From NCBI RefSeq assembly GCF_022524345.1, contig NZ_JAKWJU010000002.1:3813501-3877500 (forward strand): a DNA stretch of 64,000 bases, read 5' to 3'. The translations under genes were made by a program, and so were the position numbers. The notes below the pieces were generated by a model. The model was given only the letters and a program-made list of their open reading frames with translations, was not told the DNA's origin and ran no database searches. Below, one piece after another: positions 1-64,000 of this stretch. Numbering within the stretch: the first letter of the stretch is position 1; each line of letters begins with the position of its first letter. This DNA comes from Streptomyces marispadix (GTDB lineage: Bacteria > Actinomycetota > Actinomycetes > Streptomycetales > Streptomycetaceae).

Positions 1-420
1 GACCAGCACCGGCGAACCGTGGTGCGACCACACCTTCCAGCGGCCGCCCTCGTCCCTGCGGAAGACGTTGGTGGCGACGACCAGGCCGCCTACGAGGGGG
101 CCCGCGGAGCCGTCGTCCTCGGCGGGGCCGCCGCTGAGGATGTTCTCGGTGCAGCTCACCAGGGCGGTGTCGCCGTGGACGGCGACCTCGACGTCCGTGA
201 GGAAGAACTGCACGTAGTCGGTGTTCGCCATGATCAGGGCGTAGGAGCGCAGTACCTCGTCGCGTCCGGTGAGCACCGGCCAGCCGGGGTGCACGACGCT
301 GATGCCGTCGTTCATCCACAGGTCTTGCAGGGCGTCCAGGTCGGCGTGCTCGACCGCGTCGTACAGGGCGGTGTTGGCGGCCTCGACCGCCTCGATGTCG
401 GTACGGGCGCCGCGGCTCAC
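1..420 (-). CDS. NTF2-like/SnoaL-fold protein (partial, C-terminus outside window)
   Basis: Reading down from a GTG at 420, the protein begins MSRGARTDIEAVEAANTALY and continues through a helical N-terminus (D-L-Q-D-L-W), the segment VVHPGWPVLTGRDEVLRSY and a beta-rich half ending GGRWKVWSHHGSPVLV at the window edge. This is the pattern of the NTF2/SnoaL cone fold (DUF4440-like). The start overlaps the folP stop (GTGA), so it is very probably translationally coupled to folP. In actinobacteria such a gene often sits between folP and folB/folK, but its biochemical role is not established. About 139 residues are visible; the end is missing. Fold call is firm, function unknown. Confidence 0.8.
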   Translation of the reverse strand, partial: MSRGARTDIEAVEAANTALYDAVEHADLDALQDLWMNDGISVVHPGWPVLTGRDEVLRSYALIMANTDYVQFFLTDVEVAVHGDTALVSCTENILSGGPAEDDGSAGPLVGGLVVATNVFRRDEGGRWKVWSHHGSPVLV

Positions 421-1367
421 CCGCGCCGCCCCTGGTCGTCGGCGGGCGCGGGGCCGGCGGCGGGCGACGGCGTTCCGTGGCCCGTGCGGTGGCCCGTATC
501 CGGTGGGTCCGCGGCGTTCTCGACGGCGTGTACGACGCGCACCGCGTCCGCGCTCGCCCGCACCTCGTGCACACGTACGGCCCAGGCGCCCTCGCGGGCG
601 GCGAGCGCGGTGACCGCGGCGGTGGCGGCGTCACGTTCGCGCGCCGGGGGCACCGGGGCGTCGCCGCCATCGGCGAGCACACGGCCCAGGAACCGCTTAC
701 GGGAGGCGGCCACCAGCAGCGGGCGGCCCAACTCACGGCGCAGACGGCCCAGTTCGGCCACGAGGCGGAGGTCGTGCGGGGCCTGCTTGGCGAAGCCGAG
801 GCCCGGGTCGGCGATGATGCGGGCCGGGGAGACGCCGCCGTCGACGGCGCGGTCCAGGCTGGCGCGCAGCTCGGTGAGGACCTCGCTCGTCACGTCGTCG
901 TAGACGGCGCGGTTGTTCATGTCGATGGACTGGCCGCGCCAGTGCATGACGACGAAGGGGACCTTCGCGGAGGCCACCGTGGGGACCATGCGGGGGTCGG
1001 CGAGGCCGCCGCTGACGTCGTTGACGAGCACGGCGCCCGCTTCCAGGGCCTGCTCGGCGACGGAGGCACGCATGGTGTCGACGCTGACGAGTACGTTCTC
1101 GGAGACCAGCCCGCGCACCACGGGCAGCACCCGCCTCAACTCCTCGGCCTCGTCCACACGGGGTGCGCCGGGACGGGTCGACTCCCCGCCGACGTCGATC
1201 AGGTCCGCGCCCTCGGCTACGAGGTGGAGGCCGTGCTTGACGGCGACTTCGCTGTCGAACCACTTGCCGCCGTCGGAGAAGGAGTCCGGGGTGACGTTGA
1301 CCACCCCCATCACTGCACAGCGGTTCCATTCCGGGAGTCCGGTGACGCGGCCACGCGATGGGTTCAT
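417..1367 (-). CDS. folP: Dihydropteroate synthase
   Basis: FolP condenses p-aminobenzoate with 6-hydroxymethyl-7,8-dihydropterin pyrophosphate in cytosolic folate synthesis. The 316-residue product has the family landmarks in order: VMGVVNVTPDSFSDGG near residue 20 (pterin-site loop 1), DVGGESTRPG near residue 60 (loop 2), SVDT near 95, VNDVSGG near 115, DPGLGF near 190 and ASRKRFLG near 220. A low-complexity Pro/Asp/Gly tail ends the protein. The gene lies downstream of the rhodanese gene (114 bp gap) and overlaps the NTF2-like gene by 4 bp, so the four minus-strand genes may share a transcript. Family assignment is secure. Confidence 0.96.
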   Translation of the reverse strand: MNPSRGRVTGLPEWNRCAVMGVVNVTPDSFSDGGKWFDSEVAVKHGLHLVAEGADLIDVGGESTRPGAPRVDEAEELRRVLPVVRGLVSENVLVSVDTMRASVAEQALEAGAVLVNDVSGGLADPRMVPTVASAKVPFVVMHWRGQSIDMNNRAVYDDVTSEVLTELRASLDRAVDGGVSPARIIADPGLGFAKQAPHDLRLVAELGRLRRELGRPLLVAASRKRFLGRVLADGGDAPVPPARERDAATAAVTALAAREGAWAVRVHEVRASADAVRVVHAVENAADPPDTGHRTGHGTPSPAAGPAPADDQGRRG

Positions 1368-1481
1368 GTGTCCAGCGTAGGGCGCCTGCCTTGTCGGGGA
1401 AGGACGGGTGGGGCGACGGGGTGGACGGCGGGAGGGGGCGAGGGGAGCGCCGGGGCCGTAGCGGAGTCCGCGGCGGAATGG

Positions 1482-2036
1482 TCAGGCGGTGCCCGGACCG
1501 GGACCGCCTGACCGGTCGCCAGGGCCCGTGACCGGGAGTCCGGCCGCACGCCAAGCCTGGAAGCCGCCTTCCAGGTCGGTCGCCCGGTGCAGTCCCAGCT
1601 CCCGCAGCGAGCGGGCGGCGAGGCTGGAGGCGTAGCCCTCGTTGCACACCACGACCACGAGCAGGTCGAACGCCTTGGGGTCTCCCCAGGCCCCTCGGGC
1701 CGGGGGGAAGGCCTCGGGGGAGCGGTGCGGGCAGGTCGGGTCGAGGCGCCACTCCAGCTCGTTGCGTTCTACGACGAGGGCTCCGGGGATGGTGCCGTCC
1801 CGTTCACGCAGGGCCGCGTAGCGGATGTCGACGAGCAGGGCGTCCTCGTCGCGCCGTGCGCGTGCGGCGGCCTCCGGGGTGAGGCGGGCCAGGCCCGAGC
1901 GGACCGACTCCAGCAGGGAGTCGACGCGGCTCGGGCGGCCGTCATCTGGCGGGCCGGGTGCCGGGTGCGGACCGGGGCGCGGATCGGCGGCGCCGTCCGC
2001 CGGGGGCGGCTGAGGGGCGCGTACCTGCTCCGTCAT
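1482..2036 (-). CDS. Rhodanese-like sulfurtransferase domain protein
   Basis: A 184-residue protein beginning MTEQVRAPQP. After a Pro-rich linker comes a single rhodanese domain: LLVDIRYAALRERDGTIPGA, then the active-site loop VCNEGYASSLAARSLRELG with the catalytic Cys in a CX5 loop, and GGFQAW near the end. The ATG start overlaps the stop of the cysteine dioxygenase gene (ATGA at 2033-2036), showing translational coupling. Established chemistry for rhodaneses is transfer of sulfane sulfur. Next to cysteine dioxygenase, a role in handling sulfur derived from cysteine is likely (inference). Confidence 0.88.
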   Translation of the reverse strand: MTEQVRAPQPPPADGAADPRPGPHPAPGPPDDGRPSRVDSLLESVRSGLARLTPEAAARARRDEDALLVDIRYAALRERDGTIPGALVVERNELEWRLDPTCPHRSPEAFPPARGAWGDPKAFDLLVVVVCNEGYASSLAARSLRELGLHRATDLEGGFQAWRAAGLPVTGPGDRSGGPGPGTA

Positions 2037-2659
2037 TCCCACTCGCCCGGACGCTCGATCTGTTCCAGGCGCAGCAGCGATCCCGTACGGCTGTAGCGGC
2101 GCATCAGCGGAAGCGGCGGGTAGTAGGCGTGCACGGAGATCGCGTGCTGGTCCTCGGTTTCGTTGAGCACCTGGTGCACGTGGTGGGGGCCGAAGGCGCG
2201 TCCGCGGCCCTCGGTGAGCTGCCGTTCGCGGTCGACGCCGTCCGCGAGTTCCAGCGTCTTCCACCCCTCGGTGGGGATGCGGGCGGCGAGGGACTGCTCG
2301 GTGAGGCGACCGCGGGCCGTGGTGAAGGCGCCGTGGGAGCCGCCGTGGTCGTGCCAGCCCGTACCGGTGCCGGGGGGCCAGCCGATGATCCATGCCTCGC
2401 TGCCGCCGGGGCCGTTGAGCCGCAGCCATGTGCGGCCCTCGGGGTCGAGGGGGAGGGAGGCGACGAGTCCGGCGTCGGCGGCAGTCCTGCGTACGAAGTC
2501 GAGAAGCTCTGCCTGGGTGGGGGCGGGAGCGTCGGCTGCCCCGGCGGGCGAGCCGGTGCCGGTACCGGCAGCGGAGGCGGGCCCGGAGACAGAACCGGAA
2601 GGAGAACCGGAACCGGATTCGGAACCGGACACAGGTGTTGCGGGGGATGCGGAAGACAC
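2033..2659 (-). CDS. Cysteine dioxygenase family protein (cupin)
   Basis: A 208-residue cupin of the cysteine dioxygenase type I family, which oxidises L-cysteine to cysteine sulfinate with a mononuclear non-haem iron. The iron-binding part is visible: WHDHGGSHGAF around residue 100 (two His of the triad) and FGPHHVHQVLN around 157 (third His). The position of the mammalian cross-linking Cys is Gly (HDHGGSHG), as is usual in bacterial enzymes. A conserved Tyr pair (YYPP) and RY follow. The first ~50 residues are a Gly/Ser/Pro-rich spacer, so a later start is possible; the first GTG is used here. It heads the rhodanese-folP-NTF2 run. Confidence 0.88.
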   Translation of the reverse strand: MSSASPATPVSGSESGSGSPSGSVSGPASAAGTGTGSPAGAADAPAPTQAELLDFVRRTAADAGLVASLPLDPEGRTWLRLNGPGGSEAWIIGWPPGTGTGWHDHGGSHGAFTTARGRLTEQSLAARIPTEGWKTLELADGVDRERQLTEGRGRAFGPHHVHQVLNETEDQHAISVHAYYPPLPLMRRYSRTGSLLRLEQIERPGEWE

Positions 2660-2888
2660 GGAAACCGTCCTGGATGCGATCGAAGGGCGCGCTCACCGAC
2701 TGAGCGCGGCATGGCCTGACTTGATCAGCAGGACGGACGACACACGCAGCCCACGTAGCGGAGAAGGTCGAGATGGACCCTCCGCCAGGGGTGCAGTGCG
2801 GTGCCGTTCATGCGGTGGAGTGAAACACGAGTCCGTGTGGTGGTCAACTTGCGTCCACGTACGGGGCGATGGGGTGCCGCGACGGAGC

Positions 2889-2916
2889 GCTGCACACGGA
2901 ACGGCCCGTGTGCAGC
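2889..2916. terminator. Hairpin terminator after the transporter ATPase gene
   Basis: A perfect 11-bp inverted repeat (GCTGCACACGG / CCGTGTGCAGC) with a 6-nt loop lies 30 to 57 bases beyond the stop of the minus-strand ABC ATPase gene. There is no U-tract, which is normal for Streptomyces terminators. It separates that gene from the cysteine dioxygenase promoter region. Confidence 0.6.
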
Positions 2917-2945
2917 GGCGGCCGGCACCGGTCGGCCTCCTCCGC

Positions 2946-4169
2946 CTATGCGTCGGCGACCGTGCTCAGTTCGACCTCGTCGCGGCGTACGTCGCGCTCG
3001 TCCGCGTCGATGGAGCGGCGCAGCGCCTCGTGCAGGCGTCCGGGGGTCAGTACGCCGACGAAGCGGTCGGCGTCGTCCAGCACCGCGATCCAGCCCGCGT
3101 CGTGCTGGAGCATGCTGCTGAACGCCTGCTTCAGGGGCGAGCCGAGCGGCAGCCATGCCTCCATGCGGCGCGCGTGGTCGGCGACGGTCGGAGGTCCGGC
3201 GGCTTCCCCGGACCCTCGGCTTCCGGCACCGGCACCGGCCCCGCTTCCGGATTTCGGCGGGGTGTCCACGGCCTCGGCCGCGAGCCAGCCGTGCAGCTCG
3301 TCCGCGTCGTCGAGCACCACCGCCCATCTCGCGCCCTGGCTGCGCATGCGCGTACGGGCCTTGTCGAGCGGGTCGTCGAGGTGCACGACGGGCGGCTCCT
3401 CCAGGTCGCCCCGTTCGATGGGGGTGACCGACAGCCGCTTGAGTCCGCGGTCGGCGCCGACGAAGTCGGCCACGTACGGAGTGGCCGGTGCGCCCAGCAC
3501 CTTCGCCGGAGGGTCGAACTGCTCGATGCGGCCCTCTCCGTAGACCGCGATGCGGTCGCCGAGCCGTACGGCCTCCTCGATGTCGTGCGTGACGAAGAGG
3601 ACCGTCTTGTGGAGCGTCGACTGGAGCTTCAGGAACTCGTTCTGGAGGTGCTCGCGCACGACCGGGTCCACGGCTCCGAACGGCTCGTCCATCAGCAGCA
3701 CCGGCGGGTCCGCGGCGAGCGCGCGTGCGACGCCGACGCGCTGCCGCTGGCCTCCGCTGAGCTGGTCCGGGTAGCGGTCGCCGTAGCGGGACGGGTCGAG
3801 GCCCACGAGGTCGAGCAGTTCGGCCGCGCGCTTGCGTCGTTCGGTCTTGGACCAGCCCAGCAGGTAGGGGACGGTGGCGGTGTTGTCGAGCACCGACTTG
3901 TGCGGGAAGAGGCCGACCTGCTGGATGACGTAGCCGATGCGGCGGCGCAGTTCGACCGGGTCGACGGCGGAGATGTCCTCGCCGTCGAGGAGAATTCGGC
4001 CCGAGGACGGCTCGATGAGCCTGTTGACCATCTTCATGGTGGTCGTCTTGCCGCAGCCGGACGGGCCGACGAGCGTGACGAGCTCCCCCTGCGCCACCTC
4101 CAGCGACAGTTCGTGCACGGCGGTGGTGCCGTCCGGGTAGCGCTTTGTGACGTTCTCGAAGCGGATCAT
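2946..4169 (-). CDS. Glycine betaine/quaternary amine ABC transporter ATPase with tandem CBS domains (OpuCA/ProV type)
   Basis: The 407-residue product is the cytosolic ATPase of an osmolyte (glycine betaine/carnitine/choline class) importer. Walker A GPSGCGKTT is at residues 35-43, the signature LSGGQRQRVGVARALA follows near 143, then Walker B LLMDEPFGAVDP and the H-loop THD. After the ABC domain are two CBS-like units (about 255-305 and 340-400, with ARWAVVLDD and GWIAVLDDADRFVGVL) separated by a Gly/Ala-rich insert. CBS domains in this family sense ionic strength or bind c-di-AMP in other bacteria. The start at 4169 (MIRFENVTKRYPDG) is the conserved one, although the frame is open upstream. 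It is divergent from its permeases and lipoprotein, which is unusual since the four genes are normally co-directional. Confidence 0.93.
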   Translation of the reverse strand: MIRFENVTKRYPDGTTAVHELSLEVAQGELVTLVGPSGCGKTTTMKMVNRLIEPSSGRILLDGEDISAVDPVELRRRIGYVIQQVGLFPHKSVLDNTATVPYLLGWSKTERRKRAAELLDLVGLDPSRYGDRYPDQLSGGQRQRVGVARALAADPPVLLMDEPFGAVDPVVREHLQNEFLKLQSTLHKTVLFVTHDIEEAVRLGDRIAVYGEGRIEQFDPPAKVLGAPATPYVADFVGADRGLKRLSVTPIERGDLEEPPVVHLDDPLDKARTRMRSQGARWAVVLDDADELHGWLAAEAVDTPPKSGSGAGAGAGSRGSGEAAGPPTVADHARRMEAWLPLGSPLKQAFSSMLQHDAGWIAVLDDADRFVGVLTPGRLHEALRRSIDADERDVRRDEVELSTVADA

Positions 4170-4416
4170 CGTCTCAATCTCATCGCTCGGCTCGGCCGTC
4201 CGTGGTCCCGGTGAATTCTGCCGGGCGCCGGATGAAGTGTGTGTTGCAGGAGTGTGGCAGTTCGGAACCGCTGTCGGTAGCGGGCTGTAGGGTCTCCCGG
4301 CATGCTTGCGGGCGCGCGGCGTCGTCGGCGGCAGCGCTGCGGCAGTCGTACGTGAATCCGTACGGACGCAACCGGGCGGGGCGGGAATCGGACATGAGAC
4401 TCGGAGATGGGACGGG
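4170..4416. promoter_or_regulatory. Divergent promoter region of the osmolyte transporter
   Basis: The 247-bp gap between the divergent ATPase gene and the first permease gene must hold promoters for both directions. A good ribosome binding site (GGAGATGGGACGGG) precedes the permease GTG. No convincing -35/-10 pair or operator could be assigned by eye. Confidence 0.4.
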
Positions 4417-5325
4417 GTGAGCGGCTTGAGCGGCGCCGGGCAACTGGCGGCCCTCGCAGGGCCCCTCGCGAAGCCGGGAGGCGACTGCCTCGCCGCGAAC
4501 GACTGGATATGCGCCGAATACGTGCGCTCGCGCGGCCAGGAGCTGACGGACGCCACCGTCGAGCACGTGTGGATCACCGTCGTCTCGGTGCTGCTGGCGC
4601 TGCTCGTCGCCTTTCCGCTGGCGCTCGCCGCCCGGCGCTGGCAGCGGGCGTACGGGCCGGTGCTGGGGCTGACGACCGTGCTCTACACCGTGCCCTCGCT
4701 GGCGATGTACGCGTTGCTGCTGCCGCTCTTCGGGGTGGGCGCCGCGGTCGTGGTGACCGGGCTGGTGCTGTACTCGCTGACCGTGCTCGTACGGAACATC
4801 CTCGCGGGCCTGGAGTCCGTTCCCGACGAGGCCCGTGAGGCCGCCCGCGGCATGGGCTACGGCCCGTACCGGCTGCTCTTCGGGGTCGAACTGCCGCTCG
4901 CGCTGCCCGCGTTGATGGCCGGCGTGCGCATCGCGACGGTGTCGGCGGTGGCGCTGACGACCGTCGGTGCGATCGTCGGCTTCGGCGGCCTCGGCAATCT
5001 CATCTACGACGGCATGGACAGCTTCTTCAGGGCGCAGGTGCTGACGGCGTCGGTGATCTGCGTACTGCTGGCGGTGCTCGCGGATGTGCTGCTGCTGGGT
5101 TTGCAGCGGCTGCTCACGCCCTGGGTGCCTTCGGGCAGGCGGGGGCGCGGTCGTGGACAGGGCAGCGGGTCCGGGTCCCGTTACGGATTCGGGCGGGCGC
5201 GTAAGGGCGGCGCGGGCGAGGCGGACGCGGCGGACTGCATCGACGGCACGGGCGTCGGCTCCGGCGGTGCGGGGCCAGGCTCCCGGGCGCCCGGCGAGCC
5301 CGAGCCGGCCGGCAAGGGGGCGTGA
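4417..5325 (+). CDS. Quaternary amine ABC transporter permease (OpuCB/ProW type)
   Basis: Inner-membrane permease of the betaine-type importer, 302 residues from the GTG at 4417, chosen because it has a good Shine-Dalgarno and the conserved N-terminus. It has about six hydrophobic helices and the cytoplasmic EAA loop that docks on the ATPase (DEAREAARGMGYGPYRLLF, followed by VELPLALPALMAG). The region VGAIVGFGGLGNLIYDG is typical of the family. The C-terminal ~60 residues are a Gly/Arg-rich tail beyond the last helix. It overlaps the next permease gene by 4 bp (GTGA), so the two halves of a heterodimeric channel are translationally coupled. Confidence 0.92.
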   Translation: MSGLSGAGQLAALAGPLAKPGGDCLAANDWICAEYVRSRGQELTDATVEHVWITVVSVLLALLVAFPLALAARRWQRAYGPVLGLTTVLYTVPSLAMYALLLPLFGVGAAVVVTGLVLYSLTVLVRNILAGLESVPDEAREAARGMGYGPYRLLFGVELPLALPALMAGVRIATVSAVALTTVGAIVGFGGLGNLIYDGMDSFFRAQVLTASVICVLLAVLADVLLLGLQRLLTPWVPSGRRGRGRGQGSGSGSRYGFGRARKGGAGEADAADCIDGTGVGSGGAGPGSRAPGEPEPAGKGA

Positions 5326-6167
5326 CGGTGGGCTTCTTCGTGGACGCGTGGACGTGGCTGACGACCGGCGCCAACTGGACGGGCGGCGACGGCGTGACGC
5401 ACCGCCTCTCCCAGCACCTCTTCCTGACCCTGGTCTGTCTCGGCGTGGCCTGCGCCGTCGCCCTGCCTGTGGCCCTGTGGCTCGGGCATGTGGGCCGTGG
5501 CGGGGCGCTCGCGGTGAACATCTCCAACGTGGGCCGCGCGGTGCCCACTTTCGCGGTGCTGGTGCTGCTGACGCTCAGCCCGCTCGGCAAGTACGGCGAC
5601 GTGCCGACGATCGTCGCGCTGGTGCTGTTCGCACTGCCGCCGCTGCTGACCAACGCCTACGTCGGAATGCGCGAGGCCGACCGCGACGTGGTGGAGGCCG
5701 CACGCGGAATGGGCATGTCCGGCTGGCAGCTTCTGTGGCGGGTCGAAGTGCCGCTCGCCTTCCCGCTGATCATGACGGGCGTGCGGTCGGCCGCCGTACA
5801 GGTCGTGGCCACGGCGACGCTGGCCGCGCTGCCTGGCGGTGGCGGGCTGGGCCGGATCATCACGGCGGGCTTCGGTACGTACGACACCCCGCAGGTCGTC
5901 GCCGGTGCCGCGCTCGTCGCGGCGCTCGCGCTGCTGGTCGAGGGGGTGCTGGTGGCCGGGGAGCGGCTGCTGGACCCGATGCGGGGGCGGCGCGGTGGCG
6001 GGAAGGCGAGGCGCGGGCCGCGTTCCGAGTCGAAGTCGGCGGCGCATGCGGCCGGTTCGGGAGAGACGGGCAGCGATGAGACGGGCCCTGAAGAGACGGG
6101 CTCAGATGAGACGGGGTCCGAAGAGGCGGGGCCCGATGAAAAGGTGATGTCCGCACGGCCGTCCTGA
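5322..6167 (+). CDS. Quaternary amine ABC transporter permease (second subunit, OpuCD type)
   Basis: A 281-residue permease, paralogous to the preceding one, with about five to six membrane helices and the EAA loop READRDVVEAARGMGMSGWQ. It contains MTGVRSAAVQVVATATLAALPGGGGLGRII, the family signature before the final helix. The C-terminus is a repetitive acidic tail with ETGSDETG-like units, which accounts for the near-repeat DNA at 6060-6130. The start overlaps the upstream stop; a GTG six bases later is an alternative. Together with the neighbouring permease it forms the membrane channel; the lipoprotein gene follows after 278 bp. Confidence 0.92.
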   Translation: MTVGFFVDAWTWLTTGANWTGGDGVTHRLSQHLFLTLVCLGVACAVALPVALWLGHVGRGGALAVNISNVGRAVPTFAVLVLLTLSPLGKYGDVPTIVALVLFALPPLLTNAYVGMREADRDVVEAARGMGMSGWQLLWRVEVPLAFPLIMTGVRSAAVQVVATATLAALPGGGGLGRIITAGFGTYDTPQVVAGAALVAALALLVEGVLVAGERLLDPMRGRRGGGKARRGPRSESKSAAHAAGSGETGSDETGPEETGSDETGSEEAGPDEKVMSARPS

Positions 6168-6217
6168 ACGCTGACCACCGGCCTCTGGCCAGTGACCGCT
6201 CAACTGACCCTGCCTAC

Positions 6218-6308
6218 TGACCTCTGACCTCTGACCTCTGACCTCTGACCTCTGACCTCTGACCTCTGACCTCTGACCTCCGACCACTGACTTCTGACTT
6301 CTGACCGA
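6218..6308. repeat. 7-bp tandem repeat TGACCTC, nine perfect copies plus four degenerate
   Basis: Units start at 6218, 6225, 6232, 6239, 6246, 6253, 6260, 6267 and 6274, all exactly TGACCTC. Then come CGACCAC, TGACTTC, TGACTTC and TGACCGA. The array lies between the second permease gene and the lipoprotein gene of the same transport system and does not encode protein on the plus strand. Confidence 0.97.
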
Positions 6309-6354
6309 CGACTCTTCCCGGCCCGGGGCCGCGAACGCCTCGGGTGATCGCCCC

Positions 6355-6434
6355 CACGTAGCCGCGTAGTTGACGTAGCTCACGCAGCGCACGTAACTCA
6401 CGGACCGCACATACCCCACGTATTGCACATACCC
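6355..6434. repeat. 9-bp degenerate tandem repeat CACRTANNN, about nine units
   Basis: CACGTA-like cores recur every 9 bases at 6355, 6363, 6372, 6381, 6390, 6399, 6408, 6417 and 6426 (for example CACGTAACT, CACGGACCG, CACATACCC, CACGTATTG, CACATACCC). The array is distinct in unit and period from the TGACCTC array just upstream and ends only 12-20 bases before the lipoprotein start, so it lies in the 5' leader or core promoter of that gene. Confidence 0.85.
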
Positions 6435-6445
6435 CTACGAACGGT

Positions 6446-7495
6446 GTGGACATGAAGAACGAGGCAGTGACCCCCGACGAACCGAACCCCCCGAACTCCC
6501 AGGAGATCTCGAACTACCCGAAGCCCGCGAGCCGTTCCGTGCCGCGCGGGGCGCGGAGGCTGCTCGCAGCGGGCGGCGCCGTCGCCGTACTCGCCGCGAC
6601 GCTGACCGCGTGCGGCGGCAACAGCCTGGAGAAGGAGGGCGGCGGCTCCGCGGACGGCGGCTCGAAGGGCGAGATCGTCATCGGATCGGCCGGGTTCACC
6701 GAGTCGCAGGTCATGGCGGAGCTGTACTCGAAGCTGCTGACCAAGGCCGGTTACAGCACCTCGATCAGCAAGCTGAAGAACCGCGAGCTGTACGAACCCG
6801 CCCTGGAGAAGGGCGAGATCGACGTCGTACCGGAGTACGCGGCGACCCTCGCGGAGTTCCTGAACGCGAAGGAGCACGGCCCGAAGGCGAAGCCCGTCGC
6901 CTCCAACGACATCGACGAGACGGTCGCCGCGCTGGAGAAGCTCGCCGAGCCGAGGGGGCTGAGGGTGCTGCCCGCCGGTGAGGCCGTGGACCAGAACGCC
7001 TTCGCCGTCAGCGAGGACTTCGCGAAGAAGCACAAGCTCAAGACGCTGACGGACCTCGGCAAGTCCGGCGAGAAGATCAAGCTCGCGGCGAGCGACGAGT
7101 GCGAGGAGCGCCCCTTCTGCCGTCCCGGTCTGGAGAAGACGTACGGCATCGACGTCACAGGGGTCGACCCGAAGGGCGTGGGGACGACGCAGGCGAAGGA
7201 GGCCGTCAAGGACGGCACCGACCAGCTCGTGCTGACGACCACGACCGACGCGACCCTCGCCGACTTCGGGCTGGTGCTGCTGAAGGACGACAAGGGCCTT
7301 CAGAACGCGGACAACGTGCTGCCGGTCGTCAACGCGAAGAAGGCGGGGAACAAGAACGTCGCCGCCGCGCTGGAGAAGCTGACGAAGGTGCTTACGACGG
7401 AGGACCTCGCGGACCTCAACAGGAAGGTCGACGCCGAGCGGCAGAAGCCGAAGGACGTCGCCGAGGAGTATCTGAAGGCGGAGAAGCTGCTCTGA
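6446..7495 (+). CDS. Glycine betaine/quaternary amine ABC transporter substrate-binding lipoprotein (OpuCC/OsmF type)
   Basis: A 349-residue extracellular lipoprotein. After a ~35-residue hydrophilic lead and an RR-containing hydrophobic stretch comes the lipobox TLTAC followed by GGNS, with the lipidated Cys near residue 56. The mature domain carries the type II binding-protein pattern IVIGSAGFTESQVMAELYSK, LYEPALEKGEIDVVPEYAAT and VLPVVNAKKAG. It delivers the osmolyte to the two permeases encoded upstream. The GTG at 6446 and ATG at 6452 are both possible starts. Two tandem repeat arrays occupy the 278-bp gap before it, suggesting separate control of this gene. Confidence 0.92.
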   Translation: MDMKNEAVTPDEPNPPNSQEISNYPKPASRSVPRGARRLLAAGGAVAVLAATLTACGGNSLEKEGGGSADGGSKGEIVIGSAGFTESQVMAELYSKLLTKAGYSTSISKLKNRELYEPALEKGEIDVVPEYAATLAEFLNAKEHGPKAKPVASNDIDETVAALEKLAEPRGLRVLPAGEAVDQNAFAVSEDFAKKHKLKTLTDLGKSGEKIKLAASDECEERPFCRPGLEKTYGIDVTGVDPKGVGTTQAKEAVKDGTDQLVLTTTTDATLADFGLVLLKDDKGLQNADNVLPVVNAKKAGNKNVAAALEKLTKVLTTEDLADLNRKVDAERQKPKDVAEEYLKAEKLL

Positions 7496-7753
7496 GACGG
7501 GGCGGTCGGACCCCGGGAGTTCACGCGCCGGCCCTGCGGAGCCCGGTCCTGCGGTGCGCGGTCCCGCGGGGCCGGTAGTCACGGGCATCCGCAGGGCCGC
7601 CGCGTGATCGCGAGCCGATCGCGCAGGGGCGGCGGACCGGGAAATTCCAGAAGGGGACAGCCGAGGCGAAAGAGGACAGCACCGGGTTGTGGCGGGGTAA
7701 CAATGGCCTTCGTCCGGTGCCTGATCGGAGACTCGCACGGTACATTCCAGGCC

Positions 7754-10156
7754 ATGCCTCGTGGACGTCATCGCCATTCGCAGCCACTGCACCGGGCCCT
7801 CGCTCCGGCAACGGTCACAGCGGCAGCGCTGCTCTGCGCGGGAGGCGCCTGGCTGTTCGGTGAAGCCGGTTTCGGTGACACGGACACGGTGCTGCTGCGT
7901 GTCTGCTCTGCCGGTGCTGCCGCGGCAGCCGTGACCGGCGCCGTACTGCTGCGTACCTGGGACCGTGCGGCAGGCAAACGCGTAGGCGACCTGAAGACCA
8001 AGCAGGCGAGCACGGAGTGGCGGGCCGAGGAGCGCCAGGCCGAACTCGAAGGCGAACTCGAGGAACTCCGCCAGGCACGCGAGAAGACCCGGGGCAGGCT
8101 GCGGGACAAGCGCGAGGAGCTGGCGCGGCTGCGCAGCGAGCACGCGGACCTGCTGCGCCGGTACGCACACGCCGAGACGGAGCGGGCCAGCGCCCTGGAG
8201 GGCAGACGACAGCTCCAGCTCGAATCCGGCGAACCGACGAAGGCACTCACTGCTTCGGCCACCGACCACCGTCATCCGTCGGGGGCGCCCACTCCGCTCA
8301 CTTATCTCCAGGCGAACGAGGCGCTGCGCAATCTCAGCCGCAACGTCGCACGCAGGCAGGAGCGCGAGGAGCAGGAGCAGGAGGAGCGCGAACGCCAGGA
8401 GAGGCTGCGCAAGGAACGCGAACTGCGGGAGCAGGAGCGGGAAGCCGTCCGGCGGGCGGCGCTTCAGAAGCCGGGAACCGTGACGGAGGAGCGCAGGTCG
8501 ACGGAGCCGGAGGCCGGCAAGTTCGACTTCTTCGGCACCGGCAGCATGGGCAAGCCGAAGCGTCGGGCTAAGCGGCCGTCGGCACCGCAGCAAGGGCTGG
8601 GGGCGACGTCCGTACCGGGGCGGACGCGGGAGCCGCGCGAGGCGTCCGAGCTGTTCGAGCGGCGCGACCGCCGGGAGCAGAGCGGCACGGGGGACGAGGC
8701 GAAGGATCGTACGAAGTCCGATGCCGCGGCGGAGGACACGGCCGGTACGCCGGAGAAGGCCGGTGCGGCGGACAAGACCGGTGCGGCGGGAGACGCGGAG
8801 AAGGCGCGCGAGGGCGCGAAGTCCGGGGCGGCGCGGTCGGAGGCGGCGCCGTCCGCAGTGAACGGCAGCGCCGGTGGCGGGCTGCACGGGCAGGACGGTC
8901 CCGGCTCCCGGTCGGATGCGGACGGTACGAAGGCGACGAGCGGCGCGAAGAGCGGGGCGGACGCGGCGCAGCAGGGCTCCGGGAAGGCCGACGACCCGAA
9001 GGCTTCCGACGCGAAGACCACCGGGGACGCGAAGGCCACCGGGGACGCGAAGGCTCCGGCAGTGGCGGAGGCTGCGGCAGAGGCGAAGACGACGGCGACG
9101 GAAAAGGAAGCCGACGCAGGCCGAGCCAAGGAGACCGAAGCCAAGGACGCCAAGGAGCCCACGGCGAAAGACGCCAAGGAGCCCACGGCCGCGAACCGGA
9201 CCGGCCGCCATGCCCGGCGCGACGAAGGCATACGGGAAGCGTCCCCGGCGGCATCGGCATCGATATCCGGATCGACTTCCGCGTCGGCGGCGACATCGGT
9301 GTCGGCCTCTGGAGCGGCGTCGACGGGCGCCGGTGGCAAGGACTCCGGGCGGACGGGCTCCGTACCGGAAGCGGACGCCAAGTCCCGTGAGCGCGGGGCG
9401 CGTTCGGCCTCCGGGAAGTCCGGCCAAGGACACGAGTCCGAGGAGCCGAAGAAGGACGACGCACAGGACCCGAAGAGGGACGGCCTCACCGGGAAGGGCC
9501 CGGCCGGTGCCGCGGACGCTCCCGGCAGCAAGCCCACGCAGAACGGAACGCCCTCGAAGGCGGAGAGCAAGCCCGCCTCTGAGCCCAAGTCCGCCTCGGA
9601 CTCCAAGCCCGCCTCTGAGCCCAAGTCCGCCTCGGAGGAGGGGCCCGAATCGAATCCGGGATCGGGGAGGACCCCGGAGCCGGAGGCGGAACAGAAGACG
9701 ACTTCGGAGAGAAACCCGGAGACGGAACAGAGCCCGGAGACGGACCCCGAGCCGGAGCCGGAGCCGGGCCGGAAGCCGGGGGCGGAGAAGAAGCCCGAAT
9801 CCGGGAAGAAGCCGGAACCGGGACCCGGGGCCGCGGCCAAGACCGGGCCCGCGCCTGCGAACGAGTCGAAGCCTGAGGCCGACTCGAAGGCCGAGGAGGG
9901 CTCCGAGCCGAAGTCGGAGGCCGAGCCGAAGTCGGAGACCGAGCCGAAGTCTGAGACCGGGTCGGAATCCGAGGGCGAGCCGAAGTCGGAGACCAAGTCG
10001 TCAGAGTCTGACCCGAAGTCCGGGACCGCGAAGTCCGACGCCGACTCCCAGATCAAGGACGGTTCCGAGCAGAAGCCGGGGCATCCGACGGCCAAGGCGC
10101 GCAGCTCCGCGAACTCCAAGCCGAGGTCCGACTCCGGGGTGCGCAATGCGAGTTGA
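7754..10156 (+). CDS. Membrane-anchored coiled-coil protein with very long disordered charged tail
   Basis: From the ATG at 7754 (MPRGRHRHSQPLHRALAPAT) the product is 800 residues. It has two N-terminal hydrophobic helices (about 14-35 and 46-64), then long coiled coils (about 70-165 and 195-240, with runs of E, R, Q and L), a short conserved-looking patch around KFDFFGTGSMGKPKRRAKRP, and about 520 residues of Lys/Glu/Ser/Pro/Ala/Gly/Asp low complexity with motifs such as SKPASEPKSAS. The tail should be disordered and nearly charge-balanced. Two upstream in-frame starts (7604, 7703) exist but give no plausible domain. Function unknown. Convergent with nuoD. Confidence 0.75.
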   Translation: MPRGRHRHSQPLHRALAPATVTAAALLCAGGAWLFGEAGFGDTDTVLLRVCSAGAAAAAVTGAVLLRTWDRAAGKRVGDLKTKQASTEWRAEERQAELEGELEELRQAREKTRGRLRDKREELARLRSEHADLLRRYAHAETERASALEGRRQLQLESGEPTKALTASATDHRHPSGAPTPLTYLQANEALRNLSRNVARRQEREEQEQEERERQERLRKERELREQEREAVRRAALQKPGTVTEERRSTEPEAGKFDFFGTGSMGKPKRRAKRPSAPQQGLGATSVPGRTREPREASELFERRDRREQSGTGDEAKDRTKSDAAAEDTAGTPEKAGAADKTGAAGDAEKAREGAKSGAARSEAAPSAVNGSAGGGLHGQDGPGSRSDADGTKATSGAKSGADAAQQGSGKADDPKASDAKTTGDAKATGDAKAPAVAEAAAEAKTTATEKEADAGRAKETEAKDAKEPTAKDAKEPTAANRTGRHARRDEGIREASPAASASISGSTSASAATSVSASGAASTGAGGKDSGRTGSVPEADAKSRERGARSASGKSGQGHESEEPKKDDAQDPKRDGLTGKGPAGAADAPGSKPTQNGTPSKAESKPASEPKSASDSKPASEPKSASEEGPESNPGSGRTPEPEAEQKTTSERNPETEQSPETDPEPEPEPGRKPGAEKKPESGKKPEPGPGAAAKTGPAPANESKPEADSKAEEGSEPKSEAEPKSETEPKSETGSESEGEPKSETKSSESDPKSGTAKSDADSQIKDGSEQKPGHPTAKARSSANSKPRSDSGVRNAS

Positions 10157-10226
10157 GCCGGGCACCCGGCTTCGCAGCCCTGCCCCGTAGCCCGTACTCG
10201 CCGACTGCTCGCCGACTACTTGTCGC

Positions 10227-11456
10227 TTACTTGTCGATGTCGCCGACCACGAAGAAGAACGAGCCCAGGATCGCCACCATGTCGGCGACCAGCGTGCCCG
10301 GCAGCAGCTCCGTCAGCGCCTGGATGTTGTTGAAGGACGCCGACCTGAGCTTGAGCCGGTAGGGCGTCTTCTCGCCCTTGGAGACCAGGTAGTAGCCGTT
10401 GAGGCCGAGCGGGTTCTCCGTCCAGGCGTAAGTCGCGCCCTCCGGTGCCTTGAGTACCTTCGGGAGGCGCTGGTTGACCGGGCCGGGCGGCAGTCCGGCG
10501 AGGCGGTCGAGGCAGGCGTCCGCCAAGTCCAGTGAGTTGTGGGCCTGTTCGAGTAGCACCTCGAAGCGGGCGAGGCAGTCGCCCTCGCGCCTGGTGACGA
10601 CCTTGAGGGTGTCCCGCAGTTCCCCGTACGCGAGATACGGCTCGTCGCGGCGGAGGTCGAAGTCCACTCCGGAGGCACGGGCGATGGGGCCGCTGACGCC
10701 GTAGGCGTGCACCGTCGCCTGATCGAGTACGCCCACGCCTCGCGTGCGCCCGCGGAAGATCTCGTTCCCCGTCACCAGGCGGTCGAAGGTGTCCATCCGG
10801 GACCGCACGTCCGAGACCGCCTGCCGTGCCCGGGACTGCCATCCGGCCGGAAGGTCCTCCTTCAGCCCGCCGACGCGGTTGAACATGTAGTGCATCCGGC
10901 CGCCGGAGATCTCCTCCATCACGTGCTGCAACTCCTCGCGTTCGCGGAACGCGTGGAAGACGGGCGTGATGCCGCCGAGTTCCAGCGGATAGGAGCCGAG
11001 GAACATCAAGTGGTTGAGCACGCGGTTGAGTTCGGCGAGCAGCGTCCGCGTCCACACGGCACGCTCGGGGACCTCCATGCCGAGCATGCGCTCGACGGCG
11101 AGGACGACGCCGAGTTCGTTGGAGAAGGCGGAGAGCCAGTCGTGGCGGTTGGCGAGGACGATGATCTGCCGGTAGTCGCGCGCCTCGAAGAGCTTCTCCG
11201 CGCCCCGGTGCATATAGCCCACGATGGGTTCGACCGCGCTGATCAACTCGCCGTCCAGGACGAGTCGCAGCCGCAGCACGCCGTGCGTGGAGGGGTGCTG
11301 GGGGCCGATGTTGAGCACCATGTCGGAGCTGTCGGCGGCGCCGCCGACGCCGACCGTGGTGTGCGTGCCCCGGCCGTCCGTCGGGCCGCCGGCCGGGGCG
11401 CCGGGGGTCGCGGCGGTGCCGTGCCCGGTGCCGTCCGTCGTCGTCCGCTGACTCAT
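10227..11456 (-). CDS. Orphan NADH-quinone oxidoreductase subunit D-like protein (NuoD/49-kDa family)
   Basis: A 409-residue homologue of complex I subunit NuoD (NDUFS2), which forms the quinone pocket near cluster N2. Family blocks are clear: [12 protein letters not shown] (51-62), [12 protein letters not shown] (80-91), [11 protein letters not shown] (157-167), [14 protein letters not shown], and [10 protein letters not shown] at the end. The quinone-site His (H58) is kept, but the Tyr of the RxDY motif is Trp (NRHDW, W107) and the Asp that pairs with the His is Glu (E159). No other nuo gene is in the window, and the next gene downstream is convergent. It resembles the second, partial nuo set known in streptomycetes, here reduced to one subunit. 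The first ~45 residues are a Gly/Thr-rich extension. Confidence 0.88.
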
Positions 11457-11593
11457 GCGCTCAGTCTCGCACCCGTGGCGGCAGGGGACTCCGGGAGCCC
11501 ACAGCCCGTAGCGGACAGCGGGTAGTCGCGAGCCCCGGCGGCCCGTCTCCGGGGTTACGTTCCCGAGCCTGCCCCGGTGTCGGTGCCCGGCCG

Positions 11594-11605
11594 TAGGGTT
11601 GGCGC
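11594..11605 (+). promoter_or_regulatory. Probable leaderless -10 for the PH-domain pair
   Basis: TAGGGT at 11594-11599 fits the actinobacterial -10 consensus and ends 6 bases before the ATG at 11606, leaving no room for a ribosome binding site. A leaderless transcript is likely. No clear -35 is visible. Confidence 0.45.
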
Positions 11606-12112
11606 ATGAATACGGGGACGGAGACGCGCGACGCGGAGAGGGCGGGGGAGCCCGTGCGCTGGAGCGGCGTCGAGCGTGCGCTGGTGCGGATGCGCCGGGT
11701 GGTGCTGCTGTGCGCGCTGGGGCCGCTTGCGCTCGCAGCGGGCGCCGGGCTGTGGCTGCTCGCGGGCCCGCCGTGGGCGGCGTTCGCGCTGCTGCCCACG
11801 GCGGTCGCGGTGTGGGGCTGGGGCGCGCTGGAGCGCAACTGGCGCTCGTGGCGTTACGCGGAGCGCGCCGACGACCTGCTCATCAGCCGCGGCGTGCTCT
11901 GGCGGGAGTTGACGGTGGTGCCGTACGGGCGGATGCAGCTCGTCGAGGTCACGTCGGGACCGCTGGAGAGGCGGTACGGGCTGGCACGCGTCCAGTTGCA
12001 CACGGCCGCCGCGACGACGGACGCCGAGATCCCGGGGCTCGTACCGGAGGAGGCGGAACGCCTGCGCGACCGGCTCACGGAACTCGGCGGCGCCAGGTCG
12101 GCCGGGCTGTGA
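11606..12112 (+). CDS. PH domain-containing membrane protein (YdbS-like)
   Basis: A 168-residue protein with two membrane helices (about 32-50 and 55-75) followed by one bacterial PH (bPH2) domain that includes [27 protein letters not shown] and the segment [13 protein letters not shown]. This layout matches the YdbS half of the YdbS/YdbT pair, membrane proteins linked in Bacillus to resistance against membrane-active peptides. The GTG of the next gene overlaps its stop (GTGA), so the two are made together. Precise role here is unknown. Confidence 0.85.
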
Positions 12113-13716
12113 GCGGGGCCCCGCGTCCGACGTCGGACCAGGAAGCGAGCCCGGGCCCGAACACGAACCCGGACCCAGTCCCGGACCCGGACCCGGCCGC
12201 GGACCGGGAGCACGCCGGGGCGCACGGCCGCGCGGAGGGCAAGCGGCTGCACCCCGTCACACCGTGGCGGCGTGCGTGGGCGCCCGTCGCCGGGCTCGTC
12301 GCCTTCGCCCTGCACGACTTCGAGCGCATCCGCGAGTGGTACACGCAGCTCACGCCCGGCCGCCTCCTGCTGGCCTTCGCCGTGCTGCTGCCCCTCGCGG
12401 CGGGGTACGGATTCCTGTCCTGGTGGTTCACCAGCTATCTCGTCACCGACACCGAGCTGCGCATCCGTACGGGTCTGGTCTTCCGGCGCACGGCGCATAT
12501 CCGGCTCGACCGAGTCCAGGCCGTCGACGTCGGGCGGCCGCTTCTGGCGCGGGTGGCGGGAGTCGCCAAGCTCAAGCTGGACGTCGTGGGCGCCGAGGCG
12601 AAGGACGAACTGGCTTTCCTCGGCGAGCGCGAGGCGGTCGCCCTGCGCGCCGAACTGCTCGCCCGCGCCGCCGGGATCGCCCCCGAGGCCGCCCCGGAGG
12701 CGGGCGAGGCCCCGGCCCGCGAGATGCTCCGCGTCGACACGCGCACGCTCGTCACCGGGCTGCTGCTGATGGGCAGCGGCTGGGGCGCTCTGCTCGCGGC
12801 GGTGCTCGTCCCGGTCGTCGTGTACGCCGCCAGCGACAGCGTGCTGGGGGCCGTCGCCGCCCTCGCGCCAGCCCTGGGCGGTGTCTGGGCCGGTACGGGC
12901 GGACGTCTGCTCAAGGAGTACGACTGGACGGTCGCCGAGTCGCCCGACGGGCTGCGCCTGGACCACGGCCTGCTGGACCGCGAGCACGCCACCGTGCCTC
13001 CGGGCCGCGTCCAGTCCATACGGATCACCGAGCCGCTGCTCTGGCGTCGACGGGGCTGGGTGCGCGTGGAGCTGGAGATCGCGGGCGCCGGCAAGGACAA
13101 GGGCGGCGTGCTGATCCCCGTGGCGACGCGAGACGACGCGGCAGGCGTACTGGCGCGGGTGCTGCAGGGCGTGGACCTCGCCGCGGCGGCGGGCGTCGCC
13201 GCTCCGGTCCCGCGCCGCGCACGCTGGTGTCTGCCGCTGCTGTGGCGCGGCTGCGGGCACGGGACCACCGACGCCGTCTTCGTCACCCGCAGCGGCCTGG
13301 TCAAGCGCCGGGTCACGCTCGTACCGCATGCGAAGGTGCAGAGCGTGCGCCTCGTACAGGGGCCGTGGCAGCGGAAGTTGAGGCTCGCGGACGTGGCCGT
13401 GGACCACGGTGCGAACGGATGGACGGCGGCTCGGCTGAGGGACGCCGACGAGGCGTACGCCTTGGTGCACGCGCAGGCGGAACGGTCGCGGACGGGGCGC
13501 CGGGAGGCGCGTCCCGACCGGTGGATGACGGGGGGAGCGGGGGCGGGCGCGACGGACGGCGATGCGCCTGGCGCTGCGGGCGGAGAGACGCCGGACGCCG
13601 CAGAGGGAGAGACGGACGGCGATGCGCCCGGTGCGTCGGCGGCGAAGGCCGGGCGGTCCCCGAAGCCGCCCGCCACGGCTGCCATTGAGGACGAGGACCC
13701 GTCAGCCGAAGGGTGA
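12109..13716 (+). CDS. PH domain-containing membrane protein (YdbT-like, multiple PH repeats)
   Basis: The 535-residue partner of the preceding gene, starting at the GTG that overlaps its stop. Two hydrophobic hairpins (about 58-105 and 215-260) alternate with at least three PH-like units: [32 protein letters not shown], then [26 protein letters not shown], then [25 protein letters not shown]. Each has the RxQxV/I signature. N- and C-terminal tails are Pro/Asp- and Gly/Asp-rich repeats (GDAPGA-like). Its 3' end overlaps the end of the convergent methyltransferase gene by 15 bp, leaving no room for a terminator. Confidence 0.85.
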
Positions 13717-15048
13717 CGGGACGCCGCCTACGGGTTGGATCAGCCAGCCGAAGGCGCCGAGCCCGCCTCGGTCGGTCAGCTCAGCGGCCTCACCGGCCGA
13801 CGCCAACTGCCGTACGTATGCGGCCGGATCGCTCGACGCGAGGGAGAGCGGCGGGCGTGCGCCGTCGATCCCCAGGATGTGGAGGGCGTCGCGCTGGGAG
13901 CGCACGGCGGGAGCGGTGGAGCCCGGGGCACCGACTGAGCCAGGGGCCTCCGAGCCGGCCGCACCTGGGCCTGCGGTGCCCGTTCCGGTGGTCCCGGTGT
14001 ACCTCTCCACCGCCGCGTGTGCGCCTGCCGCCGCGCATGCGTCCAGCGCTACGTGTGCGGTCAGATCCCGGCTGCCGTCCGGTACGGGCGACACCTCGCG
14101 GCCGTCGAGATAGCCGGTGAGCGTGCCGAAGAGAGGGCGGTCCGCGCGGAAGTGCGCGTAGTCGACGGCGACGGCCAGGCCACGGGACAGGGTCCGCACG
14201 GCAGCGGCCCACGCCTCGTCACGGGGCAGCCCGATCTCGGCACGCAGCCCGGGTTCGCCGGTGCGGCCGGGGCCGACTGCTTCGCCGTGCTTGCCGGGTT
14301 CGCCGGACCCACCGGGCTCGCCGGGGCCGTCCGACCCAGCGGTCTCCCCGGTCTCCCCGGTGGTCTCGGGCTCGGGCTCCGGTGCAGCCGGACCGTCCGC
14401 GCCCAGGGGCCACCAGCGGCGCAGCCAGTCCGCGTCCGGACCGTGTACCGGTTCGCCGAGCCGTTCGGCGCCGTCCGAGGTACGTACGAGCACGGTGCGC
14501 GGAACGCCGTCGGAGTCGTTCTCCGCGACGTCGAGCGGGACGTTGTCGAGCCATTCGTTGGCGAACAGCAGACCGGACAGCGACGCGGGGGCAGGCAGCC
14601 GGTGCGACCAGACGATTCGCTCGTCGAGACCGGGGGGACGGGGCGCGCGTTCCACCGCGTAAGGGCGGACGCGCTCGGAGACCTCGTCGGGCAGCGCCTC
14701 CAGTACGCCGGTCAGCAGCTCGCCACGGCCCGCGCCCACGTCCACCATGGCGAGCTCTCGGGGGCGGCCCAGCTCGTCGTCGACGTGGCGCAGCAGGCGT
14801 GCGACCGCGATGGCGAAGAGCCGTGAGACGTGCACGGACGTACGGAAGTGGGCGGCGGGCGGCTCGCGTTCATAGAACCCCGGGCCCGCGTCCTCGGCCC
14901 CCTCTGCCGCGCCGCTCTCCGCCGGGCAGTCGGTGCCGTAGAGCGCCCGCCTGGCCGCGGCCTGCCACGGCAGCCAGAGACCGTCGTCGCAAGGGGAGTC
15001 CGCGGGGCCGCCCGCCGCTTCGCCGCCTCCCCGTTCTCTCGTGTCCAC
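13702..15048 (-). CDS. SAM-dependent methyltransferase, MidA/NDUFAF7 (DUF185) family
   Basis: A 448-residue Rossmann methyltransferase. Family landmarks are [22 protein letters not shown] (58-79), SAM motif [11 protein letters not shown] (102-111), the acidic YAVERA motif after beta-2, and [14 protein letters not shown] (161-174), the DUF185 hallmark equivalent to NE.FDALPV. A Gly/Glu/Pro-rich insert of ~60 residues interrupts the second half. The mitochondrial member NDUFAF7 dimethylates an arginine of the NuoD-equivalent subunit during complex I assembly. The orphan NuoD-like gene lies 2.2 kb away on the same strand, which hints at an enzyme-substrate pair (inference). Confidence 0.85.
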
Positions 15049-15170
15049 GTCGAGCCACGTTAGGCGAGCCGTGCGGACGGGCCTCCTCCACCTTGCGGAG
15101 TATGCGGGCGCTCAGGGATCGGCCGCCGGTCTGACCCCTGCACGTGCCCGGCCTGAATACGCTGTGTTAT

Positions 15171-16439
15171 GTGAACCGCATCTACGACTTCATCCGCCGG
15201 CATCCCACTTGGGTGGACTGCTGGTGGGCTCTGCTGCTGCTGATGATGTCGGCGGTGTGGCTCATATCGAGCGTGGAGAGCGACGGCGAGGGGCTGCCCC
15301 AGGGGCCGAAGGAGCAGATAGCCGCGGTCCCCATCGTTCTGGCGATGTGCACGGTGGTCGCGCTGCGCCGCCGCGTACCGGAGAAGATGCTGGTGCTGGC
15401 CACGGGCACCGGCGTGGCACAGGTCGTCACCCACGTGGCCATCGGCCCCAGCAACTTCGCCATGCTGGTGATCGTCTTCACCGTGGCCTCCCGCAACATC
15501 CGCTGGGCGTCGCGCTTCGCTCTCTGCGGCGCCCTGCTCGCCCCGACCATCGCCACGCTGCGCTGGCCGGACGAGGACCAGACGCTGGCCGGGACGATAC
15601 TCGGCGACGTCTTCCTGACCGTCACGTTCCTGCTGGCCTGGGTGCTGGGCGACTCGCTGCGTACCCGGCGTGCCTACTACGCGCAGCTGGAGGAGCGCGC
15701 GACTCGTCTGGAGAAGGAGCGCGAGGCACAGACCAAGATCGCGGCGGCTGCCGAACGGGCCCGTATCGCCCGGGAGTTGCACGACGTCGTCGCGCACAAC
15801 GTCTCGGTGATGGTGGTGCAGGCCGACGGCGCCGCCTACGTACTGGACTCGGCGCCCGACCAGGCCCGGCAGGCACTGGAGACCATCTCCGGCACGGGCA
15901 GGCAGGCTCTCGCGGAGATGCGCCGCCTGCTGGGCGTGCTGCGTACGGGAGAGGGCGGAGCCGCGGCGTCCGGTGCCAACGGACATCCGGGCCGTGAGGG
16001 CAGGGACGGCGCGGGCGAGTATCTGCCGCAGCCCGGGATGGAGCAGCTCTCGGAGCTGATCGATCAGGTCAGGGGCGCGGGCCTCGACGTCAGCTTCTCG
16101 ATAGAGGGCACGCCGCGCCCGCTGCCCAGCAGCGTCGAACTGACCGCGTACCGCGTGGTCCAGGAGGCACTGACCAATACGCGCAAGCACGGCGGACCGC
16201 AGGTCGGGGCGACCGTCCGGCTCCGCTACGGCCCCGACGAACTGTCGCTGCTCGCCGAGGACGACGGGCGGGGCGCGGAACGCGACCTGTACGAGGACGG
16301 CGGTACGGACGGACTGGGGCACGGACTCATCGGAATGCGCGAACGAGTCGGCATGGTGGGCGGCAGCCTGGAGACCGGGCCACGGCCCGGAGGCGGCTTC
16401 CGCATCAGCGCCGTGCTGCCGCTGAAGGCCGCCCACTGA
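15171..16439 (+). CDS. Two-component sensor histidine kinase (NarL/DesK class)
   Basis: A membrane sensor kinase of the HisKA_3 type, 422 residues from the GTG at 15171; an in-frame GTG 27 bases upstream is the alternative. Four to five N-terminal hydrophobic helices (residues 12-150) are followed by a short coiled coil (about 160-190), then the dimerisation/phosphoacceptor motif ERARIARELHDVVAHNVSVM with the phospho-His in ELHD. The HATPase_c domain has YRVVQEALTNTRKH (N box) and GLIGMRERV (G box). Its partner regulator follows after 212 bp of degenerate repeats. The stimulus is unknown. Confidence 0.92.
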   Translation: MNRIYDFIRRHPTWVDCWWALLLLMMSAVWLISSVESDGEGLPQGPKEQIAAVPIVLAMCTVVALRRRVPEKMLVLATGTGVAQVVTHVAIGPSNFAMLVIVFTVASRNIRWASRFALCGALLAPTIATLRWPDEDQTLAGTILGDVFLTVTFLLAWVLGDSLRTRRAYYAQLEERATRLEKEREAQTKIAAAAERARIARELHDVVAHNVSVMVVQADGAAYVLDSAPDQARQALETISGTGRQALAEMRRLLGVLRTGEGGAAASGANGHPGREGRDGAGEYLPQPGMEQLSELIDQVRGAGLDVSFSIEGTPRPLPSSVELTAYRVVQEALTNTRKHGGPQVGATVRLRYGPDELSLLAEDDGRGAERDLYEDGGTDGLGHGLIGMRERVGMVGGSLETGPRPGGGFRISAVLPLKAAH

Positions 16440-16533
16440 GCGGCGGAGGCGGCACCGGCGAGGCGATACAGGGCCCGACTCGTCCTCGTACAGCCCGCAT
16501 CGGCCCCTGCGGACCAGCTAGCTCCCAGAGTCG

Positions 16534-16640
16534 CCACAGCCCCACAGCTCCATAGACCCCCAGCCCCATAGACCCACAGCCTGATAGACCGCCAGACCCA
16601 CCGACCCACAGCCCGTGAAGCCACACAGCCCGTGAGGAAG
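16534..16640. repeat. Degenerate 16-17-bp tandem repeats between kinase and regulator genes
   Basis: Units such as CCCATAGACCCACAG, CCTGATAGACCGCCAG, ACCCACCGACCCACAG and CCCGTGAAGCCACACAG follow each other in the gap between the sensor kinase stop and the regulator start. Strand composition is C/A-rich and differs from neighbouring coding DNA. No hairpin or ORF explains it. Confidence 0.6.
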
Positions 16641-16651
16641 GGATCGATCCC

Positions 16652-17338
16652 ATGACGATCCGCGTGATGCTCGTCGACGATCAGATGCTGCTGCGCACCG
16701 GCTTCCGCATGGTGCTGGCCGCCCAGCAGGACATGGAGGTCGTCGCCGAGGCGGGGGACGGCGCGGAGGCGCTGGCGACGCTGCGTTCGACGGCGGTCGA
16801 CGTGGTGCTGATGGACGTACGGATGCCGAACATCGACGGAGTGGAGGCGACACGTCGCATCTGCTCGGGCGGCGAGGGCGGCCCCGGTTCGCCGAAGGTG
16901 CTGATACTGACGACCTTCGACCTCGACGAGTACGCCTTCTCAGCGCTGAAGGCGGGCGCCAGCGGCTTCATGCTCAAGGACGTGCCGCCGGGTGATCTGC
17001 TCGCCGCGATCCGGGCCGTGCACAGCGGGGACGCGGTGGTCGCCCCGAGCACCACCCGGCGCCTCATCGACCGCTTCTCCACGGTGCTTCCCGCGGCCAC
17101 GCCCGAACCCCTCTCGCATGGGCTGGAGCGGCTTACGGACCGCGAGCGCGAGGTGCTGACCCTCGTCGCGCAGGGCCTGTCCAACGGGGAGATCGCCGCC
17201 GAACTGGTGCTCTCCGAGGCCACGGTGAAGACCCATGTGGGCCGCATCCTCGCCAAGCTCGAACTGCGCGACCGCGTGCAGGCGGTCGTGCTCGCATACG
17301 AGGCGAAGCTGGTCAGGGCCGGGGGCGGTGGGACGTAA
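16652..17338 (+). CDS. LuxR/NarL-family response regulator
   Basis: A 228-residue cytosolic DNA-binding response regulator, cognate to the adjacent kinase. The receiver domain begins MTIRVMLVDDQMLLR with the acidic pair, has the phosphoacceptor Asp in VVLMDVRMPNIDG (about residue 54), the conserved Thr in LILTTFD and Lys in MLKDVPP. The C-terminal LuxR HTH is LTDREREVLTLVAQGLSNGEIAAEL followed by SEATVKTHVGRILAKL. A strong ribosome binding site (GAGGAAGG) precedes the ATG. Confidence 0.95.
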   Translation: MTIRVMLVDDQMLLRTGFRMVLAAQQDMEVVAEAGDGAEALATLRSTAVDVVLMDVRMPNIDGVEATRRICSGGEGGPGSPKVLILTTFDLDEYAFSALKAGASGFMLKDVPPGDLLAAIRAVHSGDAVVAPSTTRRLIDRFSTVLPAATPEPLSHGLERLTDREREVLTLVAQGLSNGEIAAELVLSEATVKTHVGRILAKLELRDRVQAVVLAYEAKLVRAGGGGT

Positions 17339-17469
17339 GCCGGGGGTGGTGGGACATGGGAGCGGGACGCGGGGCCCGCACCACACCGGCACCGCACCCA
17401 GTCCCCGCACCTGCTCCGGCACCGGCTCGATGTCCCTGTGCCCCCGACTCGGCGTCGCCGTAAGGGAGT

Positions 17470-18750
17470 TCAGCCGGTTGTGACCATACGCAGGCAGCCG
17501 AGGAATCCGGCGAGTGCCTCCCGTACGTCCTCGTCCGACCACGAGAGTCCGGTAGCGGCGACCGTCACCTCGGTCATCGCCAGTCCCGGAGGTGCGCCCG
17601 GCGGCTCGGTCCAGCGCCTGAAGAGCAGCGTCCCGGTCTCCTCCGCCTGGCGAGCGCCCGCCTCCGTCAATTCGCCTGCCCCGTAAGGCAGCCAGACCTG
17701 GAACTGATGCGTATGGGGCACCCTGGGCCACACCCGCCACCACGAGACCGCGTTCGCGCCCGATCGGCCGGCGCCCGTGTCCGCGCCTTTTCGGTGGGCG
17801 TGCGTGGCCGCTTCCGGGACCGCGCCCATACCCGCTTCTGCGCCCGTGCCCGCTTCCGTGGCGGTGCCCGCGTCCGCCAGTGCGCCGTGCAGCGCCTCGG
17901 CGACGACCCTCGCATGGGCCACGTAGGCGGGCAGACGCGGCAGTTCGCGTTCCAGCCCCACCAGGGCGGAGAGAGCGGCGGGCCACTGCTGGAAGATCTG
18001 GCCGCCGTAGCGGTGGCGCCAGGCCGCGGCCTCCTCGATGACCGTCTCCGGACCGGCGAGCGCCGCCCCCGACAGGCCCCCGAGCGACTTGTAGAAGCTG
18101 ACGTAGACGGTGTCGGCGAGCGAGGCGATTTCGGGGAGCGTACGGCCGAAGTGGGTGGTGCACTCCCACAGCCGTGCGCCGTCGATGTGCACGACCGCGT
18201 CCCGTTCACGTGCCGCGGCGACGGTCGACTCCAGCTCCTCCCAGGACGGCAGCAGGAAGCCCGCCTCGCGCAGCGGCAGTTCGAGCGCCAGCGTGCCGAA
18301 CGGGTCGGCCAGTTCCCGTACTTCGGCGGCCGTGGGCAGGCGTGGCGCGTCCGTCGGGGTGGTCACGCGCAGACCGGTGAGCTGCCGCAGCGCGTCCCGT
18401 TCCCAGCGCACCGGGTGGGCCAGCGGATGCATGGCGACGGTGTCGTTGCCGGTGCGGCCCGCCCAGCAGCGCAGTGCGGCCTGCTGCGCCATCGTCCCGG
18501 TGGGGAAGTACGCGGCGGACTCCGTGCCGAGGGCGGCGGCGGTACGGCGCTCCAGTTCGCCGACGATGCCGTCGGGGTTGCCGTAGACGTCCGGCCAGTC
18601 GGAGAGGTCGTACGCCTCGGCGCCCTCGGCCGACAGCCGCGCGAGCCGTGCGCCGATGCTCCCGCCGACGGGACTCGGGGCGAGGCTGCGCCGTGCGCCG
18701 TTCCACGCGCGCAGCAGTCGTGCGCGTTCCTCCTGCTCGGATGCGGTCAT
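17470..18750 (-). CDS. PLP-dependent beta-eliminating lyase/threonine aldolase family protein
   Basis: Fold-type I PLP enzyme of the low-specificity L-threonine aldolase family (threonine to glycine and acetaldehyde). Seen in the 426-residue product are YGNPDGIVGELERRTAAALG, the AAYFPTGTMAQQ loop, HIDGARLWEC (PLP-pyridine Asp) and VSFYKSLGGLSGAAL with the Schiff-base Lys. An Ala/Thr/Gly-rich insert of about 45 residues interrupts the C-terminal half. Start at 18750 (MTASEQEERAR) is preferred because GAGG lies at proper spacing; ATG at 18759 is the alternative. Substrate could be another beta-hydroxy amino acid. Confidence 0.82.
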   Translation of the reverse strand: MTASEQEERARLLRAWNGARRSLAPSPVGGSIGARLARLSAEGAEAYDLSDWPDVYGNPDGIVGELERRTAAALGTESAAYFPTGTMAQQAALRCWAGRTGNDTVAMHPLAHPVRWERDALRQLTGLRVTTPTDAPRLPTAAEVRELADPFGTLALELPLREAGFLLPSWEELESTVAAARERDAVVHIDGARLWECTTHFGRTLPEIASLADTVYVSFYKSLGGLSGAALAGPETVIEEAAAWRHRYGGQIFQQWPAALSALVGLERELPRLPAYVAHARVVAEALHGALADAGTATEAGTGAEAGMGAVPEAATHAHRKGADTGAGRSGANAVSWWRVWPRVPHTHQFQVWLPYGAGELTEAGARQAEETGTLLFRRWTEPPGAPPGLAMTEVTVAATGLSWSDEDVREALAGFLGCLRMVTTG

Positions 18751-19159
18751 GGCAGGCATCCTCGCGCCGCCCGGGACCGGGCCGCCAGGGTGCACGGGCC
18801 GGGGCCCGGCCATCGGGAATCCGGGGCGGTCACGGAGCGCTCGGCTCGGTGCGTACGTGGAGCGCTCCGGGAAGGGCTGGGGCGTACGGCGTCCTGGCGT
18901 GCGCCTTGCCGCAGGGCACGTCGCTCCCGAACCTCGTCCGTGCCCGCTTCCCCTGCCCGTTCCCCCGGCTCGTCCCCCCCCCGGCTCGTTCCCTCCCCTC
19001 GCTCCCAGCCCTCGCTTCCGCTGCTGACGCCCGTTCGCCGTCGCCCGGCGGTACGGCCCGCGCCCTCGGCGGCCCGCCCCGGCCGCCAGGGAATAGCATG
19101 GCCGCAGGACGTCCGGTACCCGGCGAGGACCGGAACGGAATACGGAAGGCCGCCACCCC
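18751..19159. other. Intergenic region, divergent promoters presumed
   Basis: About 400 bp between the divergent lyase gene and the cofactor operon. It is extremely C/T-rich on the plus strand, with a run of eight C near 18977-18985 and no credible ORF. TAGCAT at 19094-19099 is a possible -10 for the operon, but no -35 could be placed. No hairpin of note is seen. Confidence 0.5.
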
Positions 19160-20131
19160 GTGAACGATCAGACCCCCGCCCAGCCCCCGGACGGCCACCG
19201 CCGGGACGCTCACCGGGACGCCCACCCGGACTCTCACCTCCGTGCCGAGGACCGCCCCGCGCGACTGACGGTGGGCGTCGTGGGCACGGGCCGCGTGGGC
19301 CCGGCGCTCGCCGCCGCGCTGCGCCAGGCGGGACACCGCCCGGTCGCCGCCTCCGGCGTCTCCGAGCGCTCCCGCAGCCGCGCCGCCGAGCTGCTTCCCG
19401 GAGTGCCGCTCGTAGACCCTCCGGAGGTGCTGGCCCGTGCCGAACTGGTGCTGCTCACCGTGCCGGACGACGCGCTCCCCGAGCTGGTCGCCGGGCTCGC
19501 GCGTACCGGCGCCTTCAAGCCGGGCCGCCTCATCGTCCACACCTCAGGGCGGTACGGGACGAGCGTGCTCGAACCCGCCCTGCGCCAGGGGGCGTTGCCC
19601 CTGGCGCTGCATCCGGTGATGACGTTCACCGGTACGCCCGTCGACGTACAGCGGCTGGCGGGGTGCTCGTTCGGAGTCACCGCGCCCGAGGAGCTGCGGC
19701 TGGCCGCGCAGGCTCTCGTCATCGAGATGGGCGGCGAGCCGGAGTGGATCAGCGAGGAGGCACGTCCGCTCTACCATGCGGCGCTCGCGGTGGGCGCCAA
19801 CCATCTCGTCACGCTCGTAGCGCAGTCCATGGATCTGCTGCGCGCCTCCGGTGTCGAGGCGCCCGCGAAGATGCTGGGGCCGCTGCTGGGCGCCGCCCTC
19901 GACAACAGCCTGCGCTCCGGCGACGCCGCCCTCACCGGCCCGGTCGCACGCGGCGACGCGGGCACCGTCTCCGCCCATCTCGCCGAACTCGGCGCACACG
20001 CACCGCGCATGGTGGCCAGCTATCTCGCGATGGCGCGCGCCACCGCGGACCGCGCCATCGACAACGGGCTGCTCAAGCCCGAACTGGCCGAGGAACTGCT
20101 CGACGTACTGTCCGAAGGGGGCCGTCGCTGA
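19160..20131 (+). CDS. Rossmann-like and DUF2520 domain protein
   Basis: A 323-residue two-domain protein. The NAD(P)-binding half has LTVGVVGTGRVGPALAAALR (about 36-55) and VLLTVPDDALPEL, and resembles ketopantoate reductase and 6-phosphogluconate dehydrogenase N-domains. The helical DUF2520 half includes LHPVMTFTG, YHAALAVGANHLVTLV and GPVARGDAGTV. The first ~34 residues are a His/Asp-rich lead. Its stop overlaps the panC start (TGATG), so it is coupled to pantothenate synthesis. The reaction is unproven; acting as a ketopantoate-type reductase is a reasonable guess from fold and context. Confidence 0.85.
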   Translation: MNDQTPAQPPDGHRRDAHRDAHPDSHLRAEDRPARLTVGVVGTGRVGPALAAALRQAGHRPVAASGVSERSRSRAAELLPGVPLVDPPEVLARAELVLLTVPDDALPELVAGLARTGAFKPGRLIVHTSGRYGTSVLEPALRQGALPLALHPVMTFTGTPVDVQRLAGCSFGVTAPEELRLAAQALVIEMGGEPEWISEEARPLYHAALAVGANHLVTLVAQSMDLLRASGVEAPAKMLGPLLGAALDNSLRSGDAALTGPVARGDAGTVSAHLAELGAHAPRMVASYLAMARATADRAIDNGLLKPELAEELLDVLSEGGRR

Positions 20132-21279
20132 TGGACCGCACGGCGGAGAACGCACAGGCGCACGGCCGCACCCCGGCGGACGCGGCGGACACGACGGACC
20201 CGGCCCCTGCGGGTGAGGTCCCCATGGACCCGGCCCCTGCGGGCGAGGCAGGCACCGCCCGAGCCGGGCGAAACGGCCGCCAGGGCATACGACTTGTCCG
20301 TACGGCGGCCGAACTGCGCGCCACGGCAGCCGAGTCGGCGCCTTCGCGTGACGGCACGGCGAGCGGGCGGCAGGGGACGGCGCTTCGTGCCGTCGTCATG
20401 ACGATGGGCGCGCTGCACGCCGGGCACGCCGCGCTCGTTCGCGCCGCCCGTGAACGGGTCGGCCCACAAGGGCAGGTGGTCGTCACGGTCTTCGTCAACC
20501 CGCTCCAGTTCGGGCCCACGGAGGACTTCGACCGCTATCCGCGCACGCTCGACGCCGATCTCGTCGTGGCCCAAGAGGCGGGCGCGGACGTGGTGTTCGC
20601 ACCGTCGGTCGCGGAGGTCTACCCGGAGACCGCCGAGCACGGTAGCGGAGGTTCGGGGACCACCTCCGTCGGCTCTCAAGTCCGCATCGCCGCCGGGCCG
20701 ATGGGCGAGCGCTTCGAAGGGGCGCACAGACCGGGCCACTTCGACGGCGTGCTCACGGTCGTGGCGAAGCTGCTGCACCTCACGGCACCCGACATCGCGC
20801 TGTACGGCCAGAAAGACGCACAGCAACTCGCCCTGATACGGCGCATGGTGACGGACCTCAACTTCCCGGTGGAGGTCGTCGCCGTGCCCACGGTCCGCGA
20901 GGCGGACGGCATGGCGCTCTCCAGCCGCAACGGCTATCTCTCGGCGGAGGAACGCGCGACCGGACTCGCCCTGTCCAGGGCGCTGTTCGCAGCACGGGAC
21001 ACACTGCCGGACGGCGGCGCACACGCCGCGCTCGCAGCGGCCCGCAAGGTCCTCGACGAGGCCGCCCTCGCCGAACCGCCCCTGCACGTCGACTACTTGG
21101 CGCTGATCGACCCCTCCGACTTCACGGAGATCACCGACCTCGGACGGGCCGGCCGGCCGGGCGGGCCTGACCGGCCCTCAGAAGAGACGGGCGAGGCGGC
21201 CGTGCTCGCGGTCGCCGGACGAGTCGGCGGCACCCGGCTCATCGACAACGTCCGCCTCCCGCTGGGAGCGGCCCGATGA
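20131..21279 (+). CDS. panC: Pantothenate synthetase (pantoate--beta-alanine ligase)
   Basis: Cytosolic ATP-dependent ligase joining pantoate and beta-alanine, the last step to vitamin B5. The 382-residue protein has the HIGH-like motif VMTMGALHAGHAALVRAAR, VTVFVNPLQFGPTEDFDRYPR (pantoate site), FDGVLTVVAKLLH, ALYGQKDAQQL and ADGMALSSRNGYLS (KMSKS-like). An Ala/Asp-rich N-terminal extension of ~50 residues and two short inserts make it longer than the usual ~280-300. The start overlaps the upstream stop and the stop overlaps nadB (ATGA), placing it inside the coupled NAD/CoA operon. Confidence 0.95.
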   Translation: MDRTAENAQAHGRTPADAADTTDPAPAGEVPMDPAPAGEAGTARAGRNGRQGIRLVRTAAELRATAAESAPSRDGTASGRQGTALRAVVMTMGALHAGHAALVRAARERVGPQGQVVVTVFVNPLQFGPTEDFDRYPRTLDADLVVAQEAGADVVFAPSVAEVYPETAEHGSGGSGTTSVGSQVRIAAGPMGERFEGAHRPGHFDGVLTVVAKLLHLTAPDIALYGQKDAQQLALIRRMVTDLNFPVEVVAVPTVREADGMALSSRNGYLSAEERATGLALSRALFAARDTLPDGGAHAALAAARKVLDEAALAEPPLHVDYLALIDPSDFTEITDLGRAGRPGGPDRPSEETGEAAVLAVAGRVGGTRLIDNVRLPLGAAR

Positions 21280-23311
21280 CGGCCGGTCAGGCGCCCCTGC
21301 GCGCCCCCGCCCCCGGCTGGCGCATCGACGCCGACGTCGTGGTCGTCGGCTCCGGAGTCGCAGGGCTCACCGCCGCGCTCCGCTGCCACGCCGCGGGCCT
21401 GGCCACCGTGGTGGTCACCAAGGCAAGCCTGGACGACGGCTCCACCCGCTGGGCACAGGGCGGCATAGCCGCGGCGCTCGGCGACGGCGACAGCCCGGAC
21501 CAGCATCTCGACGACACCCTCGTCGCCGGTGCGGGCCTGTGCGACGAGGAGGCCGTACGCACCCTGGTGACCGAAGGTCCCGCCGCCGTACGAAGGCTCA
21601 TCGGGACCGGAGCCCGCTTCGACACCGACCCCGCCACCGGTGAGATAGAGCTGACCCGCGAGGGCGGCCACCACCGTCGCCGCATCGCGCACGCGGGCGG
21701 CGACGCCACCGGCGCGGAGATCTCCCGCGCGCTGCTCGACGCCGTACGCGAACTACGAACGGGGCGCCGGGCGGACCGGGCGGACCAGGCGGACCAGGCG
21801 GAGGACCATGGCGCGCACGGCGGTCCGTATGGCAAGGGCGGCTCTGCCCCGGCGGTCCGCGGGGGCCTCCGTACCGTCGAGAACGCGCTCGTACTCGACC
21901 TGCTCAAGACGGACGACGGAGCGGCCGCGGGCGTCACGCTGCATGTCATGGGCGAGGGCCAGCACGACGGAGTCGGAGCGGTACACGCACCGGCCGTGGT
22001 GCTCGCGACCGGCGGCATGGGCCAGATCTTCTCCGCGACCACCAACCCGCCCGTCTCCACCGGGGACGGCGTGGCCCTGGCGCTGCGCGCGGGCGCGGAG
22101 GTCAGCGATCTGGAGTTCGTGCAGTTCCATCCGACGGCGCTGTATCTCGGCGCGGACGCGGAGGGCCAGCAGCCGCTGATCTCGGAGGCGGTACGCGGCG
22201 AGGGCGCACACCTCGTCGACGCCGACGGCGTGCGTTTCATGGTGGGCCGGCACGAACTGGCCGAACTGGCACCGCGCGACATCGTCGCCAAGGCGATCAT
22301 GCGGCGGGCCGCCGAGCGTGGCGCCCAGCCGGGCACCGAGCACATGTTCCTCGACGCCCGCCACTTCGGCGCCGCGATGTGGGAGTCCCGCTTCCCCACG
22401 ATCCTCGACGCCTGCCGCAGCCACGGCATCGACCCCGTCACCGAACCGATCCCGGTGGCGCCTGCCGCGCACTACGCCAGCGGCGGTGTACGCACCGACC
22501 TCCACGGCCGTACGACCGTGCCCGGCCTCTACGCCTGCGGCGAGGTCGCGTGCACCGGCGTGCACGGCGCGAACAGGCTCGCCTCCAACAGCCTGCTGGA
22601 GGGCCTGGTCTTCGCCGAGCGCATCGCGGAGGCGGTGGCGCATCAGGCGGATGTACGGCAAGCCGAGGCGCACGCGGGGGCGAAGCGGGACCCGGACCGC
22701 CCTGCGGCCGAGACGTACGCCGGCGGGCCCGCCGACGGGCCCGCCGACGCCGGCAGTGCACAGCCGCAGGCGCCCGTCACCCCGCTGCTGCTGCCCCCGA
22801 GGCCCGGCCCGTCATCCAGCGCATCATGACGAGCGGCGCCGGAGTCCTGCGGTCGGCAGCCAGCCTCGCGGAGGCAGCGGCCCGCCTCGACTCGCTTCCC
22901 GCCGACACGGCGCACAAGCCCGCCGACCCCGGCGTGGAGACCTGGGAGACCGCCAACCTCCATCTCGTCGCCCGCGTGCTGGTCGCCGCCGCGCTACGAC
23001 GTGAGGAGACCCGCGGCTGCCACTGGCGCGAGGACCACCCGCACCGTGACGACGCCTCATGGCGCCGCCACCTCGTCGTCGGCGTGCGCGGCACAGGCCG
23101 TAATCTCGACACCCGCAAAACCCACGACTCGTCCGAACTCGCCCCGCCCGACGCCTCCGAACCCGTCCCGACGAACGTCCTCGACATCCGTACGACCCCG
23201 ACGACCGCCTTCCCGCCGACGACGGCACCGCACCCGGAGCCCCACGCGGGCCCGTACCGTCCCCGGGCTTCAGCGGCCCCGCCACCACACACCCCTACGG
23301 AGAAGCCGTGA
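21276..23311 (+). CDS. nadB: L-aspartate oxidase, interrupted by a single-base frameshift near 22794-22799
   Basis: NadB is the FAD enzyme oxidising L-aspartate to iminoaspartate in de novo NAD synthesis. The first 508 or so codons carry the FAD-binding VVVVGSGVAGLTAALR, STRWAQGGIAAAL, HHRRRIAHAGGDATG and GANRLASNSLLEGLVFAERIA. The frame then closes at 22829. The C-terminal domain continues in the -1 frame: QRIMTSGAGVLRSA, VETWETANLHLVARVLVAAALRREETRGCHWRED and WRRHLVV, ending at 23311 with the GTGA overlap to nadC expected of this operon. One missing C in the C5 run at 22794-22798 restores a ~678-residue protein. A sequencing error is likely; a real mutation would abolish the helical C-domain. 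Confidence 0.88.
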
Positions 23312-24492
23312 CCAGCCCCTTCCCGGACTCCCCGGAGGAGCGACGCCCTCTGCCCGTCGACGTGCCCCTGCTCCAGATCGGCGGCCCCGGCTCGTCCGCG
23401 ACGCCGTCCTACGGCGGCGGCTGCGGCGACTCCTGCGGCTGCGGCGGAGGAGCCGGGAGCGACGCGGACGCATGGGACCTGGACCCGCTGGACTGCGGCC
23501 TCGACGCGGACCTCGCACGGCTGCTGGCGGACGCGGGCCTCGACCCCGTACAGGTCGAGGACATCGCGCACCTGGCCGTCGAGGAGGACCTCGACCACGG
23601 CGTCGACGTCACCACCGTCGCCACGATCGCCGAAGACGCCGTATCCACGGGGGACTTCACGGCCCGCGAGGACGGGACGGTCGCCGGGCTGCACATCGCC
23701 GAGGCGGTGCTGTCGGTGGTCTGCACGGACGAGTTCGAGGTGGAGCGCCACGTCGAGGACGGCGAGCGCGTCGTGGCCGGGCAGCGGCTGCTGACGGTAC
23801 GCACCCGCACCCGCGATCTCCTCACCGCCGAGCGCAGCGCCCTCAACCTGCTGTGCCGCCTCTCCGGCATCGCGACCCTCACCCGCCGCTGGGCTGACGA
23901 GCTGACCCGGGCCGCGACCGCCGCGGACGCCGGCACCCATGCCGAGACACGCGTACGCGACACCCGAAAGACGACGCCGGGCCTGCGTGCCCTGGAGAAG
24001 TACGCGGTGCGCTGCGGCGGCGGCACCAACCACCGCTTCTCGCTGTCCGACGCCGCGCTCATCAAGGACAACCACGTGGTGGCGGCGGGCGGCGTCGCGG
24101 AGGCGTTCAGACTCGTGAGAGCGGAGTTCCCCGACGTGCCGATCGAGGTGGAGGTCGACCGCCTCGACCAGATCGAGCCGGTCCTCGCCGAGGGTGCCGA
24201 CCTGATCCTGCTCGACAACTTCACGCCCGACGAGACCGCGGCGGCCGTGGTGCTGGTCGCGGGCCGAGCCCAGCTCGAATCCTCGGGCCGGCTCAGCCTC
24301 GACAACGCCGCTCAGTACGCGGCCACCGGCGTCGACTTCCTGGCCGTAGGGGCGCTGACCCACTCCTCGCCGATCCTCGACATCGGCCTCGACCTGCGCG
24401 ACACGGACGCGGGCGCGGCCGGGACCGGCGAGGACCATGACGTACACGAGGGGCCGGAGGGGCCCGAGGGTCGCGAAGAGGTGGACGACTGA
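23308..24492 (+). CDS. nadC: Nicotinate-nucleotide pyrophosphorylase (quinolinate phosphoribosyltransferase)
   Basis: NadC converts quinolinate and PRPP to nicotinate mononucleotide. From about residue 85 the protein follows the family: EEDLDHGVDVTT, LTAERSALNLLCRLSGIAT, RVRDTRKTTPGLRALEKYAV, HRFSLSDAALIKDNH, VEVDRLDQIEPVL, LILLDNF and FLAVGALTHS. The 394 residues are ~100 more than usual because of an N-terminal extension with a CxxxCxC cluster (Cys39, Cys43, Cys45) and an acidic C-terminal tail. GTG start overlaps the frameshift-corrected nadB stop, and the stop overlaps the coaX ATG. Confidence 0.95.
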   Translation: MTSPFPDSPEERRPLPVDVPLLQIGGPGSSATPSYGGGCGDSCGCGGGAGSDADAWDLDPLDCGLDADLARLLADAGLDPVQVEDIAHLAVEEDLDHGVDVTTVATIAEDAVSTGDFTAREDGTVAGLHIAEAVLSVVCTDEFEVERHVEDGERVVAGQRLLTVRTRTRDLLTAERSALNLLCRLSGIATLTRRWADELTRAATAADAGTHAETRVRDTRKTTPGLRALEKYAVRCGGGTNHRFSLSDAALIKDNHVVAAGGVAEAFRLVRAEFPDVPIEVEVDRLDQIEPVLAEGADLILLDNFTPDETAAAVVLVAGRAQLESSGRLSLDNAAQYAATGVDFLAVGALTHSSPILDIGLDLRDTDAGAAGTGEDHDVHEGPEGPEGREEVDD

Positions 24493-25289
24493 TGCTGCTG
24501 ACCATCGACGTCGGAAACACCCACACCGTCCTCGGCCTCTTCGACGGCGACGACATCGTCGAGCACTGGCGCATCTCCACCGACCCCCGCCGCACGGCCG
24601 ACGAACTCGCCGTGCTCCTACAGGGCCTGATGGGGATGCACCCGCTCCTCGGCGAGGAGCTCGGCGACAACGTCGAGGGCATCGCCATCTGCTCGACCGT
24701 GCCCTCGGTGCTGCACGAGCTGCGCGAGGTCACCCGCCGCTACTACGGCGACATCCCCGCCGTGCTCGTCGAGCCGGGCGTGAAGACGGGCGTGCCGATC
24801 CTCATGGACAACCCGAAGGAGGTCGGCGCCGACCGCATCATCAACGCCCTCGCCGCGGTCGAGCTGTACGGCGGCCCCTGCGTCGTCGTCGACTTCGGCA
24901 CGGCCACCACCTTCGACGCGGTCTCGGCACGCGGCGAGTACGTCGGCGGCGTCATCGCCCCCGGCATCGAGATCTCCGTCGACGCCCTCGGCGTGCGCGG
25001 CGCTCAGCTACGCAAGATCGAACTGGCCCGCCCGCGCAGCGTCATCGGCAAGAACACCGTCGAGGCCATGCAGTCCGGCATCCTCTACGGCTTCGCGGGC
25101 CAGGTCGACGGCGTAGTGGACCGCATCGCACGCGAACTCACCGACGACCCGGACGATGTGACGGTCATCGCCACCGGCGGCCTGGCCCCGATGGTGCTGG
25201 GCGAGGCCACCGCCATCGACGAGCACGAGCCGTGGCTGACCCTGATCGGTCTGCGTCTGGTCTACGAGCGCAACGTGAGCCGCACATAG
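24492..25289 (+). CDS. coaX: Type III pantothenate kinase
   Basis: CoaX phosphorylates pantothenate in the first step of CoA synthesis and is an ASKHA-fold dimer insensitive to CoA feedback. The 265-residue protein has MLLTIDVGNTHTVLGLF (phosphate 1), the KTGVPILMDNPKEVGADRIINALAA segment, VVVDFGTATTFDAV (phosphate 2) and PGIEISVDALGVRGAQL. The ATG lies inside the nadC stop (TGATG). It closes the five-gene operon started at 19160, so pantothenate made by PanC is used by a kinase encoded on the same message. Confidence 0.97.
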   Translation: MLLTIDVGNTHTVLGLFDGDDIVEHWRISTDPRRTADELAVLLQGLMGMHPLLGEELGDNVEGIAICSTVPSVLHELREVTRRYYGDIPAVLVEPGVKTGVPILMDNPKEVGADRIINALAAVELYGGPCVVVDFGTATTFDAVSARGEYVGGVIAPGIEISVDALGVRGAQLRKIELARPRSVIGKNTVEAMQSGILYGFAGQVDGVVDRIARELTDDPDDVTVIATGGLAPMVLGEATAIDEHEPWLTLIGLRLVYERNVSRT

Positions 25290-25313
25290 GGGCTGCCACG
25301 CACGGCAGGCCCC
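25289..25313 (+). terminator. Hairpin terminator at the end of the cofactor operon
   Basis: GGGGCTGCC at 25289-25297 pairs with GGCAGGCCCC at 25304-25313, with one bulged base and a 6-nt loop, immediately after the coaX stop. It fits as an intrinsic terminator without a U-tract. Confidence 0.5.
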
Positions 25314-25454
25314 GGGCGTCCCGTGGCGGTCGTCTCCGGGGTGCGCACCGCCGCCCCGGGGCATGCGGCCGCTCCGCGGTCCCGGGCCCGTGAGAGTGGG
25401 CCTCAGCGCCCCTGCCGTAGGCTTGTGGCCCTGTCCGAAGGAGGCGCGAAAGGC

Positions 25455-25625
25455 ATGGAGTACATCGCGGCACTGACCCCGCCCGTCGTGATGGCGGTGG
25501 CATTCACCGCTCTCATCGTCACGATCGTGAAGAGCCAGGGCGGCGCGAACAAGGCCAAGGAAGACGCCGCCGTGGACGCCGCCATCGCACGCGCGGAGAG
25601 CGTCCGGCAGAAGAAAGAGAGCTGA
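25455..25625 (+). CDS. Small single-span membrane protein (56 aa)
   Basis: MEYIAALTPPVVMAVAFTAL is followed by IVTIVKSQGG and a charged Lys/Ala/Glu-rich tail ending ESVRQKKES. One N-terminal membrane helix (about 8-28) and a short amphipathic, probably coiled-coil, cytosolic tail are seen. The strong ribosome binding site AAGGAGGCG sits just upstream of the ATG, which decides the start over an earlier in-frame codon. Function unknown; the gene stands alone between the cofactor operon terminator and the BlaI-type regulator. Confidence 0.7.
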   Translation: MEYIAALTPPVVMAVAFTALIVTIVKSQGGANKAKEDAAVDAAIARAESVRQKKES

Positions 25626-25663
25626 TCCGGGCTCTCCCCTGCGGTATTCGGGACATCTCCGTC

Positions 25664-25676
25664 TATTATTCACGGC
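25664..25676 (+). promoter_or_regulatory. Probable leaderless -10 of the BlaI-type gene
   Basis: TATTAT at 25664-25669 lies 7 bases before the GTG at 25677, and there is no Shine-Dalgarno. Leaderless transcription is likely; no certain -35 is visible. As BlaI-type repressors commonly repress themselves, the operator may overlap this stretch. Confidence 0.45.
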
Positions 25677-26084
25677 GTGCCTCGGCCATTGGGAGAGTTG
25701 GAAGACACCGTCATGACGCGGGTATGGCGGTGGAACCGTCCGGTCACGGTGCGGGAAGTCCTGGAGGATCTGCGGGACGACCGCTCCATCGCCTACACGA
25801 CGGTCATGACCGTAATGGACAACCTCCATCAGAAGGGCTGGCTGCGCAGACGCCAAGAAGGCCGTGCCTATCGATATGAGCCGGTCTCCACACGTGCCGC
25901 GTACTCCGCCGCACTGATGAACGAAGCCTGGGCGTCGAGTGACAACGCGGCAGCGGCTCTCGTGGAGTTCTTCGGCCGTATGACTCCGGAACAGCTCGAC
26001 GCCGTACGGGACGCGTTGCGAGTCGTGCAGTTGAACGATGTGCACGTCGATGTCCCGGAGAGAGCGCCGCGCGAGAGTCACTAG
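25677..26084 (+). CDS. BlaI/MecI/CopY-family transcriptional regulator
   Basis: A 135-residue Penicillinase-repressor-type winged helix: PRPLGELEDTVMTRVW, then PVTVREVLEDLRDDRSIAYTTVMTVMDNLHQKGWLRRRQEGRAYRYEPV, followed by a helical dimerisation domain (LVEFFGRMTPEQLDAVRDAL). Classical members are cleaved by a BlaR/MecR protease. No such sensor gene is adjacent, so the signal is unknown. The predicted transcript is leaderless. Confidence 0.92.
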   Translation: MPRPLGELEDTVMTRVWRWNRPVTVREVLEDLRDDRSIAYTTVMTVMDNLHQKGWLRRRQEGRAYRYEPVSTRAAYSAALMNEAWASSDNAAAALVEFFGRMTPEQLDAVRDALRVVQLNDVHVDVPERAPRESH

Positions 26085-26255
26085 GCGCACGAGAACCCAG
26101 CAGAACCACCGCTCGGAAGCAGCGCTCGGAAGCGCCGCTCAGAACCGGTGAGCAGAACAGCTTCGGATCTCGTAGGCGAACGCCTGCCGGAAGGCGGCCG
26201 TGAAGGGCGGGGACCCGGAGAGCAGTGCCTTGGGCAAGGGCGATAGCGTCCGCTC

Positions 26256-26783
26256 ATGGCGTCAGCATCCCCTTCCGTATCAGAAGTCACCGTTCGCCGA
26301 GCACGGACGGCAGATGTGCGCGCTGTGCGACGCCTCATCGATGTCTACTCGCGAGACCGCATCCTGCTCGACAAAGCCACGGTCACCCTTTACGAGGACA
26401 TTCAGGAGTTCTGGGTCGCGGAACGGGATCACGACGCGGAGGTGGTCGCATGCGGCGCTCTCCACGTGATGTGGGAGGACCTGGCCGAGGTCAGGACACT
26501 CGCCGTCGACCCGGCACTCAAGGGCACCGGAGTGGGTCATCTCCTGCTGGAGAAGCTCCTGAACACCGCGCGCTGGCTGGGTGTGCGGCGCATTTTCTGT
26601 CTCACCTTCGAAGTGGACTTCTTCTCCGGCCACGGCTTCACGGAGATCGGGGAGACACCGGTCGACGGCGATGTCTACAGCGAACTGCTGCGTTCCTTTG
26701 ACGAGGGTGTGGCCGAGTTCCTGGGTCTCGAACGGGTGAAGCCGAACACCTTGGGCAACAGCCGCATGCTTCTGCATCTCTGA
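26256..26783 (+). CDS. Amino-acid N-acetyltransferase (GNAT, short ArgA/NAGS type)
   Basis: A 175-residue single-domain GNAT enzyme. VTVRRARTADVRAVRRLIDVYSRDRILLDK opens the fold; the acetyl-CoA motif is VDPALKGTGVGHLLLEKLLNTARWLGV; FFSGHGFTEIGETPVD is beta-6/7. This matches the short N-acetylglutamate synthases of actinobacteria, which make N-acetylglutamate for arginine synthesis. No arginine genes are nearby, so the substrate rests on family similarity. The product length is normal for this class. Confidence 0.8.
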   Translation: MASASPSVSEVTVRRARTADVRAVRRLIDVYSRDRILLDKATVTLYEDIQEFWVAERDHDAEVVACGALHVMWEDLAEVRTLAVDPALKGTGVGHLLLEKLLNTARWLGVRRIFCLTFEVDFFSGHGFTEIGETPVDGDVYSELLRSFDEGVAEFLGLERVKPNTLGNSRMLLHL

Positions 26784-26879
26784 GTGACGGCACGGTGACC
26801 GCCCGAACCACTCGCCCGAGCGATGCGGGAGCCGCTTTGTCCGAAAGATCCCGCCAATCCCGCCGGGGGACCGGACAAA

Positions 26880-26972
26880 CTCAACCGAGGGTTTGTGTTT
26901 CTCACCGAAAAGCGGTTTGCTTTCTTCGTCAGTATCAGTAATCGAGTTATCGATGACGAATGGGAGTATGCG
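26880..26972 (+). promoter_or_regulatory. A/T-rich promoter and leader of lsr2
   Basis: From about 26880 to 26965 the DNA is roughly 55-60% A+T by eye, far above the surrounding ~28%, with short dyads such as CAAAC/GTTTG and ATCGAG-TT-ATCGAT. Lsr2 binds A/T-rich DNA, so autoregulation from this patch is plausible. GGGAG at 26962-26966 is the ribosome binding site that fixes the GTG start at 26973. Confidence 0.6.
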
Positions 26973-27305
26973 GTGGCACAGAAGGTTCAGGTTCTTCTGG
27001 TCGACGACCTCGAGGGCGGCGAGGCCGACGAGACAGTGACGTTCGCACTGGACGGGAAGACCTACGAGATCGACCTCTCCACCTCTAATGCGGACAAGCT
27101 CCGTACGGTCCTCGAACCGTATGTGAAGGGCGGGCGCCGCACCGGCGGCCGTTCGGCACGCGGAAAGGGCCGTGCCTCCGGCGGCGGCAGCAGCCAGGAC
27201 ACCGCGAAGATCCGTGCTTGGGCCAAGGAACAGGGTTACGAGGTCAACGACCGCGGCCGCGTTCCGGCCAATATCCGCGAGGCGTACGAGAAGGCCAACG
27301 GCTGA
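26973..27305 (+). CDS. lsr2: Lsr2 nucleoid-associated protein (xenogeneic silencer)
   Basis: A 110-residue H-NS-like DNA-bridging protein. The N-terminal oligomerisation domain AQKVQVLLVDDLEGGEADETVTFALDGKTYEIDLS is followed by a basic linker (RRTGGRSARGKGRASGGG) and the DNA-binding C-domain IRAWAKEQGYEVNDRGRVPANIREAY. The AT-hook-like RGR within NDRGRVP inserts into the minor groove of A/T-rich DNA. Length and start match the family exactly. It silences horizontally acquired A/T-rich genes in actinobacteria. Confidence 0.97.
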   Translation: MAQKVQVLLVDDLEGGEADETVTFALDGKTYEIDLSTSNADKLRTVLEPYVKGGRRTGGRSARGKGRASGGGSSQDTAKIRAWAKEQGYEVNDRGRVPANIREAYEKANG

Positions 27306-27409
27306 TTGCGGGACTTGAGTGCGGTGCTTCGCCGCAGCGCCCGGCGGCATTCCGCCGCGAAGGCGCCGACGAACCGCACGAGACCGACGCGATCCACCTC
27401 ACGTCCCGG

Positions 27410-27444
27410 CTCGGGAGGCCGCGCGCCTTCGGCGGCCTCCCGAG
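27410..27444 (+). terminator. lsr2 terminator hairpin
   Basis: Perfect 13-bp arms CTCGGGAGGCCGC (27410-27422) and GCGGCCTCCCGAG (27432-27444) enclose a 9-nt loop containing CTTCG. It lies 105 bases after the lsr2 stop. No U-tract, as usual in this group. Confidence 0.75.
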
Positions 27445-27570
27445 GGTCGTGACCGATACGGCCCTCGGGGATCGATCCGGTATCGCCCTCGGGCGTCGGT
27501 CCGGTACGGCACTTCGGCGGCGTTCCCTGCTGTCCCGGCCGCCGGTGATCATGTGCGCCGCTCCCCCTTT

Positions 27571-27597
27571 TTTTGCGAGCAGCCTTTTGCGAGCAGC
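27571..27597. repeat. 13-bp direct repeat TTTTGCGAGCAGC
   Basis: Two exact copies at 27571-27583 and 27585-27597, spaced by one base, directly after a homopolymer T run in the lsr2-clpC gap. No known function; could be duplication by slippage. Confidence 0.8.
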
Positions 27598-27915
27598 ACG
27601 AAGCTTCCGCTCCGCCCGTGGTGGGTCAGGCCCCGTACGGAAGCCGGAGCGACCCGGTCCGCGGACGTCCTGAGCGGGCCCGGCAGCCTGCATCCGCGCT
27701 CCGGCCGAGCGCTTCCGCCCGTAGCGCGTCCCGGAACCCCTAACGCGGCTTGAGAGTTGAGCGTCGGGCTCCGGAGCCCGGACCGGCCGCACCCCGGGCC
27801 GGCCGACGAACCTCCGCCGTCACGCACCGTCGACCCCCGCTAGACTCTCCCGCTGCTGTGTGTGTCCGTGCGTACGCGGAAAGTGACCGGCGCAAGAACC
27901 ACGAGGTGCAAGGCT

Positions 27916-27929
27916 GTTCGCCCTGAGCG
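27916..27929 (+). promoter_or_regulatory. ClgR-type operator upstream of clpC (distal)
   Basis: GTTCGC-CCTGA-GCG matches the GTTCGC-N5-GCG motif described for ClgR, the activator of clp and lon genes in Streptomyces. It lies about 450 bp before the clpC start. Proximity to a TAGACT -10 (27841) and location before the promoter-poor 3' part leave its use uncertain. Confidence 0.5.
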
Positions 27930-28115
27930 GATGCCTTCAGCCGACTCCGACAAGCACGGCATGGAGTGTCAGTGCGAGCGGGTAAGAAGGTTCCAGGTCG
28001 GTCCTGCCTGCTTCTTCAGGCCGGACAGCAGCGCAAAGGCAGCAGCACGAGGACCTGGCGGCACGGGGGTGTGAGGGGCTATGCGGACGAGCCGGGAGCG
28101 TTTCGGCCAAGAGCC

Positions 28116-28129
28116 GTTCGCCGTGGGCG
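28116..28129 (+). promoter_or_regulatory. ClgR-type operator upstream of clpC (proximal)
   Basis: GTTCGC-CGTGG-GCG is a second exact match to GTTCGC-N5-GCG, 248 bp before the clpC ATG. As an activator site it would be expected just upstream of a -35 element; TTGGAA at about 28185 lies downstream, but no clean -10 pairs with it. Confidence 0.55.
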
Positions 28130-28376
28130 TAGTGAATCACGGCGGATACGCCTGGCCTGCGGGAACATCGTCTCGCACCATCGGGTTGGAACTGTTGTCG
28201 ACTGTTCGGGGAAGGAGGCCCGACTGTGCTTCCCAAGGGAGCGTGGCCGGTCGTCGGCGCAGCCGGGCCGGAGTCGGCAGATGGAATGAGCGGTCCCCGC
28301 TTGCGGGACTAAGCTGCGGAAGGACAGAGAGGGGAGCGTCCCCTTACTGCCTGACCGCTCTGAGGAGCGATTAACG

Positions 28377-30905
28377 ATGTTCGAGAGGTTCACCGACCGC
28401 GCGCGGCGGGTTGTCGTCCTGGCTCAGGAAGAAGCCCGGATGCTCAACCACAACTACATCGGCACCGAGCACATCCTCCTGGGCCTGATCCACGAGGGTG
28501 AGGGTGTCGCCGCTAAGGCACTGGAGAGCCTCGGGATTTCGCTCGAGGCGGTCCGTCAGCAGGTGGAGGAGATCATCGGCCAGGGCCAGCAGGCCCCCTC
28601 CGGCCACATCCCCTTCACGCCCCGTGCGAAGAAGGTCCTGGAGCTGTCGCTCCGCGAGGCCCTTCAGCTCGGCCACAACTACATCGGTACGGAGCACATC
28701 CTGCTCGGCCTGATCCGCGAGGGCGAGGGCGTCGCAGCCCAGGTCCTCGTGAAGCTGGGCGCCGATCTGAACCGGGTGCGGCAGCAGGTCATCCAGCTGC
28801 TCTCCGGCTACTCCGGCGGCAAGGAGGCGGCGACGGCCGGCGGCCCCGCCGAGGGCACGCCCTCGACCTCCCTCGTCCTGGACCAGTTCGGCCGCAACCT
28901 CACGCAGGCCGCCCGCGAATCCAAGCTCGACCCGGTCATCGGGCGCGAGAAGGAGATCGAGCGGGTCATGCAGGTGCTCTCGCGCCGTACGAAGAACAAC
29001 CCGGTGCTCATCGGCGAGCCCGGCGTCGGCAAGACCGCGGTCGTCGAGGGCCTGGCCCAGGCGATCGTCAAGGGCGAGGTGCCCGAGACCCTGAAGGACA
29101 AGCACCTCTACACCCTCGACCTGGGCGCGCTGGTCGCCGGCTCCCGCTACCGCGGTGACTTCGAGGAGCGCCTGAAGAAGGTGCTCAAGGAGATCCGCAC
29201 CCGCGGCGACATCATCCTGTTCATCGACGAGCTGCACACGCTGGTCGGTGCGGGCGCCGCCGAGGGCGCGATCGACGCCGCGAGCATCCTCAAGCCGATG
29301 CTGGCCCGCGGTGAACTCCAGACCATCGGCGCCACGACGCTCGACGAGTACCGCAAGCACCTGGAGAAGGACGCGGCCCTCGAGCGCCGCTTCCAGCCGA
29401 TCCAGGTCGCCGAGCCGTCGCTGCCGCACACCATCGAGATCCTCAAGGGCCTGCGCGACCGGTACGAGGCGCACCACCGCGTCTCGATCACCGACGCCGC
29501 CCTGGTCGGCGCGGCCACGCTCGCCGACCGCTACATCTCCGACCGCTTCCTCCCGGACAAGGCGATCGATCTGATCGACGAGGCCGGTTCCCGTATGCGG
29601 ATCCGCAGGATGACCGCGCCGCCGGACCTGCGCGAGTTCGACGAGAAGATCGCGAACGTCCGCCGGGACAAGGAGTCGGCGATCGACTCGCAGGACTTCG
29701 AGAAGGCCGCCTCGCTCCGTGACACGGAGAAGCAGCTCCTGGCGCAGAAGGCCAAGCGGGAGAAGGAGTGGAAGGCAGGCGACATGGACGTCGTCGCCGA
29801 GGTCGACGAGGAGCTGATCGCGGAGGTCCTGGCCACGGCCACGGGCATCCCGGTCTTCAAGCTCACCGAGGAGGAGTCCTCGCGACTGCTGCGCATGGAG
29901 GACGAGCTGCACAAGCGCGTCATCGGGCAGGAGGACGCCATCAAGGCGCTCTCCCAGGCGATCCGGCGTACGCGCGCCGGGCTGAAGGACCCGAAGCGCC
30001 CCGGTGGTTCGTTCATCTTCGCGGGCCCGTCCGGCGTCGGTAAGACGGAGCTGTCCAAGACGCTCGCCGAGTTCCTCTTCGGCGACGAGGAGGCGCTGAT
30101 CTCCCTCGACATGTCGGAGTTCAGCGAGAAGCACACCGTCTCCCGGCTGTTCGGCTCGCCTCCCGGATACGTGGGTTACGAGGAGGGCGGCCAGCTCACG
30201 GAGAAGGTGCGGCGCAAGCCGTTCTCCGTCGTCCTCTTCGACGAGGTGGAGAAGGCGCACGCCGACATCTTCAACTCGCTGCTCCAGATCCTGGAGGACG
30301 GTCGCCTGACCGACTCCCAGGGCAGGGTCGTCGACTTCAAGAACACGGTCATCATCATGACGACCAACCTCGGCACCCGGGACATCTCCAAGGGGTTCAA
30401 CCTGGGCTTCGCCGGACAGGGCGACGTCAGCGCCGGATACGACCGGATGAAGGCCAAGGTCAACGACGAGCTGAAGCAGCACTTCCGTCCGGAGTTCCTC
30501 AACCGTGTCGACGACACGGTGGTCTTCCACCAGCTCACTCAGGACGACATCATCCGGATCGTCGACCTGATGCTGGCGATGGTGGACGAGCGGCTCAAGG
30601 ACCGCGACATGGGCCTGGAGCTGAGCACGGACGCCAAGGAGCTGCTCGCCAAGCGGGGTTACGACCCGGTGATGGGCGCCCGGCCGCTGCGCCGGACGAT
30701 CCAGCGGGAGATCGAGGACCAGCTCTCCGAGAAGATCCTCTTCGGTGATCTGCGTCCCGGTCACATCGTGGTCGTGGACACCGAGGGCGAGACCGACGAG
30801 GAGAAGAAGTTCACCTTCCGCGGTGAGGAGAAGGCGGCACTGCCGGACGCACCTCCGGTGGAGTCCGCTGCGGGCGGCGGCCCGAACCTCTCCAAGGAGG
30901 CGTGA
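28377..30905 (+). CDS. clpC: ATP-dependent Clp protease ATP-binding subunit ClpC
   Basis: Cytosolic Hsp100 unfoldase feeding substrates to ClpP, 842 residues, the usual length. Two Clp_N repeats (EHILLGL at about 26 and again about 101) cover residues 1-145. AAA1 has [16 protein letters not shown] near 216 and the FIDELH Walker B. The UVR/middle domain lies around 420-460. AAA2 has [22 protein letters not shown] near 550, LFDEVEKAH and the ClpP-contact segment, and the D2-small domain follows. The ATG is preceded by GAGGAGCGATT. Upstream ClgR-type sites suggest stress activation. The acidic C-terminus is [10 protein letters not shown]. Confidence 0.98.
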
Positions 30906-30953
30906 GCTTGGACTGAGGCCGGGCTCCGGCCCGGCCGGTCCTCGGCGACGGAT

Positions 30954-30990
30954 CTGCGCGCCGTGGCGGCACTGCCGCCACGGCGCGCAG
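30954..30990. terminator. Strong bidirectional terminator between clpC and the NACHT array
   Basis: A perfect 17-bp stem, CTGCGCGCCGTGGCGGC paired with GCCGCCACGGCGCGCAG, with a 3-nt loop lies 48 bases after the clpC stop and about 90 bases beyond the end of the convergent NACHT gene. It can stop transcription in both directions. Confidence 0.85.
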
Positions 30991-31082
30991 GCGTTTGCTG
31001 GGAGGTCGCTGACTGCGAGGGCGGCGCCCGCGATGTCGTCACCCGGCAAGCCCCGCCGGCGCCCGTAGCCGCCGGGTCCGCG

Positions 31083-33797
31083 TCATCTGCCGGTGACGAT
31101 GATCCGTACGCCGTCGGGCACGTCGCTCACCGGCGGGAGACGCCGGTCCACCCGCAGGGACATCAGATGAGGGAAGGCGCTCAGCCACCCCATGCGCATG
31201 CCCGCTTCGAGATCGCACGAGAGCCACAGATGAGTGAGCCCGTCGGGCACCAGGCCGTCGACCAGCTCACCCGGTGTGAAGGGGCCGCCGATCTGCACCT
31301 GCGGACGTCCGCCGAGCTTGCGTAGCGCGGCCAGCTCCTGGCGGTCCCGTACGGGCAGGAAGAGCCCTTCCGGATTGAGGTGCCGGATGACTTCCTCCGC
31401 GTAGCGCTCGGTCTCGAAGTTCCGCCAGCCGCGGGCGAGTTCGGTGCGTACCTTCAGCGACTTCCGGTCACGTAGCCCGGCCAGATAGTCCACCGCGGCG
31501 TCGTCGTCGATGCGGGTCACCGTGAGCGCCAGACGGTACGCCTGCTCGTCCGAGACGGTCGCCGGGTCGGGGAGCATCTCCAGGACGATCGGACCCACGA
31601 AGCCGAGCCTGAGCGCGGAGTCGTCGTCGCTGGGCGAGACCAGGTTCCGGGTCTCGCGGCGTACGCGGGCATAGGTCTCCGGGTCGACCTCCGTGACGTG
31701 CTCCAGACAGGCGGCGGCCATCAGCCGCCGGCGCTGGCGCTTCATGCCGAGCGCACCGGGAGCCAGCAGACCTTGCAGCAGCATGGCGCACTCGGCGGGG
31801 CGGGCGTGGGCGACGGCCATGCGGATGACCTCTTCCCACTCCGGCTCATGGGCGTGGTCCAGCAGCAGATCGAGGTCGCCCTGTTCGACGATCTCCTTCG
31901 CCGCGAGGTAGTCCTGCACCGTGCGGTGTACGAACTCCACCGATCTGCCGGGCTGTTCGCGCAGCACCCCCGTACGCAGCAGCAGATGGTCGAGGATCTG
32001 CTCGGGGCATACGTCCTGCAATGCGACGGCGGGGATCGCGGTGGCGTACCTCTCGACCTCGCGCAGCGCGGTCCGGTGGTCGAGCACGGCGTGCCCGCCG
32101 ACGAGCATTCGATGGGCGAGCTTGCGCAACAGCCGTTCGCGGGGGGCGCGTTCGAGCTCGACGGGGTCCGCGTGCACGACCTGGCGTTCCGGGTCGCGGC
32201 GTTGCAGAAGCATCGCCATGGCGGCCTCGTACAGCTCCTTGCGGCCCTGGGGGAGGAAGCCCGCCCGGTCGACGTTGAGTGCGCAGATGAGGCCGCACAT
32301 CAGGGGGTTGGTGGCGAGGACGCGCAGTTCGCGGTGGAGGGGGATGGACCGCAGCAGCATGTCCCTGTAGCGGTCGAGCTGTGCGTCGGCGTCGTCGGAC
32401 CTGTCCATACGGGCGGCCGTGTGCCAGGCGGTGATGAAGGCCGCGACCTGGTCGCGGTTCATGGGGGCGAGGGTGAGTTCGGTGAAGCCGTCCTCGGCCA
32501 GCCAGTTGGGCTCCACGGCGGTGGGTCGGGAGGTGACGAGGCAGAGACTGCCGGGGTGTTCGCGCAGCAGGGGGCGCAACTGCTCGTGCAGCGCCCGCCG
32601 TTGGGGTTCGGGCACCTCGTCGATGCCGTCGATGAGGAGCAGTGCGCGCCCGGCGGCGAGTACGCGGGCGACCCAGCCTTCGGGCGCCTCGTCGGCGAGT
32701 TCGTGGCCCGCGACGGAGAGGAAGTCGCCGGGGGCGGGAAAGCCCTCCTCGGCGAACCGCCGTACGGGCAGCACGAACGGGATGCGGCTGCGCAGCCCTT
32801 GCAGCTCCTCCGGGAGGGCGGCGCCTGCCGTGGAGACGGCCAGCCACTGTATGACCGTGGTCTTGCCGGAGCCTGCCACTCCGCGCAGCAGTACCCGTTC
32901 GTGCCTGGCCAGTGCCTTCTCCGCGGTCATCACCGGGTCCACGGAGGCGGCCCCGGGCTCGGTGTCGCCGCCTTCCTCGTCCGGTGCGCTCGACGAGGTC
33001 GCCGAGGGTGTTGCGGGGGCCGAGAGCGCCGAGGTCGCCGAGGGCGTGGCGGGCGCCGCCGCGAGGGGGCTGAACTCCGCGGACAGGCTCAGATATGTGG
33101 CCTCCAGCGGCCAGTCGGCGGGCGTCGCGGGATTGTCGAGGTCTATGCCGCAGATGGTGATGCGGTCGTACTGCTCGATGACGTGCCGCAGATAGCGTTC
33201 CTCGAATTCGACGTCCTCGGCCGAGCGCGGGTCGCGGCTGGTGCTCGTGGCCTCCGCGTCGTTGAGTTCGACGAGTTCGCCGATGTGGTGGGCCTGTTCG
33301 GGGAGTTGCCCGGCGAGGCCGGGGGAGCGCTCCAGCAGCAGCCGGAGGAAGTGCAGGCATACGGCGGCCAGCAGCTCGTCGTAGAACCGGGCGGCCTCGG
33401 GGGAGAGTTCGCGGTCGGCTCCCGGCACGGCGGAGTGGAGGAGCTGTGCAAACGCGGGCGGCCCGAGCCGTACGGCCTCGGCGTCGGTGGTGTCGAGTTC
33501 GCCGGCGGCCCACAGCGTACGGGCGAGGACGCCGGCCGTGCCCGACTCCTCGGCGGCGGACAGCCGGTGCCCGGTGGCCCGCAGCCCGAGGTGGACCAAC
33601 TCCGCGGCCGTCTCGAACAGTTCGTCCCATCCGAGGGCCGGGTCCTCACCGCGGAAGGCCAGCAGATGCGCCATGAGCCGCCCCGAGCCGGACGACGGTG
33701 CGTCGGCGGCGGCCGAGGCGGGCACGAAGAGCGGGCCGATGAGCGGTTCGACGACGGCGGACGTGAGACGTACGACGGGTTCGGCGGGCTGTTCCAT
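31083..33797 (-). CDS. NACHT-domain NTPase, third in the tandem array (short LRR-like C-terminus)
   Basis: A 904-residue STAND ATPase. Start at 33797 (MEQPAEPVVRLTSAVVEPLI) fits the paralogues. Residues 1-210 are a helical N-terminal domain resembling the NNH class of bacterial NACHT proteins; ITICGIDLDN..WPLEATYLSL is the linker motif; a Thr/Ser/Ala/Pro insert follows. NACHT: Walker A GVAGSGKTT (306-314), Walker B LLLIDGIDEVP (387-397), sensor LCLVTSRPTAVEP, winged-helix part with ATNPLMCGLICAL and VEFVHRTVQDYLAAKEIV. An armadillo/HEAT-like helical region follows, ending in two LRR-like strands (GLTHLWLSCD, LMSLRVDRR). Likely an immune-type signalling ATPase by family analogy; ligand unknown. 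Confidence 0.88.
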   Translation of the reverse strand: MEQPAEPVVRLTSAVVEPLIGPLFVPASAAADAPSSGSGRLMAHLLAFRGEDPALGWDELFETAAELVHLGLRATGHRLSAAEESGTAGVLARTLWAAGELDTTDAEAVRLGPPAFAQLLHSAVPGADRELSPEAARFYDELLAAVCLHFLRLLLERSPGLAGQLPEQAHHIGELVELNDAEATSTSRDPRSAEDVEFEERYLRHVIEQYDRITICGIDLDNPATPADWPLEATYLSLSAEFSPLAAAPATPSATSALSAPATPSATSSSAPDEEGGDTEPGAASVDPVMTAEKALARHERVLLRGVAGSGKTTVIQWLAVSTAGAALPEELQGLRSRIPFVLPVRRFAEEGFPAPGDFLSVAGHELADEAPEGWVARVLAAGRALLLIDGIDEVPEPQRRALHEQLRPLLREHPGSLCLVTSRPTAVEPNWLAEDGFTELTLAPMNRDQVAAFITAWHTAARMDRSDDADAQLDRYRDMLLRSIPLHRELRVLATNPLMCGLICALNVDRAGFLPQGRKELYEAAMAMLLQRRDPERQVVHADPVELERAPRERLLRKLAHRMLVGGHAVLDHRTALREVERYATAIPAVALQDVCPEQILDHLLLRTGVLREQPGRSVEFVHRTVQDYLAAKEIVEQGDLDLLLDHAHEPEWEEVIRMAVAHARPAECAMLLQGLLAPGALGMKRQRRRLMAAACLEHVTEVDPETYARVRRETRNLVSPSDDDSALRLGFVGPIVLEMLPDPATVSDEQAYRLALTVTRIDDDAAVDYLAGLRDRKSLKVRTELARGWRNFETERYAEEVIRHLNPEGLFLPVRDRQELAALRKLGGRPQVQIGGPFTPGELVDGLVPDGLTHLWLSCDLEAGMRMGWLSAFPHLMSLRVDRRLPPVSDVPDGVRIIVTGR

Positions 33798-33940
33798 GGA
33801 GACGGGACTCCCGGCAGGGTGTTGGCATGTGGACGGGTGGGGGGGGGCCGCCGCATGACAGAGCGTCAATGTGCGTCAGGTCACTACGAGTTCAGCCTAT
33901 TCGGCGGAAGCGGCGCTCGGCCACGGGGTGGACGACGGGC

Positions 33941-36900
33941 TCACGGGCGCGGACGGGGGCGCACGGTGACGGACACGGATTCGCCGAAGGTGCGCTGGGC
34001 GGACTCCCGTACGTCGGGCGTCGGTTGACGCAGGTGCAGGTTGCGCAGACCGTGCAGCCGGGTCAGCGGTGTCAGATCGGTGCCGTACCAGGGGTTCAGA
34101 AGGGTGATCGACTCGGTCTCCGGGAAGTGCTCGGGGATCAGGCGAAGCCACGGCGCGGTCTCGTATACGCAGAGGAGGATGATGCTGCGCACTGTGGGCA
34201 ATGCCGGTCCACCGTCGAGGAGTTCGAGCATGCGGGAGTCGACCATCAGGTCCGACAGCCGGGGTAGTTCCGCGATCTCGGCCCAGTCGTTCGGGACCGA
34301 GGACAGGTCGACGATGTCGAGTTCGGTGAGGCCAGTGAACCGGGAGAGGCCAGCCAGCTCGCAGTCGGTGTTCTCCAGGGACAGCGATTCCAGCGACTCC
34401 AGAACCGGCAGCTCGTCGATGCGGAGCAAAGCGGGCTCCTGCAACAAGAGCTTCCGCAGGCTGGGCATCGACGGCAGGATCTGCGTCTCGTACATGTGAA
34501 GGGTGAGGGTGTGCAGCGGCACGTCCGCGAGGCGAGTGAGGTCCGGCACCTCCGGCGCGGCCAGTGTGAGTTCGGAAAGACGGCGAAACCGTGGGAGGAA
34601 GTCAAGGTCTCGGACCGACCTGTTCCCTGCGAGCCACAGTTCGGTGATCGCATCCTCCGGGAGCGCCTCGGAGATCTCCTCGGCCGTGAAGTCGCCGTGC
34701 AGGTACACCCGTGGCGGCGGCCCCATCCGGGAAAGCAGGCCCAGCTCTTCCTTCGAACGGACCGTGATCGGAACGTCTTCCCGGCTCAGTAGCGGCGCGA
34801 TGATCTCCCTCCCGTACGCCTCCGTGTCGAACCGGTCCCAGTGGCTTGCCAGTTGGCTCAGCACGCCCGGCCGGGAGTCGTCGCGGAACTCGGCGAGCCG
34901 CGCCAGCGCCGCGTCCGAGCCGAACTGCGCAATGGCGTGGGCAACGGCCTCCGCCTCGTCGTCCTCCAGCATCTCCGGGCCGGGCAGCAGCTCAAGCGCC
35001 ACCGGTCCCACTCCCGCGAGCGCCTTCGCCTCGTCGAAGCTGCGCGGTGGGAACATCGCCGCCGCCCGGAGCTCGACCTCCTCCCGTACCCGCGGGTCCA
35101 GGTTCGTGGCGTGTTCCAGGCAGGCTGTGGCCAGCAGATACAGCCTGATGCGCGGCTCCGGCTCCGCGTCGCCGCGCTCGATCAGGGTGCGCAGAATGCG
35201 CGCCCGCTCGTCGGGCCGGGCGTGGGCGACGGCCATCCGTACGACGTCGTCCCATTGGTCCTCGTGCGCGTGCCGTGCCAGCAGGTCGAAGTCCCGCTCC
35301 TGCACCAACTCCCGTGCGGCCAGATAGTCCTGGAAGGTGCGGTGTACGAAGTCGACGGCGCCGTCGACCGGTTCGCGCAGCAGCCCGGAGCGTACGAGCA
35401 GGAAGCGGAGGATGTCCTCGGGGGAGCCCTGTGCCTGTGCGTAGGGCATGGAGGGGAGCACCCGCTCCAGCAGCCCGACCGCGTCCGAACGCTCCATCTC
35501 CGCACGCCCGTTGCGGATCAGCCAGTACGCCAGCTTCTGGAGCAGCTCGGTCTGCGACTCGCCGTCGAGGTCGATGCCGCCGGGCGACAGCGAGCCCAAG
35601 TGCCGCTCGCGGTCGCGGCGTTCGAGCATCATGCTGAGCGCGGCGTCGTAGAGGGCCTTGCGGCCGCGCGGCAGAAAGCCGCGCCGCTCACGGTGCAGGG
35701 CGCAGATGAGGCCGCACATCAGCGGGTTGGTGGCGAGCCTCGCCAAGTCGGGCTTGACGCGCAGCTCTCCGAGCAGTGCCTCCTCCAACTCCCCTTCCAC
35801 CGCTGCCGCCTTGTGCCAGCGCCGTACGAAGACCGCCACGTCCGCGGGTCGCATCGCCGACAGCGACAACTCCGCGAACTTGTCGCCGCTCAGCCAGTCC
35901 TCGCTGACTGCTGAGGGGCGCGAGGTGACCAGAAGCCTGTTGCCCGGGAAGGCGGTGAGCAGGTCGCGAAGCCAGCGGCGGGTGCGTTCGCGGTCGTCCT
36001 CGGGTACCTCGTCGATGCCGTCGACGAGGATCAGGCCGCGCTCGGCCGTCAGCACCCGGCTCGCCCAGCCATGGGGCTGGTTACCGGCTAAGGGGCAGCC
36101 CACAGCGCCCAAGAAGCCCTCGGGAGCGGGGAGTTCGGCGCCGCCCCGGGCCAGGGTGCGCAGCGGCAGTACGAACGGCACCATGCCCGTGAGCCGGGTC
36201 AGCTCGCCGGTGAGGCGGTCCTGCCCGTCGTCCCCGGCCGTCGAGACCGCCAGCCACTGCATCAGCGTGGTCTTGCCCGACCCGGCCACTCCGCGCAGCA
36301 GTACGCGCTTGTGCCCGGCGAGGGCCTCGTCCACGCGCCGGGAGACCGGACGCCAGCCGTCGTGTGCGTCGTCGGCACCCGCCCAGGGGCCCGGCGCGGA
36401 GCGCTGCGTCACCTCCAGGTTCAAGTAGGCCGTGTCCAGGGGCCATTCGCTGGAGTGCTTCAGGTCGATGCCGTAGATGGTGATGCTGCTGTGCTTCTTC
36501 GCGACGTATGCCGCGTAGCGCTTCTCGAACGCCGCGTCCTCGCTCGTACGGGAGGCGAGCCGGGACAGCAACAGGTCGCTGCGGGCGACGAGTTCGGAGA
36601 GCTGGCGGCTCTGCTCGACGAGGGTGCGGGCGACGAAGGTGGAGCGCTGGGTGAAGAAGTGCAGGATGTGCAGGCACGCCGAGTCGAGCACGCGCTCGTA
36701 CAGGGCTTCCGAGGCGCTGCTGAGGGCGGAGGCGGGGGCGGGCCCCGCGTGCCCGGCCGCTTCCAACAGTGCGCGCTTCAGGGCCTGTTCGCCCAGTGCG
36801 ACGGCCTCTACGTCGTCCATCCGCAGGTCGCCGAGGGCGTGCAGGGTACGTACGAGAGCGTCGGTCACGGCCTCGGACTCGACGGGCTCGGCGTCCGCAC

Positions 36901-37117
36901 CGGTCCCCTCCGCGGCGCGCTTCACCAACTCCCTTACGAGCCTGTGCAGTTCCTTCTCGGACAGGGTGCGCTTCTCGCCTGTGAAGGACAGCAGCGACGA
37001 GATCCGTACCGGCTTCTCGGCCAGCCCCGCGCCCGGCCCCTCCTTCACGAACAGCTTCTTCACCAGCGGCATCACGGCACTCGACGCGAGCCGTGCCCCC
37101 ACCACTCCGGGTTCCAT
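33941..37117 (-). CDS. NACHT-domain NTPase with long leucine-rich-repeat C-terminus, second in the array
   Basis: The longest copy, 1058 residues. It opens MEPGVVGARLASSAVMPLVK and shares KLFV.EGPGAGL..RPVRISSL.SF.GE.RTL with the upstream paralogue. The helical N-domain spans 1-210; ITIYGIDLKHSSEWPLDTAYLNLE leads into NACHT: Walker A GVAGSGKTT (276-284), Walker B LILVDGIDEVP (362-372), LLVTSRPSAV, ATNPLMCGLICAL and VDFVHRTFQDYLAARELV. Residues ~560-820 are helical repeats. About 821-1050 hold some ten LRR-like units (ITELWLAGN, LSELTLAAP, LHTLTLHMY, LRKLLLQEP, LESLSLENT, LTELDIVDL), absent from the other copies. It starts 20 bp after the preceding NACHT gene stops, so they are co-transcribed. 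Confidence 0.9.
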   Translation of the reverse strand: MEPGVVGARLASSAVMPLVKKLFVKEGPGAGLAEKPVRISSLLSFTGEKRTLSEKELHRLVRELVKRAAEGTGADAEPVESEAVTDALVRTLHALGDLRMDDVEAVALGEQALKRALLEAAGHAGPAPASALSSASEALYERVLDSACLHILHFFTQRSTFVARTLVEQSRQLSELVARSDLLLSRLASRTSEDAAFEKRYAAYVAKKHSSITIYGIDLKHSSEWPLDTAYLNLEVTQRSAPGPWAGADDAHDGWRPVSRRVDEALAGHKRVLLRGVAGSGKTTLMQWLAVSTAGDDGQDRLTGELTRLTGMVPFVLPLRTLARGGAELPAPEGFLGAVGCPLAGNQPHGWASRVLTAERGLILVDGIDEVPEDDRERTRRWLRDLLTAFPGNRLLVTSRPSAVSEDWLSGDKFAELSLSAMRPADVAVFVRRWHKAAAVEGELEEALLGELRVKPDLARLATNPLMCGLICALHRERRGFLPRGRKALYDAALSMMLERRDRERHLGSLSPGGIDLDGESQTELLQKLAYWLIRNGRAEMERSDAVGLLERVLPSMPYAQAQGSPEDILRFLLVRSGLLREPVDGAVDFVHRTFQDYLAARELVQERDFDLLARHAHEDQWDDVVRMAVAHARPDERARILRTLIERGDAEPEPRIRLYLLATACLEHATNLDPRVREEVELRAAAMFPPRSFDEAKALAGVGPVALELLPGPEMLEDDEAEAVAHAIAQFGSDAALARLAEFRDDSRPGVLSQLASHWDRFDTEAYGREIIAPLLSREDVPITVRSKEELGLLSRMGPPPRVYLHGDFTAEEISEALPEDAITELWLAGNRSVRDLDFLPRFRRLSELTLAAPEVPDLTRLADVPLHTLTLHMYETQILPSMPSLRKLLLQEPALLRIDELPVLESLESLSLENTDCELAGLSRFTGLTELDIVDLSSVPNDWAEIAELPRLSDLMVDSRMLELLDGGPALPTVRSIILLCVYETAPWLRLIPEHFPETESITLLNPWYGTDLTPLTRLHGLRNLHLRQPTPDVRESAQRTFGESVSVTVRPRPRP

Positions 37118-37137
37118 GGTGGTCAGAGTACGGGTCG

Positions 37138-39841
37138 TCAGCCCCTGGAGGACATGTCGCTTTCACGCACAACTGTCAGATGGCGAGGGAGAGTTGACGT
37201 ATAGCGCGGTGCCGTCTCCGGCAGGACGAGCGTGTGCAGACGCGGGAAGGCCGACAGCCACTCCTGGCCGCCGTGACCATGACGCGCGTAGCCGTCGCGC
37301 AGCCACAGGTGGGTCAGTCTGCCGTGGTCGAGGTGCTCGAGAAGCTGGTCAGGGTGGTATCGGCCGACGATCTGCACGCGCGCACGGCCGCCCATGTCGC
37401 GCAGCGCCCGCAGATGGCCGGTGTGGTGAGCGGTGAAGTACAGGTCGGTCTCGTCGAGATGGGCGATGATCTCGCGGGCGTACTCGTCGGTGTCGAACCG
37501 GTGCCAGGCCCATACGAGTTGGCGGCGCAGCGCGAGCGACGGATGGCCGCGGAAGCGGGCGAGCACCGGCAGCGCCGCGTCCGTACCCGTGCGGGAGGCG
37601 GCGACGACCGCGCACGCCGCCTCCGCGTCGGTGAGCCCCTCGGGGCCGGGCAGCAGCCCGAGCAGCATCGGGCCGCCGATGTCGGCGACATGGCGGGCCG
37701 CGGACATGCTCCTGGGCGGGAAGAGCCGTGAGGTCCTGGCCTTGATCTCATGGCGTACGCGTGGATGGAGGTCCGTGGCCTGCTCAAGACAGGCGGCGGC
37801 CAGCAGCAGATTCCGCACGCCGGGACCGTCGTAGGCGACTTCGCCGGTCTCCTCGTCTCCGTCCGAACGCGCCGCAGTATTGCGCTGGTTGGGCACCGGC
37901 GACGGCCCCTCGGGCACACGCGCCACCAGTCCCCTCAGCAGCCGCGCACGGTCCATGCGGCCGCGCGTAGGCGACCGCCAGCCGGATCACGTCCTCCCAG
38001 TGGTCCTTGTGCGCGTTGTCCAGCAGCAGCGGGAAGTCGCCCTCCTCGACCGCGGCCTTGGCACCCAGCGCGTCCTGGAAGGTGCGGTGCACGAAGTCGA
38101 CGCGCCCCGCGGCCGGTTCGCGCAGCAGGCCCGTGCGGTCCAGCAGGTGCCGTAGCACGCGGCGCGGCCGGGCGTCCCCGGACTCCCCCGCGGCGCTCGC
38201 CGGGAGCGCGCGGGCGAGCTGGGCGACGGCGTCCTCCTCGTCCATCTCCGTACGGCCGTTGCGGATCATCCAGTGCGCCAGCCGTTGCAGCAGCGGGATC
38301 TGCGCGTCCTTCGTCAGCCGGAGCCCTTCGGGCACCGGCACGTATCGCTCGCGGTCGCGGCTCTCCAGCAGCATCGACAGCGCCGCGTCGTAGAGATCCG
38401 TACGGCCGTAAGGAAGGGTCCCGCGACGCTCGCGGTGCAGCGCGCAAAGCAGGCCGCACATCAGGGGGTTGACGGCGAGGCGGCCCAGATCGGGGCTGGT
38501 GCGCACGGCCGTGACGAGGTCGTCGGCCAGCCCCGGTTCCGCCTCCGTCGCGCCGTGCCAGCGCCTGATGAACGCCGCCACGTCGTGACGCGACATCGGC
38601 GAGAGCGACAGCTCCGTGAAGCCTGCCCCGGCCAGCCAGTTCTCCGGGACCGCCGACGGACGGGACGTCACCAGCCACAGATTGCCCGGGAAGTCGGCGG
38701 CCAGCTCACGCAGCCAGCGCCGCGTCTCCTCCCGCCGCTCCGCCGGAATCTCGTCGACCCCGTCGACCAGCAGCAGCGCACGGCCCGCGCTCAGCACCCG
38801 GTCCGCCCAGCCGGGCGGCTGCGCACCGGCGAGGCCGCTGTGCACGGCGTGCAGGAAGCGCTCAGGGGAGGGCAGGCCGTCGCGGGCGATGCGGCGCAGC
38901 GGCAGCACGAACGGGACGCGGCCCAGCAGATGCGTCATCTGCTCGTCGTAGTTCTGCCGTGCCGCGGTGACGGCCAGCCACTGCATCAGCGTCGTCTTGC
39001 CGGAACCGGCGGCTCCGCGCAGCAGCACCCGGTCGGAGCCCGCGAGTACGCGGTCGGCGGGGAGCGGGGCGGCGGCCCTCAGCGGTTCGCGGCGCCCGGC
39101 ACCGTGGCTGCCCTCTTCCCCGGCGCCGCTTCCGTCACCCTGCGGGTCCTGCGTCGCCTCCAGCGGCACATACGCGACGTCGAGGCGCCACTCGCGGGTG
39201 TGGCCCAAGTCGACGCCGTAGATGGTCAGTTCGCCGTGCTTACGTGCCATGTGCTCGGCGTAGCGCTGTTCGAAGCGCATGTCCTCGGAGGAGCGCGCGG
39301 GTATGCGCTCCAGGAGCAGATCCGTGGTGCTGATGAGGCGTTCGAGCTGCTGCGTCTGCTCGGCGAGCGTGCGCGGGATGAACGTCGAGCGCCTGCTGAA
39401 GAAGTCCAGGATGTGCAGGCACGCCGTGTGCAGCAGCGGCCTGAACTGCGCCTCCGCCTCTGCCGAGAGCGAGCGCGGGCGGGTCAGCAGCCTGGCCAGC
39501 CCCTCGGGCCCGAGGCGTACGGCCTGTACGTCGTCCATGTCCAGGTCGCCGAGGCTGTGCAGCGCCACGGCCAGGGCGTCGGCCAGCTCACGACGGGTCT
39601 CCTCGCCGGGGCCCTCGTGCGGGCCGGCGGCCTGTGCCGCACGGTCCGTCAGCTCCGCGGCCAGCCAGCGCACGTCCTTCTCGCCGAGGGTTCGCTGCTC
39701 GCCCCTGAAGGACACGAGCGACGAGATCCGTACCGGTCTGTCCGTCAGCCCCGCTCCCGGGCCCTCCTGCACGAACAGCTTCCTGACGATCGGTCCGACC
39801 GCCGCGGAGGCGATTCGCATGGCGATCGTGACGGGCTCCAT
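37138..39841 (-). pseudogene. NACHT-domain NTPase, first in the array, split by a +1 frameshift near 37955
   Basis: From ATG at 39841 (MEPVTIAMRIASAAVGPIVR) the frame encodes the helical N-domain (KLFVQEGPGAGLTDRPVRIS), Walker A GAAGSGKTT (276-284), Walker B LLLVDGVDEIP, LVTSRPSAVPENW, AVNPLMCGLLCAL and VDFVHRTFQDALGAKAAV. At residue ~628 (AVAYARPH) homology leaves this frame, which ends out of register at 37784. It resumes in the next frame at MDRARLLRGLVARV and runs to 37138 through the helical repeats and a short C-terminus like the third copy (RLTHLWLRDG, LHTLVLP). Comparison with the middle copy (VAHARPDERARILR) indicates one extra base. No homopolymer is at the site and no ribosome binding site precedes the internal ATG. 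Either a real mutation, a sequencing error, or a two-protein arrangement. Confidence 0.82.
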
Positions 39842-40332
39842 GGACGGATCGTAGGGGACGGAAAGGGCGCGGGGCGCGGGAGTTGACGAGCCGTGGGAGT
39901 GCCTGTCCGTGCACGCTCACGGCGGTCGCCCTGCACCCGCGGTTACGCGACCCAGGTCACATCCGACGATGCGATCCGCCCGTGACGGCGCCTGCGGAGC
40001 GCCGCTCAGGGTGAGGTGCCGCACAGGCCCGTAGGCCACTACGAGCGCGCCTAGGAGCCTCGCGGGACCAAGGTCCCGGCCGCTTTCCGGGCCGTGAGCA
40101 CCCGGTGCACGGCAGCCGCCGGGGCCCGGTGAAGCCGTCCCCGCCGATGGACGGCCGCATGGGCTCCGCCCGAATACCCCTTAAGAGTGCCTTGGTGTCC
40201 GCTCTATCCATACGGGCCCATTTAGTAATAACGCTCTTTGGTATGCCGGATCAGGCGGGTTACCAATGATTTGTCCCCACGAGATCCCACGCCTCGGGGT
40301 CAACCCAAGCCATTTCCGGAGGTAGTACCCGT
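39842..40332. other. Divergent intergenic region between the NACHT array and the M23 peptidase
   Basis: 491 bp holding the promoter of the NACHT array (minus) and the leader of the peptidase gene (plus). The middle (about 39990-40190) is G/C-rich with several nested hairpins. From 40190 to 40290 it becomes A/T-richer (TTTAGTAATAACG, a likely promoter zone), with a dyad TTGGTA (40238-40243)/TACCAA (40261-40266). GGAGG lies just before the ATG. No ORF is credible here. Confidence 0.5.
40015..40190 (+). ncRNA. Weak candidate ydaO-type (c-di-AMP) riboswitch before the M23 peptidase gene
   Basis: Some hallmarks seen by eye: GGTGAAGCCGTCC pairing with GGACGGCC, then a short hairpin leading to GCCCGAATACCCC, similar in order to the GGGGTGAA...CCCGAACCC elements of ydaO riboswitches. 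Such riboswitches commonly precede cell-wall peptidase genes in streptomycetes. The 5' GGGGAACC core is not clear, and an A/T-rich possible promoter lies downstream of it, so this is a suggestion only. Confidence 0.22.
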
Positions 40333-41061
40333 ATGTCGAAGACGCCCAAGAACGCGCACAAGCCCCGTGGTCGCACCAGGGTCGCCGTAATAGCGACCGG
40401 GCTGGGAGCCTCGGTGCTGCTGGGCGCGGGCTCGGCTGTCGCCGCCCACACGGACGGGCAGGGCGACGTCTTCGCGTCAGGAACCGCTACGCAGCTCGCC
40501 GACTCCGCACGCGCTCAGGCACATGAGCAGCACCAGGAGGCCCTGGCGAAGAAGAAGGCCGAGCAGCGCGCCAAGGACCGCAAGGCAGACCGGGGTTCGC
40601 GTGCCGCCGACCGCGAGGGCGGCGTGAAGAAGAACGCCAACGCCTGGACGAAGCCCGTCTCCGGCAAGTACGAGCTGAGCGCCGGCTTCGGCAACAGCGG
40701 CGGCCGCTGGGCGCACAAGCACTCCGGCCAGGACTTCGCGGTGCCCACGGGCACTCCTGTGAAGGCCGTACACGGCGGCACCGTCGTCAAGGCGGGCCCG
40801 AACGGCGCCGGCGACGGCTCCTCGTACGGCAACGCCATCGTGATCAAGCACGAGAACGGCACGTACTCGCAGTACGCGCACCTGTCGAAGCTGAACGTAA
40901 AGTCCGGCCAGAAGGTCGAGACCGGCCAGAAGATCGGCCTGTCGGGCTCGACGGGCAACTCGTCCGGTCCGCACCTGCACTTCGAGATCCGCAGCACCCC
41001 CGACTACGGATCCGGCAAGGAGCCGATCGAGGTCATGCGCTCGCACGGCGTGAAGGTGTGA
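40333..41061 (+). CDS. Secreted M23 family metallopeptidase (LytM/lysostaphin fold)
   Basis: A 242-residue exported cell-wall endopeptidase. The N-terminus has a long n-region, the hydrophobic stretch VAVIATGLGASVLLGAGSAV and an AxA cleavage site (VAA-H). A Lys/Arg/Ala-rich coiled segment (about 55-98) follows. The catalytic M23 domain has the zinc ligands in HKHSGQDFAVPTGTPV (H..D) and SSGPHLHFEIR (HxH). GGAGG precedes the ATG. It would cleave peptidoglycan cross-bridges during growth or remodelling. The leader may hold regulatory RNA. Confidence 0.93.
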   Translation: MSKTPKNAHKPRGRTRVAVIATGLGASVLLGAGSAVAAHTDGQGDVFASGTATQLADSARAQAHEQHQEALAKKKAEQRAKDRKADRGSRAADREGGVKKNANAWTKPVSGKYELSAGFGNSGGRWAHKHSGQDFAVPTGTPVKAVHGGTVVKAGPNGAGDGSSYGNAIVIKHENGTYSQYAHLSKLNVKSGQKVETGQKIGLSGSTGNSSGPHLHFEIRSTPDYGSGKEPIEVMRSHGVKV

Positions 41062-41117
41062 CGCCCGCGGCAGCGACTCGGCGACGCGTGTGACGGTGTG
41101 ACCACGGAGCGGGGACC

Positions 41118-41153
41118 GGGGCCCCGGCGGTCGGACAGGACCGCCGGGGCCCC
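41118..41153. terminator. Bidirectional terminator between M23 peptidase and TetR genes
   Basis: Perfect 15-bp arms GGGGCCCCGGCGGTC (41118-41132) and GACCGCCGGGGCCCC (41139-41153) with loop GGACAG, placed 57 bases after the peptidase stop and 57 bases beyond the convergent TetR stop. Confidence 0.85.
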
Positions 41154-41209
41154 GCCCGTCTGCCGGGGTCCGTGCCGGCCGCCGGCCCGTCCCCGTAACG
41201 CACTGAGGC

Positions 41210-41770
41210 TCAGTCGTGTCCCTTGTGCGCGGTGGTAAGCATCTCCTGGGCGACTTCGAGCACGGCAAGGCGCTTGTCCTCGGGGTCGGCCTCGATGGTC
41301 TGCATGGTGAACATCCCCGCGTGCATCGTGAACAGCGAGGCGGAGCAACGTACTTGATCACTCAGCTCGGCGTCGGGGAGCTGGATGATGTCGAGCAGCT
41401 TCATCAGCCGCCCCTTGAAGGACTCGCCGATGCTCAGCTCGCGCATCGTCGCCTGGTTCTCCTGCATGAAGCGGAAGAGCGGGGCGGCGTGCTTCAGCAC
41501 CTCGCTGTAGCGACGCAGCACCTCCAGCTTCGTCTCCAGGTCGCTGGGCTGCCCGGAGGCCCAGGCGATCAACTCGTCGCAGGGCCCGCCCAGGTCCTCG
41601 AACAGGCTGATGACGATGTCTTCTTTGGTCTTGAAGTGGTAGTAGAGCGCGGCCTTGGTGACGCCTAGATGCTCCGCGATCTCCCGTAGCGAGGTCTTCT
41701 CGTAACCGCGTGCCGCGAACAGCTCCAGGGCGACCTCCTGGATGCGCTGCCGCGTATTGCCCCTGCTCAT
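41210..41770 (-). CDS. TetR-family transcriptional regulator
   Basis: A 186-residue repressor starting MSRGNTRQRIQEVALELFAA. The DNA-binding domain continues RGYEKTSLREIAEHLGVTKAALYYHFKTKEDIVISLFEDL. A helical ligand-binding C-domain follows. The ATG at 41770 with GAGGGG upstream is preferred over the GTG at 41791. It is divergent from the MFS exporter gene with a 113-bp shared promoter, so it very probably represses that pump (inference from the standard TetR/MFS arrangement). Confidence 0.92.
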   Translation of the reverse strand: MSRGNTRQRIQEVALELFAARGYEKTSLREIAEHLGVTKAALYYHFKTKEDIVISLFEDLGGPCDELIAWASGQPSDLETKLEVLRRYSEVLKHAAPLFRFMQENQATMRELSIGESFKGRLMKLLDIIQLPDAELSDQVRCSASLFTMHAGMFTMQTIEADPEDKRLAVLEVAQEMLTTAHKGHD

Positions 41771-41803
41771 GAGCGTCGGCCCCTCGTCCACAGAAAAACT
41801 TGC

Positions 41804-41847
41804 TTGACGCCCGGCTAGCGGCGTCCTACGTTACTCATGTTACTGAC
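41804..41847 (+). promoter_or_regulatory. MFS pump promoter with GTTACT direct-repeat operator
   Basis: TTGACG (41804-41809), a 17-bp spacer and TACGTT (41827-41832) form a good sigma-70-type promoter. GTTACT-CAT-GTTACT (41830-41844) overlaps the -10 and start site, an attractive position for repressor binding. The related words CTTGCTT and GCAAGTAAG flank the region. Confidence 0.55.
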
Positions 41848-41865
41848 TGGCCGGGCGGCAAGTAA

Positions 41866-43626
<1,761 letters not shown>

Positions 43627-43638
43627 CAGCCTGCACGT

Positions 43639-44220
43639 ATGAACACGCCGGGTATGGCACGGCTGAGGGCTATGCGCCTCGCCAAGGACGCCATGGACCG
43701 CGACTGGTCCGACCCGGACCTCGACCTGGACGCCGTCGCGGCCCATGCCGGTTACTCGCGATATCACTTCGTCCGTGCGTTCAAGGCCACCTACGGGGAG
43801 TCGCCGGGCCAGTACCTCAGCCGCCGCCGTATCGAGCGGGCGGAGGAGCTGCTGCGCTCGGCGAACCTGTCGGTCACCGAGATCTGCATGTCGGTGGGCT
43901 TCACCAGCCTCGGCACCTTCTCCGCGCGCTTCAAGAAGCAGACGGGCACAAGCCCCAGCGACTACCGCAGGCGTCACGGCCGTCGCGGTGCGGCGATGAT
44001 CCCCGGCTGCTACGCGATGCTCTTCACCGGCGGCTTCAAGGAGCCGGGTACGGCCGCCCCCGAGCCGCAGAGCGGGGCACGAGGAGTTGAGCGGCGGCCC
44101 GGGGATGCCCCGAGCGATGTGGAGCACAGCGGAGAAGACCGCCGCGGGGAAGTGGGCCGCCGAGAGGCCCGCCGCGGGGAAGTGCGCAACAACGGAGAAG
44201 CGCCCCGCAAGCCCCTCTGA
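43639..44220 (+). CDS. AraC-family transcriptional regulator (short, stand-alone HTH)
   Basis: A 193-residue regulator whose two AraC helix-turn-helix units lie in the first ~115 residues: LDLDAVAAHAGYSRYHFVRAFKATYGESPGQYLSRRRIERA and SVTEICMSVGFTSLGTFSARFKKQTGTSPSDYRR. There is no ligand-binding domain ahead of them. A short hydrophobic patch and a charged, repetitive Arg/Glu/Gly tail (RRGEVGRREARRGEV) follow. The adjacent VOC gene is a common partner and likely target. Confidence 0.9.
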   Translation: MNTPGMARLRAMRLAKDAMDRDWSDPDLDLDAVAAHAGYSRYHFVRAFKATYGESPGQYLSRRRIERAEELLRSANLSVTEICMSVGFTSLGTFSARFKKQTGTSPSDYRRRHGRRGAAMIPGCYAMLFTGGFKEPGTAAPEPQSGARGVERRPGDAPSDVEHSGEDRRGEVGRREARRGEVRNNGEAPRKPL

Positions 44221-44317
44221 CACGGTGAAACGGAACCCGAGGGCGGGCCCCGGAGCAGCGCGCTCCCGCCACCGGTTCGCTGCCACCTCACCACTGCGAG
44301 CAGATCCGGAGTCCACC

Positions 44318-44782
44318 GTGATCAAGAGTCTGGCCATCGCCACCGTCTGGTCCACCGACCAGGAGCGGGACAAGAAGTTCTTCGTCGAGACCCTCGGCTT
44401 CACCGAACGTACGGACATGCACATGGGCGAGATGCGCTGGGTCACCGTCAGCCCGCCCGGCCAGCCGGAGGTGCAGCTCACGCTGATGCGCCCGGACGGA
44501 CCCGGCCTCGACCCCGAGTCGCGCGAGGCCGTGCTGAAGCTGGTCAACAAGGGCGCGCTGGGCGCGGGCGTCTTCGCCACCGACGACTGCCACGCGACAT
44601 ACGAGGAACTCAAGGCCAAAGGCGTCGAGTTCCTCCAGGAGCCGCAGGAGCGTCCCTACGGAATCGAGGCGCTCTTCCGCGACCCGTCCGGCAACTGGTA
44701 CTCGCTCACACAGCAGCGCGAGAGCGAGGGGCTGGACCTGAGCAAGCCGTGGAGCGGCTGCGTCGACGGCGAAGAGGAGTAA
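44318..44782 (+). CDS. VOC (glyoxalase/bleomycin resistance) family protein
   Basis: A 154-residue vicinal-oxygen-chelate protein built of two beta-alpha-beta-beta-beta units: IKSLAIATVWSTDQERDKKFFVETLGF with RWVTVSPPG, and then GVFATDDCHATYEELKAKGVEF with ALFRDPSGNWYSL. Metal ligands typical of the fold (E in EVQL, and D/N in the last unit) are plausible but not certain. GTG at 44318 with CGGAG upstream is chosen. It follows the AraC regulator; the pair may respond to an unknown toxic small molecule. Confidence 0.88.
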   Translation: MIKSLAIATVWSTDQERDKKFFVETLGFTERTDMHMGEMRWVTVSPPGQPEVQLTLMRPDGPGLDPESREAVLKLVNKGALGAGVFATDDCHATYEELKAKGVEFLQEPQERPYGIEALFRDPSGNWYSLTQQRESEGLDLSKPWSGCVDGEEE

Positions 44783-44848
44783 CGGGCCGGGGAAGCGCCG
44801 ACGGTGTCCGCGGGACGCCCTGACTCGGGGGACGCCCCGCACATGGGA

Positions 44849-44878
44849 CGCCGCCGGTGCCGTGGGGCACCGGCGGCG
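44849..44878. terminator. Hairpin terminator between VOC and mutY genes
   Basis: Perfect 13-bp arms CGCCGCCGGTGCC (44849-44861) and GGCACCGGCGGCG (44866-44878) with a 4-nt loop, 67 bases after the VOC stop. The convergent mutY gene ends at 45019, so it may serve both strands. Confidence 0.75.
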
Positions 44879-45018
44879 ACGTCCTGCGGAAGCGAGACCC
44901 GGGCCGACAACGGCTGACCCGGGCCGGACAACTGCGGACCCGGCCACGGGAGTTCGGGCCCGCTCAAGGAACGGCCAGAGCCCGCCGGGCAACGGCCGGG
45001 ACCGTCGCGAAACGGCGG

Positions 45019-45975
45019 TCAGCTCAGCGGCAGCCGGTAGACCCCGCCCGGAAGCGGCTCGACGAGTCCGTCGGCCACAAGCCCGTCGAGTGCCCGCGCC
45101 CGCTGCACGGAGTCGTTCCAGACCCGGTCGAGTGCGGCCTGCGGCACCGGCGTCACCGATTCACGCAGCACAGCCAGGAGCTTGCCGCGTACCTGACGGT
45201 CCGTACCGGCGTACGTCTGGGTGCGGCGCGGCGGATCGACATGCTCCGGCGCGCCCGCGAGCTGCCATGCGCACAGGTGCCTGACCGGGCACTGGGAGCA
45301 GGCAGGTGCGCGTGCGGTGCACACGAGCGCGCCGAGTTCCATGGTGGCCGCCGCCCAGCGGGCCGCCGTCGCCTCGTCCTCGGGGAGCAGGGCGCGGGCG
45401 AGCTTGCGCTCGGCGGCGGTGGTGGCGTTCGGCGGGTACTGCCGCCCGGTGACGGCGCGGGCGAAGACGCGGCGGACGTTGGTGTCCAGGACCGCGTGCC
45501 GCTGCCCGTAGGCGAAGGACGCCACGGCAGCCGCCGTGTACTCGCCGACGCCTGGCAGCGCCAGAAGCTGTGCGTGCTCACGCGGTACGTCGCCGCCGTG
45601 GCGTTCCGCTATGGCGGCGGCCGCTCCGTGCAGCCGGAGCGCCCGGCGGGGGTAGCCGAGGCGGCCCCAGGCGCGCACCGCCTCGCCGGGCGGCTCGGCG
45701 GCGAGGCCGGCGGGGCGCGGCCAGCGGCTGAGCCACTGCTCGTACACCGGCAGCACCCGGCTGACCGGCGTCTGCTGAAGCATGAACTCGCTGACCATGA
45801 CCCCCCAGGCACCCGCCTCTGGGCGGCGCCATGGAAGGTCTCGGGCGTTCGCGTCGAACCAGTCGACGACGGGGGCGTGCAAGGCGCGGGCGGTCTGCTC
45901 GACGGAGCCGGAGGTCTCTGCCGACTCGGGTCGGGGCTCGGGCTCGGGAGGCGCGGTCTCGGTGGTCGCAGTCAT
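45019..45975 (-). CDS. mutY: A/G-specific adenine glycosylase
   Basis: MutY removes adenine mispaired with 8-oxoguanine. In 318 residues are NARDLPWRRPEAGAWGVMVSEFMLQQT, the HhH motif LLALPGVGEYTAAAVASFAYG, VLDTNVRRVFAR with the catalytic Asp region, and the [4Fe-4S] ligands in CTARAPACSQCPVRHLC (C-x6-C-x2-C-x5-C). The C-terminal NUDIX-like domain is replaced by a short winged-helix-like stretch, as often in actinobacteria. The ATG at 45975 follows an open frame that extends upstream without homology. It faces disA-radA, another DNA-damage pair. Confidence 0.94.
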   Translation of the reverse strand: MTATTETAPPEPEPRPESAETSGSVEQTARALHAPVVDWFDANARDLPWRRPEAGAWGVMVSEFMLQQTPVSRVLPVYEQWLSRWPRPAGLAAEPPGEAVRAWGRLGYPRRALRLHGAAAAIAERHGGDVPREHAQLLALPGVGEYTAAAVASFAYGQRHAVLDTNVRRVFARAVTGRQYPPNATTAAERKLARALLPEDEATAARWAAATMELGALVCTARAPACSQCPVRHLCAWQLAGAPEHVDPPRRTQTYAGTDRQVRGKLLAVLRESVTPVPQAALDRVWNDSVQRARALDGLVADGLVEPLPGGVYRLPLS

Positions 45976-46384
45976 GGCAGGACCGATCCTGACATGTGGG
46001 CAGCCGCGCGAGAAACGCGACGCACAGGCGACGGGAGTGGTCCTCGGACTCTCTGCGAAAGTGCGCCGCTTCCTCTCCGCTTCCCCGGTGTGAGGGCCCG
46101 TCGCCTCGCGGATGCCGCGCGGTTGCGGGGGCGGCGTCTTGATCGCCTTACGGGCCCGGCGAGTTGGGGCCCGCGGGTCCGAACTGGGCGGCGGCAGCGG
46201 CCAGATGGCGGGTTCCGCATGCCGTGTGCGGACGGGACGGGGCATGTACGCGGGCCGATGAGCGGTGTGTGCGCAGGGATTTCGCGAATTCCATACGGCA
46301 GTTCCGCATGTTGGTCATAAAAGTTGCCGCATCGTGCGCCGGGTACCGGGCTGCGGTTCCCACGTCGTCTCGTAAGGTTTCCGC
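45976..46384. other. Intergenic region upstream of mutY and of the secreted protein gene
   Basis: About 400 bp between divergent genes. TAAGGT at 46373-46378 lies 7 bases before the GTG at 46385, suggesting a leaderless start for the plus-strand gene. A/T-richer DNA lies at 46290-46330 (TTGGTCATAAAAGTTG). No ORF or strong hairpin is seen in the rest. Confidence 0.45.
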
Positions 46385-47245
46385 GTGGGATCACTGCGTA
46401 ATCCGATCGGCCCCCTCCCTTCCTCCATCTACTGGCGCAGAAGGGCAGTTGCTCTTGCCGTCCTGGCGTTGCTGGTTCTGCTGACGGTCTGGGCCCTCGG
46501 CCTGGGCGGCGGAGACAGCCGCAACGAGGGCAAGGACGACGGCAAACCCCCCGTCAGCACCATCACCCCGGGCCCCACGGATTCCGGCCCGGCGATCACC
46601 GAACACCCGGGCGGACGCGATGAGTCCACGGAGGGCGGCTCGGGCGGCGAAGGCGAGGACGGCGGTTCCGGAGGCGGCACGGGCGGCGGCCAGTCCGGCG
46701 GTTCGGGCTGGCAGCCCGGCGGCAGCGGAGCGGCGGGTTCCACCGGGGGCGACAGCGCAGGCGGCGGTTCGGCCTCCGGGGGCGGCGGCTCCGGTGACAC
46801 GGGCGGTGCCGGGGGCTCCGCCGGTGGCGTGGCGGTGCCGGCGGGTTCCGAACTGCCCGGCTGCGGCGCGGGCGTCACGGTGTCTCTGCGCAGTGTCCAC
46901 AAGGAGTACGAGGCAGGCGACAAGCCGGAGTTCGAGCTGACCGCGAAGAACAAGCGAGGCACGGCATGCAAGCTCGATCTCGGCCGCACGGCGACGATCG
47001 TCACCATAAAGGACGACGCCGGCAAGAAGATCTGGGCCTCAGACGACTGCACACGCGATGAGAAGCCCGCGCTGTACCAGCTCCCCGCGAGCGGCACCAC
47101 AACCCACACCTTCACCTGGTACCGGGAGCCGAGCGCGCCCGACTGCGGTACGCCCGCGAAGGATTCGGCGGCGCCCGGTGACTACGAGATCGAGGTCGAC
47201 GTCAAGGGCCTCAAGAAGCTCGACGCCTCCTTCGAACTGAAATAG
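46385..47245 (+). CDS. Membrane-anchored secreted protein with Gly/Ser linker and beta-sandwich domain
   Basis: A 286-residue protein of unknown function. A single N-terminal anchor (RRRAVALAVLALLVLLTVWAL, about 18-38) is followed by ~105 residues of Gly/Ser/Asp/Thr linker and a C-terminal extracellular domain from about 150 (VAVPAGSELPGCGAGVTVSL to LKKLDASFELK). Cysteines in LPGCGAG, GTACKLD, SDDCTRD and PDCGTP give two likely disulphides. The domain looks like an immunoglobulin-type fold (inference). The start codon fits a leaderless transcript. Confidence 0.75.
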   Translation: MGSLRNPIGPLPSSIYWRRRAVALAVLALLVLLTVWALGLGGGDSRNEGKDDGKPPVSTITPGPTDSGPAITEHPGGRDESTEGGSGGEGEDGGSGGGTGGGQSGGSGWQPGGSGAAGSTGGDSAGGGSASGGGGSGDTGGAGGSAGGVAVPAGSELPGCGAGVTVSLRSVHKEYEAGDKPEFELTAKNKRGTACKLDLGRTATIVTIKDDAGKKIWASDDCTRDEKPALYQLPASGTTTHTFTWYREPSAPDCGTPAKDSAAPGDYEIEVDVKGLKKLDASFELK

Positions 47246-47383
47246 GGGGCGGGACCGGCGGGGCGCCTTCTCAAGTCTCCGTGCGCGTACGCGCGTTCGC
47301 CATGGTGTCCGTGTGCGTACTGGCGGTTTCCGTACCGGCGGGGCTGTCCGTGCGACCCGTACCAGACCTCCGTACGGCCCGTA

Positions 47384-48511
47384 CTAGACGTACCGCTCCA
47401 GGATGCTGGACTCCGCGAGACGGGAGAGGCCCTCTCGCACGGAGCGGGCGCGGGCCTCGCCGACGCCGTCGACGGTCTGGAGATCGTCGACGCTCGCAGC
47501 GAGCAGCTTCTGAAGGCCGCCGAAGTGCTCGACGAGCCGTTCGATGACCGTGCCCGGCAGCCTCGGCACCTTCGCAAGCAGCCGGTAACCGCGGGGCGAG
47601 ACGGCCGAGTCCAGCGTCTCAGGGGCGCCGCTGTAGCCCAACGCTCTTGCCACCGTGGGCAGTTCGAGCAGCTCGGAGTGGGTGAGACGGTCCAGCTCGC
47701 TGAGGGCCTCGCCGACCGAGCGGGAGCGGCGCCCGCTCGGCTCCGGAACGTAGTCCCTCGCCACCAGCTCACGCTCGGGCTCCACACCCGCGATCAACTC
47801 GTCGAGCTGGAGGGAGAGCAGACGCCCGTCCGTGCCCAACTCCACTACATACTCCGCGATCTCCGTGGCGATGCGGCGGACCATCTCCAGCCGCTGCGCC
47901 ACGGCGGAGACGTCGCGGACCGTCACCAAGTCCTCGATCTCCAGGGCGGAGAGGGTGCCGGCGACCTCGTCCAGCCGGAGCTTGTAGCGCTCCAGGGTGG
48001 CGAGGGCCTGGTTGGCGCGGGAGAGGATCGCCGCGGAGTCCTCCAGCACACGGCGCTGACCGTCGACGTAGAGCGCGATCAGCCGCATCGACTGGCTGAC
48101 CGAGACCACGGGATAGCCGGTCTGGATCGAGATGCGCTGTGCCGTGCGGTGCCGGGTGCCCGTCTCCTCCGTGGGAATCGAGGCGTCCGGCACCAACTGC
48201 ACGCCCGCTCTCACGATCTTGGTGACGTCGCGGTCGATGATCAGCGCGCCGTCCAGCTTGCACAGCTCGCGCAGCCGCGTCGCGGTGAAGTCGACGTCCA
48301 GGATGAAACCGCCGGTGCACAGCGGCTCCACGTTCTTGTCCATGCCGAGGAGGATCAGTCCGCCGGTGTTGCCCCGCAGGACCCGCTCCAGGCCGTCACG
48401 CAGGGCCGTACCGGGGGCCACCGCGCTCAGCGTGGCGCGCATCAGGCCCTCGGCACCGGATCCTCCCCCACCGGTCCTGCCGGGAGCTGCTGCCCGGTCA
48501 TTGGCTGCCAC
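47384..48511 (-). CDS. disA: DNA integrity scanning diadenylate cyclase
   Basis: DisA converts two ATP to c-di-AMP and scans DNA for branched structures. The 375-residue protein has the DAC domain with [10 protein letters not shown] (DGA motif) and [11 protein letters not shown] (RHR motif), the central helical linker, and the C-terminal HhH DNA-binding domain ([46 protein letters not shown]). GTG at 48511 with GAAGGAG upstream is used. It lies 70 bp downstream of radA on the same strand; RadA restrains DisA activity in other bacteria. Confidence 0.97.
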
Positions 48512-48581
48512 GGCACTCCTTCGGTCGTTCGTGCGTACGGGCGGGACCGGGGCAAAGTCTACCGGCGGCGCGCGCCGCACC

Positions 48582-50003
48582 CTACTGCGCTGGCGCGGCG
48601 GCCCCCTGCTGAAGCCTGCCCGACGTCCGTGAACGCTTGGGCAGCACCGCCAGCGCCTCCCCGACGTCGGCGACCTCGCGCACCCGCATGCCTTCCGGGA
48701 CACGGCCCGGGTCCGACGGCACCAGCGCATGTGTGAAGCCCAGGCGGGCGGCCTCGGCCAGCCTGCGCTGCACGCCGGTGACGCGCCGCACCTCCCCGGC
48801 GAGGCCCACCTCTCCTATCGCCACGAGGTTCTTCGGGAGCGGGGTGTCGCTCGCCGCGCTCGCGAGCGCCAGCGCCACGGCGAGATCCGCGGCGGGCTCG
48901 GAGAGCTTCACGCCCCCGACCGTCGCGCTGTAGATGTCCTGCTTGCCGAGCGCGCTGATACGGCCGCGCTGCTCCAGCACCGCCAGCATCATCGAGACGC
49001 GGGACGTCTCCAGACCGGACGTCGTGCGCCTCGGCGAGGGGATCTGGCTGTCCACGGTCAGCGCCTGCACCTCGGCGACGAGCGGACGGCGGCCCTCCAG
49101 CGTGACCGTCAGACATGTACCGGGGACGGGCTCGGCGCGGCGGGTGAGGAACAGCCCCGACGGGTCGGCGAGCCCGGTGATGCCCTCGTCGTGCAGCTCG
49201 AAGCAGCCGACCTCGTCCGTCGTGCCGTACCTGTTCTTCACGCCGCGCACCAGCCGCAGCCGGGCGTGCCGGTCGCCTTCGAAGTGCAGCACCACGTCGA
49301 CGAGATGTTCCAGCAGCCTGGGCCCGGCGATCGAGCCGTCCTTGGTGACATGGCCGACCAGCAGCGTGGACATGCCCCGCTCCTTGGAGGCGCGGATGAG
49401 GGCGGCGGCCACCTCGCGCACCTGCGCCACTCCGCCCGCGGAGCCGTCGAGTTCGGGCGATGCCACCGTCTGCACCGAGTCCATGATCAGCAGACTCGGC
49501 TTCACCTCGTCCAGATGTGCCAGTACTGCCGAGAGGTCCGTCTCCGCCGCCAGATAGAGGTGGTCGCCGATGGCGCCGATGCGGTCGGCGCGCAGCCGCA
49601 CCTGGCCGGCGGACTCCTCGCCCGTGACGTACAGCGTGTGGTGGGCCTCGTCGGACGCCTTGGCCGCGACGTCCAGCAGCAGCGTCGACTTGCCCACGCC
49701 GGGCTCGCCCGCGACCAGGATCACCGCCCCGGGCACCAGGCCGCCGCCGAGCACACGGTCCAGCTCGGGAACGCCCGTACTGCGGGCGGCGACCTGAGTG
49801 CCGTCGACCTGGCCGATGGGCAGCGCGGACGCCGAGACCCGCCCGGGCGCGGTCGTACGCACGGCGGGCGCACCGCCCACCTCGTCGACGGTGCCCCACG
49901 CATGGCACTCGGGGCAGCGGCCGAGCCACTTGGCGGTCTGCCAGCCGCATTCCGAACAGCGGTACGCGGGGCGGTCCTTGGCGGATGTCTTACGAGCAGC
50001 CAT
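48582..50003 (-). CDS. radA: DNA repair protein RadA (Sms)
   Basis: A 473-residue RecA-like helicase involved in branch migration. It has the N-terminal zinc finger [18 protein letters not shown], Walker [14 protein letters not shown], Walker [10 protein letters not shown], the RadA signature [11 protein letters not shown], and a Lon-protease-like C-domain with [17 protein letters not shown]. The ATG at 50003 is the conserved start. It is the first gene of the radA-disA pair and divergent from the sigma-like fusion gene. Confidence 0.97.
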
Positions 50004-50372
50004 GGACGTCACCGTAGACGCAGGCACCGACAACCAGGGCTGGAGCGGTGAGTTGCGGAAACGGGACCTGGCTCCGGGCCTGGCTCCGGGACCTGGCTCC
50101 GGGGCCTGGATCTGGGGACGCCGGAAGCGCATCTGCGCCCTGCCCTGAACCGGCGTACGGGCCTCCGGGCAGGCGTCGCGCGACCGCGAACTCCCGCCCG
50201 GGACAAGGGAGACCGCCGTCAACACCCGGACCGCTCCGGTCACTCACGGGTGAGCGCGGGCCCGGCCGCACGAGGCGCCTCCCGACACCTTTCGTGGGAG
50301 ATGGTCACCCGTAAGGATTAAACCTGGGCAACTCGGTCCTCAGCCGTAGCCCCGCGCGCCTACCGTCTCCGG
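50004..50372. other. Divergent intergenic region with short direct repeats
   Basis: Between radA and the plus-strand fusion gene. A 12-13-bp repeat of the type CCTGGCTCCGGG occurs about four times at 50065-50110. TACCGT at 50361-50366 lies 7 bases before the GTG at 50373 and may be a leaderless -10. GGATTAAACC at 50316 is an A/T-rich patch. No coding sequence is evident. Confidence 0.45.
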
Positions 50373-52400
50373 GTGATGAGCAGCAGGCGCGACCACCCCA
50401 CGCACACCACCGGCGCACACCGTGCGCACTCGGTGCGGCGGCCGAAGCAGCACCAGCGTTCCGGTCCGCCCGATGTCCTCGGCAGAGCCGGAGCCTTCCC
50501 GGAGGGTGTGGCCAACGGCAGGGCACACGCGGCGGCTTCGGCCGTCGCCGACTCCGCGGCGCGCGCCTCCGACTCCGCGGCGCGCGCCTCCGACTCCGCG
50601 GCGCGCGCCTCCGACTCCGCGGCGCGCGCCTCCGACCCCGCGGCGCGCGCCTCCGGCACCGCGTCCGGCGCCGCCTCCTCTGCCGCTTCCACGGCCGGTC
50701 CGGGCTCGCGCACGGCAGTGCGTACGGGCCGGTCGCCCGCGGACAAGGAGAAGGCGGGGGGCCGAAGTCGCGGTGGTGAGGCCCCGGTTGAGGCGTCCGG
50801 CGACGGCTCGGCCGCGGGCGCCGCGTCCGCGGCTGAGCCCGGCGCGCCCGCCGCCGACCCGCCCGAGTCCTGCACGGTGCGCTACGAGCCCTATCTGGAC
50901 GGCCTGTTCACCTACTGCCTCTCGGTGATGTGCGAGCACGACGCCGCCATCAGCGCCGTCGCCGAAGCGCTCGTCATCGCCGAGCGGCAGCACGACCGCG
51001 ACCGCGCCCCCGCACGCTCCGCCCTGCACCGGCCCTGGCTGTACGCGCTCGCCCGCTGGGTCTGCCTGCGCCGTCTCGCCGAGCAGAGCCGCCGCGACGG
51101 CAAGCGCGGCACCGTACCCGCGACCGCTCCCCATCTCACGGAGGCCGCACGTACGCAGCGGCGCCGCGACCTCGCCGCCCTCGCCTGGCCGGAGGCCGCG
51201 GGCACCACGCCGGAGCAGCGCGAGTCGCTGGAGCTGGCCGTACGCCACGGCCTGCCGGCGCACGAGGTCGCCGCCGTGCTGTCGATGAGCGCCGAGGCCG
51301 CGAGCGTGCTGCTGTCGCAGGCCGCGTGCGAGGTCGAGCGCACCCGCGCCGCGCTCGCCGTCGTCAAGTCCGGTGGCTGCCGGGTGGTTTCGGGGCTCGC
51401 GGGGGAGGACCAGCTTCTGCTCGGCCCGGCCTTCCGGCGCGAACTCGTCAAGCACGTGGACGAGTGCTCGCACTGCCGCCGCGCCGCCGAGCGCGCCATG
51501 TCGGGAGTCGCCTGGCCGGGCACGGCACCGGCGGGCACGGCGGTGCTCACCGTGCTGGAGGCTCCGCGTCCGGCGGTGGAGGCGGCCGTGCTGGCGGTAC
51601 GGCGTGCGCGCTGTCGGCACATGCCGCGCTTCGACAAGACCGGCTTCCCGGTGGAGATCAAGGACCGTGGCGCCCGCCGCGAGAGGCTGCGCAGCAGGGC
51701 CGTGACCACCACCGTGGTGGCCACCGTCGTAGCCGCTCCCGTGCTCGCGCTGTGGGCCGCCTACCGTGGCGCTCCGCTCACCGGCGAGCCTGGGGGTTCG
51801 TCCGTCTCGGCCGGTCAGGACGAGGAATCGTCCCTGCGCGGGCAGCCGTTCGAGAACGCCGCGCAGGGCCGGGCGCGTGCGCACGACGGCCACCGTCATC
51901 AGAGCAAGGACGCCGACTCCCGTAAGAAGCACGGCAGTCCGGGCCGCCACGGCAAGCGCGGCACGGCGGAGGACGGCGGCGCGAAGAGCGCGGGCCGCCT
52001 CACCGTCGACGCGCAGCCCTCGGGGGGCGCCACCCTCATCAGGCTTACGGCGAGCGGCGGTTCGCCGGTGCGCTGGTCGATGTCGGGTGACGCGTCCTGG
52101 CTGGTGTTCAGCCGTATGAGCGGCGTGCTGCGTCCTGGCGAGAGCACGACGGTGAGGGTGGCCGTGCTGCACAGCCGTGAGCCCGCGGGGTCCTGGTCGG
52201 CGCATGTACGGGTCGCGCCGTCCGGCGCGGTCGTCACCATCCAGGGGCGCGGCAAGGGCTCCACGACTCCGACGCCGCCTCCGTCCCACGATCCGGAGCC
52301 CTCCCCGTCGGACGAGCCCAGCAGCCCTCCGCCGTCCGATCCTTCGACGCCGCCGCCGTCGGATCCGCCGCCGTCCGGCGGGAGTTCGTCTCCGCGCTGA
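50373..52400 (+). CDS. Sigma-factor-like / zinc-finger / transmembrane / BACON fusion protein
   Basis: A 675-residue protein. After a low-complexity start with five DSAARAS heptads comes a helical domain (167-330) that looks like a degenerate ECF sigma factor: a region 2-like part (YLDGLFTYCLSVMCEHD, HRPWLYALARWVCLRRLAE) and a region 4-like HTH (LELAVRHGLPAHEVAAVLSMSAEAASVLLSQAACEVERTR). Next is a zinc-type anti-sigma motif, HVDECSHC (H361, C365, C368), one membrane helix (443-463), a charged linker, a BACON-like beta domain (about 540-630, WSMSGDASWLVFSRMSGVLRPGESTTVRVAV) and a Pro/Ser-rich end. Topology would place BACON outside and the sigma-like part inside. Role unknown. Confidence 0.75.
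   Translation: MMSSRRDHPTHTTGAHRAHSVRRPKQHQRSGPPDVLGRAGAFPEGVANGRAHAAASAVADSAARASDSAARASDSAARASDSAARASDPAARASGTASGAASSAASTAGPGSRTAVRTGRSPADKEKAGGRSRGGEAPVEASGDGSAAGAASAAEPGAPAADPPESCTVRYEPYLDGLFTYCLSVMCEHDAAISAVAEALVIAERQHDRDRAPARSALHRPWLYALARWVCLRRLAEQSRRDGKRGTVPATAPHLTEAARTQRRRDLAALAWPEAAGTTPEQRESLELAVRHGLPAHEVAAVLSMSAEAASVLLSQAACEVERTRAALAVVKSGGCRVVSGLAGEDQLLLGPAFRRELVKHVDECSHCRRAAERAMSGVAWPGTAPAGTAVLTVLEAPRPAVEAAVLAVRRARCRHMPRFDKTGFPVEIKDRGARRERLRSRAVTTTVVATVVAAPVLALWAAYRGAPLTGEPGGSSVSAGQDEESSLRGQPFENAAQGRARAHDGHRHQSKDADSRKKHGSPGRHGKRGTAEDGGAKSAGRLTVDAQPSGGATLIRLTASGGSPVRWSMSGDASWLVFSRMSGVLRPGESTTVRVAVLHSREPAGSWSAHVRVAPSGAVVTIQGRGKGSTTPTPPPSHDPEPSPSDEPSSPPPSDPSTPPPSDPPPSGGSSSPR
50550..50654. 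repeat. 21-bp in-frame tandem repeat, five units
   Basis: Units at 50550, 50571, 50592 and 50613 are identical (GACTCCGCGGCGCGCGCCTCC); the fifth at 50634 differs by one base. Each encodes DSAARAS in the N-terminal spacer of the fusion protein. The heptad period and Ala content would allow a helical spacer; copy number is likely to vary between strains. Confidence 0.95.
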
Positions 52401-52545
52401 GCGTCACGGGGTGGGAGTCACGGGCCGGGAGTCACGCGGTCGGGCGGACGGCGGCGGCACTGTCCGGGCCGCTCGCCGCCCGCCCCGTTCCGGATTTCCG
52501 TTCCCTGTTCCCCGCCCGATTCGTCTACGACCGCCGCCGAGTCGG

Positions 52546-54555
<2,010 letters not shown>

Positions 54556-54891
54556 GGCGTGCCGGGCCGGGGCCGGGCCGTCGCGCGAGACCCCGCCGGG
54601 CCCTCTCCGCACTGCGGCTCCGTGCCCGGAACGTCTCCGCACCGCGGGCTCTCCGTTCGGCAGTCCGCAGAGCGGCGTTCCGTGCAGCGGCAGCGCGCCG
54701 ACCAGCGCCGGATTCCGGTCCCGGCCGCCGTGAGATCGCTCACGGCGGCCGCGTACTCACAAGCGCGGCCGTGACCCTGCCGTTCCGCCGCTACGGCGTC
54801 GTGACCAGCGGGACGGCCCGCTTGCGTACCGCCGCTGTGCCGCCTTCCGCGCCCCGGAGGACCGCCCGCGGGGAGCCTTAGGCTGTCTGCT
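54556..54891. other. Intergenic region after ppx/gppA, with terminator
   Basis: 336 bp without a credible ORF. It contains the hairpin at 54723-54750 and the promoter region of the isomerase-like gene; nothing else is recognised. Confidence 0.5.
54723..54750 (+). terminator. Perfect 12-bp hairpin terminator
   Basis: GGCCGCCGTGAG (54723-54734) pairs exactly with CTCACGGCGGCC (54739-54750) around an ATCG loop. It lies 168 bases after the Ppx/GppA stop and 141 before the next start. Confidence 0.75.
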
Positions 54892-55737
54892 GTGGTTCAA
54901 CCTGCTGCGCACGTCCCCGATGTGAAGGTCGCGCTGTCCACGGCCTCCGTCTATCCGGAGTCGACGGCGACGGCCTTCGAGATCGCTGCGCGCCTCGGCT
55001 ACGACGGCGTCGAGGTCATGGTGTGGACGGACCCGGTCAGCCAGGACATCGAGGCGCTGCGCCGCCTCTCCGACTTCCACGGCGTGCCCGTGCTCGCGGT
55101 GCACGCGCCCTGTCTGCTGATCACGCAGCGCGTGTGGTCCACGGACCCCTGGGTGAAGCTCCAGCGGGCGCGTCAGGCCGCCGAGCGCCTCGGTGCGTCG
55201 ACGGTCGTGGTGCACCCGCCCTTCCGCTGGCAGCGCAACTACGCGAGGGACTTCGTACGCGGCGTGTGGCGGATGGCCGACGAGACGGACGTGCGCTTCG
55301 CCGTGGAGAACATGTTCCCGTGGCGCTACCGGGACCGGGAGATGCTGGCGTACGCCCCCGACTGGGACCCCACGCAGGACGACTACCGGCACTTCACGAT
55401 CGACCTCTCGCACACGGCGACCTCGCGCACGGACACTCTCGCCATGGTGGACCGCATGGGCGACCGGCTCGGGCACGTGCACATCGCCGACGGCAACGGC
55501 TCGAACAAGGACGAGCACCTGGTCCCCGGGCGCGGCACACAGCCCTGCGCGGAGCTGCTGGAGCGGCTGGGCCGCAACGGCTTCGACGGCCACGTGGTGG
55601 TCGAGGTCAACACCCGCCGGGCGATGTCCGCCGCCGAGCGCGAGACCGACCTCGCCGAGGCCCTCGCCTACACGCGGCTGAATCTCGGGTCGGCGGCGAT
55701 GGGGGGAGCGTCCGCCTCCCCGCAGGGGCAGCGGTGA
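54892..55737 (+). CDS. Sugar phosphate isomerase/epimerase family protein (TIM barrel)
   Basis: A 281-residue xylose-isomerase-like TIM barrel (AP endonuclease family 2 fold). [35 protein letters not shown] opens the barrel. Metal-site candidates are E in [11 protein letters not shown] in [11 protein letters not shown] in [11 protein letters not shown] and E in [12 protein letters not shown] start fits the family. Its stop overlaps the TetR start (GTGA). Substrate unknown; the combination with a coupled TetR gene suggests a regulated catabolic or detoxifying step. Confidence 0.85.
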
Positions 55738-56351
55738 GCCACGGACGCCCGGTGCGCAGACGGGGCCGCCCGGCGTCCGCGGAGAGGAACGCGGGAGAGC
55801 CGGCGACGCGGGACCGCATCCTCGGCTCGGCACGCACGGAGTTCGCGGAACGCGGCTACGACAAGGCGTCGATCCGCGCCATCGCACGAGGCGCGGGCGT
55901 GGACTCGGCCCTCGTACACCACTACTTCGGCACCAAGGAGCAGGTCTTCGCCGCCGCCGTACAGGGGGCCTTCGCACCGGCCATGGGCATTCCCGACCTG
56001 CTGCTGTCGGGGGACCGCGAGGAGTGGGGCGAGAGGCTCGTCGGCTACATCTTCAAGATCTGGGAGGACGCGGTCACCCGCGATCCACTGCTGGCGATCA
56101 TGCGCTCGGCCGTCAGCAACGAGACGGCCGCCGCCATCTTCCGCGGGCTGATCTCGCGGAATCTGCTGGAGCGGGTCTCCGCCGGGCTGGACAGGCCGGA
56201 CGCGGCACTGCGCGTGGAGCTGGCGCTGGCGCAGCTCGTGGGCACGGCGATGCTGCGTTACGTGATCAAGGTGGAGCCGATCGCCTCGGCACCGGCCGAG
56301 GAGCTGATTCCCCGGCTGGCGCCCGTGGTGCAGCGGCATCTGACCGGCTGA
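55734..56351 (+). CDS. TetR-family transcriptional regulator
   Basis: A 205-residue regulator, translationally coupled to the isomerase-like gene. The HTH is [51 protein letters not shown]. The C-terminal domain (TetR_C) contains [19 protein letters not shown] and [19 protein letters not shown], similar to the PsrA/AcrR-like class. A basic Arg/Pro-rich stretch precedes the HTH. Targets are unknown. Confidence 0.92.
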
Positions 56352-56739
56352 CCGGCTGAGCGTCTGAGCGCCTGAGCGCCTGAGCGGCTCGAACCGGCCG
56401 AGCGGCTGGGAGCGGCTGAGTCCCGTCCTGGCCCGCCGCCCTGTCCTGCCTCGTCCCGTGCCGCCGCCTGTCTGGACTGGCTCGGCCGGTCCCGTCGTCA
56501 CGGCAGCACGCCGACCGGCGCCCGTCACGCCCGTACGCTCCCCACGAGAAGGCCCCGCGAGAGGTCTCACCATGTGATCCCGTGGTCCGGATCCCGGTCG
56601 TGAGGCGTACCCTCGGGGGCTACCCGATGTGCGAGCCGCCCACGGGCCGACGTGCCGCAGGCCCGGCTCCGGGCAGCACCGCACCGGACCGATCCCGCGC
56701 GCCGTCGCCAGGCGTACGCACCGTACGAGGAGTGCCACC
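56352..56739. other. Intergenic region before ilvD, with short CTGAGCGN repeats
   Basis: 388 bp. Four 8-bp CTGAGCGN units lie at 56356-56387, followed by related GCGGCTG words to about 56420. The rest should contain the ilvD promoter and leader; TACCCT at 56608-56613 is a possible -10. No leader peptide rich in branched-chain codons was recognised. GAGGAG precedes the ilvD ATG. Confidence 0.5.
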
Positions 56740-58581
56740 ATGCCCGAGCTGAGGTCCCGCACCGTCACCCACGGCCGCAACATGGCGGGCGCCCGAGCCC
56801 TCATGCAGGCGTCGGGCGTAGCGCGTGAGGACTTCGGCAAGCCGATCGTCGCGGTGGCCAACAGCTTCACCGAGTTCGTGCCGGGCCATACGCACCTCCA
56901 GCCGGTCGGCCGGATCGTCAGCGAGGCGATCAAGGCGGCGGGCGGCATCCCGCGCGAGTTCAACACCATCGCCGTCGACGACGGCATCGCCATGGGCCAC
57001 GGCGGCATGCTCTACTCGCTGCCGTCCCGAGACCTGATCGCGGACTCCGTCGAGTACATGACGGAGGCCCACTGCGCGGACGCCCTGATCTGCATCTCCA
57101 ACTGCGACAAGATCACGCCCGGGATGCTCAACGCCGCGATGCGCCTGAACATCCCCACGGTCTTCGTCTCCGGCGGCCCCATGGAGTCCGGCACCGCGAC
57201 CCTCGTCAACGGCACGGTCCGCAAGCTCGACCTGATCAGCGCGATCTCCGAGTCCGCCAACGACAGCGTCTCCGACGAGGATCTGCGCCGCATCGAGGAC
57301 AGCGCCTGCCCGACGTGCGGCTCCTGCTCCGGCATGTTCACCGCCAACTCGATGAACTGCCTCACCGAGGCCATCGGCCTCTCCCTCCCCGGCAACGGCT
57401 CCGTGCTCGCCACGCACACCGCCCGCAAGGCGCTCTACGAGGACGCGGGCCGTACGGTCGTCGAACTGGCCCAGCGCCACTACGAGCAGGACGACGAGAC
57501 GGTCCTGCCCCGCAGCATCGGAACCCGTGCCGCCTTCGAGAACGCCATGGCCCTCGACATCGCCATGGGCGGCTCCACCAACACGATCCTGCATCTGCTG
57601 GCCGCCGCGCAGGAGGCCGAACTCGACTTCACCATGGCCGACATCGACCGGCTCTCGCGCTCGCTGCCCTGTCTGACGAAGGTCGCGCCCAACGGCACGT
57701 ACTACATGGAGGACGTGCACCGCGCGGGCGGCATCCCCGCGATCCTCGGCGAGCTCTACCGCGCGGGCCTGCTGAACGAGGACGTGCACAGCGTGCACTC
57801 CCCGTCCCTCGCCGACTGGCTCAAGAGCTGGGACATCCGCGGTGGTTCGCCCTCGTCCACGGCCACGGAGCTGTTCCACGCGGCGCCCGGCTGCGTCCGT
57901 TCCGCATCGGCCTTCTCACAGTCCGAGCGCTGGGACTCCCTCGACACGGACGCCGCGGGCGGCTGCATCCGCGACATCGAGCACGCCTACTCCAAGGAGG
58001 GCGGCCTGGCCGTCCTCTACGGCAACCTCGCCGAGAACGGCTGCGTCGTGAAGACCGCGGGCGTCGACCAGTCGATCCTCACCTTCTCCGGGCCCGCGGT
58101 GGTCTGCGAGTCCCAGGAGGAGGCCGTCGAGGCCATCCTCGCCAAGCGCGTCAAGGAGGGCGACGTCGTCGTCATCCGCTACGAGGGCCCCAAGGGCGGC
58201 CCGGGCATGCAGGAGATGCTCTACCCGACGTCGTTCCTCAAGGGCCGCGGGCTGGGCAAGGCGTGCGCGCTGATCACCGACGGGCGCTTCTCGGGCGGCA
58301 CTTCGGGCCTGTCCATCGGCCATGTCTCGCCGGAGGCGGCGGGCGGCGGCACGATCGCGCTCGTCGAGACCGACGACCGCATCGTCATCGACATCCCGAA
58401 CCGCACCCTCCGACTCGACGTCCCCGACGAGGTGCTGGCCGCTCGCCGTGCGGCGCTGAACGGCACGTACGCGCCGCGCGACCGCGAACGCAAGGTCTCC
58501 ACGGCGCTACGGGCCTACGCGGCCATGGCCACCAGCGCCGACAAGGGCGCGGTGCGCGACCTGTCGCAGCTCGGCGGCTAG
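56740..58581 (+). CDS. ilvD: Dihydroxy-acid dehydratase
   Basis: The Fe-S dehydratase of isoleucine/valine and pantothenate precursor synthesis, 613 residues. [21 protein letters not shown] is the conserved start. Cluster ligands lie in [12 protein letters not shown] and [77 protein letters not shown] and [22 protein letters not shown] complete the pattern. Its product ketoisovalerate also feeds pantothenate synthesis, but panC lies ~36 kb away and is not co-transcribed. Confidence 0.97.
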
Positions 58582-58940
58582 CAGCACCCGGGCCGCGGCT
58601 CCGCGGGCGCATTGAGTCGTGAACCCGTAGGTCCGTGACTTGTGACGTCATGAGTCCGCGACGTCATGAGTCCGCGACGCCGCGAGTCCGCGACGCCGCG
58701 AGTCCGCGACGCCGCGAGTCCGCGACGCCGCGAGTCCGCGACGCCGTGGCTTCGTACGGGTGGCGTCCGGGTGGGTCCGGGGGGCGGTGAGGAGCACCCC
58801 GAGGGGCACCCCGGAACCGCCTCGGGGAGAACCCTGACCCGGCCCTGGAATCCGCCTTCCTGCCTTTCCCGCGGCTCCTGCCGTGTGCGCATCATCGAGG
58901 CGTACGCACGTCACGCAGGAGCCGGTGAGAGGGCAGCGAA
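58582..58940. other. Intergenic region carrying a 16-bp repeat array
   Basis: 359 bp between ilvD and the small membrane protein gene. The first half holds the 16-bp repeats described separately; the second half (58750-58940) contains no recognisable ORF. GTGAGAGGGCAGCGAA gives a weak ribosome binding site before the next GTG. Confidence 0.5.
58636..58747. repeat. 16-bp tandem repeat GAGTCCGCGACGCCGC, six units plus a partial
   Basis: Units start at 58652 (variant ending GTCAT), 58668, 58684, 58700 and 58716 (identical) and 58732 (last base T). A partial unit precedes at 58636. It lies 71 bases after the ilvD stop. The unit is almost self-complementary in its GCGACGCCGC part, so the array could fold, but it is not a CRISPR (no spacers). 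Confidence 0.95.
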
Positions 58941-59315
58941 GTGAGTGAGCAACCGGTCGTACTCGCGGACGCCGACCCGGCAGGAGTCTGGGCGGCGGCC
59001 ATCGGGACCGCGGGCGTCTTCGTCCTGCTGATCGTGCTCGTATGGCAGATCGCCGCGACCTGGCGCGCCCGGATGCTCGCCGCACGCGAGGAGCAGTACC
59101 GGGAACTCGCCCGCAAGTACGCCGAACTGCTGGAGGACAACGTCGAGTTGCACCGCCGCAGCATCGAGGAGCTGACGACGGCGCGGCGCTCCATCGGCTC
59201 GCTGGAGCAGAGGCTGACGGAACACAGGCCGCTGGAGCGGGAGTCGACATGGCGGGAGCCGGAGCCGACGGTCCGGAAGGCGACGGAACGGGAGCGGGTG
59301 CGCGAGACCGAGTGA
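58941..59315 (+). CDS. Small membrane protein with coiled-coil tail (124 aa)
   Basis: One N-terminal membrane helix (GVWAAAIGTAGVFVLLIVLVWQIAATW, about 15-41) followed by a ~60-residue coiled coil (AREEQYRELARKYAELLEDN and LHRRSIEELTTARRSIGSLEQRL) and a charged end. The GTG start is preceded by a weak ribosome binding site. Comparable short anchored coiled-coil proteins are common in streptomycetes; function unknown. Convergent with the SulP gene, 27 bp between stops. Confidence 0.75.
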   Translation: MSEQPVVLADADPAGVWAAAIGTAGVFVLLIVLVWQIAATWRARMLAAREEQYRELARKYAELLEDNVELHRRSIEELTTARRSIGSLEQRLTEHRPLERESTWREPEPTVRKATERERVRETE

Positions 59316-59342
59316 CGCGCGCCCGCTCCCGCCGCCGCACGA

Positions 59343-60971
59343 CTACGCCGAGCTGCCCGCCGAAGGCGCCCCCGAGTCCGGAGCCGGTGCCGAGTCCGAA
59401 GCCGTCACCGACGCGGAACGGGACACCGGACCGGACACAGGACGCGCGCCCGAATCGCCCGAACCGGCAGCCCCCGCACGGGAGTTGTGCTCCTCCTCCC
59501 ACGCCGCGAGCGCCATCCCGCACGCGTGGTCCATGTGCCGCAGCCCGGAAAGGTTGAGTTCCACCCTGCGGTCGTGGGGAAGCGCCTCAAGCTGGTCCAG
59601 CAGCTTGGGCAGGCGCAGGAACGTCGCATTGCCCAGCACCCGCACATGCAGCGCCCCCGGCAGCCCTGCCTCCGTCTCCCCGCCCGCGTCCTCGGTCTCC
59701 ACCTGTACGTGTGAGATCTCCCAGGCGGACTTGACCACGGCCAGCAGCAGACCGGCCAGCACGCCCTCGAACATGCCGACCGCCACGATCGCCAGCGCGG
59801 TCACCCCGAGCACCACCGCCTCCGCACGGTGCTCCCGCCACAGCGGCCCCAACTCCCTTACGGGAATCAGCTTCCAGCCCGCGTGCACCAGCACACCCGC
59901 GAGCGCCGCCACCGGTATCACCTCCAGCGCGCCCGGCAGCACCGCCACGAAGAGCAGCAGCCACACACCGTGCAGCACACGGGAGAGCTTCGTGCGAGCC
60001 CCCGCCGCGACGTTCGCCGAACTGCGCACGATGACAGCGGTCATCGGCAGCGCGCCGAGGACACCGCACACCGTGTTGCCCGCGCCTTGGGCCATCAACT
60101 CCCGGTCGTAGTCCGTACGCCGGCCGTCGTGCAGCCGGTCGACGGCCGCCGCGCTGAAGAGCGACTCCGCGGAGGCGATGAGCGTGAACGCGAGCACCGT
60201 CGCGATCACACCGACCGACAGCAGCGCCCCGAAGTCGTCGGCGCCGGGCGGCCGTACGGCCTCCAACAGCCCCTGCACCGCTACGCGTTCGACCGGCAGT
60301 GCGAACCCGCCGGTGACGGCCGTGGCCAGCCCCACGGCGGCCAACGGCGCGGGCAGCAACCGCGCACCGCGCCGCCACCGCGGCCAGAGCACCAGTACCG
60401 CGATGGTGCCGAGCCCGACGAGGACGGCGGCCGGAGCCGTGTCCCCGCCGAGCAGACCGCTCACGAGGCCCGGCAGCCCCGCGATCTTTCCGACTCCGTC
60501 GGCAGGCGCCGCCTCGCCGACAAGGGCGTACACCTGCCCGGCGATCAGCACCATCCCGATCCCCGCGAGCATGCCCTGCACGACGGCCACGGAGATCGCA
60601 CGGAACCAGCGGCCCAGCCGCAGCGCGCCCATGACGAGCTGCAACAGGCCCGCGCCCAGCACCAGTACGCCGAGCACGCCGAGACCGTACGACTGCACGG
60701 CCTCGTAGACGAGAACGGTCAGACCGGCCGCCGGACCGCTGACCTGGAGGCTGCTGCCCGGCAGCAGCCCGGTGACGAGCCCGCCCACGATGCCGGTGAC
60801 GAGGCCGAGTTCGGCAGGCACACCGGATGCGACGGCGACACCGACGCAGAGGGGGAGGGCGACGAGGAAGACGACGAGGGACGCGGTGACATCGGCCCGC
60901 ACGGTCGCGCGCCAGCCGGGCTTCGCACGCGAGTCGGGCTTCGCGCGCCGGACGGATTTCGAAAGAGGCAT
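59343..60971 (-). CDS. SulP (SLC26) family inorganic anion transporter with STAS domain
   Basis: A 542-residue membrane transporter. The N-terminal part ASLVVFLVALPLCVGVAVASGVPAELGLVTGIVGGLV with SGPAAGLTVLV is the SulP sulfate-transport signature, followed by about twelve hydrophobic helices including FTLIASAESLFSAAAVDRLHD and GALPMTAVIVRSSANVAAGARTKLS. The cytosolic C-terminus has a short STAS domain (LGNATFLRLPKLLDQLEALP, VELNLSGLRHMDHACG). An Ala/Ser/Pro tail ends it. Members carry sulfate, bicarbonate or other anions; no carbonic anhydrase domain is fused here, so the substrate is open. Confidence 0.92.
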   Translation of the reverse strand: MPLSKSVRRAKPDSRAKPGWRATVRADVTASLVVFLVALPLCVGVAVASGVPAELGLVTGIVGGLVTGLLPGSSLQVSGPAAGLTVLVYEAVQSYGLGVLGVLVLGAGLLQLVMGALRLGRWFRAISVAVVQGMLAGIGMVLIAGQVYALVGEAAPADGVGKIAGLPGLVSGLLGGDTAPAAVLVGLGTIAVLVLWPRWRRGARLLPAPLAAVGLATAVTGGFALPVERVAVQGLLEAVRPPGADDFGALLSVGVIATVLAFTLIASAESLFSAAAVDRLHDGRRTDYDRELMAQGAGNTVCGVLGALPMTAVIVRSSANVAAGARTKLSRVLHGVWLLLFVAVLPGALEVIPVAALAGVLVHAGWKLIPVRELGPLWREHRAEAVVLGVTALAIVAVGMFEGVLAGLLLAVVKSAWEISHVQVETEDAGGETEAGLPGALHVRVLGNATFLRLPKLLDQLEALPHDRRVELNLSGLRHMDHACGMALAAWEEEHNSRAGAAGSGDSGARPVSGPVSRSASVTASDSAPAPDSGAPSAGSSA

Positions 60972-61182
60972 GGGCGTCTCCAGCCCGCACCGGCCCCCCG
61001 GGTCACGCTGATCGCGCGGCCGGGACGGCGGTACGGGTTCCTACGAAGGTCGCTGCAAGGATCGAAGAGCGGGATACGCGGCCGGGGCGACTCGGCATCG
61101 GTCGGTACCGGTCACCGCGGACAGGCGCCGAGCGGCCGACGGCCCCGCCGAACAGGCGGATACGCGAGAGACGCGCCGACTC

Positions 61183-61557
61183 TCAGCAGCGCAGGGCCTG
61201 ATGAAGCAGCGGCAAGTCGACGGAACGCCCTCTCGCCACGCGTTCCCACGCGGCCCCCCGCGCGAGGTGACGGTGCGCCCTGCGCTCACCTGTGTCGCAG
61301 CAGACGCACACCCTTGCCGGGGCGCCCGCCGGCGCCACCGCACGGCCGGGGCGCCGAGCCCCGTGCCGGGGCTTGGAGTCGTCCTCGGACGTCTCGGAGT
61401 GCTCATGCGGAACTGCCGTGTAGACGGCGGCAGTTGCGGCCGGACGGAGATTTCCGGCCGCTTGCGCGGACGCGGACTCGAACCCCAGCAGGGCGGCGAG
61501 CAGCAGAACCACGGCGGTGACACCTGCCCGCACCGCGCTCCGCTCGCCGCCCGACAT
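61183..61557 (-). CDS. Small secreted protein with CVCC motif (hypothetical)
   Basis: From ATG at 61557 (MSGGERSAVRAGVTAVVLLL) a 124-residue product with a clear signal peptide ending SASAQA-A near residue 34. The mature part has a His/Glu/Asp patch (PHEHSETSEDDS) and ARVCVCCDTGERRAH, then an Arg-rich end. His and clustered Cys suggest metal binding (inference). It lies upstream of the SulP gene on the same strand, 211 bp away. No family recognised. Confidence 0.6.
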   Translation of the reverse strand: MSGGERSAVRAGVTAVVLLLAALLGFESASAQAAGNLRPAATAAVYTAVPHEHSETSEDDSKPRHGARRPGRAVAPAGAPARVCVCCDTGERRAHRHLARGAAWERVARGRSVDLPLLHQALRC

Positions 61558-61866
61558 CAAGCCTCCCCGGCCCACCGGTCACGTCGTTGACAACTGCCTT
61601 CATTGTGTCAACTCCCCTGTGCGAATCCGCAAGTCGGGACGTGTGCCCAGCGTGAAAAACGACGTTCGGATGGCCGTATCCGCTCGCGCATCCGACCGCC
61701 CGTCGGCCCGATGTCCGATCGCGCGCTCACTCACAGCTCGGCGCTGGGGACCGGACCGGCGCTCGCCCTCCCGGCCGGGAGCCTCCGGGCGCCCCGCCCC
61801 ACTCCGAGTAAGGAAGCGTCATCGCACGCTTGACGCCGTGCACACGTACGGCCCACAATTCATCGC
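61558..61866. other. Intergenic region before the ABC-2 exporter
   Basis: 309 bp between divergent genes. Apart from the promoter noted at its right end, only A/T-richer DNA at 61595-61680 (with GTTGACAACTG and TTGTGTCAAC, a near-dyad TTGACA/TGTCAA at about 61587-61610) stands out. That dyad could be an operator for the minus-strand secreted protein gene. Confidence 0.45.
61830..61866 (+). promoter_or_regulatory. Probable leaderless promoter of the ABC exporter operon
   Basis: TTGACG (61830-61835), an 18-bp spacer and CACAAT (61854-61859), followed 7 bases later by ATGATG at 61867. No Shine-Dalgarno is present, so the message is probably leaderless. Confidence 0.5.
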
Positions 61867-62664
61867 ATGATGAATAAACGTCCCGCCGCAGCCCAGGCGC
61901 CGGGCGGCACCGCCCCGGACCGGCCCGCGATCCACGCCGACCGCCTCAGCGTCGTCCGCGGCGGCCGCACGGTCGTCGACGACCTCGCCTTCGACGTCCC
62001 ACCCGGCACCGTCACTGGGCTGCTCGGCCCCTCCGGCTGCGGCAAGTCCACGCTCATGCGCGCCATCGTCGGCACCCAGGCGAAGGTCACCGGCACCCTC
62101 GAAGTGCTCGGACGGCCCGCGGGCTCGGCACCGCTCCGTGCCCGCGTCGGCTACGTCACCCAGGACCCGTCCGTCTACGGCGACCTCACCGCCCGCCAGA
62201 ACCTCGACTACTTCGCCGCCGTGCTCGGCGTCCCGCGCCGCGAGCGCCCCGCGATGGTCGACCGCGCCCTGGAGGACGTCGACCTCACCTCCCACGCCGA
62301 CTCCCTCACCGGGAACCTCTCCGGCGGGCAGCACTCCCGCGTCTCCCTCGCGGTCGCGCTGCTCGGCTCGCCCGAACTGCTCGTACTCGACGAACCGACC
62401 GTCGGCCTCGACCCCGTACTCCGCCGCGACCTGTGGAACCTCTTCCACCGCCTCGCCGCCGAACGCGGCACGACCCTCCTCATCTCGTCCCACGTGATGG
62501 ACGAGGCGGACCGGTGCCAGAACCTCCTGCTGATGCGCGCCGGGCGGCTGCTGGCCGACGACTCCCCGGACGCCCTCCGCGCCGGCACGCACACGGACTC
62601 CGTCGAGGACGCCTTCCTCCACCTCGTCGACGAGGCCCGCAGAGCCGAGACCACGGCCCGCTGA
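61867..62664 (+). CDS. ABC transporter ATP-binding protein (ABC-2/drug exporter class)
   Basis: A 265-residue ATPase. Walker A GLLGPSGCGKSTLMRAIVG (about 56-66), Q-loop VGYVTQDPSVYGDLTARQN, signature LSGGQHSRVSLAVALLGSP, Walker B LLVLDEPTVGLDPVLR, and the H-loop ISSHVMDEADRC. This Q-loop and D-loop type is typical of DrrA/CcmA-like exporters. The start could be either of two adjacent ATGs. The permease gene follows after 81 bp; the pair would form a two-component exporter. Confidence 0.93.
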   Translation: MMNKRPAAAQAPGGTAPDRPAIHADRLSVVRGGRTVVDDLAFDVPPGTVTGLLGPSGCGKSTLMRAIVGTQAKVTGTLEVLGRPAGSAPLRARVGYVTQDPSVYGDLTARQNLDYFAAVLGVPRRERPAMVDRALEDVDLTSHADSLTGNLSGGQHSRVSLAVALLGSPELLVLDEPTVGLDPVLRRDLWNLFHRLAAERGTTLLISSHVMDEADRCQNLLLMRAGRLLADDSPDALRAGTHTDSVEDAFLHLVDEARRAETTAR

Positions 62665-62745
62665 CGCCGTCGTCCACCGCCGCGCAGTCCCGCTGCCCCG
62701 CCGCCGAATCGTCCCGATCCGTTCGACCCGCCCCGGAGACCAGCC

Positions 62746-63483
62746 ATGAAACCGGCCCGCACCCTAGCCACCGCCCGGCGCGTACTCCGCCAGCTCGGCC
62801 ACGACCACCGCACCATCGCGCTGCTGCTGTTCGTGCCCGTACTGCTCCTCGTGCTCCTCTACTACGTCTTCGACGCCGACCGCCGCGCCTTCGACGGCAT
62901 CGGCGCCTCCCTGCTCGGCATCTTCCCGCTGGTGACGATGTTCCTGGTCACCTCCATCGCCACCCTCCGCGAACGCACATCCGGCACCCTGGAGCGGCTG
63001 CTGTCCATGCCGCTCGGCAAGGGCGATCTCATCGCCGGCTACGCGCTGGCCTTCGGCGTCCTCGCGGTCGTACAGGCGTCCATCGCCACCGGCGTCGCCG
63101 TATGGCTCCTCGACCTCGACTTCGCGGGCTCACCGGGGATGCTGCTGCTGATCGCCCTTCTCGACGCGATCCTCGGCACGGCGCTCGGCCTCTTCGTGAG
63201 CGCCTTCGCGGCGTCGGAGTTCCAGGTGGTGCAGTTCATGCCCGCGATCGTCTTCCCGCAGATTCTCCTCTGCGGCCTCTTCGCCCCGCGCGACACCATG
63301 CAGCCCGTACTCGAGTACATCTCCGACGTCCTGCCGATGTCCTACGCGGTCGACGGCATGAACGAGGTGCTTCAGCACTCCGACCCCACGGGCGACTTCG
63401 TGCGCGACGCCTGCATCGTCGCGGGCTCGGCCGTGCTCGTCCTCTTCGTGGGCGCAGCGACCCTGAGGCGCCGTACGCAGTGA
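62746..63483 (+). CDS. ABC-2 type transporter permease
   Basis: A 245-residue six-helix permease: IALLLFVPVLLLVLLYYVFD (TM1), LGIFPLVTMFLVTSIATLRERTSGTLERLLSMPLGKGDLIAGYAL (the ABC-2 core motif with ERTSGTLE), and AIVFPQILLCGLFAPRDTMQPVLEYISDVLPMSYAVDGMNEV in the last third. It pairs with the preceding ATPase. Exporters of this sort move drugs, lipids or polymers; nothing in the sequence fixes the cargo. Confidence 0.93.
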   Translation: MKPARTLATARRVLRQLGHDHRTIALLLFVPVLLLVLLYYVFDADRRAFDGIGASLLGIFPLVTMFLVTSIATLRERTSGTLERLLSMPLGKGDLIAGYALAFGVLAVVQASIATGVAVWLLDLDFAGSPGMLLLIALLDAILGTALGLFVSAFAASEFQVVQFMPAIVFPQILLCGLFAPRDTMQPVLEYISDVLPMSYAVDGMNEVLQHSDPTGDFVRDACIVAGSAVLVLFVGAATLRRRTQ

Positions 63484-63592
63484 ACCGGCCGCGGCGCGTC
63501 CATCCACGACTCGGACGGTTGCGCCGCGGCCCCCGCGCCGGTGCGAGGATGAGAAACGGCACGTGTACGCACTGGACGAGGTGAACCGCCCC

Positions 63593-64000
63593 ATGACCCA
63601 GAAAGTCGCCGTCCTCGGCGCCGGCAAGATCGGCGAGGCTCTGCTCTCCGGGATGCTCAGGGGCGGCTGGTCACCGTCCAACCTCCTGGTCACGGCCCGC
63701 CGTTCCGAACGAGCCCGTGAGCTGCGCGAGCGCCACGGCGTCGAAGCCGTAAGCAACACCGAGGCCGCCAAGCGCGCGGACACCCTCATCCTCACGGTCA
63801 AGCCGCAGGACATGAGCACCCTCCTCGACGAACTGGCGCCCCACACCCCGGCCGACCGCCTCGTCATCAGCGGCGCCGCCGGCATCCCCACCTCGTTCTT
63901 CGAGGAGCGCTTCCAGCACGGCACCCCCGTGGTCCGGGTCATGACCAACACCCCTGCGCTCGTCGACGAGGCGATGTCGGTGGTCTCCGCGGGCACACAT
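63593..64000 (+). CDS. proC: Pyrroline-5-carboxylate reductase (partial, runs off window)
   Basis: The first 136 residues are visible: MTQKVAVLGAGKIGEALLSG is the Rossmann NADPH loop, followed by LLVTARRSERARELRERHGV, DTLILTVKPQDMSTLLDEL, VISGAAGIPTSFFEERF and VVRVMTNTPALVDEAMSVVSAGTH, the family's substrate-side core. ProC reduces pyrroline-5-carboxylate to proline. An in-frame GTG at 63581 is an alternative start; GACGAGG lies between. The reading frame is open to the last base. Confidence 0.95.
   Translation, partial: MTQKVAVLGAGKIGEALLSGMLRGGWSPSNLLVTARRSERARELRERHGVEAVSNTEAAKRADTLILTVKPQDMSTLLDELAPHTPADRLVISGAAGIPTSFFEERFQHGTPVVRVMTNTPALVDEAMSVVSAGTH

Follow-up and report, generated by a model that had tools for sequence, protein, structure and literature searches.

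The array beside clpC

Why does a Streptomyces chromosome hold three related NACHT ATPase genes in a row beside clpC, and do their products act alone or upon one another? The question is raised by a 64,000-nucleotide stretch (the window) of the 6.7 Mb genome of Streptomyces marispadix, whose closest named relatives at the clpC locus are Streptomyces. A preliminary description had placed three adjoining minus-strand NACHT genes at 31083-39841, next to clpC and separated by 20 and 143 bp, and this was borne out. The genes, here called A, B, and C, lie with their parts and the borders of the slot as follows (positions in the window).

28377..30905, plus strand: clpC, fixed border of the slot
30954..30990, no strand: perfect hairpin of 17 bp where A and clpC converge with their 3' ends (177-nt stretch, z -3.5)
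31083..33797, minus strand: gene A, NNH1-NACHT protein of 904 aa that has lost the N-terminal motif and ends in a short C-terminal part lacking a full LRR (Pfam); alternative start, TTG at 33869, minus strand
32415..32897, minus strand: NACHT ATPase of A (Pfam, residues 325-485)
33258..33773, minus strand: NNH1 domain of A, degenerate (Pfam, residues 33-204)
33941..37117, minus strand: gene B, NNH1-NACHT-helical repeat-LRR protein of 1058 aa (Pfam, AlphaFold2 model)
33944..34768, minus strand: LRR end of B, residues 784-1058, fast-evolving (internalin LRR sequence matches, strand repeats in the model)
35807..36307, minus strand: NACHT ATPase of B (Pfam, residues 271-437)
36566..37099, minus strand: NNH1 domain of B (Pfam, residues 7-184)
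37004..37042, minus strand: near-invariant N-terminal motif of B, EGPGAGL..KPVR, residues 26-38 (family alignment)
37138..37956, minus strand: gene C, piece 2, in another frame, 272 aa, remainder of the C-terminal half (alignment)
37784..39841, minus strand: gene C, piece 1, NNH1 and NACHT with the motif intact, 685 aa up to a stop past the frame break (Pfam)
40333..41061, plus strand: M23 peptidase gene, which borders the slot on its other side

The order of transcription is C (39841 to 37138), B (37117-33941), and A (33797-31083). The gap between B and C is 20 bp and that between A and B 143 bp, given that A starts with the ATG at 33797, and from these sizes we infer a single C-B-A transcript. 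The hairpin at 30954-30990 is a candidate for a two-way terminator, which is possible at this place; a terminator scan that requires a T run found none, the promoter scan was likewise empty, and no RNA families or tRNAs were found in the window.

Domain composition and predicted structure

Chance domain matches are excluded, because NNH1 (PF22733; 95.3 bits in A, 176 in B, and 170 in C, cut-off 27) and NACHT (PF05729; 92.4, 101, and 109 bits, cut-off 26.7) both score far above the Pfam cut-offs in all three proteins, and the N-terminal helical domain is of the NNH type. The proteins possess the NACHT ATPase that marks bacterial NACHT and NLR proteins, its Walker A and B motifs included, and a full LRR sensor end is found in B alone, A and C ending short. 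The earlier claim of an LRR-like end in every copy stands for B only, and that of three whole genes stands for A and B. A frameshift near 37,960, which the claim had missed, interrupts gene C; its alignment to B holds to C residue 628 and resumes in the other frame. Its counterpart is one frame in Streptomyces sp. HNM0575 (L085), S. abyssalis (L086, where the contig begins within the gene), Streptomyces sp. WMMB 322 (L087), and S. iconiensis (L088). Gene C looks broken in this strain, which may reflect either a genuine disruption or an error in the sequencing, and its two pieces were kept separate in all analyses.

The AlphaFold2 model of B (54 sequences, mean pLDDT 83.6) is laid out as a helical NNH1 domain, NACHT, a helical region, helical repeats, and an LRR end from about residue 784. 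The best solved folds for full-length B by E-value are NLRC4 (2.3e-17), then NOD2 and NLRP3, at TM-scores of only 0.27-0.36, as expected with flexible multi-domain chains. An NLR fold is predicted for B from this model, and the domains together with the predicted fold support the proposal that these are NLR-type receptors in which the helical N-terminal domain is the only candidate effector. NNH1 alone gave no Foldseek match under E 1, and a second search returned middling helical matches only. The beginning of B is conserved yet unpacked, which fits a part acting after activation: residues 1-50 are at pLDDT below 50 in the full-length model, as are residues 1-36 and 41-44 in a model of the N-terminal part, and G29, A30, P36, V37, R38, S44, and F45 are among the most conserved columns of the family. 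Relatives occupying the same slot lend weight to the N-terminal position as the place of the effector, for they have a trypsin-like domain there in 9 of 9 scanned cases. Charge and amphipathicity of the first helix were rejected as a simple marker, and no claim is built on them, because motif-less rows have a lower mean charge (2.1 vs. 3.1) but no lower hydrophobic moment (0.48 vs. 0.40).

Occupancy of the slot in the genus

A similarity search with C found 150 named loci, of which the best 79 were taken; clpC is present in 56 of these and clpC or the M23 gene in 62. An even sample was taken to avoid this similarity bias: clpC was found in 59 of 60 genomes of the genus, and the DNA beyond its 3' end was read. 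The M23 gene was seen in 53 of the 59 stretches and a NACHT gene in 32, with NNH1 in 21, without it in 10, and with both types in one. A trypsin-like N-terminal domain was found in 8 of 8 scanned slots of the 10 lacking NNH1, and in the second gene of the mixed slot; the remaining two (L187, L219) group with the trypsin types in the tree and look damaged. Slots with two such genes number just 2 among the 59 (L169, L173), which makes arrays like the present one the exception. No NACHT gene is found in 27 slots, 10 of which have a small minus-strand ORF beside clpC; acid phosphatase (PF03767) was recognized in all five of these ORFs that were scanned (L165, L171, L175, L189, and L211). An ORF of similar size sits between the two NACHT genes of L169, the slot of L192 holds a peptidase S13 gene, and short remnants of the family adjoin clpC in G005 and G016.

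Beyond the slot, an NNH1 match was obtained in 232 of 392 genomes of the genus and none in 160 (8 candidates scored per genome), and a class-wide sample had NNH1 in 16 of 28 genomes of the same genus vs. 9 of 268 others. The S. marispadix genome has a fourth NNH1-NACHT gene off the slot (L003, C2 6177270-6180329), which forms a long branch in the chassis tree. It also encodes a NACHT protein of the same chassis that is 44% identical to B (L223:4486-8202, C2 about 5464485-5468201); its roughly 270 N-terminal residues are without a Pfam match and may represent a third effector type. Phage-borne relatives were looked for in viral_contigs, a weak test, and none were found.

Lineages and rates of change

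The chassis tree (443 columns, 144 rows) was built by a quick method with SH-aLRT support only and long-branch warnings on some rows. The preliminary description had called for a phylogeny of the three copies across Streptomyces, and this one places them in different clades: A, B, and C each group with counterparts from other species and not with one another, and a recent tandem duplication is rejected on this ground. The 16 rows of trypsin type, those with neither NNH1 nor the L223 N-terminus, form one clade (SH-aLRT 100). Ongoing swapping of effectors at the slot is hence unsupported, and the exchange looks old. The order C, B, A also occurs in L087, and in L088 with additional sequence separating C from B; gene B is missing from L085 and L086, where C and A are present, and L089 has C only.

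A conserved N-terminal domain and a diverging C-terminus had been proposed for the set as a whole, and this pattern was found for B but not for A. B is 78% identical to its L087 counterpart in NNH1 and 46% in the LRR end (55% and 34% against L088), and the dN/dS of the LRR end against L087 is 0.66. In A, the two parts diverge about equally, NNH1 and C-end identity being 82/86% against L085, 67/66% against L086, 61/59% against L087, and 53/63% against L088, with 63/89% between the A counterparts of L087 and L086. All dN/dS values are simple Nei-Gojobori counts. The NNH1 core of A is at 0.22 against L085. Five pairs of motif-less genes are at 0.04-0.24 over the whole gene, so that A as a decaying pseudogene is ruled out. 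In the trio shared by L161 and L239, the motif-less gene is 97% identical and has the lowest dN/dS (0.09), its upstream partner has 0.26, and the LRR gene (L161:12356-15391, L239:11665-14694) has 0.40, with LRR ends 51% identical. These LRR ends have a dS of 0.83, as against 0.17-0.54 elsewhere in the gene, which hints at DNA exchange there. The diversification of receptors that had been suspected is therefore seen, by identity and dN/dS, in the LRR-bearing genes only.

Invariant, syntenic genes evolving at housekeeping rates had been named as what would speak against an immune role, and on this point the evidence is mixed. The locus is syntenic in the genus, yet its occupancy is patchy; A and C are about 82% identical to L085 vs. 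99.8% for clpC, and they change no faster than the neighboring accessory genes (M23 87%, TetR 87%, MFS 83%). The comparison with clpC alone does not show an arms race, because these nearby genes change as fast.

Loss of the N-terminal motif and pairing

The N-terminal motif had been noticed in two copies, which is correct; the meaning of its absence from the third, A, had been missed. Of the complete NNH1 receptors that fall outside the A clade, 142 of 142 retain the core of the GPGAGL...PVR motif. In an alignment with 114 rows from outside this clade, G29 and A30 are kept in 113 and R38 in 110. A reads PASAAADAP in place of EGPGAGL. A wrongly chosen start codon is an unlikely cause, both flanks of the motif being aligned. 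Among the best database matches listed, with complete N-termini and the own protein excluded, 96 of 113 relatives of A keep at most three of six motif positions vs. 0 of 115 relatives of B (102 of 120 vs. 1 of 119 in the raw lists, which include truncated proteins). The Walker A and B residues are retained in the motif-less group.

Gene neighborhoods were read in a set of best DNA hits to A in 392 genomes and a few known tandem loci, which leans to A-like genes. The pooled set comprises 188 distinct NNH1 rows, after exclusion of 5 duplicate loci, 1 identical row, the trypsin types, and rows with a short chassis. It contains 44 members of the A clade; the N-terminus is complete in 39, and the motif is lost in 32 of these 39. 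An NNH1 gene lies just upstream on the same strand in 28 of the 32 motif-less rows, the other 4 being alone, and in 0 of the 7 motif-bearing members (Fisher p 2e-5, kinship uncorrected). Independent contrasts of loss number 2 when well supported and 4 on the best tree, so few that a sign test has no power. The upstream gene is within 300 bp in 25 of the 28 rows, and in L255 as well; among the 30 upstream distances in these rows, 16 are of 4-100 bp and 5 are overlaps, with ORFs taken from the first possible start. Two of the 28 were counted by a rule of their own: L086, whose neighbor has its N-terminus and motif cut by the contig end, and L255, whose neighbor is in two frames. Tandem life alone does not erode the motif, as 46 complete rows outside the A clade have a motif-bearing neighbor and retain their own.

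The complete motif-less rows without a neighbor are L217, L230, L231, and L233, the last at a contig edge, and the five N-terminally short members of the clade, which were left out, all scored as motif-less and had no neighbor. L256 and L263 count against strict pairing, because their arm is visible and they are motif-less and alone. L231 and L256 look like orphans, since a single NNH1 match was found in each genome (G391 and G069; 8 candidates scored per genome). Slot and pairing are also partly confounded, because three of the seven motif-bearing members (L243, L257, and L258) have no clpC in their loci.

Rows were further compared at matched NACHT identity (75-85%), using 124 motif-less rows (at most 4 of 6 motif positions, mostly database proteins) and 241 motif-bearing ones. 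Arm identity is 54% in motif-less vs. 70% in motif-bearing pairs, and C-end identity is 69% vs. 37%, the latter figure being soft because LRR ends of non-orthologues align roughly.

A proposed division of labor and its alternatives

It is proposed that the array encodes NACHT receptors of NLR plan, likely phage-sensing, in which the work is split between motif-bearing members and the motif-less A, a reading from sequence that we would believe about as readily as doubt. Sensing and execution would both fall to the motif-bearing members, B here and also C in genomes that have it whole. Their LRR end may bind a phage or host signal. NLRs assemble into rings, and such an assembly would here be driven by ATP; the N-terminal arm, a helix with the GPGAGL motif, might then act on the membrane or seed the oligomer, and its action would stop growth or kill the cell. 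Having presumably lost an executing tip of its own, A would work together with the product of the gene just upstream, perhaps entering the ring of this neighbor as scaffold, co-sensor, or tuner. Such a division of labor predicts a gene with an arm and a fast-changing LRR and a constrained gene without arm or full LRR, in fixed order. As in a sensor/helper pair, the array sets unlike NLRs side by side, one of them without the N-terminal motif, and a division of labor like that of sensor/helper NLRs is plausible, with few independent losses behind it. Anti-phage action would be expected by analogy with tested bacterial NACHT proteins and from the patchy, fast-evolving occurrence of the family.

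If instead each protein acted alone, A would have a different active tip and adjacency would amount to tandem storage of receptors. The lone motif-less members (L217, L230, L231, L256, and L263) agree with this, and so does A itself, whose NNH1 core is still recognized and under purifying selection. Independent receptors are opposed by the upstream NNH1 gene of 28 of the 32 complete motif-less clade members, against none of the 7 motif-bearing ones, and by an arm that is less conserved in motif-less than in motif-bearing pairs; we consider this explanation unlikely. A could also be a decoy without motif that poisons or limits the assembly of its neighbor instead of helping it, as intact ATPase motifs, a short C-end, a lost arm, and the lowest dN/dS of the L161/L239 trio would allow; such a brake appears improbable, for a motif-less gene that stands alone would lack a partner to hold back. 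That the proteins are developmental or programmed-death switches of the mycelium instead of phage sensors is very improbable: the nearby clpC and lsr2 would suggest a part in stress or silencing, the chromosomal slot is fixed in the genus, and NNH1 is mostly found there, yet the NACHT gene is missing from 27 of 59 slots, 160 of 392 genomes are without an NNH1 match, and LRR ends change fast.

Comparison with known systems

The proposed division of labor can be set beside several described systems. In the account given for bNACHT proteins such as bNACHT25, an N-terminal effector place is followed by a central NACHT and a C-terminal sensor, and NACHT proteins with LRRs are noted to be encoded by bacteria; the four bNACHT proteins that it names belong either to clade 6, with a nuclease, or to clade 14, in which an effector domain is not readily made out (PMC12169576). 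The array proteins have the same three-part plan and differ from the bNACHT proteins, as far as that account describes them, in NNH1, an LRR end in one copy, a tandem arrangement with a motif-less member, and a fixed slot. Among plants, the NRC-dependent sensors are described as lacking the MADA motif of their helpers (PMC6944444). On the reading proposed for the array, an N-terminal helix motif would in both cases be kept in executors and lost in the partners that rely on them. The likeness is one of working plan, without a shown sequence relation: the array has NACHT and not NB-ARC, and its motif-less member is without a full LRR and strongly conserved, for which reason the terms "sensor" and "helper" need not have exact equivalents in it. 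NAIP/NLRC4 are described as NACHT receptors working as unlike pairs (PMC9975940). B resembles NLRC4 in predicted fold, whereas no CARD was found in the array proteins, and their pairing is putative.

Another bacterial NLR-like immune system, as reported, is the CARD-NLR-like system of Caulobacter (PMC13236601). Closest to the array are the trypsin-NACHT-LRR proteins, which share a homologous chassis and the same slot and are 35-40% identical to B; they differ in a trypsin-like domain that replaces NNH1 and in their separate clade (SH-aLRT 100). No meaningful match was obtained in PADLOC-DB (Avs and other systems), where one of four proteins gave two short P-loop hits, and the EruA cut-off (NCBIfam NF058535) of 1000 was not reached by A (31.7 bits) or C (21.3 bits). 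In the open-access literature, no paper on the clpC slot or on such NLR pairs was found among the matches listed.

Implications

A more specific form of the proposal is that these are paired NLRs of bacteria, in which an arm-bearing receptor diversifies its LRR and a conserved, armless NLR works only through it, within a slot resembling a plant R locus. It is put forward tentatively, with doubt outweighing belief. If it is correct, then the array would be a bacterial counterpart of the plant sensor/helper and animal NAIP/NLRC4 pairs, and cooperation of unlike NLRs, familiar from plants and animals, would have arisen in bacteria too. It would also have been found in a genetically tractable genus that offers natural knock-outs in the form of empty slots, lone genes, and the broken C. 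The analysis points to a short motif that could be removed to probe what it does in a bacterial NLR, and to a fixed locus at which the turnover of receptors can be read across a large genus.
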